Shown here piece after piece: positions 1 to 64,000 of a DNA stretch of 64,000 nucleotides. The notes under the pieces are model-generated. The model saw only the letters and a list, made by a program, of their open reading frames with translations. It made no database searches and was not told where the DNA came from. A program made the translations under genes and the position numbers. The stretch's first letter is position 1. Every line of letters begins with the position of its first letter. Source of the stretch: Methylobacterium sp. Leaf123 (GTDB taxonomy: Bacteria > Pseudomonadota > Alphaproteobacteria > Rhizobiales > Beijerinckiaceae). The stretch covers positions 625,384 to 689,383 of the forward strand of contig NZ_LMNS01000001.1 of NCBI RefSeq assembly GCF_001423405.1, written 5' to 3'.

Positions 1-1214
1 CGCAGGATGGTCGTCTCGCATGCGGCGATCTCCGTGGGGCTGAAGCGACGCTCCCCGCCATCGGCGGGCGCGTTGACGAGGAGGAGCAGGCGTTCCGGCC
101 CGTCAGGGGCCGCACCGCCGTCGCCGTCCCGGTCCTGGGCGCAGATGTAGACGGTCGGGTCCGGCGGCAGGCGGCGGCCGCGCAGGATCGCGTCGAACTC
201 CGCGCGGTAATCGGCCGAGAAGAACACGCTGTGATGTGCGAGGTCGAAGCCCTTGGCCCGCGCCGTCGCGCAGAGGGTGACCGCCGAGAGCGAGCGCTCG
301 CGGGCGGGCACCCGGTCGCCGGCGGCGGCCGCATCGCGCCCGAGCAGTCCGCTGCCGAGGGCCGCGACGTCGGCATTGGCGATCACCGCATCGGCGGCAA
401 TGCGCTCGCCGCCGACGAGTTCGACCCCCGCGACGCGGCCGCGCTCCGTCAGGATTTGGGCGACATCCGCACCGGTGCGCAGGGTGGCGCCGCGGCGCTC
501 GGCCAGATCCGCGACCGCTTGTGCGAGCCGGCTCAAGCCGCCCTCGACGGTCCAGACGCCGGCCTGCTCCACATGGGCGACGAGCATCAGTGTGGCGGGC
601 GCCTCGAACGGCGAGGCGCCGCAATAGGTGGCGTAGCGCCCGAAGAGCTGGAGCAGGCGCGGATCGCGGAAATATTCGCCGAGCGCCGACCACAGAGTCG
701 CGAAGGGCTGGATACGCCAGAGGCTGCCGATGCCCGACAGCCCGACGCGCTGGGCGAGATCGACGGGGCTCGGCCGGTCGGCGCGAATGAACGGCCCTTC
801 CAGCGTGCGATAGACTTCGGCCGCACGGGCGCAGAACCGCCGATAGCCCTCCGCCTCGCGCGCACCGGCAAAGGCGCCGATGGCGGCCGCCGAGGTCTCG
901 ATATCCGCGAACAGGTCGAGCCGTTCATGCGCGTTCCAGGCATGGCGGGCCAGCAGGGAGGCCGGCCGCAGCCGCATCTCCGATGCGAGGTCGGTGCCGG
1001 CTTCGGCGAATAGCTCCTCGAACACCCAGCGCATGGTGAAGACGGTGGGGCCGGCCTCGACCGGCACCCCGTTCACGGGCAGCGACCGCATCTTGCCGCC
1101 GACGCGCGCCGCCCGCTCCAGGACGGTGACGGCATGGCCGGCCGCGGCAAGGCTCAGCGCTGCCGCGAGCCCGCCGATGCCGGCACCGATCACGATGACG
1201 CTTTTTTCTGCCAC
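1..1214 (-). CDS. crtD: Carotenoid desaturase CrtD (hydroxyneurosporene/methoxyneurosporene dehydrogenase), 3' end outside the window
   Basis: About 404 codons are open on the minus strand from a GTG at 1214 and run off base 1, so the C-terminus is missing. Residues 6-15 read VIVIGAGIGG, the FAD-binding Rossmann motif of phytoene-desaturase-type oxidoreductases, followed by GGKM and by EAGPTVFTMRW, both typical of CrtI/CrtD enzymes. The GTG is chosen because the Rossmann strand begins directly after it. Position decides between CrtI and CrtD: in purple bacteria crtD is divergent from crtE and followed by crtC, which would lie left of the window. The enzyme would introduce the 3,4-double bond during spirilloxanthin/spheroidene synthesis at the membrane. 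It shares its upstream region and PpsR-type operator with crtE. The family is certain; the D assignment comes mainly from context. Confidence 0.88.
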   Translation of the reverse strand, partial: MAEKSVIVIGAGIGGLAAALSLAAAGHAVTVLERAARVGGKMRSLPVNGVPVEAGPTVFTMRWVFEELFAEAGTDLASEMRLRPASLLARHAWNAHERLDLFADIETSAAAIGAFAGAREAEGYRRFCARAAEVYRTLEGPFIRADRPSPVDLAQRVGLSGIGSLWRIQPFATLWSALGEYFRDPRLLQLFGRYATYCGASPFEAPATLMLVAHVEQAGVWTVEGGLSRLAQAVADLAERRGATLRTGADVAQILTERGRVAGVELVGGERIAADAVIANADVAALGSGLLGRDAAAAGDRVPARERSLSAVTLCATARAKGFDLAHHSVFFSADYRAEFDAILRGRRLPPDPTVYICAQDRDGDGGAAPDGPERLLLLVNAPADGGERRFSPTEIAACETTIL

Positions 1215-1262
1215 CGAAACTGCGCTCCGCCTCGCATCGCCGTTGATCCGAGCCCCCAACAG

Positions 1263-1280
1263 TGTCAAGTATAATTGACA
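1263..1280. promoter_or_regulatory. PpsR/CrtJ operator shared by crtD and crtE
   Basis: The 18-bp sequence TGTCAAGTATAATTGACA fits the PpsR/CrtJ consensus TGT-N12-ACA exactly and is nearly palindromic. It lies 48 bp upstream of the crtD start and 39 bp upstream of the crtE start. TTGACA can be read on both strands and TATAAT lies inside it, so a bound repressor would cover promoter elements for both directions. PpsR/CrtJ is the known aerobic/light repressor of crt, bch and puc genes in purple bacteria; its gene is not in this window. Confidence 0.85.
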
Positions 1281-1319
1281 TAACCACAAGGCAAGGCAGC
1301 CTGACATCGGGAGGACGGC

Positions 1320-2186
1320 ATGGACGTCGGCCGGCGGATCGAGACGGTGCTCGACATTGCAGTGTCCCATGCGGAGGCGCCGGGTGCGCCGCCGCTCCTG
1401 GCGGAGGCGATCCGCTACGCGGTCTTTCCCGGCGGCCACCGCATCCGCCCGCGCCTCTGCCTTGCCGTCGCGCTCGCCTGTGGCGACGACGACCCCGCCG
1501 CCTCGGAGGCGGCGGCTGCGGCGATCGAACTCCTGCACTGCGCCTCGCTCGTCCACGACGACCTGCCGTGCTTCGACGATGCGCCGATGCGCCGCCAGAA
1601 GCCTTCGGTCCATGCAGCCTTCGGCGTGCCGCTCGCTGTGCTCACGGGCGATGCGCTGATCGTCACCGCCTTCGAGACACTGGCGCGGGGCGTGACCCGC
1701 TCGCCCACGCGCCTCGCCTGTCTCGTCGGGCTGATCGCCCGCGCCGCCGGATCGCCCTCCGGCATCGTCGCCGGGCAGGCCTGGGAATCCGAGCCTTATG
1801 TGGATCTGGTCGAGTACCAGCAGGCCAAGACCGGCGCGCTGTTCGCCGCGGCCACGGTGGCCGGTGCCGCCGCCGCGGGAGCGCCGCCGCTGCCCTGGCG
1901 CCTGCTCGGGGAATGCCTCGGGGCGGCCTATCAGGTCGCCGACGACCTGCGCGATGTCGCCTGCCGCCAGGAGGAGATCGGCAAGCCCGCCGGCAGGGAC
2001 GCCACCCTCGGACGTCCGAACGCGGCGGCCCTGCTCGGCATGGGCGGTGCCCTGGAGCGCCTGAAGAACCTCACGCAGGAGGCGATCGACGTGATTCCCC
2101 CCTGCCGCGGGCAGGAGGCGATGCGCACCGAGATCGAGGCGCAGACCCGGCTGTTCATGCCCGCTTCCCTCCGCGCGATGGCGTGA
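1320..2186 (+). CDS. crtE: Geranylgeranyl diphosphate synthase CrtE
   Basis: The 288-residue protein is a trans-isoprenyl diphosphate synthase making GGPP from FPP and IPP for carotenoids and for the bacteriochlorophyll tail. The first aspartate-rich motif DDLPCFDD spans residues 80-87 and the second, DDLRD, residues 209-213; both bind Mg-diphosphate. GGHRIRP near residues 38-44 is the IPP-binding segment. The ATG at 1320 follows a GGGAGGA ribosome site. It opens the superoperon crtE-crtF-bchCXYZ-pufQBALMC behind the shared PpsR site. The next gene starts about 10 bases after the stop, so translation is probably coupled. Confidence 0.95.
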   Translation: MDVGRRIETVLDIAVSHAEAPGAPPLLAEAIRYAVFPGGHRIRPRLCLAVALACGDDDPAASEAAAAAIELLHCASLVHDDLPCFDDAPMRRQKPSVHAAFGVPLAVLTGDALIVTAFETLARGVTRSPTRLACLVGLIARAAGSPSGIVAGQAWESEPYVDLVEYQQAKTGALFAAATVAGAAAAGAPPLPWRLLGECLGAAYQVADDLRDVACRQEEIGKPAGRDATLGRPNAAALLGMGGALERLKNLTQEAIDVIPPCRGQEAMRTEIEAQTRLFMPASLRAMA

Positions 2187-2195
2187 GGGCCGGCC

Positions 2196-3353
2196 TTGCC
2201 CGCCGCGATGACCGAGGCCGGACCCGCGCCGGAGACGCGCGGCGGCTGGCGCGAGCGCTGGCTCGCCTTCCGCAACCGCACCGTGGCCAGCCCCGGCTTC
2301 CAGCGCTGGGCCGCGGGGTTTCCGTTCACCCGCAGGATCGCGCAGCGGAACACCCGGGCGTTGTTCGACCTCTGCGCCGGCTTCGTCTACGCGCAGGTGC
2401 TGTTCGCCTGCGTCCGGCTCGACCTGTTCACGGGGCTACGGGACGGCCCGCTCGCGCCGGATGCCCTCGCCCGCCGCCTTGATCTACCGGCCGACCGCGC
2501 CCTGACCTTGCTCAAGGCCGCCGCCTCCCTCGACCTGATCACCCTGCTGCCGGATGGGCGCTTCGCCCTGGCCGATCTCGGCGCGGCGCTGATCGGCAAT
2601 CCCTCGGTCGCGGCGATGATCGAGCACCACGCCATGCTCTATGCCGATCTGGCCGATCCCGTCGCCCTGTTGCGCGGCGGGGCGGGGCCGACGCGGCTCG
2701 GGGGCTACTGGCCCTATGCCGAAGCCGGCGGGGCGGTGCCGCTCGGTCCGGATTCGGTCGCCGCCTATAGCGGCTTGATGGCGGCCTCGCAGGCGCTGAT
2801 CGCCGACGACGTGCTCGATGCCCTGCCGCTCGCCGATCGTGCGTGCCTAATGGATGTCGGCGGCGGGGAGGGCGTGTTCCTCGCCCAGGCCGCCCGCCGC
2901 CATCCGGGGCTGGCGCTGCGCCTGCTCGATCTCCCGCCGGTCGCGGAACGGGCGGGCGCCCGCCTCGCCGCGGAGGGCCTTGGCGACCGCGTCACCTGTC
3001 TCGGCCGGAGCTTTCTCGGCGGCTCCCTGCCGCCGGGCGCCGACGCGATCACCCTGGTGCGGGTCGTCCACGATCACGACGATGCGGTCGCCCTGGCGCT
3101 CCTGCGTGCGGCCCACGTGGCGCTGCCGCCGGGCGGGCTGCTGGCGATCGCCGAGCCGATGGCCGGCACGCCCGGCGCCGAGCCGGTGGGCGATGCGTAT
3201 TTCGGCTTCTACCTCCTCGCCATGGGCAGCGGCCGGCCCCGCACGGCCACCGAATTGACGGCCATGCTGACCCAGGCCGGCTTCGCTGAAATCCGCGAGC
3301 GGGCGACACGGCGACCGCTGTTGGCGCGATTGATCACCGCAAAGCGGCGCTAG
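2196..3353 (+). CDS. crtF: Hydroxyneurosporene/demethylspheroidene O-methyltransferase CrtF
   Basis: This 385-residue class I SAM-dependent methyltransferase of the hydroxyneurosporene-methyltransferase family methylates the C-1 hydroxyl of acyclic carotenoids. The SAM motif VGGGEG lies at residues 221-226, with an O-methyltransferase winged-helix dimerisation region before it (about residues 60-130). The TTG at 2196 is 6 bases after GAGGG; an in-frame ATG at 2208 is the alternative start but is less well placed for that ribosome site. Its position between crtE and bchC is the canonical purple-bacterial order. It would act with CrtC and CrtD in spirilloxanthin-type carotenoid synthesis. Confidence 0.93.
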   Translation: MPAAMTEAGPAPETRGGWRERWLAFRNRTVASPGFQRWAAGFPFTRRIAQRNTRALFDLCAGFVYAQVLFACVRLDLFTGLRDGPLAPDALARRLDLPADRALTLLKAAASLDLITLLPDGRFALADLGAALIGNPSVAAMIEHHAMLYADLADPVALLRGGAGPTRLGGYWPYAEAGGAVPLGPDSVAAYSGLMAASQALIADDVLDALPLADRACLMDVGGGEGVFLAQAARRHPGLALRLLDLPPVAERAGARLAAEGLGDRVTCLGRSFLGGSLPPGADAITLVRVVHDHDDAVALALLRAAHVALPPGGLLAIAEPMAGTPGAEPVGDAYFGFYLLAMGSGRPRTATELTAMLTQAGFAEIRERATRRPLLARLITAKRR

Positions 3354-3356
3354 AAG

Positions 3357-3374
3357 TGTAAAGTTTACTTGACG
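3357..3374. promoter_or_regulatory. Imperfect PpsR/CrtJ-type site upstream of bchC
   Basis: TGTAAAGTTTACTTGACG differs from TGT-N12-ACA only at the last base. It contains the short palindrome GTAAAGTTTAC and a TTGACG that could serve as a -35 hexamer. It lies about 80 bp upstream of the bchC start, in the only sizeable gap between crtF and bchC. In Rhodobacter the bchC promoter is also under CrtJ control from paired sites. This suggests an internal promoter in the superoperon. Confidence 0.55.
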
Positions 3375-3454
3375 CAAGTTCACGTCCATCTAGGATGACA
3401 TCAAGCGGTTCAGCCCATCGCGGAGTCGCAAGCAGCAACGGGGGAGGCAGGGAG

Positions 3455-4393
3455 ATGGAAGCGTTGGCCGTCGTCCTTGAACGACCGGAGCACTTGGCGC
3501 TCAACCGTCTGGCGCTCACCCCGGCGACCGAGGGCGATGCGATCGTTGCCGTCTCGTGGAGCGGCATCAGCACGGGAACCGAGCGCCTGCTCTGGTCCGG
3601 CCGGATGCCGCCCTTTCCCGGTATGGGTTACCCGCTAGTACCCGGCTACGAGTCGGTCGGCACGGTGGTCGAGGCCGATGCCGGCAGCGGACTGCGCGTT
3701 GGGCAAACCGTGTTCGTGCCCGGCGCCCGCTGCTTCGGCGCCGTCAACGGCCTGTTCGGCGGGGCCGCCTCGCACCTGATCGCGCCGGCCGCGCGTCTCG
3801 TCCCCGTCGATGCCGCGCTCGGCGACCGCGCCTGCCTCATCGCCCTGGCGGCGACCGCCTACCACGCCCTGTCCGGCATCGTGCCCGGCACGCGCAGCCT
3901 CATCGTCGGCCACGGCGTCCTCGGCCGGCTGCTCGCGCGGCTGACGATGCTGGCCGGCGGCGAACCCGTGGTGTGGGAGCGCGAGGCGCTGCGGGCTCAA
4001 GGCACCTTCGGTTACGCCGTGCTCGCGCCCGACGAAGATCCGGCGCGCGACTATTCGGTCATCACCGATGTCAGCGGCGATTCGAGCCTGCTCGACACGC
4101 TGATCGGCCGCCTCGCCCCCGGCGGCGAGATCGTGCTCGCCGGCTTCTACGAGGCGCCGCTCGCCTTCGCCTTCCCGCCCGCCTTCCTGCGCGAGGCTCG
4201 CATCCGGGTCTCGGCGGAGTGGCGGCCGGGCGACCTCGCGGCGGTCCGGGCCCTGATCGAGGCCGGACGCCTGTCGCTCGACGGGCTCATCACCCACCGG
4301 GTGCCCGCCACGGAAGCGGGAGAGGCCTACCGCACTGCGTTCGCCGATCCGGCCTGCCTGAAGATGATCCTCGATTGGAGGGCCTGCGCATGA
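3455..4393 (+). CDS. bchC: Bacteriochlorophyllide 3-hydroxyethyl dehydrogenase BchC
   Basis: A 312-residue medium-chain dehydrogenase-like protein that oxidises the 3-hydroxyethyl group of (bacterio)chlorophyllide to 3-acetyl, a late step of bacteriochlorophyll a synthesis. WSGISTGTE near the N-terminus and the GHGVLGRL nucleotide-binding stretch are typical. The ATG at 3455 is chosen over the in-frame ATG at 3395 because it follows GGGGGAGGCAGGGAG and gives the family N-terminus MEALAVVLE. The stop overlaps the bchX start (ATGA), so the two are translationally coupled. Confidence 0.95.
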   Translation: MEALAVVLERPEHLALNRLALTPATEGDAIVAVSWSGISTGTERLLWSGRMPPFPGMGYPLVPGYESVGTVVEADAGSGLRVGQTVFVPGARCFGAVNGLFGGAASHLIAPAARLVPVDAALGDRACLIALAATAYHALSGIVPGTRSLIVGHGVLGRLLARLTMLAGGEPVVWEREALRAQGTFGYAVLAPDEDPARDYSVITDVSGDSSLLDTLIGRLAPGGEIVLAGFYEAPLAFAFPPAFLREARIRVSAEWRPGDLAAVRALIEAGRLSLDGLITHRVPATEAGEAYRTAFADPACLKMILDWRACA

Positions 4394-5394
4394 ACCTACA
4401 GCTCAGCAAGGCGGCGTTGAACGCCGCGACGACGCTGCGGGCCGAGGCCGCCATCGAGCCCGATCCGGTCGCGACCGGCGAGGTGAAGCGCGAGACGCAG
4501 ATCATCGCGATTTACGGCAAGGGCGGCATCGGCAAGTCGTTCACCCTGGCCAATCTCAGCTACATGATGGCCCAGCAGGGCAAGAAGGTGCTGCTGATCG
4601 GCTGCGACCCGAAGAGCGACACGACTTCGCTCCTCTTCGGTGGGCGCGCCTGCCCGACCATCATCGAGACTTCGACGAAGAAGAAGCTCGCGGGCGAGGC
4701 GGTCGCCATCGGCGATGTCTGCTTCAAGCGCGACGGCGTCTACGCGATGGAACTCGGCGGCCCGGAAGTCGGTCGCGGCTGCGGCGGGCGCGGGATCATC
4801 CATGGCTTCGAGCTCTTGGAAAAGCTCGGCTTCCACGAATGGGGCTTCGACTACGTCCTGCTCGACTTCCTTGGCGACGTGGTCTGCGGCGGCTTCGGCC
4901 TGCCGATCGCCCGCGACATGTGCCAGAAGGTCATCGTCGTCGGGTCCAATGACCTGCAATCGCTCTACGTCGCCAACAACGTCTGCTCGGCGGTCGAATA
5001 CTTCCGCAAGATGGGCGGCAATGTCGGCGTCGGCGGCCTCGTCATCAACAAGGATGACGGCAGCGGCGAAGCGCAGGCCTTCGCGGATGCCGCTGGCATT
5101 CCGGTGCTGGCCTCGATCCCGGCCGACGACGACATCCGCCGCAAGAGCGCGAATTACGAGATCATCGGCAAGCCCGATGGGCGCTGGGGCTCGCTCTTCG
5201 CCGACCTCTCGCAGAACGTGGCGGAGGCCAAACCGCACCAGCCGACGCCGCTGAGCCAGGACGCGCTGCTCGGCCTGTTCTCTAGCGAAGCCACGGGGCG
5301 CAACGTGGTGCTGGAGCCCGCCACCATCGAGGACATGTGCGGGCGAACCAGCCTCGCCAAGCCGTCCCTCGAAGTCGTCTACGACGAGGTCTGA
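4390..5394 (+). CDS. bchX: Chlorophyllide a reductase iron protein BchX
   Basis: The 334-residue NifH-like ATPase is the electron donor of chlorophyllide a oxidoreductase, which reduces ring B. The P-loop GKGGIGKS is at residues 43-50. The cysteines that bridge the [4Fe-4S] cluster between subunits are C131 (in GRGCGGRG) and C166 (in GDVVCGG). It differs from the protochlorophyllide-reductase paralogue BchL by context: bchY and bchZ follow directly. Four bases overlap bchC and three bases separate it from bchY. Confidence 0.97.
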   Translation: MNLQLSKAALNAATTLRAEAAIEPDPVATGEVKRETQIIAIYGKGGIGKSFTLANLSYMMAQQGKKVLLIGCDPKSDTTSLLFGGRACPTIIETSTKKKLAGEAVAIGDVCFKRDGVYAMELGGPEVGRGCGGRGIIHGFELLEKLGFHEWGFDYVLLDFLGDVVCGGFGLPIARDMCQKVIVVGSNDLQSLYVANNVCSAVEYFRKMGGNVGVGGLVINKDDGSGEAQAFADAAGIPVLASIPADDDIRRKSANYEIIGKPDGRWGSLFADLSQNVAEAKPHQPTPLSQDALLGLFSSEATGRNVVLEPATIEDMCGRTSLAKPSLEVVYDEV

Positions 5395-5397
5395 GCC

Positions 5398-6924
5398 ATG
5401 ACGGTCAGCCTCGACATCACCGCGCTCCGCGCCCGCCGCCCCGAGGGCATCGATCTCGCTGCGACGCAGGGCGACGGGCTCGGCTGCCATGCCGGCAAGG
5501 ATGCGATGCGCGCCGCCGCCGAGGCCGCGGGCCTGTCCGGCACGCTCGAGCAGTACCGGAAGGACTATCCGGCGGGGCCGCACGATCAGCCGCAGAGCAT
5601 GTGCCCGGCCTTCGGCTCCCTGCGCGTCGGCCTGCGCATGCGGCGCACGATGACCATCCTGTCGGGCTCGGCCTGCTGCGTCTACGGCCTGACCTTCACC
5701 TCGCATTTCTACGGCGCGCGCCGGAGCGTCGGCTACGTGCCGTTCAACTCCGAGACGCTCGTCACCGGCAAGCTGTTCGAGGACATCCGCGAGGCGGTCT
5801 ACGCCTCGGCCAACCCGCAGGATTACGACGCGATCGTCGTCATCAACCTCTGCGTCCCGACCGCGTCGGGGGTGCCGCTGCGGCTGCTACCGAAGCAGAT
5901 CGACGGCGTGCGCGTCATCGGCATCGACGTGCCGGGTTTCGGCGTGCCGACCCATGCCGAGGCCAAGGACGTGCTGGCCGGCGCGATGCTCAAATTCGCC
6001 CGCAGCGAGGCGGAGACCGGCCCGGTCCAGGCCCCACGCGGAGGCCGCTCGGAGCGTCCGTCCGTGGCACTTCTGGGCGAGATGTTCCCCGCCGATCCCG
6101 TGGTGATCGGTGCGCTCCTCGAACCGCTCGGCCTCAGCGCCGGCCCCGTCGTGCCGACGCGGGAATGGCGCGAACTCTACGGCGCCCTTGACGCTGCGGC
6201 GGTGGCGGCGATCCACCCGTTCTACACCGCGAGCATCCGCGAGTTCGAGGCGGCCGGTCGGCCGGTGATCGGCTCCGCCCCCGTCGGCCATGACGGCACT
6301 GCCGATTGGTTGGAGGCCATCGGCAACGCCTGCGACGTTCCGCGCGACACCATCGCGGCGGCGAAGAACCGGCTTCTGCCGGCGATCCGGGGGGCGCTGG
6401 CCGCATCCCCGATCCGCGGGCGCATCACGCTCTCCGGTTACGAGGGCTCGGAACTCCTCGTGGCCCGTCTCCTCGTCGAGAGCGGCGCCGAGGTGCCCTA
6501 TGTCGGCACGGCCTGCCCGCGCACGCCCTGGTCCGAGCCGGACCGGGTCTGGCTGGAGGAGCGCGGCGTCAGCGTCCGCTACCGCGCCTCGCTGGAAGAC
6601 GATCTTGCCGCGCTCGACGCGTTCCGGCCGGATCTCGCCATCGGCACGACGCCGGTGGTGCAGAAGGCCAAGGAGGCCGGCACTCCGGCCCTCTACTTCA
6701 CCAATCTGATCTCGGCGCGCCCGCTGATGGGAGCGGCCGGAGCCGGCTCGCTGGCCAAGGTCGTCAACGCCGCGCTTGCCAACCGGCCGCGCTTCGACGC
6801 CATGCGGGCCTTCTTCGAGGGCGTCGGCACCGGTCACGCCGCCGGCATCTGGCAGGACGTGCCGGTGCTCAAGACGGCGCCGAAGGCCGCGGCGCCCCTG
6901 AAGCCGATCGGGGAGATGGTCTGA
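5398..6924 (+). CDS. bchY: Chlorophyllide a reductase subunit BchY
   Basis: The 508-residue NifD-like subunit of chlorophyllide a oxidoreductase. Conserved cysteines typical of the catalytic NB-cluster site are visible at C30 (GLGCHAGK), C69 (SMCPAFG) and C93/C94 (SACCVYG). With BchZ it forms the catalytic heterotetramer that receives electrons from BchX. The stop codon overlaps the bchZ start (TGATG), which supports stoichiometric co-translation. Confidence 0.97.
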
Positions 6925-8390
6925 TGCTGGTCATCGATCACGACCGCGCCGGCGGCTATTGGGGGGCGGTCTACGTCTTCACGGCGATCAAGGGCCTTCA
7001 GGTGGTCATCGACGGCCCCGTGGGCTGCGAGAACCTGCCGGTCACCTCGGTGCTGCACTACACCGACGCGCTGCCGCCGCACGAATTGCCGATCGTCGTC
7101 ACCGGCTTGGCCGAAGAAGAACTCGGCCGCCACGGCACCGAGGGCGCGATGAAGCGGGCGCATGCCACGCTCGATCCCGGCCAGCCGAGCGTCGTGGTGA
7201 CGGGCTCCATCGCCGAGATGATCGGCGGAGGCGTCACGCCCGAGGGCACAGGCCTCCAGCGCTTCCTGCCCCGCACCATCGATGAGGATCAGTGGCAATC
7301 CGCCGACCGGGCGATGAGCTGGCTCTGGCAGGAATACGGCGCCCGGCGCTTTGCCAAGAAGGGCATCCCGGCCCGGCCGGAGCGCAAGGACGGGGCGAAG
7401 CCGCGGGTCAACATCATCGGCCCGGCCTACGGCACCTTCAACATGGCCTCGGACCTCGCCGAGATCCGCCGCCTCGTGGAGGGCATCGGCGCCGAGGTGA
7501 ACCTCACCTTCCCGCTCGGCGCGCACCTCGCCGACGTGCCCAAGCTCGTCAACGCGGATGCCAATATCTGCCTCTACCGCGAGTTCGGCCGCCTGCTCTG
7601 CGAGAGCCTGGAGCGCCCCTATCTCCAGGCGCCGATCGGCGTGCTCTCGACCACCAAGTTCCTGCGCAGGCTGGGCGAGATCCTTGGGATCGACCCCGAA
7701 CCCTTCATCGAGCGCGAGCGCCACACCACGATCAAGCCGGTCTGGGACCTGTGGCGCTCGGTGACACAGGATTTCTTCGGCACAGCGAGCTTCGGCATCG
7801 TCGCGACCGAGACCTATGCCCGCGGCGTTCGCCATTTCCTCGAAGAGGAGATGGGCCTGCCCTGCCACTTCGCCTTTTCGCGCAGCGCCGGCACGAAGCC
7901 TGATAACGTGGCGGTGCGCGCGGCGATCAAGACCAGCCCGCCGCTCGTCCTGTTCGGCTCCTTCAACGAGCGCATGTACCTCGCCGAGGCCGGCGGGCGG
8001 GCGATCTACGTGCCCGCCTCGTTCCCCGGCGCCATCATCCGGCGGCACACCGGCACGCCGTTCATGGGCTATGCCGGCGCGACCTACCTCGTTCAGGAAG
8101 TCTGCAACGCCCTGTTCGACATGCTCTTCCACATCCTGCCGCTCGCCCGCGACATGGATGCGGTGGAGGCGACCCCCGCCCGGACGCATCGCGAATTGCC
8201 CTGGGACGAAGCCGCCCGCGCCCGGCTCGACGCGCTGGTCGAGGCCCATCCCGTTCTCACGCGGATCTCCGCCGCCAAACGCCTGCGCGATGCCGCCGAG
8301 CGGGCCGCGCGCCGGGTCGCCGCGGAGCGCGTCGCCGCCGCCCATGTCGAGCGGGCGCAGAGCGACCTCGTCTTGGGGAGCGCCGCATGA
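6924..8390 (+). CDS. bchZ: Chlorophyllide a reductase subunit BchZ
   Basis: A 488-residue NifK-like partner of BchY. C35 in GPVGCENLP is the cluster-ligand cysteine. The C-terminal third carries the PCP-red-type helical segment of ring reductases (around [19 protein letters not shown]). It is coupled to bchY through overlapping stop and start and ends where a long pufQ reading frame opens with ATGA. The superoperon continues into puf. Confidence 0.97.
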
Positions 8391-8473
8391 GCGCGGGTCT
8401 CCTTCATCCCCTTCACCCTCCGGTCCCTCGCGGAGCCGGACAGAATGCGGAGCACCAAGTCATGGGAGTGGTC

Positions 8474-8695
8474 ATGCAACGATCGATGCCCGCCTCGTCG
8501 CGGCTGCACAGCGAGGCGGTCCAGTTCCGGATCATCCTCGCCGCCACCTACCCGTTCTTCCTCGCCGCCGCCCTGGTGCAGCGTTTTCGGCCCGGCACCG
8601 CGCCCCGGCGCGGCCTGCCGCCGATGCGCCGCTCCGTCTTCGGCGAGGCCAAGGCCATGGCCGTCTCGGCGATCCCGTTCGCCTTCATGGGCTAG
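8474..8695 (+). CDS. pufQ: PufQ, bacteriochlorophyll assembly/regulatory protein
   Basis: From the ATG at 8474 the protein is 73 residues, close to the roughly 74 of Rhodobacter PufQ. It has a short polar N-terminus, one membrane helix (ILAATYPFFLAAALVQ) and a basic linker followed by GEAKAMA, the PufQ pattern. GGGAG five bases upstream supports this start. The frame is also open from 8387 (ATGA overlap with bchZ) and from an ATG at 8462, giving 102 or 77 residues. PufQ is needed for normal bacteriochlorophyll flux and pigment-protein assembly. The assignment rests on the location between bchZ and pufB as much as on sequence. Confidence 0.8.
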   Translation: MQRSMPASSRLHSEAVQFRIILAATYPFFLAAALVQRFRPGTAPRRGLPPMRRSVFGEAKAMAVSAIPFAFMG

Positions 8696-8789
8696 GGGCC
8701 CGGCGCGTCGTCTCGCGAACCGGCAACCGCCTTCGCGACGCCGCGCCAGCGCCTTCAGAACTTCCGTGCGGTGACACGGGGGATCCCTG

Positions 8790-8815
8790 CGCCGTGATGT
8801 CATCGGGTCACGGCG
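8790..8815 (+). other. Stem-loop between pufQ and pufB
   Basis: CGCCGTGA (8790-8797) pairs with TCACGGCG (8808-8815) around a 10-base loop. No U-tract follows, so it is more likely an RNA processing or stability element ahead of pufB than a terminator. It sits 50 bp before the pufB start. Confidence 0.5.
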
Positions 8816-8865
8816 ACACCCGCCACGCCTGTCAACGCGCGGCATAACCAGCGGAGGTTCGATCG

Positions 8866-9096
8866 ATGGCGAACGGTATCACAGAAAGACCGAGCAGCCT
8901 GTCCGGGCTGACGGAACCCGAAGCCAAGGAATTTCACGCGATCTTCCTGACGAGCTTCATCATCTTCACGGCCATCGCCGTGGTCGCCCACATTCTCGTC
9001 TGGCTGTGGCGGCCCTGGCTTCCCGGGCCGAAGGGCTACGCCCTGCTCGACGGCGTCACCCACGCCGCCCACGGCCTTGTGTCGATGATCGGCTGA
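8866..9096 (+). CDS. pufB: Light-harvesting 1 beta chain PufB
   Basis: The 76-residue LH1 beta polypeptide has the family signature [14 protein letters not shown] before a single membrane helix. H42 in [11 protein letters not shown] is the bacteriochlorophyll Mg ligand, with the trailing tryptophans typical of LH1. H24 is the second conserved histidine. The C-terminal tail after RPW is longer than in Rhodobacter. CGGAGG lies just upstream of the ATG. Its product pairs with PufA in the core antenna ring around the reaction centre. Confidence 0.96.
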
Positions 9097-9107
9097 GGAG
9101 ACGCGCG

Positions 9108-9296
9108 ATGCACAAGATCTGGCTTCTGTTCGATCCCCGGCGCACCCTCGTTGCGCTCTTCACCTTCCTGTTCGTCCTGGCGCTGCTGATCCACTTCATC
9201 CTGCTCAGCACCGACCGGTTCAACTGGTTGGAAGGCCCGAAGGACGCGAAGGCCGCCGCCGCCCACAGCCTCGTCCTCCCGACGATGCCGACCTGA
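9108..9296 (+). CDS. pufA: Light-harvesting 1 alpha chain PufA
   Basis: A 62-residue LH1 alpha polypeptide: [12 protein letters not shown] is the classic N-terminus, followed by one membrane helix with H29 (LLIHFILL) as bacteriochlorophyll ligand and FNWLEG after it. It begins 11 bases after the pufB stop with GAGGAG as ribosome site. Two hairpins follow the stop. Confidence 0.97.
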
Positions 9297-9345
9297 CCGG
9301 CCCCACCGCCGGTTCTGCCGCGGGCGGGCCCTGTCGCGCCTGCCC
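9296..9345 (+). other. Tandem hairpins between pufA and pufL
   Basis: The first stem is ACCGGC (9296-9301)/GCCGGT (9308-9313). The second is GGGCGGGC (9322-9329)/GCCTGCCC (9338-9345) with one G-U pair and an 8-base loop. There is no U-tract. In Rhodobacter hairpins at this place protect the pufBA message from 3' decay, which raises LH1 over reaction-centre subunits; the same role is inferred here. Confidence 0.7.
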
Positions 9346-9380
9346 CGGCCTCCTTCGTCCTCACCGCGGGGATTTCCGCC

Positions 9381-10205
9381 ATGGCGATGCTGAGCTTCGA
9401 GCGCAAATACCGGGTCCGCGGCGGCACTCTGCTGGGCGGAGACCTGTTCGATTTCTGGGTGGGGCCGTTCTACGTCGGCTTCTTCGGCGTCACGACGATC
9501 TTCTTCTCGGTGCTCGGCACCGCCCTGATCCTCTACGGCGCGGCCATCGGCCCGACCTGGAACATCTGGCAGATCAACATCGCGCCCCCCGACCTGAAAT
9601 ACGGGCTGGCCCTGGCGCCCCTGAAGGAAGGGGGCCTGTGGCAGATCATTACCTTCTGCGCGATCGGGTCGTTCGTGTCCTGGGCTTTGCGCGAGGTCGA
9701 GATCTGCCGCAAGCTCGGCATCGGCTACCATGTGCCGTTCGCCTTCTCGGTGGCGATCTTCGCCTACGTTTCGCTGGTGGTGGTCCGCCCGTTCCTGATG
9801 GGCGCCTGGGGCTATGGCTTCCCCTACGGCATCCTCTCCCATCTCGATTGGGTGTCGAACACCGGCTACCAGTATCTGCACTTCCACTACAATCCCGCGC
9901 ACATGCTCGCCGTGACGTTCTTCTTCACGACGACCTTCGCACTGGCGCTGCACGGCTCACTGATCCTGTCCTCGACCAATCCGGCCAAGGGCGAGACGGT
10001 GAAGACGCCCGAGCACGAGGACACCTATTTCCGCGACACGATCGGCTACTCGATCGGCACGCTGGGCATCCACCGGCTCGGCCTGTTCCTCGCGCTCTCC
10101 GCGGGATTCTGGAGCGCGGTCTGCATCGTCATCTCGGGCCCCTTCTGGACGCAAGGGTGGCCGGAATGGTGGGGCTGGTGGCTCAACCTGCCCGTGTGGC
10201 GGTGA
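9381..10205 (+). CDS. pufL: Photosynthetic reaction centre L subunit
   Basis: A 274-residue, five-helix L chain of the type II reaction centre. The N-terminus [26 protein letters not shown] and the late segments [10 protein letters not shown] and ALHGSLILS match the family; these histidine-bearing stretches ligate the special pair and the non-haem iron. The ATG follows a weak purine-rich leader. A 122-base gap separates it from pufM, longer than in most purple bacteria. Confidence 0.98.
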
Positions 10206-10327
10206 ACCGGATCGCCGCCCGGCATCCGCGCCGGCCGGCCTGAAGCGCAGGTTCGATCTTCGGGGCTCGGGGATCTCCGCCGACGGCGTGAGCCTCGAAC
10301 GGCCGCAGGTCCATGGAGGGAGACGCC

Positions 10328-11305
10328 GTGGCCTATTATCAGAACATCTTCACGCAGGTGCAGGTCCGCCCGGTCGAGCCGGAATACGGCATCCCGATCT
10401 CGTCCGACGCCCGCATCGGCAAGCCGTTCAACAGCTACCTGTTCGGGCTGATCGGCAACAGCCAGGTCGGGCCGATCTACGGCGGCTATCTCGGCGCCTT
10501 GTCCTTCGCCTGCGGCCTGATCGCCTTCGAGATCATCGGCCTCAACATGTGGGCCAGCGTGAACTGGGATCCGATCCAGTTCGTCCGCCAGCTCCCCTGG
10601 CTGGCCCTCGAACCGCCGCTGCCGAAATACGGGCTCAAGGTGCTGCCCCCGCTCAACGAGGGCGGATGGTGGCTGATCGCGGGCTTCTTCCTCACCGCCT
10701 CGATCCTGCTCTGGTGGGTGCGCATGTATCGCCGCGCCCGCGCGCTCGGGCTCGGGTCGCACACGCCCTGGGCCTTCGCCGCCGCGATCTGGCTCTATCT
10801 CGTGCTCGGCTTCATCCGCCCGGTTCTGATGGGATCTTGGAGCGAGGCCGTGCCCTTCGGCATCTTCCCGCATCTCGATTGGACCGCCGCATTCTCGCTG
10901 CGCTACGGCAACCTGTTCTACAACCCGTTCCACATGCTCTCGATCGTCTTCCTCTATGGGTCGACGCTGCTCTTCGCGATGCATGGGGCGACGATCCTGG
11001 CCACCAGCCGCTACGGCGCCGAGCGTGAGATCGACCAGATCGTCGATCGCGGCACCGCCACCGAGCGCGCCGCCCTGTTCTGGCGCTGGACCATGGGCTT
11101 CAACGCCACGATGGAATCGATCCACCGCTGGGCGTGGTGGTTCGCGGTGCTGACGACGATCACCGGCGGCATCGGTATCCTGCTCACCGGCACCGTGGTC
11201 GACAATTGGTACCTCTGGGCGGTCAAGCACGGCGTCGCACCGTCCTACCCGCAGATCTACGGCCCGATCACCGACCCGCTCGCGACGCCAGGGGGGGCGC
11301 CATGA
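10328..11305 (+). CDS. pufM: Photosynthetic reaction centre M subunit
   Basis: A 325-residue M chain. The GTG at 10328 is preferred over the ATG at 10313 because GGAGGGAGA lies between them and because translation from GTG gives the family start (M)[22 protein letters not shown] and AMHGATILA carry conserved histidines for the special pair and iron, and [11 protein letters not shown] is the late conserved helix. It has a C-terminal extension past the last helix, as in species with a bound tetraheme cytochrome. The stop overlaps the pufC start (ATGA). Confidence 0.97.
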
Positions 11306-12405
11306 AGACTCTGCTCGTCGTCGCGGGCGCGGTCGTCGCCCTGTTCCTCACCATCGCCCAGTTCGGCACCGCGGGCTGGACGAGGCCGCCGATCCTCGCC
11401 CAGCAGCACGGCTTCCGCGGCACGGGCATGGATCAGATCCAGACCAAGGCCGGCGCGGCGGCCCTGAAGGCCGCCAACATCCCGCCCGCCCCGGCCGATC
11501 CGGTCGAGGCCGGCACCGACAAGGCCGGCGCGGTCTACGAGAACGTGAAGGTTCTGAAGGATCTCAGCGTCGAGGAATTCAACCGCCTGATGGTCTCGAT
11601 GACGGAATGGGTCAGCCCGGAGCAGGGCTGCACCTACTGCCACAACACCGAGAACATGGCCGACGACAGCCTCTACCAGAAGCAGGTCGCCCGGCGGATG
11701 ATCCAGATGGTGCAGCATATCAACACCACTTGGAAGGAGAAGCATGTCGGCGAGGCGGGGGTGAACTGCTACACCTGCCACCGCGGAAAGCCCGTGCCGG
11801 CGCAGATCTGGTTCCAGAATCCGGGGCCGAACTACAAGACCGGCTTCATCGCCCGCAACAACGGGCAGAACATGGCCTCGCCCTCCGTCGGCCTCGCCTC
11901 TTTGCCCTACGACACGCTGAGCGAATTCTTCGGTAAGAAGGACGCCGACGAGAACCTCATCCGCGTCAACGCGACGACGGCCCTGCCGGAGAGCAAGGGC
12001 AAGCCGATCCAGGCCGCCGAGCGGACCTACGGCCTGATGATGCACATGTCGTCGTCGCTCGGCGTGAATTGCACCTACTGCCACAACACCCGGGCGGTCT
12101 CGAACTGGTCGCAGAGCACGCCGCAGCGCACCCTGGCGTGGCACGCGATCCGGATGGTGCGCGATCTCAACGGCAACTACATCGAGCCGCTGACGACGAC
12201 CTTCCCGGCCAACCGCCTCGGTCCCACCGGTGATGCGCCCAAGCTGAACTGCGCCACCTGCCACAATGGCCAGAGCAAACCGCTGGCGGGTGCCCACGTC
12301 ATCGAGACCTACCCGGAACTGGCACGGACGACGGCCGAGATGGCCGAGGTGCCGCCGGCTCCGGCAACGCCCGAGCCGGAGGCGCCCGCGTCACCGCCGC
12401 AATAG
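11302..12405 (+). CDS. pufC: Reaction-centre tetraheme cytochrome c subunit PufC
   Basis: A 367-residue protein with an N-terminal membrane anchor (about residues 4-20) and four CxxCH haem sites at 110-114, 156-160, 257-261 and 317-321. It sits on the periplasmic face of the reaction centre and re-reduces the photo-oxidised special pair. The C-terminus is a Pro/Ala/Glu-rich tail. No cysteine follows the hydrophobic stretch, so it looks helix-anchored rather than lipidated. It is the last gene of the superoperon and is followed by a strong terminator. Confidence 0.97.
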
Positions 12406-12446
12406 CCGGCCGCTCCCCCGTCCAGGGTTTAGCGTATCGGGAAGCG

Positions 12447-12480
12447 AAAAACCGCCGGTCCATTGGGCCGGCGGTTTTTT
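12447..12480 (+). terminator. Rho-independent terminator of the puf superoperon
   Basis: AAAAACCGCCGG pairs with CCGGCGGTTTTTT around a 9-base loop, giving a GC-rich stem with a T6 tail about 40 bp after the pufC stop. The A-run on the left also makes it usable from the other side. Confidence 0.93.
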
Positions 12481-12806
12481 CGTTCGAGGCACCGCGCCGG
12501 AGATCCAGTCGGTGACGGGCTACATCTCGCGATTTCGCTTTCGGGTCCGGCAAATATTGGTCCGGGTCGTGCCGTGAAGTCGCGGAATATTCGCACCGGA
12601 GCCCATTCGGCCAATGCATCGGCGGGGCGATCGCCGCTTAAGAATATGTTCAATATATCGATAGATCGAAAGGCGTAACCCGTTCTGATTAGTGTTCTTA
12701 TGCTGAAATTTGGTCGCATTTTTAAGTATCAAGACGCTCACTTGGCAGGGGTCGCGTGGCGGTCGGAATGGCGGCGAATCCGGACCGCGGGCAATCGAGG
12801 GTGACA
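12481..12806. other. AT-richer gap before the type I secretion genes
   Basis: No credible gene is present. Bases 12640-12735 are clearly AT-richer than the surroundings and probably hold the promoter of the exporter. GGTCCGG occurs twice within about 20 bp near 12545-12565. I cannot assign a specific promoter or operator. Confidence 0.4.
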
Positions 12807-14570
12807 ATGGTGAACGATAGGCGCGACAAGAATGAGATCGCCGCCGCCTTGGCGCGGTGCAAGACGGCCTTCATCGGCGTGGCCGTGATGAGCGGGCTGG
12901 TGAACATTCTCTATCTCACCGGCTCGTTCTTCATGCTCGAAGTCTACGACCGGGTGATCCCGAGCCGCTCCGTGCCGACCCTGATCGGCCTCGCGGCCCT
13001 CGCGCTCGTGCTCTACGCCTTCCAGGGCGTGCTCGAAGCCCTCCGCGGCCGCATCCTCGCCCGCGTCGGCGCGGCGCTGGACGAGGCGCTGAGCGGGCGG
13101 GTGTTCGATCTTGTCGTGCGTGCCCCGCTCAAGGGCGCGAACCAGGGCGACGGCCTTCTGCCCCTGCGCGATCTCGACCAGATCCGCGCGTTCCTGTCCG
13201 GCTCTGGCCCCTCCGCCTTCTTCGACCTGCCCTGGATGCCGGTCTACCTGCTGATCTGCTTCCTGTTTCACCCGCTGATCGGCGTCGCCGCCCTCGTCGG
13301 CATGGGCATCCTCGCCGCCTTGACCTTCCTCACCGACCGGGCCAGCAAGGGCCCGACGCGGGCCGCGACCGGCCATGGCATGCGCCGCAACGCGCTCGCC
13401 GAAGCCGGCCGCCGCAACGCCGAGGTGCTGGCGGCCATGGGCATGCAGGAGCGCCTCGCCGCCCGCTGGGCCGGGGCCAACCGCGAATACATGGAGGCGC
13501 ATCAGGCCGTGTCGGATGCCGGAAGCAGCTTCGGCGCCGGCTCCAAGGTGTTCCGCATGGCGCTGCAATCGGGCGTGCTCGCCCTCGGCGCCTGGCTCGT
13601 CATCCACAACGAGGCCAGCGCCGGCATCATCATCGCCAGCTCGATCCTCGTCTCCCGCGCCCTGGCGCCAGCGGAACTCACCATCGCCAACTGGAAAGGC
13701 TTTGTCGCCGCGCGCCAGAGCTGGCACCGGCTGTCGGAGCTGCTGGCCCGGCTGCCGCAGGGCGAGCAGCCGCACGCCCTGCCGGCGCCCACTGAGACCA
13801 TCACCGTCGAGGCCGCCAGCATCGCCCCACCCGGCACGCCGCGCCTCGTGGTGCAGGATGTCAGCTTCGGCCTCCGGGCGGGGCAGGGGCTCGGCATCAT
13901 CGGCCCCTCGGCTTCCGGCAAGTCCTCGCTGGTGCGCGCCCTCGTCGGCGTCTGGCCGCCGATCCGCGGCAAGATCCGGTTCGACGGCGCGGCGCTCGAT
14001 CAGTGGACCAGCGGCGACCTCGGCCCGCATATCGGCTTCCTGCCGCAGGAGGTCGAACTCTTCGCCGGCACGGTGGCCGAGAACATCGCCCGCTTCGAGC
14101 CGGGCGCATCGGCCGAGGCGGTCATCGCGGCGGCCAAGGCGGCCGGCGTGCACGAGCTGATCCTGCGGCTGCCGGAGGGCTACGACACCCGCATCGGCGA
14201 GGGCGGTTCCGGCCTCTCCGCCGGGCAGCGCCAGCGGGTCGGGCTCGCCCGCGCCCTCTACCGCGAGCCGTTCCTCGTGGTGCTCGACGAGCCCAACGCC
14301 AACCTCGACAGCGAGGGCGAGAACGCCCTGACGCAGGCGATCCTCGGCGTGCGGCGGCGCGGCGGCATCTGCGTCGTCGTCGCCCACCGGCCGAGCGCGC
14401 TCGCCGCCCTCGACCTGATCCTGATGATGGCCGACGGCCGCGCCCAGGCCTTCGGGCCCAAGGACGAGATCCTCAAGCGCGTGCTGCGCCCGGCACCGGC
14501 CCCCGTGCCGGTCGCCGCCGAGGCCGCCGCTCCGCAAGTCGCCGCGCCTTCGATCCGTGAGAGTGCCTGA
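12807..14570 (+). CDS. Type I secretion permease/ATPase (PrtD/HlyB-like ABC exporter)
   Basis: The protein is 587 residues. The N-terminal ABC transmembrane domain (about 15-300) starts with the PrtD-type helix and GSFFMLEVYDRVIPS; the ATPase has Walker A GPSASGKS at 366-373, signature LSAGQ, Walker B VVLDEP and an H-loop VVVAHRP. There is no N-terminal C39 peptidase domain, so the substrate should carry an uncleaved C-terminal signal, as RTX proteins do. The ATG at 12807 follows GAGGG by five bases; GTG 12756 and ATG 12768 are upstream alternatives. It overlaps the HlyD gene by one base. No RTX substrate or TolC is adjacent. Confidence 0.92.
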   Translation: MVNDRRDKNEIAAALARCKTAFIGVAVMSGLVNILYLTGSFFMLEVYDRVIPSRSVPTLIGLAALALVLYAFQGVLEALRGRILARVGAALDEALSGRVFDLVVRAPLKGANQGDGLLPLRDLDQIRAFLSGSGPSAFFDLPWMPVYLLICFLFHPLIGVAALVGMGILAALTFLTDRASKGPTRAATGHGMRRNALAEAGRRNAEVLAAMGMQERLAARWAGANREYMEAHQAVSDAGSSFGAGSKVFRMALQSGVLALGAWLVIHNEASAGIIIASSILVSRALAPAELTIANWKGFVAARQSWHRLSELLARLPQGEQPHALPAPTETITVEAASIAPPGTPRLVVQDVSFGLRAGQGLGIIGPSASGKSSLVRALVGVWPPIRGKIRFDGAALDQWTSGDLGPHIGFLPQEVELFAGTVAENIARFEPGASAEAVIAAAKAAGVHELILRLPEGYDTRIGEGGSGLSAGQRQRVGLARALYREPFLVVLDEPNANLDSEGENALTQAILGVRRRGGICVVVAHRPSALAALDLILMMADGRAQAFGPKDEILKRVLRPAPAPVPVAAEAAAPQVAAPSIRESA

Positions 14571-15916
14571 TGTCCGCGACCCTCGCCCCCCTCAACGGTC
14601 TCCCCCCGGCGCTGCCGCGGCCCGTCGCCCACGGCTCGATCCGCAGCCACCTCACCGTCGCGCTCGGCCTTTCCCTCGCCCTCGTTCTCGGTGTCGGCGG
14701 CTGGGCCACCTTCACCGAGATCTCGGCCGCGGTGATCGCGCCGGGCCAGCTCGTGGTCGAGACCGACGTGAAGAAGGTGCAGCACCCCACCGGCGGCGTC
14801 GTCGGCCAGCTCCTGGCGCGTGAGGGCCAGCGGGTCGCCGCCGGCGACGTGCTGATCCGCCTCGACGAGACCCAGACCCGGGCCAACCTCGACATCGTGC
14901 TCAAGGCCATGGACGAGTTGGCCGCCCGCCGAGCCCGCGACGAGGCCGAGCGCGACGGGCTCAAGACCATCACCTTCCCGCCCGACCTCGTCGCCCGCAT
15001 CGATGACGACCCGAGCGTCGCCCGGCTGATCGACGGCGAATCGCGCCTGTTCGCCGCCCGCGTCGCCGGCCGTGAAGGCCAGAAGGCGCAGTTGCGCGAG
15101 CGCATCGACCAGCTCCGCCAGGAGATCGCCGGGCTCACCAAACAGGCCGAGGCCAAGGATCGCGAGATCGGGCTGATCGGCCACGAGCTGACCGGCGTGC
15201 GCGACCTCTACGCCAAGAACCTCGTGCCGCTCTCGCGCGTCACCGCCTTGGAGCGCGACGCCGCCCGCCTGGAGGGCGAGCGCGGCCAGCTCGTCGCCTC
15301 GACGGCCTCGGCGCGCGGCAAGATCGCGGAGACCGAGCTGCAGATTATTCAGATCGACGGCGAGATGCGCACGGAGACCGGCAAGGATCTGGCCGAAATC
15401 CGCGGCAAGTGGTCGGAGCTGCGCGAGAAGCGGGTGGCGGCGGAGGACCAGCTCAAGCGGGTCGAGCTGCGCGCGCCGCAGGACGGCTTCGTGCACCAGA
15501 TGAGCGTGCACACGGTCGGCGGCCTCGTGGTCCCGAGCGAGCCGGCGATGCTGATCGTCCCGGCCTCCGATCAGCTCCTCGTCGAGGTGCGGGTGCAGCC
15601 GCAGGACATCGACAACGTGCGGGTCGGCCAGAAGGCGGTGCTGCGCTTCTCGGCCTTCAACACGCGCACGACGCCGGAGATCGACGGCGAGGTGGTGCGG
15701 GTCTCGGCGGACGTGACCCAGGACCCCAAGACCGGGCAGAGCTACTACACGGCGCGCATCCGCATCCGCGAGGATCAGAAGGAGCGCCTGAAGGGCCTGC
15801 GGCTGGTGCCGGGCATGCCGGTGGAGTCCTACACCCAGATCGGCGAGCGCTCGGTCCTGTCCTATCTCACGCGGCCTCTGACCGATCAGATTGCAAAAGC
15901 GTGGCGGGAGCGCTGA
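14570..15916 (+). CDS. HlyD-family type I secretion periplasmic adaptor
   Basis: A 448-residue membrane fusion protein with one N-terminal helix (about residues 26-46), a biotinyl-lipoyl-like segment (VIAPGQLVVETDVKKVQHPT), a long coiled-coil hairpin (about 100-270) and a second lipoyl half and beta-barrel. The C-terminal GLRLVPGMPVE is the conserved HlyD end motif. It bridges the ABC exporter and an outer-membrane TolC protein encoded elsewhere. The start overlaps the stop of the ATPase gene (TGATG), so they form one unit. Confidence 0.93.
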   Translation: MSATLAPLNGLPPALPRPVAHGSIRSHLTVALGLSLALVLGVGGWATFTEISAAVIAPGQLVVETDVKKVQHPTGGVVGQLLAREGQRVAAGDVLIRLDETQTRANLDIVLKAMDELAARRARDEAERDGLKTITFPPDLVARIDDDPSVARLIDGESRLFAARVAGREGQKAQLRERIDQLRQEIAGLTKQAEAKDREIGLIGHELTGVRDLYAKNLVPLSRVTALERDAARLEGERGQLVASTASARGKIAETELQIIQIDGEMRTETGKDLAEIRGKWSELREKRVAAEDQLKRVELRAPQDGFVHQMSVHTVGGLVVPSEPAMLIVPASDQLLVEVRVQPQDIDNVRVGQKAVLRFSAFNTRTTPEIDGEVVRVSADVTQDPKTGQSYYTARIRIREDQKERLKGLRLVPGMPVESYTQIGERSVLSYLTRPLTDQIAKAWRER

Positions 15917-15923
15917 TAATCTT

Positions 15924-16099
15924 GGGCGATCGCTTGAAGCGATCGCCCTGGCTCTTCGCCAGCCTCAAACGCCGGCGCCCGCCTCCGCGGGCTTAGGCTT
16001 CCGCTCCGCTCGATACTCTTCAGGACCGAAGTCCTGAAGAGCCCGCTCCGCGCGGCGCTCTTCGCGCCGCGAAGCCGCCCGCGGCTTCGAGCGATTGCC
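15924..16099. repeat. Mosaic palindromic element with nested hairpins
   Basis: Between hlyD and the bL36 gene there are six dyads in a row: 15924-15948 (GGGCGATCGCTT/AAGCGATCGCCC), 15948-15962 (CTGGC/GCCAG), 15977-15992 (GCCCGC/GCGGGC), 16016-16041 (11-bp perfect stem, CGAA loop), 16051-16071 (CGCGGCGC/GCGCCGCG) and 16070-16089 (CGAAGCCGC/GCGGCTTCG). The outer arms 15925-15940 and 16084-16099 also pair over 16 bp with two G-U pairs, so the whole segment can close on itself. It is probably a palindromic intergenic repeat; a structured RNA is the alternative. The first hairpin may also end the exporter transcript. Confidence 0.7.
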
Positions 16100-16251
16100 T
16101 GACCTTGCCTCACGGGCGGGTTGTCTGATAAGGCGACCGCCTCCCCGCGATGTCGCTGATGTCATCGCCGGAGCGTCCCCGTGGCGCTCCGTTCCCTCGA
16201 GACACATGAACAACAGGCGGCCGGTCTCGAATCCGTGCCGATGTGAGACCG

Positions 16252-16377
16252 ATGAAGATTCGCAACTCGCTCAAGTCTCTGCGCGGCCGTCACCGCGATA
16301 ACCAGCTCGTGCGCCGCAAGGGCCGCGTCTACGTCATCAACAAGACGCAGAAGCGCTTCAAGGCCCGCCAGGGCTGA
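16252..16377 (+). CDS. rpmJ: Ribosomal protein bL36, cysteine-free (YkgO-type)
   Basis: A 41-residue basic protein, [14 protein letters not shown] then [17 protein letters not shown] and KRFKARQG. It matches bL36 of the 50S subunit in the variant that lacks the zinc-binding Cys/His set, as in E. coli YkgO. In many bacteria the zinc-free form replaces the zinc form under zinc limitation; in alphaproteobacteria it is often the only copy. It is too short for usual ORF cut-offs. No Zur box was recognised upstream. Confidence 0.93.
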
Positions 16378-16454
16378 TCCCTCGGTGCCGCGATTCGCAC
16401 GCGGCACCGAAGCGCGTTGACGGGAGCCGGGTTCGGGGTGGAAGCTCCGAACCT

Positions 16455-17063
16455 ATGGACGCCCGCCGCACCCCACTCCTGACCGCCCTTTGCCTCGGCC
16501 TCGCGCTGGCAGGCAATGCGGCCACCGCCAGCCTCGCGGCGGGCGACAAGACCCGGCCGGAGAAGGAGCGCAAGGCGCATCCGCCGATCAGCCTCGACGA
16601 TCTCTATACCCGCCTCAAGCAGGCCGAGGACGAGACCGAGGCCAAGGCCGTCGCCACCCTGATCGAACGCCGTCTCGGCCGCTCCGGCAGCGCCACGGCC
16701 GACCTGCTGTCCGATCGTGCCCGGCAGGCGATGAGCGGCAACGACTTGCCGCTGGCCGTCGAACTGATGGACCGCTCCGTCGCCCTGGAGCCGAACTGGT
16801 CCGAGGGCTGGAGCCGGCGCGCCACCCTGTTCTGGCGCCTCTCCGACACCGCGACCGCCATCGCCGACCTCCAGCGCGCGCTTGTGCTGGAGCCGCGCCA
16901 CTTCGAAGCCTGGGCCGCGCTCGGCAAGCTCTATCTCGCCCAGGACGACAAGGGCCGTGCCCTCGACGCCTTCCGCCGGGCGGAGGCGCTCTACCCGCAA
17001 TGGGATGTGCTCAAGAAGGCGATCGAGCGGCTGACACCCGAAGTGCAGGGACGCGACCTCTGA
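16455..17063 (+). CDS. Exported tetratricopeptide-repeat protein
   Basis: A 202-residue protein with a likely Sec signal peptide (hydrophobic residues 8-28) and two to three TPR-like helical repeats in residues 95-190, for example ALELNxxxxxGWSRRATLFW-like and HFEAWAALGKLYLAQDD. It is probably a periplasmic scaffold; the partner is unknown. It lies 10 bases upstream of the alpha/beta hydrolase gene and is probably co-transcribed with it. Confidence 0.75.
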   Translation: MDARRTPLLTALCLGLALAGNAATASLAAGDKTRPEKERKAHPPISLDDLYTRLKQAEDETEAKAVATLIERRLGRSGSATADLLSDRARQAMSGNDLPLAVELMDRSVALEPNWSEGWSRRATLFWRLSDTATAIADLQRALVLEPRHFEAWAALGKLYLAQDDKGRALDAFRRAEALYPQWDVLKKAIERLTPEVQGRDL

Positions 17064-17073
17064 TTCGCCTCCC

Positions 17074-18069
17074 GTGAGCCTCGCGGAACCCCTCCGTTTC
17101 GCCGCCGGCCTATTGGCAACGGCCGTCGGTCTCGTCGCGCTATTGCTCCTTTGCGCGGCGGTAGCGACGCGGCTCATCGCGTGGCGCATCGAGGCGCGCT
17201 ATCCGGCCGCCGGCCGAAGTGTCGATGTCGAGGGGGGTCGGATCGCCTATCTCGAGGACGGGCCCGTGACGGGGGCGCGGGGCACGATCGTGCTGCTCCA
17301 CGGCGCCTCGGCGAACGCCTACGACCCGATGGAGGGCGTCGGCCGGCATCTCGCCCGATCCGGCTTTCGCGTGATCGCCTTCGATCGGCCGGGCTACGGC
17401 AACAGCGACCGAATCGGCGGCGTGGATGCCGCCTCACCGGCGTCTCAGGGGAGGGCGCTGGGACAGGCGCTCGATCGGCTCGGCACCGGTCGGGTGATCC
17501 TGCTCGGCCATTCCTGGTCCGGCGCGCTCGCCCTGCGGATGGCCCTCGACCGTTCGGAGCAGGTGGCAGGCCTCGTCCTCGTGGCACCCGTGGCGATGCC
17601 GTTTCCGGCGCGCCCGCTGCCCTGGTGGGCCCGAATCGCCTTGACGCCGCCGGTGACGTGGCTGCTCACGCAGACCGTCGCCGTCCCGATCGGCCTCTCC
17701 TACCTGCCCTCGCTCGCGAGAAGCGTGTTCAAACCGGAAGCAGCGGTCGAGAGCTATATCGCGGCGAGTCGGGCGCCGCTGATTCTGCGACCGGGCCCGG
17801 CGCTCGCCAACATCCAGGACATCGCCGGACTTCCCGCCGCGCTCGCCGAGCAGGCACCGCGCTACGAAACCGTCGCCGTGCCCGCCGTGATCGTGGCCGG
17901 CGAGGCCGATCCGGTCGTCCAGACCCGCTTGCAGACCGATCCACTGAGTCGGGCGATGCCGCAGGCCCGGCGCGTCGTGGTGCCGGGCGCCGGGCATATG
18001 CTGACCTACACCGCCCCCGACACGCTCGTGCGCGAGGTCGAGGCGTTAACGGTGGCGATCGCGCGGTAG
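17074..18069 (+). CDS. Alpha/beta-hydrolase, membrane-anchored
   Basis: The 331-residue protein starts with a membrane helix (about residues 8-33), followed by an alpha/beta-hydrolase fold. The oxyanion segment is LLHGASANA, the nucleophile elbow GHSWSG has S147, the acid is probably Asp in AGEADPV, and the histidine is in GAGHML. The substrate cannot be told from sequence; esterase, lipase-like or haloperoxidase-like activity are possible. GTG start. It ends convergently against pyruvate kinase with a hairpin between. Confidence 0.8.
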   Translation: MSLAEPLRFAAGLLATAVGLVALLLLCAAVATRLIAWRIEARYPAAGRSVDVEGGRIAYLEDGPVTGARGTIVLLHGASANAYDPMEGVGRHLARSGFRVIAFDRPGYGNSDRIGGVDAASPASQGRALGQALDRLGTGRVILLGHSWSGALALRMALDRSEQVAGLVLVAPVAMPFPARPLPWWARIALTPPVTWLLTQTVAVPIGLSYLPSLARSVFKPEAAVESYIAASRAPLILRPGPALANIQDIAGLPAALAEQAPRYETVAVPAVIVAGEADPVVQTRLQTDPLSRAMPQARRVVVPGAGHMLTYTAPDTLVREVEALTVAIAR

Positions 18070-18085
18070 AGTTTTCCGCGCGATC
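18057..18085. terminator. Stem-loop between convergent hydrolase and pyruvate kinase genes
   Basis: GATCGCGCGG and CCGCGCGATC form a perfect 10-bp stem with a 9-base loop that spans the hydrolase stop. It lies 20 bases from the pyruvate kinase stop on the other strand. There is no clear U-tract, so efficiency is uncertain. Confidence 0.5.
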
Positions 18086-18104
18086 ACGCTTCCGATCTCC
18101 GGGA

Positions 18105-19556
18105 CTACGCCCGCTCGGCATGCTCGCGGGTGACGAAGGCGATGCGCACCATGTTGGTCGCCCCCGGAATGCCGAACGGCACGCCGGCCACGATGATCAC
18201 CCGGTCGCCGATCTCGGCGAAGCGCTCGCGCACCGCGAATTTCGCGGCGCGGAAGGCCATGTCGTCCACGTCGCTGGCGTCCTTGGTGACGATCGGGTGC
18301 ACGCCCCAGGCCATGGTGAGGCGCCGCGCCGTCTCACGCTTCGGCGTCAAGGCGATGACGCTGGCATTGGGCCGGGCACGCGCCAGCCGCAGCACCGTCG
18401 AACCCGAATGGGTCCAGGCCATGATCGAGCGCAGGCTCAGCGCCTCGACGATCTGGTGGGCCGCGGCCGCGATGGCGTCGGAGGCCGTCGGCTCCGGCTC
18501 GGAGCGCTGCGCCATCAGGATCGACCAGTAGAGCGCGTCGCGCTCCACCTGCTCGGCGATGCGGTTCATGGTGCCGATCGCCTCGACCGGAAACTCGCCG
18601 GCGGCGCTCTCGGCCGAGAGCATCACCGCATCCGCGCCCTCGTAGACGGCGGTGGCCACGTCCGACACCTCGGCGCGGGTCGGCACCGGCGAGGTGATCA
18701 TCGATTCGAGCATCTGGGTCGCGACGACGACCGGCTTGCCGAGCCGGCGCGCGCCGCGGGTGATGCGCTTCTGCACGCCCGGAACCTGTTCGAGCGGCAT
18801 CTCGACGCCGAGATCGCCGCGGGCGACCATGATGCCGTCGGAAATCTCGATGATCTCGTCGAGGCGGGTGAGCGCCTGCGGCTTCTCGATCTTGGCCATC
18901 ACCAGGGCACGCCCGGCGGCGACCTTCTTCACCTCCGCCACGTCCTCCGGGCGCTGCACGAAGGAGACGGCGATCCAGTCGGCGCCGGCTGCCAGGCCCG
19001 CTTCCAGATCACCGCGATCCTTCTCGGTCATCGCCGGCACCGGCAGCACGGTGTGGGGCAGCGACACGCCCTTGCGATTCGAGATGCGCCCGCCGACCTC
19101 GACACGGGTGACCGCACGCCCCTCGCTCACTTCGGTGACGACGAGGCGAAGCTTGCCGTCGTCGATGAGGATGCCGTGGCTGGGCTCCAGCGCCGACAGG
19201 ATCTCGGGATGGGGAAGGAAGACGCGGTCGGTATCGCCCGGCGTCGGGTCCGAATCGAGCACGAAGGTCTGGCCGTTCTCCAGCACCGCCGCGTCGCCGA
19301 CGAAGGTGCCGAGCCGCAGCTTCGGCCCCTGAAGGTCCACGAGGATGCCGATGGGGCGCTTGGCCTCGCGCTCGATGGTGCGGATCACCTCGATGCGCTC
19401 AGGCAGCTTCTCGCGGGCCAGATGGCTCATATTGATGCGGAACACGTCCGCACCGGCGTGGAACAGCTTCTCGATCATCTCCGGCGTGTCGGATGCCGGG
19501 CCGAGGGTGGCGACGATCTTGGTGCGACGCGAGCGCTTCAATGGGGCCTCCATCAT
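18105..19556 (-). CDS. pyk: Pyruvate kinase
   Basis: A 483-residue pyruvate kinase (PEP + ADP to pyruvate + ATP). It shows TKIVATLGPAS and RINMSH near the N-terminus, AKIEKPQAL, and the signature IMVARGDLGVEM that binds substrate and Mg/K; the C-terminal allosteric domain ends IIVAGVPFGIPGATN. Starts at 19556 and 19553 are in frame; a TTG at codon 6 has GGAGG five bases upstream and would remove the non-conserved first residues. In a serine-cycle methylotroph this enzyme must be kept in check to save PEP, but no regulatory site was identified. Confidence 0.97.
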   Translation of the reverse strand: MMEAPLKRSRRTKIVATLGPASDTPEMIEKLFHAGADVFRINMSHLAREKLPERIEVIRTIEREAKRPIGILVDLQGPKLRLGTFVGDAAVLENGQTFVLDSDPTPGDTDRVFLPHPEILSALEPSHGILIDDGKLRLVVTEVSEGRAVTRVEVGGRISNRKGVSLPHTVLPVPAMTEKDRGDLEAGLAAGADWIAVSFVQRPEDVAEVKKVAAGRALVMAKIEKPQALTRLDEIIEISDGIMVARGDLGVEMPLEQVPGVQKRITRGARRLGKPVVVATQMLESMITSPVPTRAEVSDVATAVYEGADAVMLSAESAAGEFPVEAIGTMNRIAEQVERDALYWSILMAQRSEPEPTASDAIAAAAHQIVEALSLRSIMAWTHSGSTVLRLARARPNASVIALTPKRETARRLTMAWGVHPIVTKDASDVDDMAFRAAKFAVRERFAEIGDRVIIVAGVPFGIPGATNMVRIAFVTREHAERA

Positions 19557-19906
19557 ACCCGCTGAACCCGCGAAGCGCGGCGATCGCGTGCGGGAACGGC
19601 CCGGCGGATGAGCGGCGCGGGCAGGCGCCGATGGCCGGACGGGGGCTTGGCGGCCACAAGCATTCCCCGGCCGGCGAGGTCAAGGCCGGAGCATCGGCGC
19701 ATTTCAACGCGAATGCCGATACGGGAACTTTTTCTTTGGCTCGCCGTTGGTTGTTGTTCAACTTTCCGAGATCTAAGCGTTTACGCGCCGCTTAACGCAA
19801 CTCTGACGTTATCGTCGCTGCGTGTTGCTGGAAAGTCATAGGCAGCTTGGCCGTCTCGCTGGTAGCTTAGCCCTCGAAATCAGCATTCTTCGAAGGCGAA
19901 CCCATC
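19557..19906. other. Gap between pyruvate kinase and outer-membrane protein
   Basis: Divergent leader regions. No gene, RNA or clear operator was recognised. The part from 19730 to 19830 is AT-richer and holds GCGTTTAC and CGCTTAACGC half-matches; it probably contains the promoter of the outer-membrane protein with a leader of some tens of bases. Confidence 0.35.
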
Positions 19907-20764
19907 GTGATCAGAGCTCTCCTCCTGGGCGGCACCGCGGCGCTCGTGAGCACCGCCGCGCTCGCCGCCGATCTGCCGCGCCGCGAGGCTCCGCCGATCG
20001 CCTTCGCGCCCGTCCCGGTCTTCACCTGGACCGGCTTCTACGCTGGCCTGCACACGGGTTACGCGTTCACCGACAACCCGAACATCCAGACCCGCGGTAA
20101 CGATCCCTTTACGGCCAGCAACGTGACGCTCGCCCGTCGCCCCGCTTCGCTCAAGAGCGAAGTCGATGGCTTCTCCCGCATCGGCGGCGGCTTCGGCTAC
20201 AATCATCAGTTCACGCCGGGCGGCGGCTTCGTGGCCGGTCTGGCCTTCGACGCCACCTGGCTCGACCTCGACAAGCGCACGGGCTTCTACGGCGCGCCGA
20301 ACCCAACCGTCGGCAACGCCAGCGTCTACACGCAGAACCTCGACTTCCTCGGCACCGTCAACGGCAAGCTCGGCTACGCCTTCGACCGGTTCTTCGTCTA
20401 CGGCACCGGCGGTCTCGCCTTCGGCCATGTCAGCTACGGCGCGGACTTCTTCAACCCGGGCGCCACCGTCCTCCAGTACACCGGCGGCGGTCGCAAGATC
20501 TTCGAGACCGGCTACAACTACGGCGGCGGCATCGAGTACGCGATCCCGGTCGACAGCTTCCTGAACTACTTCTCGGTCGGTCGCTGGCTCGGCATCAAGT
20601 CCGACGTGACGATCAAGGCGGAGTACATCCGCTACGATCTCGGCAGCCGCAACGTGCTGATCAACCAGACCGCGCCCGTTCCGCCCGGCTCCTACACCGG
20701 CCGCTTCGCCACCGAGGGCAGCCTGATCCGTGCCGGCTTCAACTACAAGTTCAGCGGCCTCTAA
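19907..20764 (+). CDS. Outer-membrane beta-barrel protein (Omp25/31-like)
   Basis: A 285-residue protein with a signal peptide ending AALA-AD (about residue 20), followed by WTGFYAGLHTGYAF, the usual first strand of the rhizobial Omp25/Omp31 porin-like family. Glycine- and aromatic-rich strands alternate to the end, which is AGFNYKFSGL. It is a small eight-stranded barrel, probably structural. It starts at a GTG and has its own terminator, so it is monocistronic. Confidence 0.87.
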   Translation: MIRALLLGGTAALVSTAALAADLPRREAPPIAFAPVPVFTWTGFYAGLHTGYAFTDNPNIQTRGNDPFTASNVTLARRPASLKSEVDGFSRIGGGFGYNHQFTPGGGFVAGLAFDATWLDLDKRTGFYGAPNPTVGNASVYTQNLDFLGTVNGKLGYAFDRFFVYGTGGLAFGHVSYGADFFNPGATVLQYTGGGRKIFETGYNYGGGIEYAIPVDSFLNYFSVGRWLGIKSDVTIKAEYIRYDLGSRNVLINQTAPVPPGSYTGRFATEGSLIRAGFNYKFSGL

Positions 20765-20793
20765 GCCTCCAAGCTTAGAAACCGACGACGTTC

Positions 20794-20827
20794 AGCGGGC
20801 GCCTCCACGAGGCGCCCGCTTTCGTTT
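20794..20827 (+). terminator. Terminator after the outer-membrane protein gene
   Basis: AGCGGGCGCCTC (20794-20805) pairs with GAGGCGCCCGCT (20809-20820), followed by a T-rich tail TTTCGTTT, 30 bp after the stop. Confidence 0.85.
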
Positions 20828-21088
20828 GGGCGGGTCCGATCGGATGTGGCTGCGGAGAACGCCGGTCTTCATCCGTGCGGACGCGTTCGGTCGGTTGCCC
20901 GCTGAGGCTGGCGACGGCCGTGCGCCTATCCCATGCGTCGCGTGACGTTCACCGCCCACATGAGGCCGCAACGCCGAGGGGATGTCGCTCCCGCACGACG
21001 CGACGCCTCAATGGTCGCGTTCGGCAGCATCAATGCGGATTGTAGTCGCCGTCCCGGTCGCGCTGCGACTCGCGGCAAGCGACCGTGT

Positions 21089-21544
21089 TTACGGACCGCC
21101 GGCCAGAGGCTGGCCCGGATCGGAGAGCTGGATCGTCCAGTTCCGCTGCTGGCCGGTATCGACTTCGATGAAGCCGTTGCGGTCGAAGCCGCGGGCCAGG
21201 CAATCCTCGACGCCGCGGATGGTGAAGGCGGTGTCGCGGGTGCACATCATGGCGCGCCCGCTCCACTCGCCACCGCGGCTGTAATCGACGGCGTAGAGAT
21301 AATAGAACTGCGCGGCGAGCGAGCCCTTTAGCAGGGTCTCACAGTTGCGCGGCTTGAGATCCCACCAGCCTTCCGTCACCCAGCCCTGCGCATCCCGGTA
21401 GCCCAGGGTCACGCCGACCTTGCTGGCGGTCTGGTTGCACAGGCGCAGGTCGGCCGAGGCGGGGAGGGGGAGGAGCGCGGAGGCGCCGAGGCAGAGCCCG
21501 AGGAGGGCCCTGCGCCGCGAGCGGGCGCTCGCTTGTTTCTGCAT
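21089..21544 (-). CDS. DUF1036 exported protein
   Basis: A 151-residue protein. A basic N-terminus and hydrophobic stretch (LLGLCLGASALLPLPASA) make a signal peptide. The mature part ADLRLCNQTASKVGVTLGY, WWDLKPRNCETLL and the paired cysteines match the DUF1036 family of small periplasmic proteins. The start at 21544 (MQKQASARSRRR) is chosen to give a normal signal peptide. The function is unknown. It lies downstream of glycerate kinase on the same strand; in other Rhizobiales it neighbours pyruvate kinase. Confidence 0.82.
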   Translation of the reverse strand: MQKQASARSRRRALLGLCLGASALLPLPASADLRLCNQTASKVGVTLGYRDAQGWVTEGWWDLKPRNCETLLKGSLAAQFYYLYAVDYSRGGEWSGRAMMCTRDTAFTIRGVEDCLARGFDRNGFIEVDTGQQRNWTIQLSDPGQPLAGGP

Positions 21545-21596
21545 CGTCTTCTTCCAAAAGCCGGTGGCCGCCTTTTGGGACGAGGCTCTCGAGAAC

Positions 21597-22910
<1,314 letters not shown>

Positions 22911-23137
22911 GGGCGTCCTCGCGCGAGTCTTGACGGTTCTTGTTTGTGCGTTTGCTTGCCCGAGCGCTGCCGTGTCGGCAAGCCTTCGCGGTTTCACAAA
23001 ACTTTCGGGCGCCGGAGCATTCTTTTTGACCCCGGCACCATCCTTGCTCAACGATTTGCGCAGCGCCGCGCGCAATGCCGGTCAGCGGTGAGAGCCGCGC
23101 CCCTTTCGATCTTGCCGCGGCGGCCCAGATAAGCGCC

Positions 23138-23911
23138 ATGCTCTCCGTTGAACCCGAGACCGAAACCCGCCCTGAACACCCCATCGAGCGCATTGAGGGC
23201 GATGCGTCCCTGGGCCTCCTGCTCGTCTGCGAACACGCCTCGAACGCGGTGCCGGAAGATCTCGGCCGGCTCGGCGTGCCGGAAGCCGAATTTTCCCGCC
23301 ACATCGCCTACGATATCGGGGCCGCGGAGGTGACGCGCCGGCTCGCCGCGCGGCTCGGGGTGCCGGCGGTACTGACGCAGTTCTCGCGGCTCATCATCGA
23401 TCCGAACCGGGGTCGCCGCGATCCGACCCTGGTGATGCGGCTCTCCGACGGCGCGATCGTACCCGGCAACGCCCGGATCGACGCGGCCGGCATCGCCGAG
23501 CGCATCCGGCGCTTCTACGTGCCGTTCGACCGCGCCGTGGACGAGGCGGTCGGCCAATCGGAGGCTGCGGGCGTGCGGCCGATGTTCGTGACGATCCACA
23601 GCTTCACACCGTTCTGGCGCACCGTCGCCCGGCCCTGGCAGGTCGGTGTCCTCTACGATCAGGACTCAGGGTTGAGCCGCCTGCTGATCGAGGCGCTCAA
23701 GGCCGATCCGGCCGGGCTCTGCGTCGGCGACAACCAGCCCTATGACGGCGGCCTGCCCGGCGACACGATCGACCGGCACGCCACCGCGCGCGGCCTGCCC
23801 AACGCGCTCATCGAGATCCGCCAGGATCTGATCGGCGGGCCCGAGGGCCAGGAGGAGTGGGCGCAGCGCTTCGCCCGCATCCTGAGGCCGATGCTGCGCC
23901 CGCCCGCTTGA
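23138..23911 (+). CDS. N-formylglutamate amidohydrolase family protein
   Basis: A 257-residue protein from the ATG at 23138; an ATG at 23075 would add 21 residues. LLVCEHASNAVPEDL is the zinc-binding N-terminal motif of the family, and LIIDPNRG, TIHSFTPFW and DNQPYDGG follow in order. Members release formate or ammonia from N-formyl amino acids, N-formylglutamate in the histidine pathway. No hut genes are nearby, so the substrate is open. It precedes DUF1244 and GapR in a conserved Rhizobiales order. Confidence 0.85.
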   Translation: MLSVEPETETRPEHPIERIEGDASLGLLLVCEHASNAVPEDLGRLGVPEAEFSRHIAYDIGAAEVTRRLAARLGVPAVLTQFSRLIIDPNRGRRDPTLVMRLSDGAIVPGNARIDAAGIAERIRRFYVPFDRAVDEAVGQSEAAGVRPMFVTIHSFTPFWRTVARPWQVGVLYDQDSGLSRLLIEALKADPAGLCVGDNQPYDGGLPGDTIDRHATARGLPNALIEIRQDLIGGPEGQEEWAQRFARILRPMLRPPA

Positions 23912-23968
23912 CGGAAGGGGATCGCAGGGCGACCTCTGCGTGATCCCTCGACAGCGAAAGCCGCCCCC

Positions 23969-24289
23969 ATGACCGAGCCGATGACCGGAATCGATCCCGC
24001 GACGCAGACCGAGCTGGAGGCGGCCGTGTTCCGCCGCCTCGTCTCGCATCTGCGCAACCGCACCGATGTGCAGAACATCGACCTGATGAATCTCGCCGGC
24101 TTCTGCCGCAACTGCCTGTCGAACTGGCTGAAGGATGCGGCCGACGAGCGCGGCCTCGCGCTCTCGAAGGATCAAAGCCGCGAGCACGTCTACGGCATGC
24201 CCTATGAAGAGTGGAAGCAGAAGCACCAGACCGAGGCGGCCCCCGAACAGCAGGCGCGCTTTTCCGTCGCGCAGACCGGCGGTCACTGA
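23969..24289 (+). CDS. DUF1244 protein
   Basis: A 106-residue soluble protein matching the DUF1244 family: FRRLVSHLRNRTDVQNIDLMNLAGFCRNC, then NWLKDAADERG and YGMPYEEWK. Two conserved cysteines (FCRNC) may bind metal. The function is unknown. It lies 57 bases after the amidohydrolase and 104 bases before the GapR gene, and is probably co-transcribed with the amidohydrolase. Confidence 0.88.
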   Translation: MTEPMTGIDPATQTELEAAVFRRLVSHLRNRTDVQNIDLMNLAGFCRNCLSNWLKDAADERGLALSKDQSREHVYGMPYEEWKQKHQTEAAPEQQARFSVAQTGGH

Positions 24290-24393
24290 GGGGGCGTCGG
24301 CATCAACGAGCAGGTAAGGTTGATGCCGTAATCCCCAGGCATCCGGCGTGGGTCTTCGGGCGCACGCCATCCCTCGCGTGAAGGAGCGCAGCC

Positions 24394-24660
24394 ATGGCCG
24401 CCTCGCCTGCCCCCGCCGTCGACCCGTCCTCGGTCGCCGCCGATCAGCTCAAGAGCATCATCGAGCGCATCGAGCGCCTCGAAGAGGAGAAGGCCGGCAT
24501 CGCGGGCGACATCAAGGATGTCTATGCCGAAGCCAAGGCCAACGGCTTCGATGTGAAGGTGCTGCGCAAGATCATCTCCCTGCGCAAGCGCGACCACGAC
24601 GAGCGCCAGGAGGAAGAGGCGATCCTCGAACTCTACCTCCAAGCCCTCGGCATGGCGTAG
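24394..24660 (+). CDS. gapR: GapR-family nucleoid-associated protein (DUF2312)
   Basis: An 88-residue protein: [38 protein letters not shown] and [11 protein letters not shown], the core of DUF2312. Caulobacter GapR forms tetrameric clamps on overtwisted AT-rich DNA ahead of replication forks and aids topoisomerases. The length and the coiled-coil/basic layout match. GAAGGAGC lies just upstream of the ATG. Confidence 0.9.
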
Positions 24661-24680
24661 CACCATCGGTCCCACCGAGA

Positions 24681-24786
24681 CCGCATCCTGAGGTGCCGCG
24701 CCGCGGCCTCGAAGGATCCTCCAGATCCTGCGTGATCCCTGGACGATCCTTCGCGGCCCGCTGACGTGGGCATCTCAGGATGAGGG
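24681..24786. repeat. Imperfect inverted repeat of a dispersed intergenic type
   Basis: The left half CATCCTGAGGTGC...CGAAGGATCCTCC is mirrored by the right half GGACGATCCTTCG...GGGCATCTCAGGATG, with about 14 bases at the centre. Halves of roughly 45 bp can fold into one long hairpin. Sequences of this kind are common between genes in Methylobacterium and Bradyrhizobium. It starts 20 bp after gapR. Confidence 0.7.
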
Positions 24787-24867
24787 GCGTGAATGGAAAG
24801 CGGGTGCTCGTCGAGCCGCATCGCGGTCCTCGGCTGAGTTCCCCCGAACGGGCGCGCGCCTCAGGCG

Positions 24868-26358
24868 TCAACGGGCCTGGGCCGGCCCCTGCGTGGCGGA
24901 GCCGGTGAAGCGGGTGGCCGACAACGCCAGAGGTTCGGCCGAGAACCGTCCGCCCAAGGCCTCGACCGACGGGATGTGAAGCGCTTCCGCGGGCAGCGCC
25001 TCGTCGGGGCGCGGACGCGCCAGCGCCACGCGGACGAGGGCTGTCGGCGCGGCCGGCTCCGAGACGCCCTGAACCACAGCGAAGAACAGGCTGCGGACCT
25101 GCTCGCGCGGGTCGGCATCCGCCGGCACCAGACGCCCTTCGACGGCGGCCGGCTCCGACGCTTCGGTGTCTGTCTCGCTCCCCGCCTGCGCGACATGAAC
25201 CATGCCGGCCAGGCCCTCGCCGTTGAGAGAGGCGAGCTGCACCGGGCGCTGCGGCGGCAGCGGAATGGTGAGGGCGGTGGCGACGACGGCGAATTCCGAG
25301 GGACGCCGCGGCGGCAGCGGCGCGACCACGGCCTGATCGGCCTCGCCGGTCAGCAATTCCTTGGCCGAAGCGCCGTCCCGGCGCAGGCTCGTCGCGCGCA
25401 GGGCCTCGGAGGCGGTCGGCGCGGCATAGGCCATCGCCACGCTCCCATCCGCCGTGTCGGCGCTGGCGACCGCGATGCTCGGCTTGGCCCGGGCCTTGGA
25501 CGGCACGGCGGCGCTGGCGAGCGCGGCCGGCGGCGCATCCGTCCCGCCGTTGCCGCCGAAGAGCGAGGCGAAGAAGCCCTTGAGCCCCGGCCCCTCGCCG
25601 ACCTCGTCGGCGCTGGCCAGCGCCGTGTAGCCCAGCACCGTGCCGCCGCGGGATAGGATCTCGGCTCGGGCCTCCTCGTAGCGGGCGAGCGGCTTGCCGT
25701 CGGCGGGCAGATGGACGGTCTTGCCGTCCGGGAACAGGCGGGCGAGCTGGTCATGGCTCATGCGCGGCCAGGAGCGCACCGAGCCGACATCGAGATGCAC
25801 GAAGGGCGAGCCGGAGCGGGGATACCAGCCGACGCCGCCGCGCTGCATTCGCATGCCGACGGCGCGGATCTGGTCGATCGAGGCGTCGGTCATGAAGAAA
25901 TCCATGGCCTTGCCGAGCATGTGCTGGCTGGTCTCGGCGACGCCCGAGGAGCGGCGGCGCAGCATGCCGTTGGTCTTCGGGCTGCGGTAGCCGCAGACGA
26001 TGCGCAGCGGCGCGGTCGAGCCGACGGAGCGCTGCGCCTCCCACACCACGTCGAACAGGCGCGGGTCCATCTTGACCGATTCATTCTGGCGCCAGTCACG
26101 CATCAGCAAGTTGATCTGGTCGAGGGCGGCGCGGTCGTAGCGTCCGTCGCGCTTGAAGGTGACGTTCAGCGTCTCCCCGGTGTGCTCATGCACCATGGAG
26201 AGGCTGCGGGTGTCGCCGTTGGCGACCGCGTCCTGGGTCTCGACCGTGCCAGCGACGAGCAGGGCGGCCATCGCACCGGCGGCGGAGGCGAGGCGCTTCA
26301 GGCGCGGGGAGGGCGAAGTGCGGTTCGAGGACAGGCCGTCCCGGATCGTGCGCAGCAT
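24868..26358 (-). CDS. DUF882 / M15-like murein endopeptidase with long C-terminal extension
   Basis: A 496-residue protein. After a signal/anchor segment (about 16-40) the DUF882 domain contains RIVCGYRSPKTN, SQHMLGKAMDFF (metal ligands His and Asp) and PFVHLDVGSVRSW (third ligand), as in MepK/YcbK peptidoglycan endopeptidases. Family members are about 180-200 residues, so the last 250 Ala/Pro-rich, low-complexity residues are an extension. The start at 26358 follows GAGG and gives a normal signal sequence. It is on the same strand as the L,D-transpeptidase, both acting on the wall. Confidence 0.85.
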   Translation of the reverse strand: MLRTIRDGLSSNRTSPSPRLKRLASAAGAMAALLVAGTVETQDAVANGDTRSLSMVHEHTGETLNVTFKRDGRYDRAALDQINLLMRDWRQNESVKMDPRLFDVVWEAQRSVGSTAPLRIVCGYRSPKTNGMLRRRSSGVAETSQHMLGKAMDFFMTDASIDQIRAVGMRMQRGGVGWYPRSGSPFVHLDVGSVRSWPRMSHDQLARLFPDGKTVHLPADGKPLARYEEARAEILSRGGTVLGYTALASADEVGEGPGLKGFFASLFGGNGGTDAPPAALASAAVPSKARAKPSIAVASADTADGSVAMAYAAPTASEALRATSLRRDGASAKELLTGEADQAVVAPLPPRRPSEFAVVATALTIPLPPQRPVQLASLNGEGLAGMVHVAQAGSETDTEASEPAAVEGRLVPADADPREQVRSLFFAVVQGVSEPAAPTALVRVALARPRPDEALPAEALHIPSVEALGGRFSAEPLALSATRFTGSATQGPAQAR

Positions 26359-26594
26359 GGTCCTCACCTCGCAAAACGGCGCGGCATCGGCGATGCCGCG
26401 AGGCGCAAGGATGGCCGAGGACCGGAAAGGCGGGTCGTCGGGGCCCGTGCTGCTCACCGTCTTTCAAAGACGGCTACGGGCCAACCGTGGCAAAAAAGAG
26501 CCTTGCAAGATCCAAGCGCGATTTCGGACCTGCGTTGTCCCGGTCCGAATAACGGCGCCCCTAACCCGTGCGGGCGAAACGCGCGACCGCCGGC

Positions 26595-28538
26595 CTACCA
26601 GTAGCTGCGCGGCGGATAGGCGTAGGTCGGGGCGCTCTCCGGCTCGCCGAACATGTCCGAGGAACGGCGCGGGGCGGCGCGGCGCTCGCTGCGCACTGCC
26701 TCGCGCGCCACGGCTTGGCGCGGGGCCGGGCGGGCGGCCTCGGCATTCGGGCGCTTCTCCTTCGCGGGCCCCTTCGCCACGGCCTCAGAGCGGGCGGCAA
26801 GCCCCAGCGCGACCTTCATCGGCCCATCGTAGCCATAGAGGTCCGGCAGGGTGCGGTAGGAGCCGAGATCATCCACTTCCGCCGTGAAGTAGGCGAGGTG
26901 CACCGGCAGCTTCTCAGGCAGGCGCAGCGTCCGCTCGCCCTTGCCGATCAGCTTCTTGAGGCGCTCCTGCGTCCAGTTCGGCAGCACCGCGTCGGCGAAG
27001 CGGAAGGGGTCGTCCACGCGCACGCAGCCATGGCTGAAGGCGCGGGTCGAGGCGGAGAACAGCGAGCGGTTCGGCGTGTCGTGCAGGTAGACCGCGTGCT
27101 GGTTCGGGAACATGAACTTGATGAAGCCGAGCGCGTTCCGCTCGCCCGGCGGCTGGCGCAGGGAGATGTTGCCGCCCCGGCGCACCACCTCGAACCCGGC
27201 GGTGCGGCCCGAAGCCAGCATCTGCTTCAGGATCGAGGGCGGCACGTACCAGGACGGGTTGACGACGGCGTATTCCATCATCCCCGAGAAGGTCGGCGTG
27301 GGGCTCGTAGGCTTGCCGACGATCACCCGCGCCTCGTCACGCTGGCTGCCGTCGCGAAAGACCTTCAGCTTGAATTCCGGCACGTTGACGAAGACGTAGT
27401 TCGGCCCGAGTTCGGGCGGCAGCCAACGCCAGCGCTCCATGTTGACGAGGAGGTCGGCCTCGCTCGCGCTCGCCTTCGGCACGTTCGCGTTGGCAAGCGC
27501 CGCGACGGTAGCGCGGGTGAGCGTTCCGTTCGCCGGCAGGCCACGGCTGCGCTGGAAGTTCTTCACCGCATCGGCGACGGCGCGGTCATAGGCATCCGCC
27601 TCGCCGGGCGCCGAATCGAGGGTGCCGGCGGGGCTCGCATCGAGGCCGAAGCGGCTGCGCAGCAGCGGCACGCGCGGGTCGCTCATCCCGAGCTTGAGCA
27701 CCGGCCCGTCGGGAAGCTTGACGCTCGGCGCCCCTTGCGTCCGGCCGGCACGCAGGCCGGCGAGGCGCTTCTTCAGGGCGAGGTAGCCGGGCTGGCGCGG
27801 ATTGTAGCTCTGCAGCACGTCGCCGGCTCCCGCGCCCGCGGCAGCGAGACGGGTCAGCACCGTGTCGGCGGGCGGCAGGTCGAGGGTGGGCGTGATGAGC
27901 CGCGAGATCGCGGCCGGGTTCACCCGTCCGCCGCGGGCGTCGCGGGCGTAGAGGGCGAAAGCCGCCGAGAGCTCGAGGTCGGCCTCGGCCATCTCCGCAT
28001 CCGTGTCCGGGCGGCTGAGCTTGCCGACCACCGGAACGGGATAGGCATTCGGATCGAGCCCGTCCTCGCCCGCTTCGCGCAGTCGGGCGATGGCCGCGTT
28101 GGCGGCGGCGGTGAAGGTCCGGTTCTCGATCCAGATCGGCTTGAAATTCCCGAGCGCGTAGAAAGCCTGGATCGCCTCGCGATCCTTGACGGTCAGCCGT
28201 TGCAGCAGCGGCGCGCTGTCGTTGAGGCGCGCATAAACGGCGGCAGGAAGCGGCTCGCTCGGCGCGACCGGGGCCGGTGGCCCTTCGGCGGCGGGTGCGG
28301 GGGCCGGCTCTGCAGGGGGAGGGGGCACGTCGGCGGCCGGTGCCGCGCCGTTGGACGACTCGGGCGTGACCGCCGGCTCGCTGGCGATATCGACGGCAGC
28401 CTTCCGGATGACGATGCCCGACTCCGCTGCGGCGGTGTCCTCGGCACGGGCCGGGGCTTGGCTGAAAGCGAGGAGGGCCGCCAGCGCGACGGACAGGGTC
28501 CGCGCGAGGCCCGTTCCGGCTTCCGATGCAGCGCGCAT
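26595..28538 (-). CDS. L,D-transpeptidase (YkuD, YcbB-like)
   Basis: A 647-residue exported protein. The signal peptide ends near residue 32 (APARA). A Pro/Ala-rich linker follows, then a YcbB-type scaffold, a peptidoglycan-binding fold (RSRGLPANGTLTRATVAAL) and the YkuD domain. The catalytic motif SHGCVRVDDP has C505, with the preceding conserved HDTPNRSLF. It makes 3-3 crosslinks in peptidoglycan or attaches proteins to it. A long Lys/Arg-rich C-terminal tail is present. Start 28538 is chosen for the signal peptide; GTG 28628 is further upstream. Confidence 0.9.
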   Translation of the reverse strand: MRAASEAGTGLARTLSVALAALLAFSQAPARAEDTAAAESGIVIRKAAVDIASEPAVTPESSNGAAPAADVPPPPAEPAPAPAAEGPPAPVAPSEPLPAAVYARLNDSAPLLQRLTVKDREAIQAFYALGNFKPIWIENRTFTAAANAAIARLREAGEDGLDPNAYPVPVVGKLSRPDTDAEMAEADLELSAAFALYARDARGGRVNPAAISRLITPTLDLPPADTVLTRLAAAGAGAGDVLQSYNPRQPGYLALKKRLAGLRAGRTQGAPSVKLPDGPVLKLGMSDPRVPLLRSRFGLDASPAGTLDSAPGEADAYDRAVADAVKNFQRSRGLPANGTLTRATVAALANANVPKASASEADLLVNMERWRWLPPELGPNYVFVNVPEFKLKVFRDGSQRDEARVIVGKPTSPTPTFSGMMEYAVVNPSWYVPPSILKQMLASGRTAGFEVVRRGGNISLRQPPGERNALGFIKFMFPNQHAVYLHDTPNRSLFSASTRAFSHGCVRVDDPFRFADAVLPNWTQERLKKLIGKGERTLRLPEKLPVHLAYFTAEVDDLGSYRTLPDLYGYDGPMKVALGLAARSEAVAKGPAKEKRPNAEAARPAPRQAVAREAVRSERRAAPRRSSDMFGEPESAPTYAYPPRSYW

Positions 28539-28724
28539 GTCGGCAACTCCCTGGATACGGCCGAGAATGCCGCAGCTCTGCTTAAAGATCATCGACCGAA
28601 GCACGGCCGTGCGCAACCACACGACCACATGCCGCGGCCGCGCCGGAACCGGAAGGCGAACCGCCGAAGCATGCGCCGCGTCCCTGATATCGGATCGAGG
28701 ACGAGGCGCGTGCCTCTTGTTTTC

Positions 28725-28765
28725 GCATCGTCCCGAAAGCCGGCGACCGCCATTCGGAACGATGC
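28725..28765. repeat. Palindromic repeat, copy A
   Basis: GCATCGT-CCCGAA ... TTCGG-A-ACGATGC forms a stem-loop. It shares its plan with copies at 38181 and 42137: a variable outer palindrome, then CCGAA(AG) against TTCG(G), with a GC-rich GGC..CCG centre. Confidence 0.65.
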
Positions 28766-28785
28766 TGTGAACGGCGGTTGCGACC

Positions 28786-30276
28786 TCAGGCGGCGTCCTC
28801 GGAGCGCTCCTCGTCGTCGAGGCCGAGCTCCTTGAGTTTGCGGTAGAGGGTTGATCGGCCGATTCCGAGGCGGCGGGAGACTTCGGACATTCGGCCGCGG
28901 TAGAATTGCAGGGCGAAGCGGATCACCTCCGCCTCGACGGCCTCCATCGTCTTCATGTCGCCGGTATCCTCGACGACGAGCGACATGGCGTGGGGATCGC
29001 GCACCTCGACGCGGACGATCTCCCGCACCGGCTCGAACCCGCCCGCGGGCAGGGCGGCCTGCGTCGGCAGCGGCGGGATGCGGACGTCGAAGCCCTCGAC
29101 CTGCGCCGCGATCTGCGGAAACTCCGCCACCGTCAGTTCGTCGCCATCGGCGAGGACCACCGCACGGAACAGCGCGTTCTCCAACTGGCGCACGTTGCCG
29201 GGCCAGGGATAGCGTGACAGCAGCGCCATCGCCTCGGCGGTGATGCCGCGCAGGCGCTTGCCCTCTTCCGCCGCGAACCGCGCGCAGAACGAGCGCACGA
29301 GATCCGGAATGTCCTCGCGCCGCGCCCGCAGGGGCGGCAGCGTCATGGGAAAGACGTTGAGGCGGTAATAGAGATCCTCGCGGAACTTGCCCTGCTTCAC
29401 GAGATCGAGGAGCGAGCGGTTGGTTGCCGAGATCAGGCGGATATCGACGCGCACGGCGCGCTTGCCGCCCACGGGATCGACCTCGCCCTCCTGCAGCGCC
29501 CGCAGGAGCTTGACCTGGGCGTCGAGGGGCAGTTCGCCGATCTCGTCGAGAAACAGCGTGCCCCCCGAGGCTTCCACGAACTTGCCGACATGCTTCTCGG
29601 TGGCGCCGGTGAAGGCTCCCTTCTCGTGACCGAACAGGGTCGATTCGACGAGGTTCTCGGGGATCGCCCCGCAATTGACCGTGACGAAGGGCTTGCCGCG
29701 CCGGTCACCCGAACCCTGAATCGCACGGGCCAGCACTTCTTTACCGACACCCGATTCGCCCTCGATCAGGACGGGGATGTTCGATTTCGCCGACCGCTCG
29801 GCCAGCCGAATCACCCGCTCCATGTCCGGGCTCTTCGAGGCGAGATCCTTGAAGCCCAGCGCGCCCGAGGCACGGCGGCGCATCCGGCGCACCTCCTCCT
29901 CGAGCTGATCGACCCGCAGGGCGTTCTTGATCGAGACCTGAAGCCGCTCGGCACCGGCCGGCTTGACCACGAAATCGACGGCGCCCGCCCGCATGGCGTT
30001 CACCACCGCGTCGATGGAGCCGTTCGAGGTCTGTACGATGACGGGGGTGTCGATGCCGCTCTTGCGCATCTCGGCCAGAACGCTCAGCCCATCCATGCCG
30101 CCGGGCATGACGAGATCGAGCAGCACGACATCGACGCTTTCGCCGCCGCGCAGCAGATTGAGCCCGTCATGGCCGTTCTCCGCAATCCGTGCCTGGAAAC
30201 CGAGGCGGCGCACCATCGCCTCGGCGAGGCGACGCTGCACGGGATCGTCGTCGATGATGAGAACGGTGGTCGACAT
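28786..30276 (-). CDS. Sigma-54-dependent response regulator, NtrC family
   Basis: A 496-residue protein. The receiver domain (about 1-120) has IIDDDPVQ, the phospho-acceptor Asp in VVLLDLVMPGG and the Lys in VVKPA. The AAA+ domain has Walker A GESGVGKE, the sigma-54 loop GAFTGA and FLDEIGELP. A Fis-type HTH ends it (VSRRLGIGRSTLYRKLKEL). There is no histidine kinase next to it, so it is an orphan in this window. The stretch between the AAA+ domain and the HTH is longer than usual. The target genes are unknown. Confidence 0.93.
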   Translation of the reverse strand: MSTTVLIIDDDPVQRRLAEAMVRRLGFQARIAENGHDGLNLLRGGESVDVVLLDLVMPGGMDGLSVLAEMRKSGIDTPVIVQTSNGSIDAVVNAMRAGAVDFVVKPAGAERLQVSIKNALRVDQLEEEVRRMRRRASGALGFKDLASKSPDMERVIRLAERSAKSNIPVLIEGESGVGKEVLARAIQGSGDRRGKPFVTVNCGAIPENLVESTLFGHEKGAFTGATEKHVGKFVEASGGTLFLDEIGELPLDAQVKLLRALQEGEVDPVGGKRAVRVDIRLISATNRSLLDLVKQGKFREDLYYRLNVFPMTLPPLRARREDIPDLVRSFCARFAAEEGKRLRGITAEAMALLSRYPWPGNVRQLENALFRAVVLADGDELTVAEFPQIAAQVEGFDVRIPPLPTQAALPAGGFEPVREIVRVEVRDPHAMSLVVEDTGDMKTMEAVEAEVIRFALQFYRGRMSEVSRRLGIGRSTLYRKLKELGLDDEERSEDAA

Positions 30277-30604
30277 GCGGGGCGCCTCGCTTTCCGCTCA
30301 AACCGGCCGCGGGCCGACCCGGCCTCCCAGTGGAGACCGGCGGCGCAGGGCGGCGGCTGTTTCGTTTCGAGGCACAGGGTCGCCCAAGACCGTAAAGCGC
30401 CGCTTAACGACGCTCGAATTTAGCCCGCATGGCCCCCCAAACGTCAGGACGGCACGCCCGACGGCACCTCTCCGTCGGCGTTCACGCGCCGGGGATTGCG
30501 CAGCGCAGTTGATCGTGACGGCCCGCGCTCGATATCTGACCCTGGCCGCGCTGGCGCGCCCGATGCCGAACCCGCGCTCCACCACGTCGAGGAAACAGCA
30601 CATC
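30277..30604. other. Gap between the NtrC-type regulator and the M3 peptidase
   Basis: A divergent promoter region of 328 bases. No gene, RNA or operator recognised. Reading frames crossing it have the codon pattern of shadows. Confidence 0.35.
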
Positions 30605-32482
30605 ATGTCGAGCCGAGCCGTTTTCGCCGCCCTGTCGCCGGACCTGCCGAGAGGGGCCGAGGAACGCGCGGCGGTGCGTGACGCGCTTCAGGCGGCCGAT
30701 CTCGGCGTGCTGCCCGAATGGGATCTCACCGACCTCTATCCAAGCATGGACGCGCCGGCCTTCCGCGAGGACCTCGACCGGGCCGAGGCCGAGAGCCGCG
30801 CTTTCTCCGAACGCTATGCGGGCCGGATTGCCGAGATCGCGGCCGGGCCGGATGCCTCCGCCATCCTCGGCGAGGCGGTGCAGACCTTCGAGCGGATCGA
30901 GGATTTGATGGGGCGGCTGATGTCCTATGCCGGCCTCGTCTATTCCGGCGACACGACGGACGAGACCCGCGCCAAGTTCTACGGCGACACCCGCGAGCGG
31001 CTGACCACGGCCTCGGGCGACCTGCTGTTCTTCGGCCTGGAGCTGAACCGCGTCGAGGATGCGGTGCTCGATGCAGCGATGGCGGACGGGCCGCTCGCCC
31101 ATTACCGGCCCTGGATCGAGGATCTGCGGCGCGAGAAGCCGCACCAGCTCGACGACCGCACGGAGAAGCTGTTCCTCGACAAGTCCGTGACGTCGAACGC
31201 CGCCTGGGACCGGCTGTTCAACGAGACGATCGCCTCGCTCCGCTTCTCGGTCCAGGGCGAGCGCCTGACACTGGAACCGACCCTCAACAAGCTTCAGGAC
31301 ACGGACGGGGCGGTGCGACAGGAGGCGGCGCAGGCGCTCGGCGAGACCCTGCGGGCGAATCTGCGCATCTTCACGCTGATCACCAACACCCTGGCCAAGG
31401 ACAAGGAGATCTCCGACCGCTGGCGCGGCTTCAAGGATGTGGCCGATGCCCGCCACCTCTCGAATCGCGTCGAGCCGGAGGTCGTGGCGGCCATGGTCGA
31501 GGCTGTGCGGGCGGCCTATCCGCGGCTCTCGCACCGCTATTACCGGCTCAAGGCCAAGTGGTTCGGTGTCGAGGCGCTGCCCTATTGGGACCGCAACGCG
31601 CCGCTGCCGAAGGTCGAGCAGCGCACGATCCCCTGGGCGCAGGCCCGTGACACGGTGCTGGAGGCCTACGACGCCTTCTCGCCGGACATGGCCGGCATCG
31701 CCAAGAAGTTCTTCGACGGCGGCTGGATCGATGCACCGACCCGGCCCGGAAAGGCGCCCGGCGCCTTCGCGCACCCGACCGTGCCCTCGGCCCACCCCTA
31801 CGTGCTGGTGAATTACCAGGGCAAACCGCGCGACGTGATGACCCTCGCGCACGAACTCGGCCACGGCGTGCATCAGGTGCTCGCCGCCCCCAACGGCGCG
31901 CTGATGGCACCGACCCCGCTGACGCTGGCCGAGACCGCGAGCGTGTTCGGTGAGATGCTGACCTTCCGGCGGCTGCTGAGCCAGACCACCGACCCGACCC
32001 AGCGCCGGGCGATGCTGGCTGCCAAGGTCGAGGACATGATCAACACGGTGGTGCGCCAGATCGCGTTCTACTCGTTCGAGCGGAAGGTCCACCTCGCCCG
32101 CGCCAAGGGCGAGCTGACGGCCGAGCAGATCAATGAACTCTGGATGTCGGTGCAAGCGGAGAGCCTCGGCCCGGCGATTACCCTGGATAAGGGCTACGAG
32201 CCGTTCTGGGCCTACATTCCGCACTTCATCCACTCGCCGTTTTACGTCTACGCCTACGCGTTCGGCGATTGTCTCGTGAACTCGCTCTACGGCGTCTACG
32301 CCCGCGCCGAGCCCGGCTTCGTCGAGCGCTACTTCGCCCTGCTCTCGGCGGGCGGCTCGAAGCCCTACGGCGAATTGCTGAAACCGTTCGGGCTCGATGC
32401 CAGCGATCCGGGCTTCTGGCAGATCGGGCTGGGGATGATCGAGGGGATGATCGCCGAGCTGGAAGCGATGGAAGAGGTGTAG
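30605..32482 (+). CDS. pepF: M3-family oligoendopeptidase F
   Basis: A 625-residue zinc metallopeptidase. The HExxH motif is H416-E-L-G-H420 in TLAHELGHGVHQ, with the third ligand in ETASVFGEMLTF. The N-terminal oligopeptidase F domain (WDLTDLYPSMDAP) is intact. It cleaves short peptides in the cytoplasm. The ATG at 30605 is chosen: frames extending further upstream run through the regulatory gap. It appears monocistronic. Confidence 0.94.
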   Translation: MSSRAVFAALSPDLPRGAEERAAVRDALQAADLGVLPEWDLTDLYPSMDAPAFREDLDRAEAESRAFSERYAGRIAEIAAGPDASAILGEAVQTFERIEDLMGRLMSYAGLVYSGDTTDETRAKFYGDTRERLTTASGDLLFFGLELNRVEDAVLDAAMADGPLAHYRPWIEDLRREKPHQLDDRTEKLFLDKSVTSNAAWDRLFNETIASLRFSVQGERLTLEPTLNKLQDTDGAVRQEAAQALGETLRANLRIFTLITNTLAKDKEISDRWRGFKDVADARHLSNRVEPEVVAAMVEAVRAAYPRLSHRYYRLKAKWFGVEALPYWDRNAPLPKVEQRTIPWAQARDTVLEAYDAFSPDMAGIAKKFFDGGWIDAPTRPGKAPGAFAHPTVPSAHPYVLVNYQGKPRDVMTLAHELGHGVHQVLAAPNGALMAPTPLTLAETASVFGEMLTFRRLLSQTTDPTQRRAMLAAKVEDMINTVVRQIAFYSFERKVHLARAKGELTAEQINELWMSVQAESLGPAITLDKGYEPFWAYIPHFIHSPFYVYAYAFGDCLVNSLYGVYARAEPGFVERYFALLSAGGSKPYGELLKPFGLDASDPGFWQIGLGMIEGMIAELEAMEEV

Positions 32483-32556
32483 CCCACACTCTATGGGCCT
32501 TGGCCAAGACGTGTTATACGCGCGTTGAACGCGGATAAGGCGCGAGGGCCAATCCC

Positions 32557-32781
32557 ATGAAACTCGAAGTCAAGCGCATCGGAAATTCGACCGGGCTGAT
32601 CCTGCCGAAGGAACTCGTCGGCAGGCTCAAGCTGGATCAGGGCGACTGGCTGCACGTCACAGAGAACGCCGACGGTACGCTGCATCTCTCGCCCTACGAC
32701 CCGACCTTCGAGAAGGGCATGAAGATCGCAGAGAAGGCGATGAAGACCTATCGGAACGCGCTCGCCGAGCTTGCGAAGTGA
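32557..32781 (+). CDS. AbrB/MazE-type antitoxin
   Basis: A 74-residue protein with the SpoVT/AbrB swapped-hairpin N-terminus: LEVKRIGNSTGLILPKEL. The C-terminal helix region would wrap the toxin. It overlaps the Doc gene by four bases, the usual antitoxin-first layout. The pair probably represses its own promoter. Confidence 0.88.
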   Translation: MKLEVKRIGNSTGLILPKELVGRLKLDQGDWLHVTENADGTLHLSPYDPTFEKGMKIAEKAMKTYRNALAELAK

Positions 32782-33164
32782 TCGAAATCGTCTGGCTTAC
32801 GAGCGATCTTGTCCAGGCCATCCACGCACAGCAACTCAAGCTCTTTGGCGGGCCTCCAGGCCTGCGCGACGAGGGTGCACTCGAATCGGCCCTCGGCCGG
32901 CCCATCAACCGCGCAGGCTACGGTGAGCCAGACTTGGCTGAACTCGCCGCAGCCTACGCCTTCGGCATCGCCAAAAACCATCCCTTCATCGATGGCAACA
33001 AGCGCGCGGCGCTGCTGGCGTTCGTGACGTTCCTCGGCCTGAACGAAATCGACTTCGTGGTTGCCGAAGCCGAGGCGGTGCTGATGATCCGTGGCCTCGC
33101 CGCGGGCGAGATCGATGAAGCCGGACTGACACGTTGGATTCGCGACAACTGGCCAAAAGCGTAG
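32778..33164 (+). CDS. Doc-type toxin (death-on-curing, Fic fold)
   Basis: A 128-residue protein whose motif HPFIDGNKR (68-76) is the Doc/Fic active site. As in Doc, Lys replaces the Gly of the AMPylase motif HxFxxGNGR. Phage P1 Doc phosphorylates EF-Tu and stops translation; the same is expected here. It starts with GTG inside the antitoxin stop. Chromosomal pair with no phage or plasmid genes near it. Confidence 0.9.
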   Translation: MIEIVWLTSDLVQAIHAQQLKLFGGPPGLRDEGALESALGRPINRAGYGEPDLAELAAAYAFGIAKNHPFIDGNKRAALLAFVTFLGLNEIDFVVAEAEAVLMIRGLAAGEIDEAGLTRWIRDNWPKA

Positions 33165-33255
33165 CGCGGCCCGCGGCGCGCCGTCCCAGCGCACTGGCAC
33201 CACCTCGGGCTATGCCTATCTCCGGTCGAGTCCCGATAGGAATCGATCCGAATCC

Positions 33256-34626
33256 ATGGCCGAGACCGACCGCGAAGCCAACCGCTTCACTGCCCGCGCG
33301 AGCCGCTACGTCAGCGTCGGCGCCAATGTCGGAGGGGTGGCCGCGCGGATGGCGGCGGCGCGCCTGTTCGGCGGCAAGGACGGCGCGAGCCTGAACAACG
33401 CAGCGGCCTTGGCTCAGGCGCTCGGCGGCCTCAAGGGGCCGATCATGAAGGTGGCGCAGTTGCTCGCCACCGTGCCGGACCTGCTGCCGCCGGAATACGC
33501 GGCCGAATTGCAGAAGCTCCAGGCCGACGCGCCGCCGATGGGCGCGGCCTTCGTCAAGCGCCGGATGATGGCCGAACTCGGCGCCGACTGGCAGAGCCGC
33601 TTCGACGGCTTCGATCTCAAGCCGGCGGCCGCCGCCTCGCTGGGTCAGGTCCATCGCGCGCAATCACGCGACGGCGCCCCGCTCGCCTGCAAGCTCCAAT
33701 ATCCCGACATGCAGTCGGCGGTCGAAGCGGATCTCAAGCAGCTTCAGGTCGCCTTCGCACTCCACCGGCGCATGAATTCCTGGCTCGACACTTCCGAGAT
33801 CGCCAAGGAGATCGGCGCGCGGGTGCGCGAAGAGCTCGATTACGGCCGCGAGGCCAAGCACGCTGCCCTCTACGGCGACGTGCTCAAAGACATCGATTCC
33901 GTGCGGGTGCCCGCGGTGCATTCCGATCTCTCGACGAAGCGCCTCCTCACCCTCGGCTGGCTCGACGGCGAGAAAATCCTGAACTTCACGCAGAGCCCGA
34001 TCGAGATCCGCAACCGACTCGCCCAAGCGATGTTTCGAGCTTGGTGGCATCCCTTCAGCCGCGCTGCCGTGATCCACGGCGATCCGCATCTCGGCAACTA
34101 CACCGTCTTCTCAGAGGGCGGTGAAGCGCAGGGCATCAACCTGCTCGATTACGGCTGCGTGCGCATCTTCCATCCCCGCTTCGTCGGCGGTGTGGTCGAT
34201 CTCTACCGCGGCCTGCTGGAAGACGATCGCGCGCGGGTTGTCCACGCCTACGAAGTCTGGGGCTTCAAGAAGCTCGACAACGAAACCATCGACATCCTCA
34301 ACATCTGGGCCCGCTTCATCTACGGCCCGCTCTTGGAGGATCGCACCCGCACCGTCGCCGACGGGATCGATCCGGGTGCCTACGGACGGCGCGAGGCGTT
34401 TTCCGTGCATCAGGCGCTGAAGGAGAAGGGACCGGTCACGGTTCCGCAGGAATTCGTGTTCATGGATCGGGCCGCGGTCGGGCTCGGCGCGGTGTTCCTG
34501 CACCTGCGCTCCGAACTGAATTACCACCAATTGTTCGAAGCCGAGATCGAACGCTTCTCGCTCGACACGCTTTCCGAGCGGCAGGGGGCGGCGCTGGCCG
34601 CGGTCGGATTGCCCGATCCGGTGTGA
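33256..34626 (+). CDS. ABC1/AarF/UbiB-family atypical kinase
   Basis: A 456-residue protein kinase-like protein. The alanine-rich loop AAAASLGQVHRA (about 124-135), the Lys in ACKLQYP, HGDPHLGNY (catalytic loop) and LLDYGC (DFG-like) are present. The family KxGQ motif reads KVAQ at 65-68, with Ala for Gly. UbiB-type members support ubiquinone synthesis or lipid handling. No quinone genes are adjacent. Confidence 0.87.
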   Translation: MAETDREANRFTARASRYVSVGANVGGVAARMAAARLFGGKDGASLNNAAALAQALGGLKGPIMKVAQLLATVPDLLPPEYAAELQKLQADAPPMGAAFVKRRMMAELGADWQSRFDGFDLKPAAAASLGQVHRAQSRDGAPLACKLQYPDMQSAVEADLKQLQVAFALHRRMNSWLDTSEIAKEIGARVREELDYGREAKHAALYGDVLKDIDSVRVPAVHSDLSTKRLLTLGWLDGEKILNFTQSPIEIRNRLAQAMFRAWWHPFSRAAVIHGDPHLGNYTVFSEGGEAQGINLLDYGCVRIFHPRFVGGVVDLYRGLLEDDRARVVHAYEVWGFKKLDNETIDILNIWARFIYGPLLEDRTRTVADGIDPGAYGRREAFSVHQALKEKGPVTVPQEFVFMDRAAVGLGAVFLHLRSELNYHQLFEAEIERFSLDTLSERQGAALAAVGLPDPV

Positions 34627-34738
34627 CAAAAGCCGGCTCACGACATGTGTACCTGAGCGTCAAGCTGATTGCTCGCGGATAAGCGTTGCGCTAAATCCGC
34701 GCGTGACAAGCAAAACGATACCAGGGAACGGGCGCGCA

Positions 34739-35032
34739 ATGGCGGACACGAAGACCCTCACCGGCCTGCACTACAGCCCGGCGATGGACGAGAAGACCCA
34801 CGAGCAAACCTATCGGGGCTTCGTCCGCTTCGTCGAAATCGGTACCGTCACGGTGTTGTGCTGGGTGGCGGCTCTCGCCATCGGCGGCGTGCACCAGGCG
34901 TGGGTGACCGCGATCCTCGGCGTGCTGGTGTCCTGGGTGGCCGCAGCCATCGGTGCTTTCGTCCCCGCCATCGGCTGGAAGGCCCAGGCCTTCGTCTTCG
35001 CCGGACTCCTCGCGATCCTCTTCCTGAGCTGA
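34739..35032 (+). CDS. Cytochrome aa3 oxidase small subunit IV-like protein
   Basis: A 97-residue membrane protein. The segment HEQTYRGFVRFVEIGTVTVL is the signature of the bacterial aa3 oxidase subunit IV family, in which one helix packs against the oxidase. Here a second and third hydrophobic stretch follow, so it is roughly twice the usual length. It lies about 110 bp upstream of the transhydrogenase operon. ATG 34739 is chosen over GTG 34703 because MADxKT-like starts are usual in the family. Confidence 0.75.
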   Translation: MADTKTLTGLHYSPAMDEKTHEQTYRGFVRFVEIGTVTVLCWVAALAIGGVHQAWVTAILGVLVSWVAAAIGAFVPAIGWKAQAFVFAGLLAILFLS

Positions 35033-35143
35033 GGATCAAGCCTTCCGGGCCGGCTCTTCGCGTCGGCCTTTTCCAGATCTGAACTTCCCAGCAAGCTCGG
35101 ATACCGGCGCGCCGAAAGGCGGCTGTAAGAACGGGAGCAACTG

Positions 35144-36283
35144 ATGCGTATTGCCGTCTTGACGGAGACGGACCCGATAGAACCGCGGGTCGCGGCCGTC
35201 CCAGAAACGGTCAAGAAGTTCATAGGTCTGGGGTCCGAGGTCGTTGTGCAATCGGGGGCCGGCGCAAAGGCCGGCGTTCCCGATGGCGAGTACGAAGCCG
35301 CCGGCGCCAAGATCGCCGGGAGCGCCGATGAGGCTCTCTCTGGCGCTGACCTCGTCCTGAAGGTTCGCCGTCCCAACGCCGAAGAACTGGGCAAGATCCA
35401 GAAGGGCGCCACGGTCATCGCGATCATGGACCCCTACGGGCACGAGGACGCGCTGAAGGCCGCCGCCGAGGCGGGTGTCAACACCTTCGCCATGGAGCTG
35501 ATGCCCCGCATCACCCGCGCGCAGGTGATGGACATCCTCTCCTCCCAGGCGAACCTCGCCGGCTACCGCGCCGTGGTCGATGGCGCCGCCGAGTACGGCC
35601 GCTCCCTGCCGATGATGATGACCGCCGCCGGCACCGTTCCCGCGGCGCGCATCTTCATCATGGGCGTCGGCGTCGCCGGCCTCCAGGCCATCGCCACCGC
35701 CCGCCGCATGGGTGCCGTGGTGACCGCCACCGACGTGCGGCCCGCCACCAAGGAACAGGTCGAATCGCTGGGCGCGAAGTTCGTCGCCGTCGAGGACGAC
35801 GAGTTCAAGCAGGCCGAGACCTCCGGCGGCTACGCCAAGGAGATGTCGGCCGAGTACCAGAAGAAGCAGGCGGAGCTGGTCAAGGGCCACATCGCCAAGC
35901 AGGACATCGTCATCACCACGGCGCTGATCCCCGGCCGGCCCGCGCCGAAGCTCGTCTCCGAGGAGATGGTCGCTTCGATGAAGCCCGGTTCGGTGCTGGT
36001 CGACCTCGCGGTCGAGCGCGGCGGCAACGTCGCCGGCGCCAAGGCCGGTGAGATCGTCACCGTCGGCAACGGCGTGAAGATCGTCGGCCACGTCAACGTG
36101 CCGGGCCGCCTCGCGGCCACCGCGTCGAGTCTCTACGCCCGCAACCTCTACGCCTTCGTCGAGACCCTGATCGACAAGGAATCGAAGGCGCTGGCGGTGC
36201 AATGGGACGACGAACTCGTCAAGGCCACCAATCTGACCCGCGACGGTCAGGTGGTCCACCCCAACTTTCAGCCCAAAGCCTGA
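35144..36283 (+). CDS. pntAA: NAD(P) transhydrogenase subunit alpha part 1 (PntAA)
   Basis: The 379-residue NAD(H)-binding domain I of proton-translocating transhydrogenase: MRIAVLTETDPIEPRVAAVPETV, MELMPRITRAQVMDILSSQ and the dinucleotide-binding GVGVAGLQAIATARRMGA. With PntAB and PntB it drives NADH + NADP+ to NAD+ + NADPH using the proton gradient, important for NADPH supply in methylotrophs. First of three tightly packed genes. Confidence 0.97.
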   Translation: MRIAVLTETDPIEPRVAAVPETVKKFIGLGSEVVVQSGAGAKAGVPDGEYEAAGAKIAGSADEALSGADLVLKVRRPNAEELGKIQKGATVIAIMDPYGHEDALKAAAEAGVNTFAMELMPRITRAQVMDILSSQANLAGYRAVVDGAAEYGRSLPMMMTAAGTVPAARIFIMGVGVAGLQAIATARRMGAVVTATDVRPATKEQVESLGAKFVAVEDDEFKQAETSGGYAKEMSAEYQKKQAELVKGHIAKQDIVITTALIPGRPAPKLVSEEMVASMKPGSVLVDLAVERGGNVAGAKAGEIVTVGNGVKIVGHVNVPGRLAATASSLYARNLYAFVETLIDKESKALAVQWDDELVKATNLTRDGQVVHPNFQPKA

Positions 36284-36304
36284 TCGGTCGCGGAGGATCT
36301 CACC

Positions 36305-36757
36305 ATGGCAACCCCCCTTCCGCCCGTCTCACCGGCAGAGCAGGCCCAGGCTGCGGCTTCGGCTGCGCGCGCCGCGGCTGACATCGCCCATCAGAACGCC
36401 GCTCAGGCGCAGTCGATCGCCGACTCGCTCGGGCATGGCATCGCCGCCGTCACCCATGGCGCCGTCGATCCCACTGTGTTCCAGCTCGCGATCTTCGTGC
36501 TCGCGATCTTCGTCGGCTACTACGTCGTCTGGTCGGTGACCCCGGCCCTGCATACGCCGCTGATGTCGGTGACCAACGCGATCTCGTCGGTCATCATCGT
36601 CGGCGCGCTCCTAGCGGCCGGCGTGCCGCTCATCGAGAAGGGCACCGGCTGGGCCCGCTTCTTCGGCTTCATCGGTATCGTCCTCGCCTCCGTGAATATC
36701 TTCGGCGGCTTCCTCGTGACCCAGCGCATGCTCGGCATGTACAAGAAGAAGGCCTGA
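36305..36757 (+). CDS. pntAB: NAD(P) transhydrogenase subunit alpha part 2 (PntAB)
   Basis: A 150-residue membrane component with three to four helices from about residue 55, preceded by an Ala/Gln-rich soluble leader. [21 protein letters not shown] is the conserved domain II start. The split alpha subunit is the usual alphaproteobacterial arrangement. It lies 21 bases after pntAA and 4 bases before pntB. Confidence 0.95.
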
Positions 36758-36761
36758 GGCG

Positions 36762-38162
36762 ATGTCGGCAAACGTCTCATCCCTTCTCTACATCGTCGCC
36801 GGCGTCCTGTTCATCATGGCGCTGCGGGGGCTCTCGCACCCCACCACGTCGCGACAGGGTAACCTGTACGGCATGATCGGCATGGCGCTCGCCGTGCTCA
36901 CGACCCTGGTCGGCCATCCGCCGGCGGGTCTCGGCGCCTGGATCCTGGTGCTGCTCGGCCTCGGTATCGGTGGCGGCGCCGGCGCCGTGATCGCCAAGCG
37001 GGTTCCGATGACGGCGATGCCGCAGCTCGTGGCGGCCTTCCATTCGCTCGTCGGCCTCGCCGCTGTGGCGGGTGCGGCGGCGACGCTCTACGCCCCCCAG
37101 GCGGTCGGCATCCTTGAGAACGGCCACATTCACAAGGAGTCGCTGTTCGAGATGGCGCTGGGCGCGGCGATCGGCGCGATCACCTTCACCGGTTCGGTCA
37201 TCGCCTTCGCCAAGCTCGACGGGCGCATGTCCGGCAAGCCGATCATGCTGCCGCAGCGGCACGCCATCAACATCGCCCTCGGCATCGCTCTGGTCGTGCT
37301 GATCGCCGTGTTCATCGGCAACGAGAGCAAGCTGGTCTTCTGGCTGATCGTGCTCCTGTCCTTCACTCTGGGCGGGCTGCTCATCATCCCGATCGGCGGC
37401 GCGGACATGCCCGTCGTCGTCTCGATGCTGAACTCCTACTCGGGTTGGGCGGCGGCCGGCATCGGCTTCACCCTCGGCAACCTCGCGCTCATCATCACGG
37501 GCTCGCTGGTCGGCTCCTCGGGTGCGATCCTGTCCTACATCATGTGCAAGGCGATGAACCGGTCGTTCATCTCGGTCATCCTCGGCGGCTTCGGCGGTGA
37601 TTCCGCCGCGGCGGCCGGTGGCGGCCAGGTCGAGACGCGCCCCGTCAAGCAGGGCTCGGCCGATGACGCGGCCTACATCATGAAGAACGCCGAGCGCGTC
37701 ATCATCGTGCCGGGCTACGGCATGGCGGTCGCCCAGGCTCAGCATAGCCTTCGCGAGATGGTGGACATGCTGAAGAAGGAAGGCGTGGAGGTGAAGTACG
37801 CCATCCACCCGGTGGCGGGCCGCATGCCGGGGCACATGAACGTGCTCCTGGCCGAAGCCAACGTGCCCTATGACGAGGTGTTCGAGCTGGAAGACATCAA
37901 CGGCGAGTTCCCGCAGGCCGACGTGGCCTTCGTGATCGGCGCCAACGACGTCACCAATCCGGCCGCCAAGACCGACAAGGCCTCGCCGATCTACGGCATG
38001 CCGATCCTCGACGTGGAGAAGGCCAAGACGGTCCTTTTCATCAAGCGCGGCATGGGCTCGGGCTATGCCGGCGTCGAGAACGAGGTGTTCTTCCGCGACA
38101 ACACGATGATGCTGTTCGGAGACGCCAAGAAGGTCGTCGACTCGATCGTCAAGAACCTCTGA
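36762..38162 (+). CDS. pntB: NAD(P) transhydrogenase subunit beta (PntB)
   Basis: A 466-residue protein with eight or nine membrane helices in the first 260 residues, then the NADP(H)-binding domain III: VIIVPGYGMAVAQAQH, HPVAGRMPGHMNVLLAEA and GANDVTNPAA. It completes the pump with PntAA and PntAB. A palindromic repeat and a long stem-loop follow the stop. Confidence 0.97.
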   Translation: MSANVSSLLYIVAGVLFIMALRGLSHPTTSRQGNLYGMIGMALAVLTTLVGHPPAGLGAWILVLLGLGIGGGAGAVIAKRVPMTAMPQLVAAFHSLVGLAAVAGAAATLYAPQAVGILENGHIHKESLFEMALGAAIGAITFTGSVIAFAKLDGRMSGKPIMLPQRHAINIALGIALVVLIAVFIGNESKLVFWLIVLLSFTLGGLLIIPIGGADMPVVVSMLNSYSGWAAAGIGFTLGNLALIITGSLVGSSGAILSYIMCKAMNRSFISVILGGFGGDSAAAAGGGQVETRPVKQGSADDAAYIMKNAERVIIVPGYGMAVAQAQHSLREMVDMLKKEGVEVKYAIHPVAGRMPGHMNVLLAEANVPYDEVFELEDINGEFPQADVAFVIGANDVTNPAAKTDKASPIYGMPILDVEKAKTVLFIKRGMGSGYAGVENEVFFRDNTMMLFGDAKKVVDSIVKNL

Positions 38163-38180
38163 CCGGTCCGAGCGGCGAGA

Positions 38181-38224
38181 GCGCATTCCGAAGAAGTGGC
38201 TGCCGGTTCGTCGAAAGAATGCGC
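38181..38224. repeat. Palindromic repeat, copy B
   Basis: GCGCATTC (38181-38188) mirrors GAATGCGC (38217-38224); inside are CCGAAGAAG, GGCTGCCGG and TTCGTCGAAA, the same plan as the copies at 28725 and 42137. It begins 18 bp after the pntB stop. Confidence 0.7.
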
Positions 38225-38284
38225 GTCAAAACAGAGACCTAGAGACGCTGACCTGATGCAATCAGGCCAGCGCATCGAACAAGG

Positions 38285-38318
38285 CAGCGGGGCGGGCGAG
38301 CAATCGCCCGCCCCGCTG
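38285..38318 (+). terminator. Long GC stem with GCAA tetraloop after the pnt operon
   Basis: AGCGGGGCGGGCGA (38286-38299) and TCGCCCGCCCCGCT (38304-38317) pair perfectly, one more C-G pair closes it, and the loop is GCAA, a GNRA tetraloop. No U-run follows, so it may end transcripts or protect their 3' ends. It lies 40 bp before recJ. Confidence 0.6.
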
Positions 38319-38356
38319 TCGTATGCGGGGCGCAGTCTTCCCGCGCGGAAACGACT

Positions 38357-40192
38357 ATGGTCGGCCGCGTGATCGCCGCCATGCTCCTCGAATCCTCCTC
38401 GGACCTCCCGCGTCCGTTCCTCGACGTCACCGCCTCGGCACTCGGGCGGCCCTGGCGCGAGCGCTGCGGCGACCCGAGCCTCCAGGCGCTCGCCGTGACG
38501 ATGACCCAGGCCTATGGCCTGCCGGATCTGCTCGCGCGCGTCCTCGTCGGGCGCGGCGTGCGGCCGGCGGAGGCGGAAGCCTATCTCGCCCCACGTCTGC
38601 GCGACCTGATGCCGGACCCGTCGGCACTCGTGGATATGGAGGCGGCGGTCGAGCGGCTCGCCCATGCCGTGCGCGCCCGTGAGGCGGTGGCCATCTTCGG
38701 CGATTACGACGTGGACGGGGCGTCGAGCGCGGCCCTGCTGGCCGACTATCTCCGCGCGCTCGGCGTGCCGGTGCGCATCCACATCCCCGACCGCATCACC
38801 GAAGGCTACGGCCCCAATGTCGGCGCTGTCACGACCCTGCGGGAGGAGGGCGCGAGCCTGCTCGTCTGCGTCGATTGCGGCACCGCCGGCCACGAGCCGC
38901 TGGCCGCTGCCGCTTCGCTCGGCCTCGACGTGATCGTGCTCGACCACCACGGCGCGCCCGAAGAGCTTCCGCAGACGCGCGCTCTCGTCAATCCGAACCG
39001 TCTCGACGACCTGTCCGGCCTCGGCCATCTCTGCGCGGCGGGCGTGGTCTTCATGACCCTCGTCGCGCTGGCGCGCCGGCTGCGGCGGGACGGCGTCTTC
39101 GCAACATCCGCCGAGCCGCGCCTCACCGACTTCCTCGATCTCGTGGCGCTCGCCACCGTCGCCGACGTGGTGCCGCTCATAGGGCTCAACCGAGCCTTCG
39201 TCGTCCAGGGGCTCGCAGTCATGCGCGGGCGCGGGCGGCCGGGACTGGCCGCCCTCCTCGACGCGGCGGGGCTCAGCGAGCCGCCGGAGGCTTGGCATCT
39301 CGGCTTTCTCCTCGGGCCGCGCATCAATGCCGGCGGGCGGATCGGCGATGCCGGTCTCGGCGCGCGGCTGCTCACCACCGCCGATCCGATGGAGGCTCGC
39401 CGCATCGCCGACGAACTCGACCGACTCAACCGCGAGCGGCAGGCCATCGAGGCGCAGGCAGTCGCCGAGGCCGAGGCGGAGATGGATGCGCACCTCACCC
39501 GCGATCCGGACCGTCCGGTCCTGATCGCCGCCTCGCCGGAATGGCATCCTGGCATCGTCGGCCTCATCGCCGCCCGGCTCAAGGAGCGGTTTGGCCGGCC
39601 GGCCTTCGCCTTTGCGGTCAAGCCCGACGGCAGCGCGGTGGGCTCCGGCCGCTCCGTCATCGGGGCGGATCTCGGCGGTGCCGTGCGCGGCGCAGTCGAG
39701 GCGGGGCTCGCGGTCAAAGGCGGCGGGCATGCCATGGCCGCTGGCGTGACCCTCCCACCCGGAGGCCTCGCCGCCTTCGGGGAGAGCCTTACCCACGATC
39801 TCGTCGAGGCCGTCGGCCGAGCCCGCGCCGCCGAGGCGCTGCTGATCGACGGGACTGTGAGTGCCGGAGGGGCGACCGCCGAACTGGTGCGTCTGATCCA
39901 GCGGGCCGGCCCTTTCGGACAAGGGGCGCCCGAGCCGGTGATGGCATTGCCGCGCCACCGCATCGTCGATGCCGGCATCGTCGGCAATGGGCATGTCCGC
40001 GCCCGCCTCGTCAGCGGCGACGGGCAAGCGGTCGGCGCGATCGCGTTCCGTGCCGCACAGGGCCCGCTGGGCATCGCGCTGCTCGGCGGGATCGGCCGCA
40101 GCTTCCACGTCGCCGGAACCCTGTCCTGCGACCGCTGGCGCGGAGCGGAGCGGGCCCAGGTCCGAATCTGCGACGTCGCGCCCTGTGGATAG
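38357..40192 (+). CDS. recJ: Single-stranded-DNA-specific exonuclease RecJ
   Basis: A 611-residue DHH-family 5'-3' exonuclease. Motif I is IFGDYDVDGASSAAL, motif III LDHHGAPEEL, the DHHA1 domain contains GxGGGHAMAAG-like KGGGHAMAAGV, and a C-terminal OB fold follows. It acts in recombination and repair. The start is taken at ATG 38357; a second ATG lies at 38381. Confidence 0.95.
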   Translation: MVGRVIAAMLLESSSDLPRPFLDVTASALGRPWRERCGDPSLQALAVTMTQAYGLPDLLARVLVGRGVRPAEAEAYLAPRLRDLMPDPSALVDMEAAVERLAHAVRAREAVAIFGDYDVDGASSAALLADYLRALGVPVRIHIPDRITEGYGPNVGAVTTLREEGASLLVCVDCGTAGHEPLAAAASLGLDVIVLDHHGAPEELPQTRALVNPNRLDDLSGLGHLCAAGVVFMTLVALARRLRRDGVFATSAEPRLTDFLDLVALATVADVVPLIGLNRAFVVQGLAVMRGRGRPGLAALLDAAGLSEPPEAWHLGFLLGPRINAGGRIGDAGLGARLLTTADPMEARRIADELDRLNRERQAIEAQAVAEAEAEMDAHLTRDPDRPVLIAASPEWHPGIVGLIAARLKERFGRPAFAFAVKPDGSAVGSGRSVIGADLGGAVRGAVEAGLAVKGGGHAMAAGVTLPPGGLAAFGESLTHDLVEAVGRARAAEALLIDGTVSAGGATAELVRLIQRAGPFGQGAPEPVMALPRHRIVDAGIVGNGHVRARLVSGDGQAVGAIAFRAAQGPLGIALLGGIGRSFHVAGTLSCDRWRGAERAQVRICDVAPCG

Positions 40193-40281
40193 AAATTCGG
40201 CCGAGCTGATCGGTTGACACCCGATCGCGCCCTAATCATAAGGGCCTCGCCTGCCGCGAAACATACGCGGTGACCCGGTTT

Positions 40282-40365
40282 GGGGGAATGTCCCGAGCGG
40301 CAAAGGGGGCGGACTGTAAATCCGCTGCGTAAGCTTCGTAGGTTCGAGTCCTACTTCCCCCACCA
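40282..40365 (+). tRNA. tRNA-Tyr (GTA)
   Basis: The acceptor stem GGGGGAA pairs with TTCCCCC, then A73 and an encoded CCA. The anticodon loop is CTGTAAA inside the stem CGGA/TCCG, giving anticodon GTA. The long variable arm between anticodon and T arms is the class II pattern of bacterial tRNA-Tyr. The T loop is GTTCGAGTC. Total 84 bases. Confidence 0.97.
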
Positions 40366-40646
40366 AACCTGACCTTCACACTTGCGACTGTTTATTTCGC
40401 CTCGTGCCGAGTTTGTCGGCCCGCGACGGTCGCCAAGTCTTGCGTACGCTCGATTGAACTTGAAGGCGCGGGCGGCCTGAGCGCTCCCCTCGATGCAACC
40501 TGAAGCTTAGGCGTGCCGCCGTTCCGCCCTGGCCGTGCGGCATGATTCTGTTCACAGCCGAACGCTTTCGTGCCCAAAATTAACCTGCGTTAGTTCCGCT
40601 CGATTTCGAGGGCGCTAGGTTGCTGGGACTAGGCCAAGGAAACGCA

Positions 40647-41381
40647 GTGCCAAACCCGCTCGTCCGTAAGCTAGAAAATTTCATCCGCCTCACTTCCGAA
40701 GAGAAGCAGGCGTTGGAGAAGATCGCGCAGCCGACACGTCGACTGGGACCGCGTGAGGACGTGGTCCGCGATGGCGATCGGCCGCGTCATGTGAACGTCG
40801 TTCTCGAAGGCTGGGCCTGCCGCTACAAGCAACTCGAGGATGGGCGCCGTCAGGTCATCTCGATCTTCCTGCCCGGCGATCTGTGCGATCCGCATGTCTT
40901 CGTCCTGCGGAAGATGGACCACTCGCTCGGTACGCTGACCTCGGTGGTTCTCGCCGAGATTCCGGAAACCGCCATCCGGGAGATCACCCAGCAGTATCCG
41001 CGCGTGGCGGAGGCGTTGTGGTGGGAAATGCTCGTGACGGCGGCGATCCAGCGCGAATGGACCGTCAGCCTCGGTCAGCGGCTGGCGACCGAGCGTCTCG
41101 GGCATCTGTTCTGCGAGCTGTTCCTGCGCCTGCGCGCCGTCGGCATGACGAACGACACGAGCTGCGAATTCCCGATCACCCAGGCTGATCTCGGGGACGC
41201 GATGGGGCTTTCGACGGTCCACATCAATCGTACCCTCAAAGAATTACGGGCGGCGGGTTTGATCCGCCTGCGTGGCCGACAATTGACGATACCGGATTTT
41301 TCGGCGCTCCAAGCCGCGTCACTGTTCGACCCGTCTTACCTGCATTACGAGCGCGATCCCTTGAACACGGCCGAGGATTAA
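40647..41381 (+). CDS. Crp/Fnr-family transcriptional regulator
   Basis: A 244-residue regulator with an N-terminal cyclic-nucleotide-type sensor domain and a C-terminal HTH (ITQADLGDAMGLSTVHINRTL). It lacks the N-terminal cysteine cluster of oxygen-sensing Fnr, so it is not an Fe-S type. The signal is unknown. GTG 40647 with AAGGAA upstream is chosen over TTG 40620. It precedes an HWE-type kinase on the same strand by 51 bases. Confidence 0.88.
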   Translation: MPNPLVRKLENFIRLTSEEKQALEKIAQPTRRLGPREDVVRDGDRPRHVNVVLEGWACRYKQLEDGRRQVISIFLPGDLCDPHVFVLRKMDHSLGTLTSVVLAEIPETAIREITQQYPRVAEALWWEMLVTAAIQREWTVSLGQRLATERLGHLFCELFLRLRAVGMTNDTSCEFPITQADLGDAMGLSTVHINRTLKELRAAGLIRLRGRQLTIPDFSALQAASLFDPSYLHYERDPLNTAED

Positions 41382-41432
41382 GGATCGGCCGTTGGCCGAT
41401 TCATCTCAACGAGGTCAGCGAACGGCGACGTC

Positions 41433-42137
41433 ATGAACCAGGATCCGCGCGACGCACGTATAGAGGAGTTGGAGGCCGAGAATCGGCGCCTGCGCCGCTT
41501 CCTTGACGAGACCGGTTTGCCGGCGGAGCTGCGCCACAAGGTGCGCAATACGCTCTCCATGCTGCGGGCGATCATCCGTCGCTCCTCGGAGACCAGCGAT
41601 TCCCTGGAGACCTATGTCGCTCATCTCGACGGACGGCTCGACGCGCTCGCCCGCGTGCTCAATGCCCTGATGCGCAGCGTGCCCGAGGGGATCACCCTGC
41701 ATTCCCTGGTCGCCGACGAGCTGCTGGTCCATCTCGCCCGCGAGGGCGAACAGGTCGCGATTTCCGGTCCGAGCCTCCTCCTGCGCCCGGGTGCGGCGGA
41801 GGTGCTGGCCATGGCCATCCACGAACTGGCCGTGAATGCCGTCGAGCATGGCGCCCTGACCGTGCCGCAGGGCCGCATCGATGTGAGTTGGACGCTGTCG
41901 CCGCCGAGCGAGTCGTCCGGCGCCCGCCCGCAACTGACCTTCGTCTGGGAAGAAAGCGGTTTCACCGACCTCGCATCGGCACCATCGCACAGCGGCTTCG
42001 GAACGGAAGTGCTCACACGCAGCCTGCGCTACGAGTTGAAGGCGGAGACGACCCTCGCCTTCGAGCCGCGCGGCCTGCGCTGCACGATCAGCCTGCCGCT
42101 GCCGGCTCAGATTACGGTGGTCGAGGACGAGGAATAG
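41433..42137 (+). CDS. HWE/HisKA_2-type histidine kinase without sensor domain
   Basis: A 234-residue protein: a short N-terminal coiled coil (EELEAENRRLRRFLDE), the phospho-acceptor H35 in LRHKVRNTL, the N-box Asn in IHELAVNAVEHG (N135) and WEE at 172-174, the WxE of HWE kinases. The G-box GFGTEVL follows. There is no membrane or PAS domain, so the input must come from a partner. HWE kinases often signal to PhyR/EcfG stress circuits; that link is not shown here. Confidence 0.85.
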   Translation: MNQDPRDARIEELEAENRRLRRFLDETGLPAELRHKVRNTLSMLRAIIRRSSETSDSLETYVAHLDGRLDALARVLNALMRSVPEGITLHSLVADELLVHLAREGEQVAISGPSLLLRPGAAEVLAMAIHELAVNAVEHGALTVPQGRIDVSWTLSPPSESSGARPQLTFVWEESGFTDLASAPSHSGFGTEVLTRSLRYELKAETTLAFEPRGLRCTISLPLPAQITVVEDEE

Positions 42138-42186
42138 AGCATCATCCCGAAAGGCGGCTGCCGGCTTTCGGACAAAGATGATGCTC
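42137..42186. repeat. Palindromic repeat, copy C
   Basis: GAGCATCATC (from 42137) mirrors GATGATGCTC (to 42186); inside, CCGAAAG pairs with CTTTCGG around GGCTGCCGG. The best-preserved member of the three-copy family in this window. It overlaps the last base of the kinase stop codon and may also act as its transcript end. Confidence 0.75.
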
Positions 42187-42397
42187 CAGCAGCGCCTCCA
42201 TAACGGCGGATTGGCACGGTAGCCGGCCCGAACTGCGGCCTGTCGGGTACACCCGGCCGTTGTCCGCTCACCATTCCTCGATCATGCACTGTGCCAAGCG
42301 GGGCCGGGGTAGCCCCGCGGCGGATCGACGGGTACTTAACATCTGGATGCTTTCCTGGAGGCATCGCCCGTCACGAGCCACGGACCCCACCCAGCGA

Positions 42398-44383
42398 ATG
42401 CATGTCCGGATGAACTGCCTGCTGCGTTCGCCGGTCTTTGGTGGCGTTCTCCTGAGTGTCGCGGCTTTGCTCCTTCTGCCGCAGCCGGCCGCAGCCTTCG
42501 ATCTGTTCGGCCTGTTCAGCTCGGAAGAGGAGCCGCCGGCTCCGAGCGCAACGGCGCTCCCCTATAACCTGCGGATTACCGGCACCGACGACTCGGACAT
42601 TCTCCGGGCTCTGCAAGACACCTCGACGCTCTACCGTCTGCGCCAGGACGCGCCGCCGGACGGGGAGGGGCTGGTACGGCGCGCCGAGGCCGACCTGCGC
42701 CGCCTGACCGATGTGCTCTCCGGCTACGGCTATTATCAGGGCACCGTCTCGATCCGCATCGACGGCATCCCGGTGAGCGGCGAGGCCTCTTTGCCCGCCG
42801 CCGCCCGTGCCGCCGAGGCGTCGCGTGCGCGGGCGCTGGTTCCCGTGAAGATCGCGGTCGATCTCGGCCCCGCCTACACCCTGCGCACCGTGCGCGCCCT
42901 CGACCCCCGCGGCCGTCCGTTCTCGGAGGAGGTGCTGCCCGAGCGCTTCACCCGCACCGGTGACGACGTCCCGGCCCGCTCGGCGACCGTGCTCGCCCGC
43001 GAGGCGAAGATCGTCGATCGCTTCCGCGCCCTCGGCCACCCCTTCGCCAAGGCGGTGACCCGCGATCCCGTCGTGGACGACGCGGCCCACGTCATGGACG
43101 TGACCTTCACCATCGATCCGGGGCCGATGGCCGGGCTCGGTGAGGTATCGGTGAAGGCGACCGACGGGATCGATCCGGCGGTGATCCGCTCATTCATCTA
43201 TTCCGAGCCCGGCGATCCCTACTCGCCGAAGGCGATCTCCGACATCCGTCGCTCGGTCGCCCGCATCGAGGGCCTCGGCGCGGTCCGCGTGCGCGAGGGC
43301 GAGAGTCTCGACGCGCAGGGCAATTTGCCGATCTTCGTCGAGGTGAGCGAGCGCGAGCGCAATCTCATCGGCGTCTCGGCGCGCTACTCCACGGTCGATG
43401 GGCCGGGCGTGCGCGCCTACTACGCCAACCGCAACCTCTGGGGCGGCGGCGAGACCCTGCGGCTCGACGCGGACATCTACTATCTCGGCCTCGGCTTCGA
43501 TCCGTTCGCGACCCAGCGCAAGCTCGCCGGCATCGACACGACCGGGCTCGGCGGGCGCCTCTCGGCGACCTTCGTGAAGCCGGCGCTCGGCGGCACCCGC
43601 AATGATCTTCTGGCGAACCTCTTCGTCACCCGCGAGGTGCAGCAGAGCTACTTCGTGGACGCGGCCGGGGCCTCGGTTGCCGTCCGCCACCGCTTCTCCG
43701 ATACCTTCTCGGCCCAGATCGGTCTCGACGGGCAAGTCGGCCGCTCGAAGGATGCCATCGGCACCGTCGATTACCGGCTGATCGGCGTGCCGCTCTCGGT
43801 TACCTACGACTCGACCGACAGCCTGCTCGACCCCACCGAGGGTTTCCGGGTGATCGCCTCGGCGGCACCCTATCCCGGCTTCCTCGGCTCGGATCCGGGC
43901 ATCTTCGTCGCGAAAGCCCAGGGCTCGACCTATTACGCGCTCGATGACGAGGCGAAATACGTCCTCGCCGGGCGCGTCGGCTTCGGCTCGGTCTCGGGCG
44001 CCCGGCTCGATGAGATCCCCGACAATTTCCGCTTCTTCGCAGGCGGCGGCGGCTCGGTGCGCGGCTTTGCCTTCCGGACGCTGGGCCCCCGCGGGCCGTT
44101 CAACCTGCCGATCGGCGGGCGCAGCCTGCTGGAGGCCTCGATCGAGGCCCGCATCAAGATCACCGACACGATCGGCATCGTGCCGTTCTTCGACGCCGGC
44201 ACCGCCTTCGCCTCGACGCTGCCGGATTTTGATGAGCGTATCCGCAAGGCGGCGGGCATCGGCCTGCGCTACTACACCGGCATCGGTCCGATCCGCGCCG
44301 ACCTCGCCTTCCCGCTCGATCGGATCAAGGGAAATCGCGAGCTGCCGGCCGCCCTGTATATCAGCCTCGGACAGGCTTTCTGA
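42398..44383 (+). CDS. tamA: TamA-type Omp85 outer-membrane assembly protein
   Basis: A 661-residue protein. The signal peptide ends at about residue 28 (QPAAAF). POTRA-like domains (about 55-290) precede a 16-strand Omp85 barrel with GGGGSVRGFAFRTLGPRG (the VRGF/Y lid-lock motif). The C-terminus SLGQAF ends in Phe, as outer-membrane barrels do. ATG 42398 gives a proper signal peptide; 42410 is an alternative. It abuts tamB with no gap, forming the TAM complex. Confidence 0.93.
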   Translation: MHVRMNCLLRSPVFGGVLLSVAALLLLPQPAAAFDLFGLFSSEEEPPAPSATALPYNLRITGTDDSDILRALQDTSTLYRLRQDAPPDGEGLVRRAEADLRRLTDVLSGYGYYQGTVSIRIDGIPVSGEASLPAAARAAEASRARALVPVKIAVDLGPAYTLRTVRALDPRGRPFSEEVLPERFTRTGDDVPARSATVLAREAKIVDRFRALGHPFAKAVTRDPVVDDAAHVMDVTFTIDPGPMAGLGEVSVKATDGIDPAVIRSFIYSEPGDPYSPKAISDIRRSVARIEGLGAVRVREGESLDAQGNLPIFVEVSERERNLIGVSARYSTVDGPGVRAYYANRNLWGGGETLRLDADIYYLGLGFDPFATQRKLAGIDTTGLGGRLSATFVKPALGGTRNDLLANLFVTREVQQSYFVDAAGASVAVRHRFSDTFSAQIGLDGQVGRSKDAIGTVDYRLIGVPLSVTYDSTDSLLDPTEGFRVIASAAPYPGFLGSDPGIFVAKAQGSTYYALDDEAKYVLAGRVGFGSVSGARLDEIPDNFRFFAGGGGSVRGFAFRTLGPRGPFNLPIGGRSLLEASIEARIKITDTIGIVPFFDAGTAFASTLPDFDERIRKAAGIGLRYYTGIGPIRADLAFPLDRIKGNRELPAALYISLGQAF

Positions 44384-47300
44384 ATGGCGTTCTCTGCTCG
44401 CGGACGACACCGTCGCAGCCCGGCCGCCACGGCGGGCGAGGGGCGGAGCCGAGCCTACGGCCGCGCGATGGTTGCGGCCGCCTTCCTGTCGGCCGCCCTG
44501 CTGTTGGCCGCCTTCCTCACCACCGAAGACACACGCGCCGCCGACGGCGAGAAGACGGTGCTCGGCGGTCTCCTGTCGAAGGCTCTCTCGACGCCCTCGT
44601 CGCAGGTGACGATCGGCGCCGTCGATGGCGCCCTTTCCTCGGATGCCACGATCCGCGATGTGGTCATCAGCGATTCCGAGGGCCCGTGGCTGAAGCTCGA
44701 CCGCGCTCGCCTGGTCTGGCGGCGCCTTGCCCTTCTGTCCGGCCGGCTCGAAGTCGACACCCTCGAAATCGGCCGCCTCGAAGTGCTGCGCAAGCCGGTG
44801 CCCGGCCCGACGCCGGCCGAGGCCGAGCCCGATGGCAGCCTGCTGCCGGATCTGCCGGTGAAGGTCGAGATCAAAAGCTTTGCCCTGGCCGAACTGGTTT
44901 TGGGCGAGAGCGTCGCGGGCCAGCCGGCGCGGCTCGCGGGCGACGGCAAGGCCAAGCTCGGAAACCCCTCCGAGGGGCTCGACGTCAGTGCGGATTTCCG
45001 CCGCCTCGACGCGGCCGGGCGCTTCATCGCCCGGCTCCTGTTCGTGCCCAACGGCGAGCGCCTGGAGCTGAAGGCCAGTCTCGTCGAGCCGGAGGGTGGG
45101 CTGCTCTCGAAAGCGGCGAACCTTCCCGGCACACCGCCGATCAACTTCGACCTCGACGGTCGCGGCACCCTCGATGCCTTCAACGCCCGGCTCGATTTCG
45201 ATGCCGGCCCGGAGATCGGCGCGAAGGGCGGCGCACGCCTCTCGCGCATCGGCACGGACCGTCGCCTCAGCCTCGATCTGACCTCACGCATCGAAGGCCT
45301 CGTGCCGGGCCCGGCCGCGGCGATCTTCTCCGGCGAGACCAAGCTCGACGGCGGCATGGCCTTCTCCGATACGGGGTCGTTCCGCATCGACCGGCTCGAC
45401 CTCGCCTCGCGCACCGCGCGGCTCGCCATCGGCGGCACCCTCACCGCCGACCGGGTCGCGGATTTCACGATCTCGGCGCGCGCAGTCCCGACCGAGGGCG
45501 GCGTCACCAAAGCGGCTGATGCCGAGTTGGACACCCTCGTCTTCGACGGCAGCCTGAAGGGGCCGCTCTCGGCGCCGCGGGTGAAGGGCAATCTCAAGGC
45601 GGCCGGCCTGCGCACCAGCGAATCGAGCCTGGAGAAGGTTGACGCCGTTCTGAACGTCGAGCCGACGGGCGCCGACAAGGCGCAGCGCTTCACCATCACC
45701 GCCGATGCGGCCATGGACGGCCTGCGCCTCGCCGATCCGGCGCTCCGCCGCGCGGTCGGCAGCCGGGCCAAGCTGACCCTGCGCTCCGCCGCCGGCTCGG
45801 ACGGCGTGTTGGATGTCACCAACCTGACCGTCGAGTCCGACACGGCCCGCGCCGCCTATGCCGGACGGATCGGGCAGAACACGCTAGCCGGCACGCTCGA
45901 TGCGGCGTTGTCCGATATCGGCGCCTTCTCGGGCATCGCGGGCCGGACCCTTGCCGGCCGTCTCGATGCCAAGGCGGTCCTGAGCGGTGATCCCGCCCGC
46001 AAGGCGCTCTCCGCCGACCTCGACCTGCGCGGCGGCGGTCTCGTGCTCGGAGAGGCGATTGCCGACCGGCTCGTCGGCCGTGCACCGACGCTGACGGGGC
46101 GCGTCTCGCAGACCTATGACGGCTACGGTTTCGAACGCCTGCGCTTCGAGGGCGCGGGGGTTGTCGCCACCCTCCAGGGGCAGGCGGACGCCAAGACCGC
46201 CGATGTCGCCGCCCGCGCCGATCTCAAGACCCTCTCTGCTTTCGATGAGCGCCTGTCCGGGCCGGCGAGCGCCGATGCACGGCTGACGGGCTCCCTGCTC
46301 AAGCCGGCCGTCACCGTGGCACTCCGCGCACCGGAAGTGAGCGCCAACGGGCGCCCGATCCGCGATCTGCGCTTCGATGCGGCGCTGAACGACCTGCGCG
46401 ACGCGCTCGACGGCACCCTGCGCATGACCGGCGATATCGCCGGCAAGCCGCTGCGGGCCGAGGCCCACATCGCCCGGCCGACACGGAGCGACTACGCCCT
46501 CGACCGGCTCGCCTTCGCCCTCGGCTCCGTCGCGGCGGACGGCCAAGCCGTCGTCAATGCCGACAGCCTCCTCGCCGAGGGTGCGTTGACGGTCCGTGCC
46601 GGCGATCTCGGCGATCTGTCGCCGCTTGCGCTCGCGCCCACGGGCGGCAGCCTCGACGCGGCGGTGACGCTCTCCCGCGCGGGCGGGCGCCAGGACGCGA
46701 CGATCCGCGCCACCGGCACCAGCCTGCGCTACGACTCGTTCGGCCTCGCCAAGCTCGACGCGGATCTTACCGGCCGCGACCTCCGGGCCCATCCGGTCAT
46801 CGACGGCCATGCCGACGTCGCGCGGCTCGTCGCGGCGGGCCAGAGCATCGATACGGTGCGGCTCACCGCCAACGGCACGGCGGCGGCAAGCGACATCACC
46901 CTCACCGCCCAGGCCCGCGGCTTCGCCCTTGATGGCGCCGCGCGGCTGATCCCGGCCGAACGGACGCGGATCGAGATCGCGCGATTCTCGGCGCAGCGCG
47001 GCGGCGACCGTCTGGCTTTGGCCGGCCCCGCCGCGATCACCCTCGACGGTGGCTCGGCGCTGATCGAGAATCTGGTGGTCGCCGCCGGCTCCGGCCGGAT
47101 CAGCGTGCAGGGGCGGGCGGGGTCGGATCTCGACCTCAAGCTCGGCATCCGCGCCCTGCCGCTGTCGCTGGCGCGGATCGCGAGCCCGAGCCTGGCGCTC
47201 TCCGGTACGCTGGAGGGCGAGGCCGACCTGCACGGACCCGCCGCGCGGCCGGAGGGGCGCTACGCCCTCTCCGTCGCCGGCCTCGTGACACCCGAAACCC

Positions 47301-48775
47301 GCAAGGCCGGCCTGCCGCCCATCACGGCGCGTGCGAGCGGCCGGCTCAATGACGGCGAGGCCAGCATCGACGGGCGGGTCTCGGCCGGGCGCGGCGCCGA
47401 CGTCACCGTGACGGGCACCGTGCCGGTCGAGGCCGGTGGCGGCCTGAATCTGCGCGCCCGCGGCAATCTCGATGCGGCGCTCGCCAATTCGATGCTGAGC
47501 GCGAGCGGTCAGCGGGTTGCCGGCCGTATCGTGCTCGATGCGGGCGTGACCGGCACGGTCGCGGCACCGAAGGTGGAAGGCTCGGCAACGCTTTCGGGCG
47601 GCAGCCTCACCGATCCGCTCAACGGCATCCGCATCACCGACATCCAGGGTCGCGTGACGGGCCGGGGCGACACCATCGTGATCGAGCGGCTGACCGCCGC
47701 AACCCGCAATGGCGGGCGCCTCTCCGTGGACGGGCGCGTCGCCGTCGAACCGGCCTCCGGCTTTCCCGGCACGCTCCGCATCACCGCCGACCGGGCCGAA
47801 CTCGTGTCGAGCCCACTGATGACGGCGGTGTCCAGCCTCAACCTCGCCCTGTCGGGGCCGCTCGCCCGCAAGCCGGTGATCAAGGGCCGGGTCGATGTCG
47901 TCTCCATCGACGTGTCGGTGCCCGACCGCCTGCCCGCCACGGTGCAGCCTCTGCCGGGCATCCGCCGGGTCAACGTGACGCCGCAGGTGCGCGAGCGCCT
48001 CGCCAAGCGGGCCGAGCGCAAGGCGCAGATCGAGGCGGTCAGCCGCCGGAAGAAGACGGCCCCGCCCTTCGACGCCAGCCTCGACGTGATCGTGAGCGCG
48101 CCGAGCCGGATCTTCGTGCGCGGACGCGGCATCGACGCCGAACTCGGCGGCGAACTGCACGTCACCGGATCCTCGCGCGACCCGCAGGCGAACGGTGACT
48201 TCACCCTGCGCCGTGGCGTGTTCAGCCTCGGCGGACAGCGCCTCGACTTCACCCGCGGCCGGGTGTTCTTCGCCGGCGATATCGCCCAGCCCGACCTCGA
48301 TTTCGGCGCCGAGATCAGGGCCGCCGACGTCACCGCCCGCATCGCCGTCACCGGCCCCGCGGCGCAGCCCGCCTTCGCGCTCTCCTCCGATCCGAGCCTG
48401 CCGCAGGACGAGATCCTCTCGCGCATCCTGTTCAAGAAGGCGGCCGCCGGGCTCTCGCCGTTCCAGGCGCTGCAACTGGCCCAGGCCGTCGCGCAGCTCT
48501 CCGGCGGGGCAGGGGGCCCCGATGTGTTCGAGGCGGCCCGCAAGGGGCTCGGCCTCGACAGCCTTGATGTCTCGACGGGCGCGAGCGGCGGCCCGGCGGT
48601 CGGCGCCTCGCGCTACATCAACGACCGCATCAGCGTCGGCGTGAAGGCCGGCGCCAAGCCCGCCGACACCGCCGCGACGATCAATTACGACGTGACGCGG
48701 CGGATCAAGCTCAACGGCGAAGCCGGCAGCGACGGCCGCACCTCGGTCGGCGTCGGCGCGGAATGGGAGTGGTAG
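44384..48775 (+). CDS. tamB: TamB, inner-membrane-anchored translocation/lipid-transfer protein
   Basis: A 1463-residue protein with an N-terminal anchor (about 26-46, VAAAFLSAALLLAAFL) and a very long beta-rich periplasmic part, ending in the DUF490/TamB domain with RRGVFSLGGQRLDFTRGRVFF and DEILSRILFKKA. It spans the periplasm as a hydrophobic groove that helps build the outer membrane (protein assembly with TamA; phospholipid transfer in the AsmA-like family). The start codon follows the tamA stop directly. Confidence 0.95.
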   Translation: MAFSARGRHRRSPAATAGEGRSRAYGRAMVAAAFLSAALLLAAFLTTEDTRAADGEKTVLGGLLSKALSTPSSQVTIGAVDGALSSDATIRDVVISDSEGPWLKLDRARLVWRRLALLSGRLEVDTLEIGRLEVLRKPVPGPTPAEAEPDGSLLPDLPVKVEIKSFALAELVLGESVAGQPARLAGDGKAKLGNPSEGLDVSADFRRLDAAGRFIARLLFVPNGERLELKASLVEPEGGLLSKAANLPGTPPINFDLDGRGTLDAFNARLDFDAGPEIGAKGGARLSRIGTDRRLSLDLTSRIEGLVPGPAAAIFSGETKLDGGMAFSDTGSFRIDRLDLASRTARLAIGGTLTADRVADFTISARAVPTEGGVTKAADAELDTLVFDGSLKGPLSAPRVKGNLKAAGLRTSESSLEKVDAVLNVEPTGADKAQRFTITADAAMDGLRLADPALRRAVGSRAKLTLRSAAGSDGVLDVTNLTVESDTARAAYAGRIGQNTLAGTLDAALSDIGAFSGIAGRTLAGRLDAKAVLSGDPARKALSADLDLRGGGLVLGEAIADRLVGRAPTLTGRVSQTYDGYGFERLRFEGAGVVATLQGQADAKTADVAARADLKTLSAFDERLSGPASADARLTGSLLKPAVTVALRAPEVSANGRPIRDLRFDAALNDLRDALDGTLRMTGDIAGKPLRAEAHIARPTRSDYALDRLAFALGSVAADGQAVVNADSLLAEGALTVRAGDLGDLSPLALAPTGGSLDAAVTLSRAGGRQDATIRATGTSLRYDSFGLAKLDADLTGRDLRAHPVIDGHADVARLVAAGQSIDTVRLTANGTAAASDITLTAQARGFALDGAARLIPAERTRIEIARFSAQRGGDRLALAGPAAITLDGGSALIENLVVAAGSGRISVQGRAGSDLDLKLGIRALPLSLARIASPSLALSGTLEGEADLHGPAARPEGRYALSVAGLVTPETRKAGLPPITARASGRLNDGEASIDGRVSAGRGADVTVTGTVPVEAGGGLNLRARGNLDAALANSMLSASGQRVAGRIVLDAGVTGTVAAPKVEGSATLSGGSLTDPLNGIRITDIQGRVTGRGDTIVIERLTAATRNGGRLSVDGRVAVEPASGFPGTLRITADRAELVSSPLMTAVSSLNLALSGPLARKPVIKGRVDVVSIDVSVPDRLPATVQPLPGIRRVNVTPQVRERLAKRAERKAQIEAVSRRKKTAPPFDASLDVIVSAPSRIFVRGRGIDAELGGELHVTGSSRDPQANGDFTLRRGVFSLGGQRLDFTRGRVFFAGDIAQPDLDFGAEIRAADVTARIAVTGPAAQPAFALSSDPSLPQDEILSRILFKKAAAGLSPFQALQLAQAVAQLSGGAGGPDVFEAARKGLGLDSLDVSTGASGGPAVGASRYINDRISVGVKAGAKPADTAATINYDVTRRIKLNGEAGSDGRTSVGVGAEWEW

Positions 48776-48825
48776 GCGGCCATCGGCCCGAGACGCCAAG
48801 GGGCTACGAATCGGAGGGTGTGGGC

Positions 48826-49401
48826 ATGAAGCGGGCTGTCATCCACGCGTCCGGATTGTCGCTCGTCCTGTTACTCCTCGCCGCTCCCGCGACTAGCGGA
48901 GAGTTCACGGATCCGGCCACGGGCTTCTCGGTGACCGTGCCGGACGGCTTTGCCACCCGATCTCCGCGCCAGGACCCCAACCACGAAATCCTGATCGACA
49001 TCGTCAGCTTGACGGGGCAGCCGCCGGTCGCGGGACGCAGCGAGGCGCTGTGTGCCGCAGGATTCAGGCGGAACCAGCCGGGGGCGGTTTCCTCACAGGA
49101 TGCGCTGAACGCCCTGCCGGCCCTGCGAGACCGGGTCGTCGAAGCCAGGACGGTTTTGGCCAGCCAGGGTCTGGAGACGGAGACCGTCGATCCGATCCAG
49201 AGCAGTGACTTCGCCGGGTTCGAGATCGTCTCGATCCCGACAACCGGGCCGGATCACCGCAACGTTCGCCTCTACATGGCGATCATGGACCGCGTCATCG
49301 GCCGATCCGACATCGTGTGCGCGACGACGAAGCCGGCTTTACCGAGCGCCCTGCCGGTTTTTCGTACGATACGCGACGGCATCCGTCCGCCCACACGGTA
49401 G
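48826..49401 (+). CDS. Exported protein of unknown function
   Basis: A 191-residue protein with a clear signal peptide (residues 1-24, ending ATSGE). The mature part begins FTDPATGFSVTVPDGFA, a beta-rich start seen in various small periplasmic proteins, and has two cysteines (LCAAGF and IVCATTK) that may pair. I do not recognise the family. ATG 48826 follows GGAGGGTGTGGGC. It may be transcribed with tamAB, 50 bases upstream. Confidence 0.65.
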   Translation: MKRAVIHASGLSLVLLLLAAPATSGEFTDPATGFSVTVPDGFATRSPRQDPNHEILIDIVSLTGQPPVAGRSEALCAAGFRRNQPGAVSSQDALNALPALRDRVVEARTVLASQGLETETVDPIQSSDFAGFEIVSIPTTGPDHRNVRLYMAIMDRVIGRSDIVCATTKPALPSALPVFRTIRDGIRPPTR

Positions 49402-49455
49402 AGGGCTCGTCGCATCGGCGCCTGGACGGTTCACGTTGTCCTCGCGATCATTGTG

Positions 49456-49490
49456 AAAGAGCCCGGCGCCGTCACGGCGCCGGGCTCTTT
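49456..49490. terminator. Bidirectional terminator between exported protein and cyanase
   Basis: AAAGAGCCCGGCGCCGT and ACGGCGCCGGGCTCTTT are perfect 17-base complements around a single C, so the tip opens to a small loop. The T run at each end serves both converging genes. Confidence 0.88.
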
Positions 49491-49505
49491 CCGACCTGAG
49501 GCGTC

Positions 49506-49994
49506 CTACGGCTCCTTGAAGCCGTATTCCGGCACGCCTTCCTCATTGCCGTAATACTTGTAGGGCAGGAACTTGCCCGAGAGATTCATCTTCACCCGGT
49601 CGCCCTTGTTGTTGGGCTCCCGCTCCATCGTCATGTTGAAGTCGATCGCCGACATGATACCGTCGCCGAACTCCTCTTGGATCAGCTCTTTCCACGTCGT
49701 GCCGTAGACCATCACCAGCTCGTAGAAGCGGTAGATCAGCGGGTCCGTCGGCGGCATCTGCGGGATCGAGCCGCGATAGGGAGCCTCGTTCAGCATCCGC
49801 TCCTCGGCCTGGCTCAGCCCGAACAGCTCGGCGGCCTTGGCGGCCTGCGCCTTGGGCAGCTTCATCTGGCCCATGCAGGCGGCGGTGATGAGGATCGGCG
49901 AGATGCCTCCGATCTCGTCCTGGATGTACTTCCAGGTCCAGCCCTTCTCGCGCTTGATGTCGAGAAGCTTCTCGGTGAGGTCTTCGCGCTTCAT
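49506..49994 (-). CDS. cynS: Cyanate hydratase (cyanase)
   Basis: The 162-residue enzyme converts cyanate and bicarbonate to ammonia and CO2 as a homodecamer. The catalytic residues align as R89 and E92 (YRFYELVMVYG) and S115 (GIMSAIDF); the C-terminus with MNLSGKFLPYKYY is typical. The N-terminal helical bundle resembles an HTH fold, as in E. coli CynS. Start 49994 follows GGGAGACAAGC. It is divergent from a sigma-54 activator and has its own -24/-12 promoter, unlike the E. coli cynTSX operon; no carbonic anhydrase or transporter is adjacent. Confidence 0.97.
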   Translation of the reverse strand: MKREDLTEKLLDIKREKGWTWKYIQDEIGGISPILITAACMGQMKLPKAQAAKAAELFGLSQAEERMLNEAPYRGSIPQMPPTDPLIYRFYELVMVYGTTWKELIQEEFGDGIMSAIDFNMTMEREPNNKGDRVKMNLSGKFLPYKYYGNEEGVPEYGFKEP

Positions 49995-50096
49995 GCTTGT
50001 CTCCCTGGGGGCGGACCGTCCCGGCCTGTCTCGCATTGCCGGAACGCGGCTCGGACGACGCATTGCGATGTTCGCTGCGTCTTCGCATGGTAGTTT

Positions 50097-50112
50097 GGCA
50101 AGCGACGTGCCA
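50097..50112 (-). promoter_or_regulatory. Sigma-54 (-24/-12) promoter of cyanase
   Basis: Read on the minus strand the sequence is TGGCACGTCGCTTGCC, which fits TGGCACR-N4-TTGCW except for the last base; GG and GC are separated by exactly 10 bases. The predicted start is near 50086, leaving a leader of about 90 bases before cynS. Confidence 0.85.
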
Positions 50113-50168
50113 AATCAAAGCGACGGCACAAATCTCGACAATTCAACAACTTAGCGCGCTCTGGTGCA

Positions 50169-50203
50169 GCTACGAAATTTCGCCTATGACGAAATTCCGT
50201 AGC
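50169..50203. promoter_or_regulatory. Inverted repeat, probable activator binding site (UAS)
   Basis: GCTACGAAATTTCG (50169-50182) and CGAAATTCCGTAGC (50190-50203) form a 14-bp inverted repeat with one mismatch and a 7-base spacer. It lies about 57 bp upstream of the -24 box of the cynS promoter and ends five bases before the activator start codon. That position suits an enhancer for cynS and autoregulation of the activator. The core GAAATT..AATTTC is AT-rich in a GC-rich background. Confidence 0.65.
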
Positions 50204-50207
50204 AAGA

Positions 50208-52118
50208 ATGCGAGATCTCGTGGTGCTGCCATCAGGGCCGGAGACGCCGACCGCGTCGGATTACGGCAGCGCCTTCGCTGAGAATGCCGAGGCGATGCTG
50301 GTGTTCGAGCCCGTGGCCGACCGCATCGCCGACGCCAACCCGGCCGCAACCCGTCTCCTCGGCCATTCGCGCCCGGCTTTGCGCGCCATGCCGGTGAGCG
50401 TCCTCCACCCCGATCAGCGGCCCGCACTCGTGGTGTTCACCCAGGCCGTCCTCGCCGAGGGCCGGTGGTGGACACAGGGACTCACGCCGCACCACGCCAC
50501 CGGCAGGCCGCTGCGGCTCGAATATGCCGGCTGCGTGCTCTCGGGCGAGCCGACACGGCTCCTCGTCACCCTCTACGATCTCGATGAGCGCGAGCGCCGC
50601 CGGATCGACCGGGAGGCCGAGGCGCATATGCGCGCCGGCTTGCCCGAATGGCAGCGCATGGAGCGCATCTTTCGCGACATCGAGCGCGGCAATCGCCTGA
50701 TTCTGCGGGCGGCGGGGGAGGGGATCTACGGCGTCAACGCGGACGGGATCACCACCTTCGTCAATCCGGCGGCGGAGCGGATGCTGGGATGGGCCTCGGC
50801 CGATCTCGTCGGCAAGGACATGCACGCCACCGTCCATCACACCCATCCGGGCGGCGCGCATTACCCGCATCACGATTGCCCGATCTACGCGGCCTTCCGC
50901 GACGGGGCCGTGCATCAGGTCGATGGCGAGGTGTTCTGGCGCAAGGACGGCACCTGTTTCCCCGTCGAGTACACCTCGACGCCGATCCGCGAGGGCGGGC
51001 AGTTGCTCGGCGCGGTGATCGTGTTTCGCGATGTCAGCCAGCGCCGTGAGGACGAGGACCGGTTGCGGGCCGCACTCGCCGAAGTCGATTCCCTGCGCGA
51101 GCGCCTGGAGCAGGAGAACGCCTACCTGAAAGAGGAGATTCGCGCCGAGAGCCACCATCAGGGCATCATCGGGCGCAGCCCGGTCATGGAGGCGTTGCTG
51201 CGTCAGATCGACGTGGTGGCGGGCACCGATGCGACCGTCCTCATCACCGGCGAATCCGGCACCGGGAAGGAGTTGATCGCCCGGGCCATCCACGAGGCGA
51301 GCCGCCGCCGCGAGCGGCCCCTGATCCGGGTGAACTGCGCGGCGATCCCGCGCGACCTGTTCGAGAGTGAGTTCTTCGGCCACGCCAAGGGTGCCTTCAC
51401 CGGGGCTCTGCGCGACCGGATCGGGCGGTTCGAACTTGCGGATGGCGGCACGCTGTTCCTCGACGAGGTCGGGGAGATCCCGCTCGACCTCCAGGGCAAG
51501 CTCCTGCGCGTCCTCCAAGAGCGCCAATTCGAACGGGTCGGCGAGGAGCGCACCCGCGCGGTCGATATCCGGCTGATCGCCGCGACCAACCGCGACCTCA
51601 AGGAGGAGGTGCGCCGCGGGCGGTTCCGCGAGGATCTCTACTTTCGCCTCAACGTCTTCCCCGTCACCTCCGCGCCGTTGCGGGAGCGCCGCGAGGACGT
51701 GCCGCTGATCGCGCAGCATGTCTTGAAGGCCGCCGCGCGGCGGCTCAACCGGACGGATCTGCGCCTGACCGAGGCCGATGCCCGCCGCCTGTCCCGCTAC
51801 GATTGGCCGGGCAATGTGCGCGAGTTGGAGAACGTGATCGAGCGCGCCGCGATTCTGGCCGAGCGGGGCCGCCTGCGCTTCGATCTGCCGGAAACCCGCA
51901 GCACCGGCCCCGTCACGCCCGCACCGGAGCGCCCGACGGATCTCGGCCGGCCGTTGTCCGAAGACGAGCGCCGCGCCCGTGCCCGCAGCGAGATCGAGGC
52001 GGCGCTTCACATCAGCGGCGGAAAGGTTTTCGGCGCCGGCGGCGCGGCCGAACTGCTCGGCCTCAAACCGACGACGTTGCGCTCGCGGATGAAGGTGCTG
52101 GGGATCGAGCCGCTCTGA
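50208..52118 (+). CDS. Sigma-54-dependent activator with two PAS domains
   Basis: A 636-residue enhancer-binding protein: a PAS-like domain (about 20-125), a second PAS (about 165-285), a coiled coil (about 286-310), an AAA+ domain with Walker [15 protein letters not shown] and FLDEVGEIP, and a C-terminal Fis HTH ([18 protein letters not shown]). There is no receiver domain, so it senses a ligand or redox state directly. PAS 2 carries a His/Cys-rich stretch (VHHTHPGG then [10 protein letters not shown]). It is divergent from cynS and has the putative UAS right before its ATG. The natural target is cynS. Confidence 0.93.
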
Positions 52119-52247
52119 CGGGCGGTGCGTCGCAGAGCTGTCATTTGCGCCGGCTTGGATATCATCCGATATGTCCCGACCGGGCCGCCGTCGACGGGGG
52201 ATCGCCGCCTGCGGAAACACGCCTGTGTGCCGAGTCCGAGCGATGCT

Positions 52248-53774
52248 GTGAGAGCGGAAACGACACGCCGCCGCGCGGCCCGGACGCTTCGACGCCTCGG
52301 GAGCGGCGTCCCGGTCCTCGTCCTGTCCGGTCCGCTCTGTATCGCCGCGGTCCCGGCGGGCGCCCAATCGCTGCCGTCGCTGGCCTTGCCCCTGCCGCTG
52401 GGCCTTCCGCTGACGGGCGCGGGCGGCGACCCGCAGACCGCGATTGCGCAATCGCGGACGTCGGATCAGGTGTCGGTCACGAACGAGGGCTCGATCCAGG
52501 ACGCGCTCGGCCCCTATGGCGACCCGTTCGGGCTGCGGGCCGCATTGGCCGCGCGGGGCATCACTTACGTCCTCACCTATATCGGCGAGGGGTTTTCCAG
52601 CGCCTCCGGCGGGCTGCGGCGCGGGACGACCTTCGGCGGTCGCCTCGACGCCTCGCTCGACATCGATCTCGATCGGCTCGCCGGCTGGAGCGGCGCCCGG
52701 TTTCACACCGACTTCTTCCAGATCCACGGGCACGGCCTGTCGCGGCGCTTCGTCAACAACCTCACCACGGTCAGCGGCATCGAGGCATTGCCCTCGACCC
52801 GGCTGTTCGAACTGTGGATCGAGCAGCGCTTCTTCGATGACCGGCTCTCGGTGAAGATCGGACAGGTCTCGGCCGATACGGAATTCGCCATCGCGCAATC
52901 GGCGGTGGTGTTCATCAATGCCGGGTTCGGCTGGCCGAATGTCGGCGCGGTCGTGATGCCGAGCGGCGGGCCGATCTATCCCCTGGCCACGCCCGCCATC
53001 CGCCTGAAATACGAGCCCACCGCCGAACTCTCGCTGCAGGGCGGCCTGTTCAACGGCGATCCGGCGGGGACGCCCGCCGGCGACGAGACTGATCCGGAGC
53101 GGCGCAACCGCACCGGCACGAGTTTCCGCGTCAACGATCCGGCGCTGCTGATCGGCGAGGTGGCCTATGCCTATCCCAGCCTGCCCGGTGCCGAGCGGCT
53201 GCCCGGCACCGCGACCCTGGGCGGCTGGTACCATTTCGGCCGGTTCGACAGCCCCCGCCTCGATGAGGTCCGCGGGCGGCTCTTGGCCGATCCCGAGGCG
53301 AGCGGCATCGCCCGGCGCTTTCGCGGGAATGCGGGCCTCTACGCGATGCTGGACCAGACGATCTATCGCGAGCCCGGCACGCTGAACGAGGGCGCGTCGG
53401 CCTTCCTGCGGGTCTCCGCGGTGCCGACCGACCGCAATCTGATCGATCTCTACGTCGATGCCGGCGTGGCCTATCGCGGTCTGTTCGAGGGCCGCCCCAA
53501 CGATACGCTGGGCCTCGGGGTGATCCATTCCCGCATCAGCCCCGCCGCCCGCGCCTTCGACCGCGATGCCCGCGTCTTCGGGGCCGGATCGGGGCCGCTG
53601 CGCAGCAGCGAGACCGTGATCGAGGCGACCTATCAGGCGGAAATGGTGCCCGGCTTCACTCTTCAGCCGGATCTTCAATACGTCATGCGGCCCGGCGGCG
53701 GTCTGGCTGACGCGCGCGGGCGCCGGTTGCGCAACGCTACGGTTCTGGGCCTGCGCGCGACGGTCAACTACTGA
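52248..53774 (+). CDS. OprB-like carbohydrate-selective porin
   Basis: About 508 residues from the GTG at 52248; the frame is open from 52125. After a signal region (GVPVLVLSGPLCIAAVPAGAQS) comes a barrel with FHTDFFQIHGHGLSRRFVNN, FELWIEQRFFDDRLSVKIGQ and GGWYHFGRFDSPR, features of the OprB family. The last residues, TVLGLRATVNY, end in an aromatic. It allows passive uptake of small solutes across the outer membrane. The exact start is uncertain. It follows the sigma-54 activator by about 130 bases. Confidence 0.83.
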   Translation: MRAETTRRRAARTLRRLGSGVPVLVLSGPLCIAAVPAGAQSLPSLALPLPLGLPLTGAGGDPQTAIAQSRTSDQVSVTNEGSIQDALGPYGDPFGLRAALAARGITYVLTYIGEGFSSASGGLRRGTTFGGRLDASLDIDLDRLAGWSGARFHTDFFQIHGHGLSRRFVNNLTTVSGIEALPSTRLFELWIEQRFFDDRLSVKIGQVSADTEFAIAQSAVVFINAGFGWPNVGAVVMPSGGPIYPLATPAIRLKYEPTAELSLQGGLFNGDPAGTPAGDETDPERRNRTGTSFRVNDPALLIGEVAYAYPSLPGAERLPGTATLGGWYHFGRFDSPRLDEVRGRLLADPEASGIARRFRGNAGLYAMLDQTIYREPGTLNEGASAFLRVSAVPTDRNLIDLYVDAGVAYRGLFEGRPNDTLGLGVIHSRISPAARAFDRDARVFGAGSGPLRSSETVIEATYQAEMVPGFTLQPDLQYVMRPGGGLADARGRRLRNATVLGLRATVNY

Positions 53775-53798
53775 CCAACGCGCCGGCCTCGATGGCCG

Positions 53799-54857
53799 TC
53801 ACGGCCGTGGTGGCTCGGCCCCGATCGGCTGGTAGGCGGGCCCTCCGGCCCCGTCGTCGTTGAGGGTTTCCATGAAGGCGAGGAGGTCGGCCTTCTCCTG
53901 CGCCGTCAGATGGAGCGGGCGGATGTCGCGGGATCGGCTCGGCCGGTCGATGCCGCCGCGGTCGTAGAGGTCGATCACCTCGGCCAAGGTCTTCAGTGAA
54001 CCGTCATGCATGTAGGGCGGGCGCCGCGCGACGTTGCGCAGGGTCGGCGTCTTGAAGGCGTGGCGCAGGGCCGTCGAGGTCGGGAAGAACCGCCCCCGGC
54101 CGATCGCACCGTCCGTGGCGACGCCGATGTCGTGGAACGAGCCGTCTGTGAAGTTCCAGCCGGAATGGCAGGCGGCGCAATGGGCCTTGTCGTTGAACAG
54201 ATCGAAGCCGCGCTTGGCGGCCGGACCGAGCGCCCGTGCATCGCCCTCGACCCAGCGGTCGAAAGGGGCTCGACCGGAAACGATCAGGCGCTGGAAGGTC
54301 GCAAGTGCCTGTTCGATGCGCTCCGAGGTCACCGGTCCGCCCTCCGGCATGGGTCCGGGGAACGCCTTGGCGAAGGCCGTGACGTATTTCGGATCGGCCG
54401 CGACGCGCCGGACCATCTCCTCGGGCGGCATGTTCATATTGCCGGGGGCGGTCAGCGGCGTGCGGGCCACCGTCTCGAGACCGCGGAACTTGCCGTCCCA
54501 GCCATAGATCGTGTCGGTCCAGGCGACATTGAGCAGCGTCGGCGTGCGGAAATCCATGAAGCCGCCGTCGCTGCGCGGGGCGCGCGGATGCGAGTCGGTC
54601 CAGTCCTGCCCCGGCACGTGACAGGTGGCGCAGGTGCGGTCGCTCTTCCGTGAGAGGACAGGCTCGAAGAACAGCGCGCGGCCGAGTTCGGCCTTGGCGG
54701 CCTGATAGGGGTTGTCGTCGGGGAAGGGGATCGCGTCGGGGCGGCGATACTCGGCGAGCGCAGCCGAACGGTCGGGCTCGCCGTTCGTCGCGATCGCCAG
54801 GCCTCCCAACAGGATCGTCAGAAGGGCGGCGACGCCCCCCACGAATTTCCAAGCCAT
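53799..54857 (-). CDS. Di-heme cytochrome c peroxidase / MauG-family protein
   Basis: A 352-residue protein with an N-terminal signal-anchor (about 3-24) and two CxxCH haem sites: CATCH in the N-terminal half and CAACH in the C-terminal half. PTLLNVAWTDTIYGWDG, TPTLRNVARRPPYMHDGSL and the LGRALFFEP start fit the bacterial di-haem peroxidase/MauG group. Start 54857 follows GAGG and gives the signal sequence. Upstream on the same strand is a cupredoxin, a natural electron or substrate partner. It is not next to mau genes, so methylamine dehydrogenase maturation is not implied. Confidence 0.88.
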   Translation of the reverse strand: MAWKFVGGVAALLTILLGGLAIATNGEPDRSAALAEYRRPDAIPFPDDNPYQAAKAELGRALFFEPVLSRKSDRTCATCHVPGQDWTDSHPRAPRSDGGFMDFRTPTLLNVAWTDTIYGWDGKFRGLETVARTPLTAPGNMNMPPEEMVRRVAADPKYVTAFAKAFPGPMPEGGPVTSERIEQALATFQRLIVSGRAPFDRWVEGDARALGPAAKRGFDLFNDKAHCAACHSGWNFTDGSFHDIGVATDGAIGRGRFFPTSTALRHAFKTPTLRNVARRPPYMHDGSLKTLAEVIDLYDRGGIDRPSRSRDIRPLHLTAQEKADLLAFMETLNDDGAGGPAYQPIGAEPPRP

Positions 54858-55025
54858 TCGAACCTCGATCGATTCGACCTTTGGGGCTTTGGCTTTAATT
54901 CTGGTTAAGATGCACCCATAACATTGTCGTGAACGGCGCCTGTCAGTTCGTAATTGACCATAATGATGGGCCAATAGCCTGAGCGGTGTGTCCAACACAT
55001 TCAACCGCTCGTTGTTTTTCACCCG

Positions 55026-55397
55026 TTATTTCACGGAGACTGCAAGCTTCATTTTCGGATGAATGCCGCAGAGGATCGTGAACTGCCCCGGCTTCGGGAA
55101 GACGACGACGGTTTTGCTGCCCGGAATCTGCTCTCCGGTGTCGAAGCTGAAGTCCGGATTTTCCAGATAGGCGTGATGGACGAGTTCACCGTCGTCGTTG
55201 ACGATCGCGATGGCTTCGCCGGCTCGCAGGGTGATCGCGCCCGGTGCGAAGGATCGGCCCCTCTGCGTCACGCGGTGGGATGCCGTATCACCGGCCAGCG
55301 CAAGCGCCGTTCCGGATGCGATGAAGGATGTGAGCAACAGGACTGACCCCATGCGCCGCGGCGTGGGCGTCGTTCTCATCCGGCACGCATCCGTCAT
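55026..55397 (-). CDS. Cupredoxin (plastocyanin/amicyanin-like blue copper protein)
   Basis: The 123-residue exported protein has a signal peptide ending near residue 35 (ALALAGD). Type 1 copper ligands are His in LVHHAYLE, then Cys, His and Met in LCGIHPKM (C-x2-H-x2-M). PGSKTVVVFPKPGQF is the usual strand before the cysteine. Start 55397 follows AGAGGAG. It probably shuttles electrons in the periplasm, perhaps to the di-haem peroxidase 168 bases downstream. Confidence 0.87.
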   Translation of the reverse strand: MTDACRMRTTPTPRRMGSVLLLTSFIASGTALALAGDTASHRVTQRGRSFAPGAITLRAGEAIAIVNDDGELVHHAYLENPDFSFDTGEQIPGSKTVVVFPKPGQFTILCGIHPKMKLAVSVK

Positions 55398-55580
55398 GCC
55401 CATCTCCTCTGTTTCGAGGACGCCCCCGCGCACTCGTTTGTCTCAAATGAGCATCCATGAAGTTGCGTTCGCCTTAACGTCATCGCCGAATTCGAGGGAT
55501 ACGCTCCCGAAATCGCTGCCGTCGTAGATTACCTTAACGATTGTCGGACATGCTGGCTGCGAGAAGCGAGCGTTTGCCCG

Positions 55581-58445
55581 ATGAGTCTGTCACGCCAACA
55601 CAATGGCTTTTCACTGGGGCGCAAAGCCGTCGAGGCCGTGCTGCGCGGTGGTCGCACGATTCGCGGCCGCATCTTCCTTGCCTTCCTGATGCTGAGCGCG
55701 ATCACGGCGGGGCTCGGCGGCTACGCCGCCTTCGGCATCATGACGACGGGTGCGCTGGTCGACAAAACCTACGACCGCTCCCTGATGGCGATCAATTACG
55801 CCCGGGCCGCCGCGGCCGACCTCGCGATGCTCCAGGCGGCCGTGGCCCGAGCCCGACTCGCAGGCGACGACGCCGAGCGGCGCACGCTGGAAGCGCGGAT
55901 CGAGGCGCTGACGCAATCCTTCGAAGAAGATCTGGAGATCGCGGCGGACCGGGCCCATTCGGAGCGTGCGACGCGGGAAGCCGCTGCCGCAAAGGAGGCC
56001 GTCACGCAGTGGCTCGCGGCCCGGCGGGAGTTCGGCCCCGATCAACAGACGGCGGATGTCTGGCAGGCGCTCGACGCTCATGCGGCGGTGGCCGAGCAGC
56101 ATATCGACCTGCTGATCAACTTCACCGCCGGCGATGGCTTCTCCTATCGGCAGACGGCCCGCGCGGACGTCGACCGCGACGTCCGGCTCAGCATCTTCGC
56201 GACCTCGCTCGCGATCATTCTCTCCGGCATCGTCGCCCTGCTCCTGTTGCGGCAGATCGTTCGCCCGGTGGCCGACGCCTCGACGGTCGCGAGCCGCATC
56301 GCGGCCGGCGAGCTGACCGTGCGGGTGCCCGAGGGCGGCGACGACGAGTTCGGCGCCCTGCTGCGGGCCATGGCGGTCATGCGCGACAACATCGCGGCCA
56401 TGATGCAGGCCGAGGTCGCTCAGCGCCGCTCGGCCCAAAGCCTGCTGGCCGACGCTGTGCAGGGGTCGATCGAAGGCATCGTCGTCGTCGATGCCGGCGG
56501 TCGCATCGTGCTCGCGAATGCGCGGGCGGCGGCATGGCTCGGGATCGATCAGGCCGAGCCCGGCCATCGCCTGCTCTCGGATTCGCGCGGTTCGGCCGTT
56601 GCCGATGCCCTGCTCGCCATGCCCGGCAACGCCACCCAGACCGCCGAGACCCATGCCGCCGACGGGCGCTGGCTTCGCATCAGCCGCAGTCCCACCCGCG
56701 AGGGCGGCTTCGTCGCCGTCTGCAGCGACGTGTCCCTGCTCAAGGAGCAGGAAGACCAGCTCAAGCGCAGCAATGCGCAGCTCGACGCCGCTCTCAGCAA
56801 CATGCTCCAGGGGCTCTGCCTCTACGACGCGGAAGGCGGGCTCCTCGTCTACAATCGCCGCTTCTGCGACATGTTTGGAATCGATGCCGCCGCGCTGCGG
56901 CCGGGCATGAGCATTCGCGAGGTGGCCCGTCTCGTCGAAGCCTCGTCCGAAAGCGGCCGCGCGATCGATCTCCTCGTCGAGCAGGAGGCCCTGCTCCAGC
57001 GTGGGTTGAGCGCCTCGCTCTGTTGCCCGATCCGGACGGATTGCATCGTCGCGCTCAAGCAGCAGCCGACTGCGGAAGGCGGTTGGATCGCCACCTACGA
57101 GGATGTCACCCAGCGCTACGAGGCCGAAGCGCGGATCATCACCATGGCGCGCAAGGACGCGCTGACGGGGCTTGCCAACCGCATGGTGTTCGGCGAGCGC
57201 CTGGAAGAGGCCGCCGCGCGTCTCGCCGACGGGGCTGGTGCCGGCTTTGCCACGCTCTGCCTCGATCTCGACCGGTTCAAGGAAGTCAACGACACGCTGG
57301 GCCATCCCATCGGTGACGGCCTGCTGCGCAGCGTTGCGGAGCGGCTGCAATGCTGCCTGCGCGACACCGATCTCGTGGCGCGTCTGGGGGGCGACGAGTT
57401 CGCCATCGTCCAGGCTGGCGTCCAGGCCGGCACGCATGCGCGGCGGGATGCGAGCGCCCTGGCCAAGCGCCTGATCGCGGCCTTCCAGCAGCCCTTCCTT
57501 CTCGACGGGCACACCGTGACGGTGGGTCTCAGCATCGGCATTTCGCTTGCCCCCGAACACGGAACGAGCCCGGAGAAGCTGCTCAAAAGCGCCGATCTCG
57601 CGCTCTACCGCGCCAAGGCGACCGGACGCGGCTGCTGGTCCTTCTTCGACGAGGAAATGGACGTCGAGCTGCGCAAACGCCGGGCCCTGGAGAGCGATCT
57701 CAAGAAGGCCGTCGGCAACGGCGAGTTCGAGCTCGTGTTCCAGCCGATCGTCAAGCTCGACCGGCAGCGGATCGCCAGTTGCGAGGCGCTGCTGCGCTGG
57801 CGGCATCCCGAGCGTGGCTATGTCTCGCCCGCGGAATTCATCCCCCTGGCGGAAGAGACCGGCACCATCGGCGAGATCGGCGAATGGGTGCTGCGCAAGG
57901 CATGCAGCGAGGCCGCGACTTGGCCCGCCGGCATCGGCGTCGCCGTCAATGTCTCCGCGGCACAGTTCAAGGATGCTGCGGTCGTCCGGGCGGTGAGGAA
58001 TGCGCTCGCTGCGAGCGGATTACCGGCCCACCGGCTGGAAGTGGAAATCACCGAATCGGTGCTGCTCAACGACAGCGTGACGACGCTGGCGACGCTCCAC
58101 ACCCTCAAGCGCCTCGGCGTACGGGTGGCGATGGACGATTTCGGTACCGGCTTCTCGTCGTTGAGCTACCTGCAGAGCTTCCCCTTCGACAAGATCAAGA
58201 TCGACCAGTCCTTCGTGCGCAACCTCGCCGCACCGGGCAATGCGCGGCTGATCGTGCGCTCCGTGGTCGGCCTCGGCCGCAGCCTCGGCATCACGACCAC
58301 GGCGGAGGGCATCGAGACCGAGGCCCAGCTCGAGCAGCTTCGCCTCGAAGGATGCGACGAGGGACAGGGCTACCTGTTCAGCCGCCCCGTCCCCTCGGCC
58401 ACGATCCGTGAATTGGTCACGGCACTCGGCCGCAACGCGGCCTGA
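55581..58445 (+). CDS. Membrane GGDEF-EAL protein with HAMP and PAS domains
   Basis: A 954-residue signalling protein: TM helix 1 (about 28-50), a periplasmic helical sensor (about 55-200), TM 2 followed by HAMP (about 225-280), two PAS-like domains, then GGDEF and EAL. GGDEF is intact (ARLGGDEFAIV) with an I-site RDTD five residues before it, so it could be a feedback-inhibited diguanylate cyclase. EAL is intact (CEALLRWRHP) with DDFGTGFSS, so phosphodiesterase activity is also possible. Transcribed alone. Which activity dominates cannot be told. Confidence 0.93.
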   Translation: MSLSRQHNGFSLGRKAVEAVLRGGRTIRGRIFLAFLMLSAITAGLGGYAAFGIMTTGALVDKTYDRSLMAINYARAAAADLAMLQAAVARARLAGDDAERRTLEARIEALTQSFEEDLEIAADRAHSERATREAAAAKEAVTQWLAARREFGPDQQTADVWQALDAHAAVAEQHIDLLINFTAGDGFSYRQTARADVDRDVRLSIFATSLAIILSGIVALLLLRQIVRPVADASTVASRIAAGELTVRVPEGGDDEFGALLRAMAVMRDNIAAMMQAEVAQRRSAQSLLADAVQGSIEGIVVVDAGGRIVLANARAAAWLGIDQAEPGHRLLSDSRGSAVADALLAMPGNATQTAETHAADGRWLRISRSPTREGGFVAVCSDVSLLKEQEDQLKRSNAQLDAALSNMLQGLCLYDAEGGLLVYNRRFCDMFGIDAAALRPGMSIREVARLVEASSESGRAIDLLVEQEALLQRGLSASLCCPIRTDCIVALKQQPTAEGGWIATYEDVTQRYEAEARIITMARKDALTGLANRMVFGERLEEAAARLADGAGAGFATLCLDLDRFKEVNDTLGHPIGDGLLRSVAERLQCCLRDTDLVARLGGDEFAIVQAGVQAGTHARRDASALAKRLIAAFQQPFLLDGHTVTVGLSIGISLAPEHGTSPEKLLKSADLALYRAKATGRGCWSFFDEEMDVELRKRRALESDLKKAVGNGEFELVFQPIVKLDRQRIASCEALLRWRHPERGYVSPAEFIPLAEETGTIGEIGEWVLRKACSEAATWPAGIGVAVNVSAAQFKDAAVVRAVRNALAASGLPAHRLEVEITESVLLNDSVTTLATLHTLKRLGVRVAMDDFGTGFSSLSYLQSFPFDKIKIDQSFVRNLAAPGNARLIVRSVVGLGRSLGITTTAEGIETEAQLEQLRLEGCDEGQGYLFSRPVPSATIRELVTALGRNAA

Positions 58446-58514
58446 ACGGCGGCGCGGGCCCGAGGCGCCGTCGCCCTCGCGAGGCTATAGGCCGCCACAT
58501 CGCGATTATGCATA

Positions 58515-58529
58515 GTGCTATATCAGCAC
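58515..58529. promoter_or_regulatory. Small dyad upstream of manganese catalase
   Basis: GTGCT-ATATC-AGCAC in an AT-rich stretch about 150 bp before katN. It could be an operator, but there is no independent support and no recognised promoter. Confidence 0.25.
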
Positions 58530-58675
58530 AACATATGAGTGCGACACGTCGGCACAAGTTTATGCTGAACAAAGCGCTCATACGACGATTTCCCTGACAC
58601 AAGAGCCGAAGCGCAGCCAGTCGAAAGACTTGGCCGTGCACGGCTGTTTGATCTGCGTGCCGAGGAAATCAGCCG

Positions 58676-59533
58676 ATGTACTATTTCGACAAGAAGCTCC
58701 AATACCCGGTGCGGGTCGACAGCCCGGATCCGATCTATGCCCGGATGCTACAGCAGGCGATCGGCGGAGTCGAAGGCGAGATCCGCGTCTGCATGCAGTA
58801 CTTCTTCCAGGCTTGGGGTAATCGCGCACCCAACACCAAGTATCGCGACATGCTGCTCCACACGGCGACGGAGGAGATCGGCCATATCGAGATGTTGGCG
58901 ACCGCCGTCGCGATGAATCTCGAGAATGCGCCGACCAAGGTTCAGGAGGCCGGCGCGGCCGATGCCATCGTCGGCGCCGTGATGGGCGGCGAAAACCCGC
59001 GCCACATCGCAGAGGGGATGCTGCACAAGCACCTGCTTTCCTCGGGCATGGCCGCCTTCCCCGGCAATTCCGACGGCGTGCCCTTCGACATGAACCACAT
59101 CTACGCCAGCGGAAACATCGCGGCGGACATGTATTGCAACGTCGCCGCCGAGGCGACCGGCCGGACACTGGCGGTGCGCCTGTCCAACGCGACCAACGAT
59201 CCCGGCATGAAGGACATGTGGAGCTTCCTCATCGCCCGCGACACGATGCACCAGCAGCAATGGCTCGCGGTCATCGAGGAGCTTGGCGGCACCGAGGGGG
59301 CCCTGCCGATCCCGAACAGCTTCCCGCAATCGGAAGAGAACCAGAAGTTCAACTACAGCTTCTTCGCCACGAACCGTGACGGGGCGCCGCCGCCGGAAGG
59401 CCGCTGGACGGCCGGTCCGTCGATCGACGGCAAGGGCAATTTCAGCGTGTTCCAGAACGAGCCCATGGGGCAGGAGCCCGTGCTCGGCCCCGCCCGCCCC
59501 GACAGCGGCGCCGAGACGCAGCAGATCGGCTGA
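58676..59533 (+). CDS. katN: Manganese catalase
   Basis: A 285-residue ferritin-like di-manganese catalase. Ligand-bearing segments in order: GGVEGEIRVCMQYFFQ (Glu35), TEEIGHIEML (Glu and His), AEATGR and DTMHQQQW (Glu/His of the second half). It decomposes hydrogen peroxide without haem. The C-terminal PPEGRWTAGPS tail is typical. A terminator lies between it and the DUF892 gene, so the second gene may be expressed at a lower level. Confidence 0.94.
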   Translation: MYYFDKKLQYPVRVDSPDPIYARMLQQAIGGVEGEIRVCMQYFFQAWGNRAPNTKYRDMLLHTATEEIGHIEMLATAVAMNLENAPTKVQEAGAADAIVGAVMGGENPRHIAEGMLHKHLLSSGMAAFPGNSDGVPFDMNHIYASGNIAADMYCNVAAEATGRTLAVRLSNATNDPGMKDMWSFLIARDTMHQQQWLAVIEELGGTEGALPIPNSFPQSEENQKFNYSFFATNRDGAPPPEGRWTAGPSIDGKGNFSVFQNEPMGQEPVLGPARPDSGAETQQIG

Positions 59534-59537
59534 TCCA

Positions 59538-59576
59538 TCGCCCGGCCGCTCCCGCGGTCGGGCGAACCCTTTTTTT
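59538..59576 (+). terminator. Terminator/attenuator between catalase and DUF892 gene
   Basis: TCGCCCGGCCG (59538-59548) pairs with CGGTCGGGCGA (59555-59565) with one G-U pair, followed by AACCC and seven Ts. Confidence 0.85.
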
Positions 59577-59613
59577 GGTTCACCCCACACCGTTCGAACA
59601 GGAGACGCCGACG

Positions 59614-60123
59614 ATGACCCTCGACACGCGCGACATCTACGTCACCGCTCTCAAGAACACCCACGCCCTGGAAATGCAGGCTCTGCAAATCATGGAGCGT
59701 CAGGTCGAGCGGCTCACTCGCTACCCTGAGATGGAGGAGGCTCTGCGCCGCCACATCGAGGAGACGCACGGCCAGCGCACCCGACTGGAAGAAGCCCTCC
59801 AGGCGCTCGGCGACAGCCCCTCGGCGATCAAGGAAGGCATTCTCGGTTTCGTCGGCAACATGATGGCGCTGGGCCATACGCCGGCGCAGGACGAGATCCT
59901 GAAGAACACCTACGCCAACCACGCCTTCGAGAACTTCGAGATCGCGGCCTACGAATCGCTGCTCACCATCGGCGAGGCGGCCGGGCAGGGCGGTAGCCTG
60001 ACGGGCTTCCGGCAATCCCTGCAGGAGGAAGAGGCGATGGCGCGCCGGGTGCGTGAGCTGATCGGCCCGACGACGAAGCGCTACCTCGACCTCACCGTCG
60101 CGGGCGAGAAGGCGGATCGCTGA
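59614..60123 (+). CDS. DUF892 ferritin-like protein (YciE/YciF type)
   Basis: A 169-residue four-helix protein: DIYVTALKNTHALEMQALQIM, then RHIEETHGQRTRLEEAL, ANHAFENFEIAAYESL and LQEEEAMARRV provide Glu/His for a di-iron site. The family is induced by general stress in many bacteria and often sits beside Mn catalases. ATG 59614 is chosen; AGGAG lies 11 bases upstream. Confidence 0.88.
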   Translation: MTLDTRDIYVTALKNTHALEMQALQIMERQVERLTRYPEMEEALRRHIEETHGQRTRLEEALQALGDSPSAIKEGILGFVGNMMALGHTPAQDEILKNTYANHAFENFEIAAYESLLTIGEAAGQGGSLTGFRQSLQEEEAMARRVRELIGPTTKRYLDLTVAGEKADR

Positions 60124-60225
60124 TCTACATGCGAGTTCGGCAGTCGCATCGGCTCCGAACGTCAAGACATCGCGCACCGGACCACACGATTTTGGCCCGG
60201 TGCGCGCGGACAGCGCACCAAGCCA

Positions 60226-60897
60226 TCAGGGCGGCGTTGCGAGCCAGATGACATGGCGAGGCCCGCTCGAACCGCTGGCCGGCCGACGAACCTCCTCGAC
60301 CGTGAAGCCGAGACGCTGAAGCCGGGCCTTGAACTTGCGGTCGGGCGTCCCCGACCAGACCGCGAGCGTGCCGCCCGGCTTGAGCGCCCATTGCGCCCGC
60401 TTCAGGCCCCACTCGTCGTAGAGCCGGTTGTTCGCGCGTCGCAGCAGACCCTCCGGGCCGTTATCCACATCTAACAGGATCGCATCCCACCCGGCGGCCT
60501 CGGACTGGATCAGGCGGGTGACATCCGTTTCGCGCAACTCGACGCGCGGATCGTCCAGGCAGCCGGCGAAGACGGGCGCGAGCGGTCCCCGCGCCCAGGC
60601 GGCCACCGCCGGCACGAGTTCGGCGACGACGATGCGCGCATCCGGTCCGAACTCCCGCAGAGCGGTGCGGAGCGTGAATCCCATGCCGAGGCCGCCGATG
60701 AGGATGCGCGGCGCCGGCCGGCCCGTCAGCCGGGCGCAGGTCAGCGAGGCCAGAGCCTCCTCCGAAGTGCCGCGCGTGCTGTTCATCAGCTCGATATTGC
60801 CGACAACGATGGAGAATTCGCCGCCGCGCTGCATCAAGGCGAGGCTCTTGCCGCCGCCGGGCACGTCGCTGGTTTCGAGATGCACCCACTCGTTCAT
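60226..60897 (-). CDS. Spermidine-synthase-like methyltransferase-fold protein
   Basis: A 223-residue protein with the Rossmann motif ILIGGLGMGFTLR (about residue 65), VVAELVPAV, DVTRLI and ILLDVDNGPEGL, as in spermidine-synthase-like proteins. The N-terminal beta domain is short and polyamine-binding residues are not evident, so its activity is uncertain. Start 60897 is chosen for NEWVHLETS. It is divergent from a small unknown gene. Confidence 0.75.
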   Translation of the reverse strand: MNEWVHLETSDVPGGGKSLALMQRGGEFSIVVGNIELMNSTRGTSEEALASLTCARLTGRPAPRILIGGLGMGFTLRTALREFGPDARIVVAELVPAVAAWARGPLAPVFAGCLDDPRVELRETDVTRLIQSEAAGWDAILLDVDNGPEGLLRRANNRLYDEWGLKRAQWALKPGGTLAVWSGTPDRKFKARLQRLGFTVEEVRRPASGSSGPRHVIWLATPP

Positions 60898-60985
60898 CAC
60901 TGCCTTTCCCGGCCGGGCGCCGGGTGCGACCCCGCATGCGTCCGTCGCCATTGCTCTTTCCGCTGAAGGCCGCCTATCAGCGGGC

Positions 60986-61237
60986 ATGTCCAAACGCACC
61001 AAATCTCTCCCGCAGCAGCGCGGCTTCGTTCTCTTCGACGTCGTCTTCGAAGACGGCACACGCGCCTCGAACCGACGTGTCCCGATGGAAATCCTCGGCG
61101 GGCTCGACGGCGACGAGCCGGCGCGTCAGCTCATCGCCGAGCAGGAGGCGGAAATCGCGCAGAAGGCCGGCCGCGCACCGCGCGAAATCCAGTACCTCAC
61201 GCGCTCGCCGATCACGAAGCCGGTCGTCGCCACCTGA
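60986..61237 (+). CDS. Small conserved-looking protein of unknown function
   Basis: An 83-residue protein: QQRGFVLFDVVFEDGTRASNRRVP, then ILGGLDGDEPARQLIAEQEAEIAQ and a basic tail. No family recognised. The even codon use and the hairpin after it support a real gene. A longer frame from 60428 overlaps the opposite gene and is not credible. Confidence 0.65.
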   Translation: MSKRTKSLPQQRGFVLFDVVFEDGTRASNRRVPMEILGGLDGDEPARQLIAEQEAEIAQKAGRAPREIQYLTRSPITKPVVAT

Positions 61238-61250
61238 CGCAGCGGCGTTG

Positions 61251-61282
61251 CCCCCTGCGTGCCGGCTCGAAGCCGCAGGGGG
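61251..61282 (+). terminator. Stem-loop after the small unknown gene
   Basis: CCCCCTGCG (61251-61259) pairs with CGCAGGGGG (61274-61282); the loop contains a smaller GGCT/AGCC stem. No U-tract. Confidence 0.5.
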
Positions 61283-61344
61283 AAACCGGATTGTCTCATG
61301 AGCGAGCCCAACCGGCTCGCAGGCGCCGGCCAATGGGTCGAGCC

Positions 61345-61382
61345 TGAAACAAAGAAGGGGTCGGCTCAGCGCCAACCCCTTC
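61345..61382 (-). terminator. Rho-independent terminator of tRNA-His
   Basis: On the minus strand GAAGGGGTTGGC pairs with GCCGACCCCTTC (one G-U pair) around a 5-base loop and is followed by TTTGTTT. It begins 20 bases after the tRNA 3' end. Confidence 0.9.
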
Positions 61383-61401
61383 CCAACCATACTAAATTCG
61401 A

Positions 61402-61478
61402 TGGTACCACCGCCCCGGCTCGAACGGGGGACCCCTAGATCCACAATCTAGTGCTCTAACCAACTGAGCTACGGCGGC
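61402..61478 (-). tRNA. tRNA-His (GTG), without encoded G-1
   Basis: The minus-strand sequence starts GCCGCCGTAGCTCAG and ends CGGTGGTACCA, 77 bases with CCA. The anticodon loop TTGTGGA in stem CTAGA/TCTAG gives GTG. The first base pairs as G1-U72 and the discriminator is A73; the base before position 1 is T, not the G-1 found in most bacterial tRNA-His. This is the alphaproteobacterial type recognised by a matching HisRS. Confidence 0.95.
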
Positions 61479-61526
61479 ACGTGAGGGGGGCTTATCCCGA
61501 GCCTCGCGGCATTTCAAGCGTCTTGA

Positions 61527-63470
61527 ATGCGTGTCTTCACGGTTCGCGCCAACGATCCACCGATGCTAGACGGCGGGCGCATGGCCGCTATGGCCTGCGA
61601 TCCGGACCCAGCCTCCGCGAGTGCGATGAGCCCGTCTCCGTCTCCGCCCACCACCGCCCCGCTCGTCCAGGCTCCGGTGCGGCTGCGGGCCTGGGTGCGG
61701 GGCAACGAGATTGCCCTGGTGGGGCTCGCCGCCGTGACGGGATGCGTTGGGGGGCTCGTCGTCGTCGCGATGAGCAGCGCCAGCCAGTTCCTGCGCGAAA
61801 TCCTCTACCGGCTTCCCGCGGGCCAGCGCCTCAGCAGCCTGACGGACCTGCCGGCCGAGGGGCTGATGGGGGCTCCGTTCCTGGCTCCGGCGCTCGGCGG
61901 GGCGATCCTCGGCCTTCTGCTCCTGATCTCGATGAGGAGACGCGGCAAAGCCAAGCGCGCGGTGGTCGATCCGATCGAGGCCAATGCCCTGCATGGCGGG
62001 CGGATGTCGCTGCGCGGCTCGCTCGACGTGGCGGCGCAGAACGTGGTCTCGAATGGCTGCGGCGCCTCGGTCGGGCTGGAGGCCGGCTACACGCAGGTCG
62101 CTTCGGGGATCGCCTCGCGGCTCGGCATCGCCTTCGAAATGCGGCGTTCGGATCTGCGCACCCTGGTCGGCTGCGGCTCGGCAGCGGCCATCGCCGCCGC
62201 GTTCGGCTCGCCGCTGACCGGTGCGTTCTACGCGTTCGAACTCATCATCGGCACCTACACCATCGCGACGCTTGCCCCTGTCGTCGTCGCGGCCCTGTGC
62301 GGTAGCCTCGTGGCGCGGGCGCTCGCCCCGCAGCCGGCCCTGGTCGATGTCGGCGCCCTGGCTCTGGCCAAGAACACGGCTTTGGGGGCGGGCGACACGC
62401 TGCCGTGCCTCGTCCTCGGCCTCGTCTGCGCCGTCCTGGCGGTGCTGCTGATGCGCGGCGTGACGCTGGTGGAGCAGGGCTTTCGCGCCTCGCGTCTGCC
62501 CGCGCCCCTGCGGCCCGTCCTTGGCGGCCTGTGCGTCGGCGGGCTCGCGCTCGCGACCACCCCGCAGGTGCTCTCGGCCGGGCACGGCGCGCTCCACATC
62601 ACCCTCGCGCCCGAGGCGGCAGCCGGGCTCGGCGCGCTGGCCGGCCTCATCGTCGCCAAGGCGGCAGCCTCCGCGATGTCGATCGGATCGGGCTTCCGCG
62701 GCGGTCTGTTCTTCGCGTCGCTGTTTCTCGGGGCGCTGGTGGGCCGCCTGTTCGCCGGGCTGGCGCCGATGGTCTGGCCCGGCTTCGAGGGGTTCGGCCT
62801 CGCGCCGGTCGGCTATGCCGTGATCGGCATGAGCGCTTTTGCCGTCGCCATCGTCGGCGGCCCGCTCACCATGACCTTCCTCGCCCTGGAGATGACGGGC
62901 AGCTTCCCCGTGACCGGGCTCGTGCTCGCATCGGTGATCGCCTCCTCGCTCACGGTGCGGAAGACCTTCGGCTACTCCTTCGCGACGTGGCGCTTCCACT
63001 TGCGCGGCGAAAGCATCCGCAGCGCCCACGATGTCGGGTGGATGCGCTCGCTGACGGTCGGGCGGATGATGCGCAAGGACATCCGGCCGGTGCCCCTCGA
63101 TACGCCAATGGCGACGTTCCTGCGCGCGCATCCCCTCGGCTCGCCCTCGCGCGTGGTCGTGGTGGACGAGCATGATCGCTATGCCGGAATCGTCCTCGTG
63201 CCGGAGGCCCATGCGCGTGCGGCCGAGAATGGCGGCGAGACGCCGCGCCTCGCCGAGGTCGTGCGTTACCCCGGGTCGTTTCTGCTCGCCGACATGACCG
63301 TCAAACAGGCCGCCGAAGCGTTCGACGGGGCCGAGAGCGAAGAACTCGCCGTGCTGGACGATGCGAAGAGCCGCCGCGTCATCGGCTTGTTGACCGAGAG
63401 CCACACGCTGAAACGCTACAGCGAAGAGCTGGACCGGCAGCGTCGCGCCGTGCTCGGCGAAGCGGCCTGA
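61527..63470 (+). CDS. ClC-family chloride channel/transporter with CBS domain
   Basis: Up to 647 residues. The ClC core has about ten helices with GCGASVGLEAGY (position of GREGP; the Glu is the gate), GCGSAAAIAAAFGSPLTGAFYAFE and GSGFRGGLFFASLFLGA (GxFxP region). A C-terminal CBS-type regulatory part follows (about 505-630). It may be a Cl-/H+ exchanger. Starts at 61527, 61563, 61581 and 61626 are all possible; the conserved part begins near residue 55. Divergent from tRNA-His. Confidence 0.88.
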   Translation: MRVFTVRANDPPMLDGGRMAAMACDPDPASASAMSPSPSPPTTAPLVQAPVRLRAWVRGNEIALVGLAAVTGCVGGLVVVAMSSASQFLREILYRLPAGQRLSSLTDLPAEGLMGAPFLAPALGGAILGLLLLISMRRRGKAKRAVVDPIEANALHGGRMSLRGSLDVAAQNVVSNGCGASVGLEAGYTQVASGIASRLGIAFEMRRSDLRTLVGCGSAAAIAAAFGSPLTGAFYAFELIIGTYTIATLAPVVVAALCGSLVARALAPQPALVDVGALALAKNTALGAGDTLPCLVLGLVCAVLAVLLMRGVTLVEQGFRASRLPAPLRPVLGGLCVGGLALATTPQVLSAGHGALHITLAPEAAAGLGALAGLIVAKAAASAMSIGSGFRGGLFFASLFLGALVGRLFAGLAPMVWPGFEGFGLAPVGYAVIGMSAFAVAIVGGPLTMTFLALEMTGSFPVTGLVLASVIASSLTVRKTFGYSFATWRFHLRGESIRSAHDVGWMRSLTVGRMMRKDIRPVPLDTPMATFLRAHPLGSPSRVVVVDEHDRYAGIVLVPEAHARAAENGGETPRLAEVVRYPGSFLLADMTVKQAAEAFDGAESEELAVLDDAKSRRVIGLLTESHTLKRYSEELDRQRRAVLGEAA

Positions 63471-63486
63471 AGGGCGCGCCCATGCT

Positions 63487-63987
63487 ATGGATCGCCGCAT
63501 GATCCTGCGCACGCACCTCGCCGGCCTCGCCCTCGTTTTCGCCCTCGGCACGGCGGCGCAGGCGGAGTCTTGCGACGGGCTGACCGTGCGGTTGATCCGG
63601 GGAACGGGCGTCGCCTTGGCCGGGCGCAGCGGCGCAACGGTCGTGTTCCGCGCTGCGGACGCGGACCGGATGAGCCTCGACTGCGAGACGCCGCGGCGGC
63701 TCGCGTTCCGCTCGAATCGCCGTGAGCCGCCGCGCGGGTTCTTCGTGCTGATCGGGCTCGCCGCACGGACGCTGGCCGGCGCGTCGGCCGATTCTGTCGA
63801 GACGCTCGCTCTGCGTCTGCACCAGGACAGCCTGCTCACCGGCGCACCGCAGCTCGGCCGCGTCGGCGGCGTGGTCGTCCGCTGCGATCCCGGCGACCGG
63901 GCGGACGGCTTCGGGGTCGGCAGCCTGTGCCGTCTGGCGGCAGAGCGGCCCCGCCGCGGTCTTTCCCGCGCGGCGTCGCCGGGCTAG
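63487..63987 (+). CDS. Exported protein of unknown function
   Basis: A 166-residue protein with a signal peptide (residues 1-26, ending AQAES). The mature part has SCDGLTVRLIRGTG, DCETPRRLAF and VVVRCDPGD with several cysteines that may pair. No family recognised. It follows the ClC gene by 16 bases. ATG 63499 is an alternative start. Confidence 0.65.
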   Translation: MDRRMILRTHLAGLALVFALGTAAQAESCDGLTVRLIRGTGVALAGRSGATVVFRAADADRMSLDCETPRRLAFRSNRREPPRGFFVLIGLAARTLAGASADSVETLALRLHQDSLLTGAPQLGRVGGVVVRCDPGDRADGFGVGSLCRLAAERPRRGLSRAASPG

Positions 63988-64000
63988 ACGGGCGCCATGC

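Follow-up and report, generated by a model that had tools for sequence, protein, structure and literature searches.

A hairpin-rich repeat between hlyD and rpmJ in Methylobacterium sp. Leaf123 is probably an old MITE-like element with ISAs1-type ends, from a family that tends to insert in front of promoters

Introduction

What is the palindromic segment that lies between hlyD and rpmJ in Methylobacterium sp. Leaf123, and how did it come to be there? The segment belongs to the window, the whole stretch of 64,000 nucleotides that was analysed. An initial annotation described it as six consecutive hairpins closed by a 16-bp outer stem, and suggested a palindromic mobile element, a structured non-coding RNA or a terminator of the exporter operon. 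Bacterial MITEs are short, non-coding elements with inverted ends and dispersed copies. REP/BIME, ERIC and kindred intergenic repeats are palindromic, mosaic and present in many copies, and REP/BIME repeats have been proposed as transcription terminators or mRNA 3' stabilisers. Here we compare the locus with its relatives, the repeat with its other copies, and the surroundings of these copies with each other.

The locus and its hairpins

The left end of the element lies 5-8 nt behind the stop codon of hlyD, a range that depends on where this end is placed. On the right, some 150 nt separate it from rpmJ, whose conserved leader follows directly. Its true ends lie at about 15922-15925 on the left and 16101-16103 on the right. 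The features of the locus, in positions of the window, are as follows.

12756-14570: ABC transporter gene preceding hlyD
14570-15916, + strand: hlyD, the upstream gene, HlyD-family secretion protein (Pfam PF13437)
15921-15924, + strand: left copy of CTTG (in ATCTTG), remnant of a decayed target duplication; the empty site reads ...CTGACAATCTTGCCTC in L077 and L079
15922-16102, + strand: whole element copy of about 180 bp between hlyD and rpmJ, placed by empty-site comparison and profile boundaries
15924-15935, + strand: left terminal inverted repeat; family consensus CAGGGCNATCGCTT, window copy TTGGGCGATCGCTT from 15922
15924-15948: H1, the terminal repeat opposite an inverted second copy of itself; covarying
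15948-15962: H2, a weak hairpin
15977-15992: H3, GCCCGC CTCC GCGGGC; some covariation (CCCGC..GCGGG versus GCCGC..GCGGC)
16016-16041: H4, the central hairpin; strongly covarying, with both sides changed in 8 of 12 pairs
16051-16071: H5, CGCGGCGC TCTTC GCGCCGCG; highly conserved
16071-16088: H6, hairpin GAAGCCGC/GCGGCTTC
16089-16101, - strand: right terminal inverted repeat, window copy CAGGCAATCGCTC, read inward
16104-16107, + strand: right copy of CTTG (in ACCTTG)
16252-16377, + strand: rpmJ, the downstream gene, ribosomal protein bL36 (Pfam PF00444)

All six inverted repeats of the initial annotation were found at 15924-16099, and the 16-nt arms of the outer stem (15925-15940 and 16084-16099) do pair, with two G·U pairs. 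The outer stem and H1 are mutually exclusive because both use the identical 5' arm sequence, and the minimum-energy RNA fold of the segment contains H1, not the outer stem. H1 itself contains the terminal repeat once more, as an internal third copy. The RNA fold of the segment reached -99.9 kcal/mol compared with -76.0 ± 4.4 kcal/mol for shuffled sequences (z -5.4), and the opposite strand folded as DNA gave z -5.9; 0 of 200 shuffles was as good in either case.

Other members of the family were compared in alignment A1, which holds 42 copies of 178-190 bp and leaves out the 24 of 66 copies outside that length. H2 lacks conservation in the remaining copies of this alignment, as judged by eye, and H4 is absent or shortened in some family copies. 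The two GCGATCGC octamers that had been pointed out are present in H1 of the window copy, but they are peculiar to some copies, and the base pair at this site varies in the family (G-C in 11, A-T in 11 and C-G in 9 of the 42 copies).

At the same locus, the element is present in a second genome (G005), and three others (G027, G009 and G018) have uninterrupted sequence without it. The empty site reads CTGACAATCTTGCCTC in G027 and G018 and CTGACAACCTTGCCTC in G009, and when these are aligned over the junction the overlap is 4 bp, CTTG. The duplication of the window copy is decayed to 4-6 bp (ATCTTG / ACCTTG), with 2/10 in the standard 10-bp register. Its left end reads TTGGGC compared with the usual CAGGGC, the terminal CA being missing. 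The window copy is an old member of the family.

A terminator or mRNA 3' stabiliser closing the exporter operon would fit an element that begins this close behind the hlyD stop codon, and its GC-rich 3' hairpins could slow exonucleases or RNA polymerase. However, no terminator-like site, that is a hairpin followed by a T-run, was found in 15850-16300, and hlyD still adjoins rpmJ in the three genomes that lack the element. Moreover, the recurrent neighbour of the repeat across the family is an outward promoter 18-20 bp away, as described below. We therefore consider this role unlikely, and the earlier proposal of an operon terminator is not borne out. An Rfam scan of the locus gave no match within the element and two weak matches near it, both under the gathering score.

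A sigma70-like match, TTGCAA-N18-GATAAT, was seen at 15891-15920, where it ends just before the element, and could drive transcription of the element. This match may be lineage-specific because the empty-site relatives read GACAAT or GACAAC at this place.

A dispersed family with the hallmarks of a transposable element

A DNA search (E ≤ 1e-7) placed the repeat at 25 separate places in its own genome (G000), on both strands and on many contigs; split pieces were merged in this count and the window copy is included. The copy-number check proposed in the initial annotation thus gave a dispersed multicopy repeat, not a single copy. When the window and 37 stretches of G000 were searched with a profile, the duplicate stretches L046, L047, L050, L058 and L158 being excluded, 30 places were found at E ≤ 1e-4, with none in 9 of the 37 stretches. 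Family matches occurred in 37 of 99 genomes of the genus (E ≤ 0.001, scoring being limited to 8 candidates per genome). A core pattern of 36 letters, searched as an exact match, hit 14 stretches among 84,980 species, each represented by one genome, and all 14 were titled Methylobacterium or Methylorubrum (podarium, rhodinum, aminovorans, salsuginis, sp. W2 and sp. R2-1). Among 72,556 plasmid records there was one match, in Methylobacterium bullatum; no feature is listed under it, in a gene table that is incomplete.

The ends of the copies are uniform. The typical start is CAGGGCNATCGCTTGAA or CTTCAA and the typical end TTCGAGCGATNGCCCTG (71 full-length copies), and a CAGGGCNATCGCTT-type inverted repeat stands at both ends of full-length copies. 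A 10-bp target duplication with at least 8 of 10 bases matching flanks 34 of the 71 (15 of them perfectly). The flank counts excluded the orthologous copies L055, L184, L209, L051 and L056, and the duplication was kept in 31 of 66 copies once these five were removed. Left and right flanks paired at random reached the same level in 0.35% of 2000 draws, and flank matching drops to background past 10 bp, save for a preferred C at the next position. Four more loci of G000 (C23:331084, C38:55884, C2:63833 and C2:64933) have counterparts in relatives without the element or with one of different size, but at these four loci the flanks were too drifted for a duplication to be read.

The family is palindromic and mosaic, like BIMEs, and could in principle be a repeat of the REP/BIME type that a RAYT (Y1) transposase moves. 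Movement of this kind is not expected to duplicate the target. The 10-bp duplications, together with terminal inverted repeats in common with an insertion sequence of the DDE type (see below), point to a DDE enzyme instead, and we regard movement by RAYT as extremely unlikely.

The repeat is short (about 180 bp), multicopy and dispersed, and too small for a transposase gene. It also has terminal inverted repeats, a target duplication of fixed length, and insertion polymorphism with empty sites, as expected of a MITE. The mobile element of the initial annotation is supported by its copy number, empty sites, inverted ends and 10-bp duplications, and by a matching ISAs1 insertion sequence. Our conclusion, at a probability of about 0.88, is that the segment was left by an old insertion of a MITE-like transposable element that is non-autonomous and belongs to the ISAs1 family.

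Covariation of the hairpins

In the 42 full-length copies, 92.8% of the cells of the five local stems hold standard pairs. Changes on both sides of a stem affected 20 pairs and 89 cells, compared with 9.2 pairs and 21.2 cells in shuffled alignments (0 of 500 as high), and slid controls gave 13-21 cells. The covariation that had been proposed as a check is thus strong in the local hairpins. The end-to-end stem was 82.3% paired and its covariation showed no excess (15 versus 11.8 cells).

The G·U pairs of the outer stem had been taken as a hint of conservation at the RNA level. On the strand as written, the local hairpins of the 42 copies contain 38 G·T compared with 74 A·C mispairs. The outer stem contains 56 G·T and 38 A·C; a single fixed T·G pair accounts for 34 of the G·T, and without that pair the numbers are 22 and 37. 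G·U is thus rarer than A·C in both, which speaks against the hint. The cells of this test are not independent, a single pair in H4 supplying 11 A·C cells, and the test was therefore used solely against the G·U claim.

A structured non-coding RNA, either an sRNA or a cis-regulatory element, that is conserved for its fold and was duplicated around the genome would account for local stems that covary well beyond the shuffled and slid controls, and for the promoter-like match that ends at 15920, just ahead of the element. Against this, G·U pairs show no excess on the strand as written (this point does not bear on an RNA from the other strand), the Rfam scan is without a match inside the element, and orthologous sites lack it. 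The family also has target duplications and transposon ends, and the neighbouring promoter may lie off either end of a copy (26 right and 26 left ends, see below). An RNA function of this type is very unlikely in our view. Palindrome-correcting mutation during replication makes double changes without selection, and hairpin covariation can also be produced by such correction at the DNA level. The hairpins may thus be kept up by selection for folding in transposition or transcription, or by palindrome-correcting mutation, or both may contribute. Covarying hairpins in repeats are not necessarily functional RNA.

A probable ISAs1-family partner

Ends starting with CAGGG together with repeats of 8-10 bp, which are suggestive of the ISAs1 family, prompted a search for the associated domain PF13808. 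Matches were found in 3 of 8 genomes. One of these genomes (G016) has two identical 1267-bp elements (L221 608-1874 and L224 1391-2657) with the ends CAGGGCAATCGCTTCAG and CAGGGGAATCGCTTCAG, and one of them has a 9/10 target duplication and the other none (1/10). The two ORFs of these elements score 75 and 280 bits against NF033564 (transpos_ISAs1; cut-off 70) and also match PF13808/PF01609. The transposase gene is split across two overlapping frames, and these copies may be dead for this reason. The minus-strand reading of the two copies includes LILSLSKDD, a string also found in a widespread small palindromic repeat, and such a repeat may have split the gene.

The ends of our element are near-identical to those of the G016 insertion sequence over about 14-17 bp, and terminal matches to it were found in 32 of the 42 copies. 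From these ends and the duplications we infer that the element would be mobilised by an ISAs1 transposase. Because the common part is limited to the 14-17-bp ends, simple deletion from the insertion sequence does not explain the element. Derivation of the interior from the ISAs1 insertion sequence was considered and rejected, the best interior match having E 0.02.

A related transposase occurs in 15 of 99 genomes of the genus (E ≤ 1e-20), and the same search gave no ISAs1 transposase match in G000. The element and the transposase showed no association in their present-day occurrence, a transposase match being present in 6 of 37 genomes with the element and 9 of 62 without it. This result lends no support to the partnership and counts against it.

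A fixed distance to outward -35 boxes

An outward-facing TTG is found 18-20 nt from the end of the element at 52 of 172 ends, where 3.64 were expected from the flank background. The end counts leave out matches under 40 bits, and when related flanks among the 172 ends were merged into 158 groups, 48 had the TTG compared with 3.4 expected (nominal binomial probability below 1e-38). By locus, 51 of 107 have a TTG at this distance, one of them on both sides, and 56 do not. The two sides share evenly (26 right and 26 left ends). The peak is 3 bp wide, with 15 right and 16 left ends at position 19 compared with a background of about 0.6-0.8 per position. In about 90%, A or C follows the TTG. A TA step 22-25 nt after the TTG was present in 21 of the 52 (19 of 48 after merging), compared with 1-5 in eight other spacing intervals; this -10-like spacing resembles a -35 box followed by the -10 box of an outward promoter. 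By a rough gene test, a coding-like ORF start lies on 33 of 52 sides with TTG and on 47 of 119 other sides (p 0.005). These data indicate that insertions of the family tend to lie a set distance upstream of promoters.

The spacing could also reflect survival alone, harmful insertions elsewhere having been lost. Intergenic space is limited, and insertions inside genes or promoters would be purged. A peak only 3 bp wide is not readily produced in this way, and the TTG pattern is equal in copies with intact (16/31) and decayed (20/35) duplications. Furthermore, autonomous ISAs1 copies of the genus show the -35 spacing too: with ends accepted by eye, 6 of 9 had TTG at 18-19, and 4 of 6 under a stricter automatic rule. 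The set accepted by eye leaves 12 of 21 listed loci unused, either for lack of acceptable ends or as repeats, one element being listed twice. Survival alone is therefore an improbable explanation compared with a preference at insertion.

Searches in the genus, the class and the phylum gave 77 ISAs1 loci that were examined; ends were found for 31, and 12 of these had TTG at 18-20 compared with 3.6 expected. Three copies from outside the genus with CGCATAT ends (L299, L311 and L312) have clean 10-bp duplications but lack a TTG at 18-20 bp, which suggests that ISAs1 clades do not all follow one target rule. The -35 rule is uneven between clades and patchy outside the genus, and its extension to ISAs1 in general would be tentative.

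The window copy has a TTG at position 18 (TTGTCT) and was scored as a match to the target rule, but its fit is not a clean one. This TTGTCT is without a -10-like step at the usual spacing, and a second -35 candidate, CTTGCC, sits at the junction itself. The local effect of the window copy is likely to be neutral or insulating.

Discussion

Of the present findings, the preference for sites upstream of -35 boxes is the most interesting. As a mechanism, an ISAs1 transposase, not found in G000 today, would bind the CAGGGCNATCGCTT ends in trans and make a staggered cut of 10 bp, integrating the element about 9 bp ahead of the -35 box of a sigma70 promoter. The insertion point would be the region where the alpha subunit of RNA polymerase or an UP element would sit. 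Insertion could occur in either orientation because both ends of the element are nearly identical. Selection on the folding of the DNA or RNA may maintain the internal hairpins; palindrome-correcting repair may do so instead or in addition.

We tentatively go one step further, to a model that we hold possible although doubtful. A clade of ISAs1 transposases might sense promoter DNA or bound RNA polymerase and insert about 9 bp upstream of the -35 box, and the passenger might have evolved to insulate the promoter and to swap ends between transposase partners. If so, insulation of the promoter from upstream transcription would let the passenger spread at little cost, and a promoter-seeking transposition system would exist outside the Mutator-like families.

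The closest precedent for DDE elements with a constant spacing to downstream -35 boxes is given by TnGBS, ISLre2 and part of the ISKra4 group. These have Mutator-like p-MULT DDE transposases; TnGBS and related elements insert 15-17 bp upstream of -35 boxes, and those with near-symmetric ends have promoters on either side, like our family (PMC3942029). They differ from our family in the transposase family, in their 8-9-bp repeats and in the distance. ISAs1 is unmentioned in the main text of that article.

IS1548 is a member of the ISAs1 family. In Streptococcus agalactiae it sits 9 bp upstream of the putative lmb promoter (PMC2875397). This position would fit the target rule if the 9 bp are measured from the duplication, since 10 bp of duplication and 9 bp make 19. 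Compared with ISAs1 elements, our element has the same CAGGG-starting ends and 10-bp direct repeats, and 14-17-bp ends in common with the 1267-bp element of G016. Unlike them, it is without a transposase gene and measures about 180 bp versus about 1.2 kb, with an unrelated interior built of hairpins.

As a short, non-coding element with inverted ends and dispersed copies, our element resembles a bacterial MITE such as MiniMdi3 of Methylobacterium extorquens, which measures about 400 bp and is related to ISMdi3 (PMC2680597). The present family is smaller, packed with hairpins, and has an internal third copy of the terminal repeat in H1. The likeness to REP/BIME and ERIC lies in its palindromic, mosaic and multicopy nature; in contrast to these repeats, it has a partner family of DDE transposases that can be named and 10-bp duplications.

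MITEs as a class and promoter-targeted insertion in other families are already known. In the literature searched, no earlier report of this repeat, of ISAs1 MITEs or of an ISAs1 target rule was found, and a prior report of promoter-proximal ISAs1 insertion is possible. A recurrent repeat family of Methylobacterium and Methylorubrum is here tied to a transposase family. The precise promoter-proximal rule, which holds for this family and some ISAs1 elements, connects transposition with promoter recognition in a way that can be tested, and it predicts places where such elements could change gene regulation.

Variant copies

Some relatives of the element depart from the usual form. In G016, the left and right parts of five relatives (L155, L167, L169, L174 and L176) are separated or trailed by up to about 215 bp of extra sequence, which suggests further modules or neighbouring copies. 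A variant in G060 (L065 1482-1666) has its ends changed to CAGGRCAATCGGGTGA, where R covers both of its ends. An alphaproteobacterial ISAs1 copy in G534 (L302) has the ends CAGGGCAATCGGGTGA, and the CAATCGGGTGA ends of this ISAs1 element are also borne by L065. This similarity is consistent with a possible change of transposase partner. In G000, the copy at about 2000-2264 of L022 (G000:C12:105501-105761) is split by about 80 bp bounded by the inverted repeat ACAAAACTCCCG / CGGGAGTTTTGT, and this interruption is probably another small nested element.
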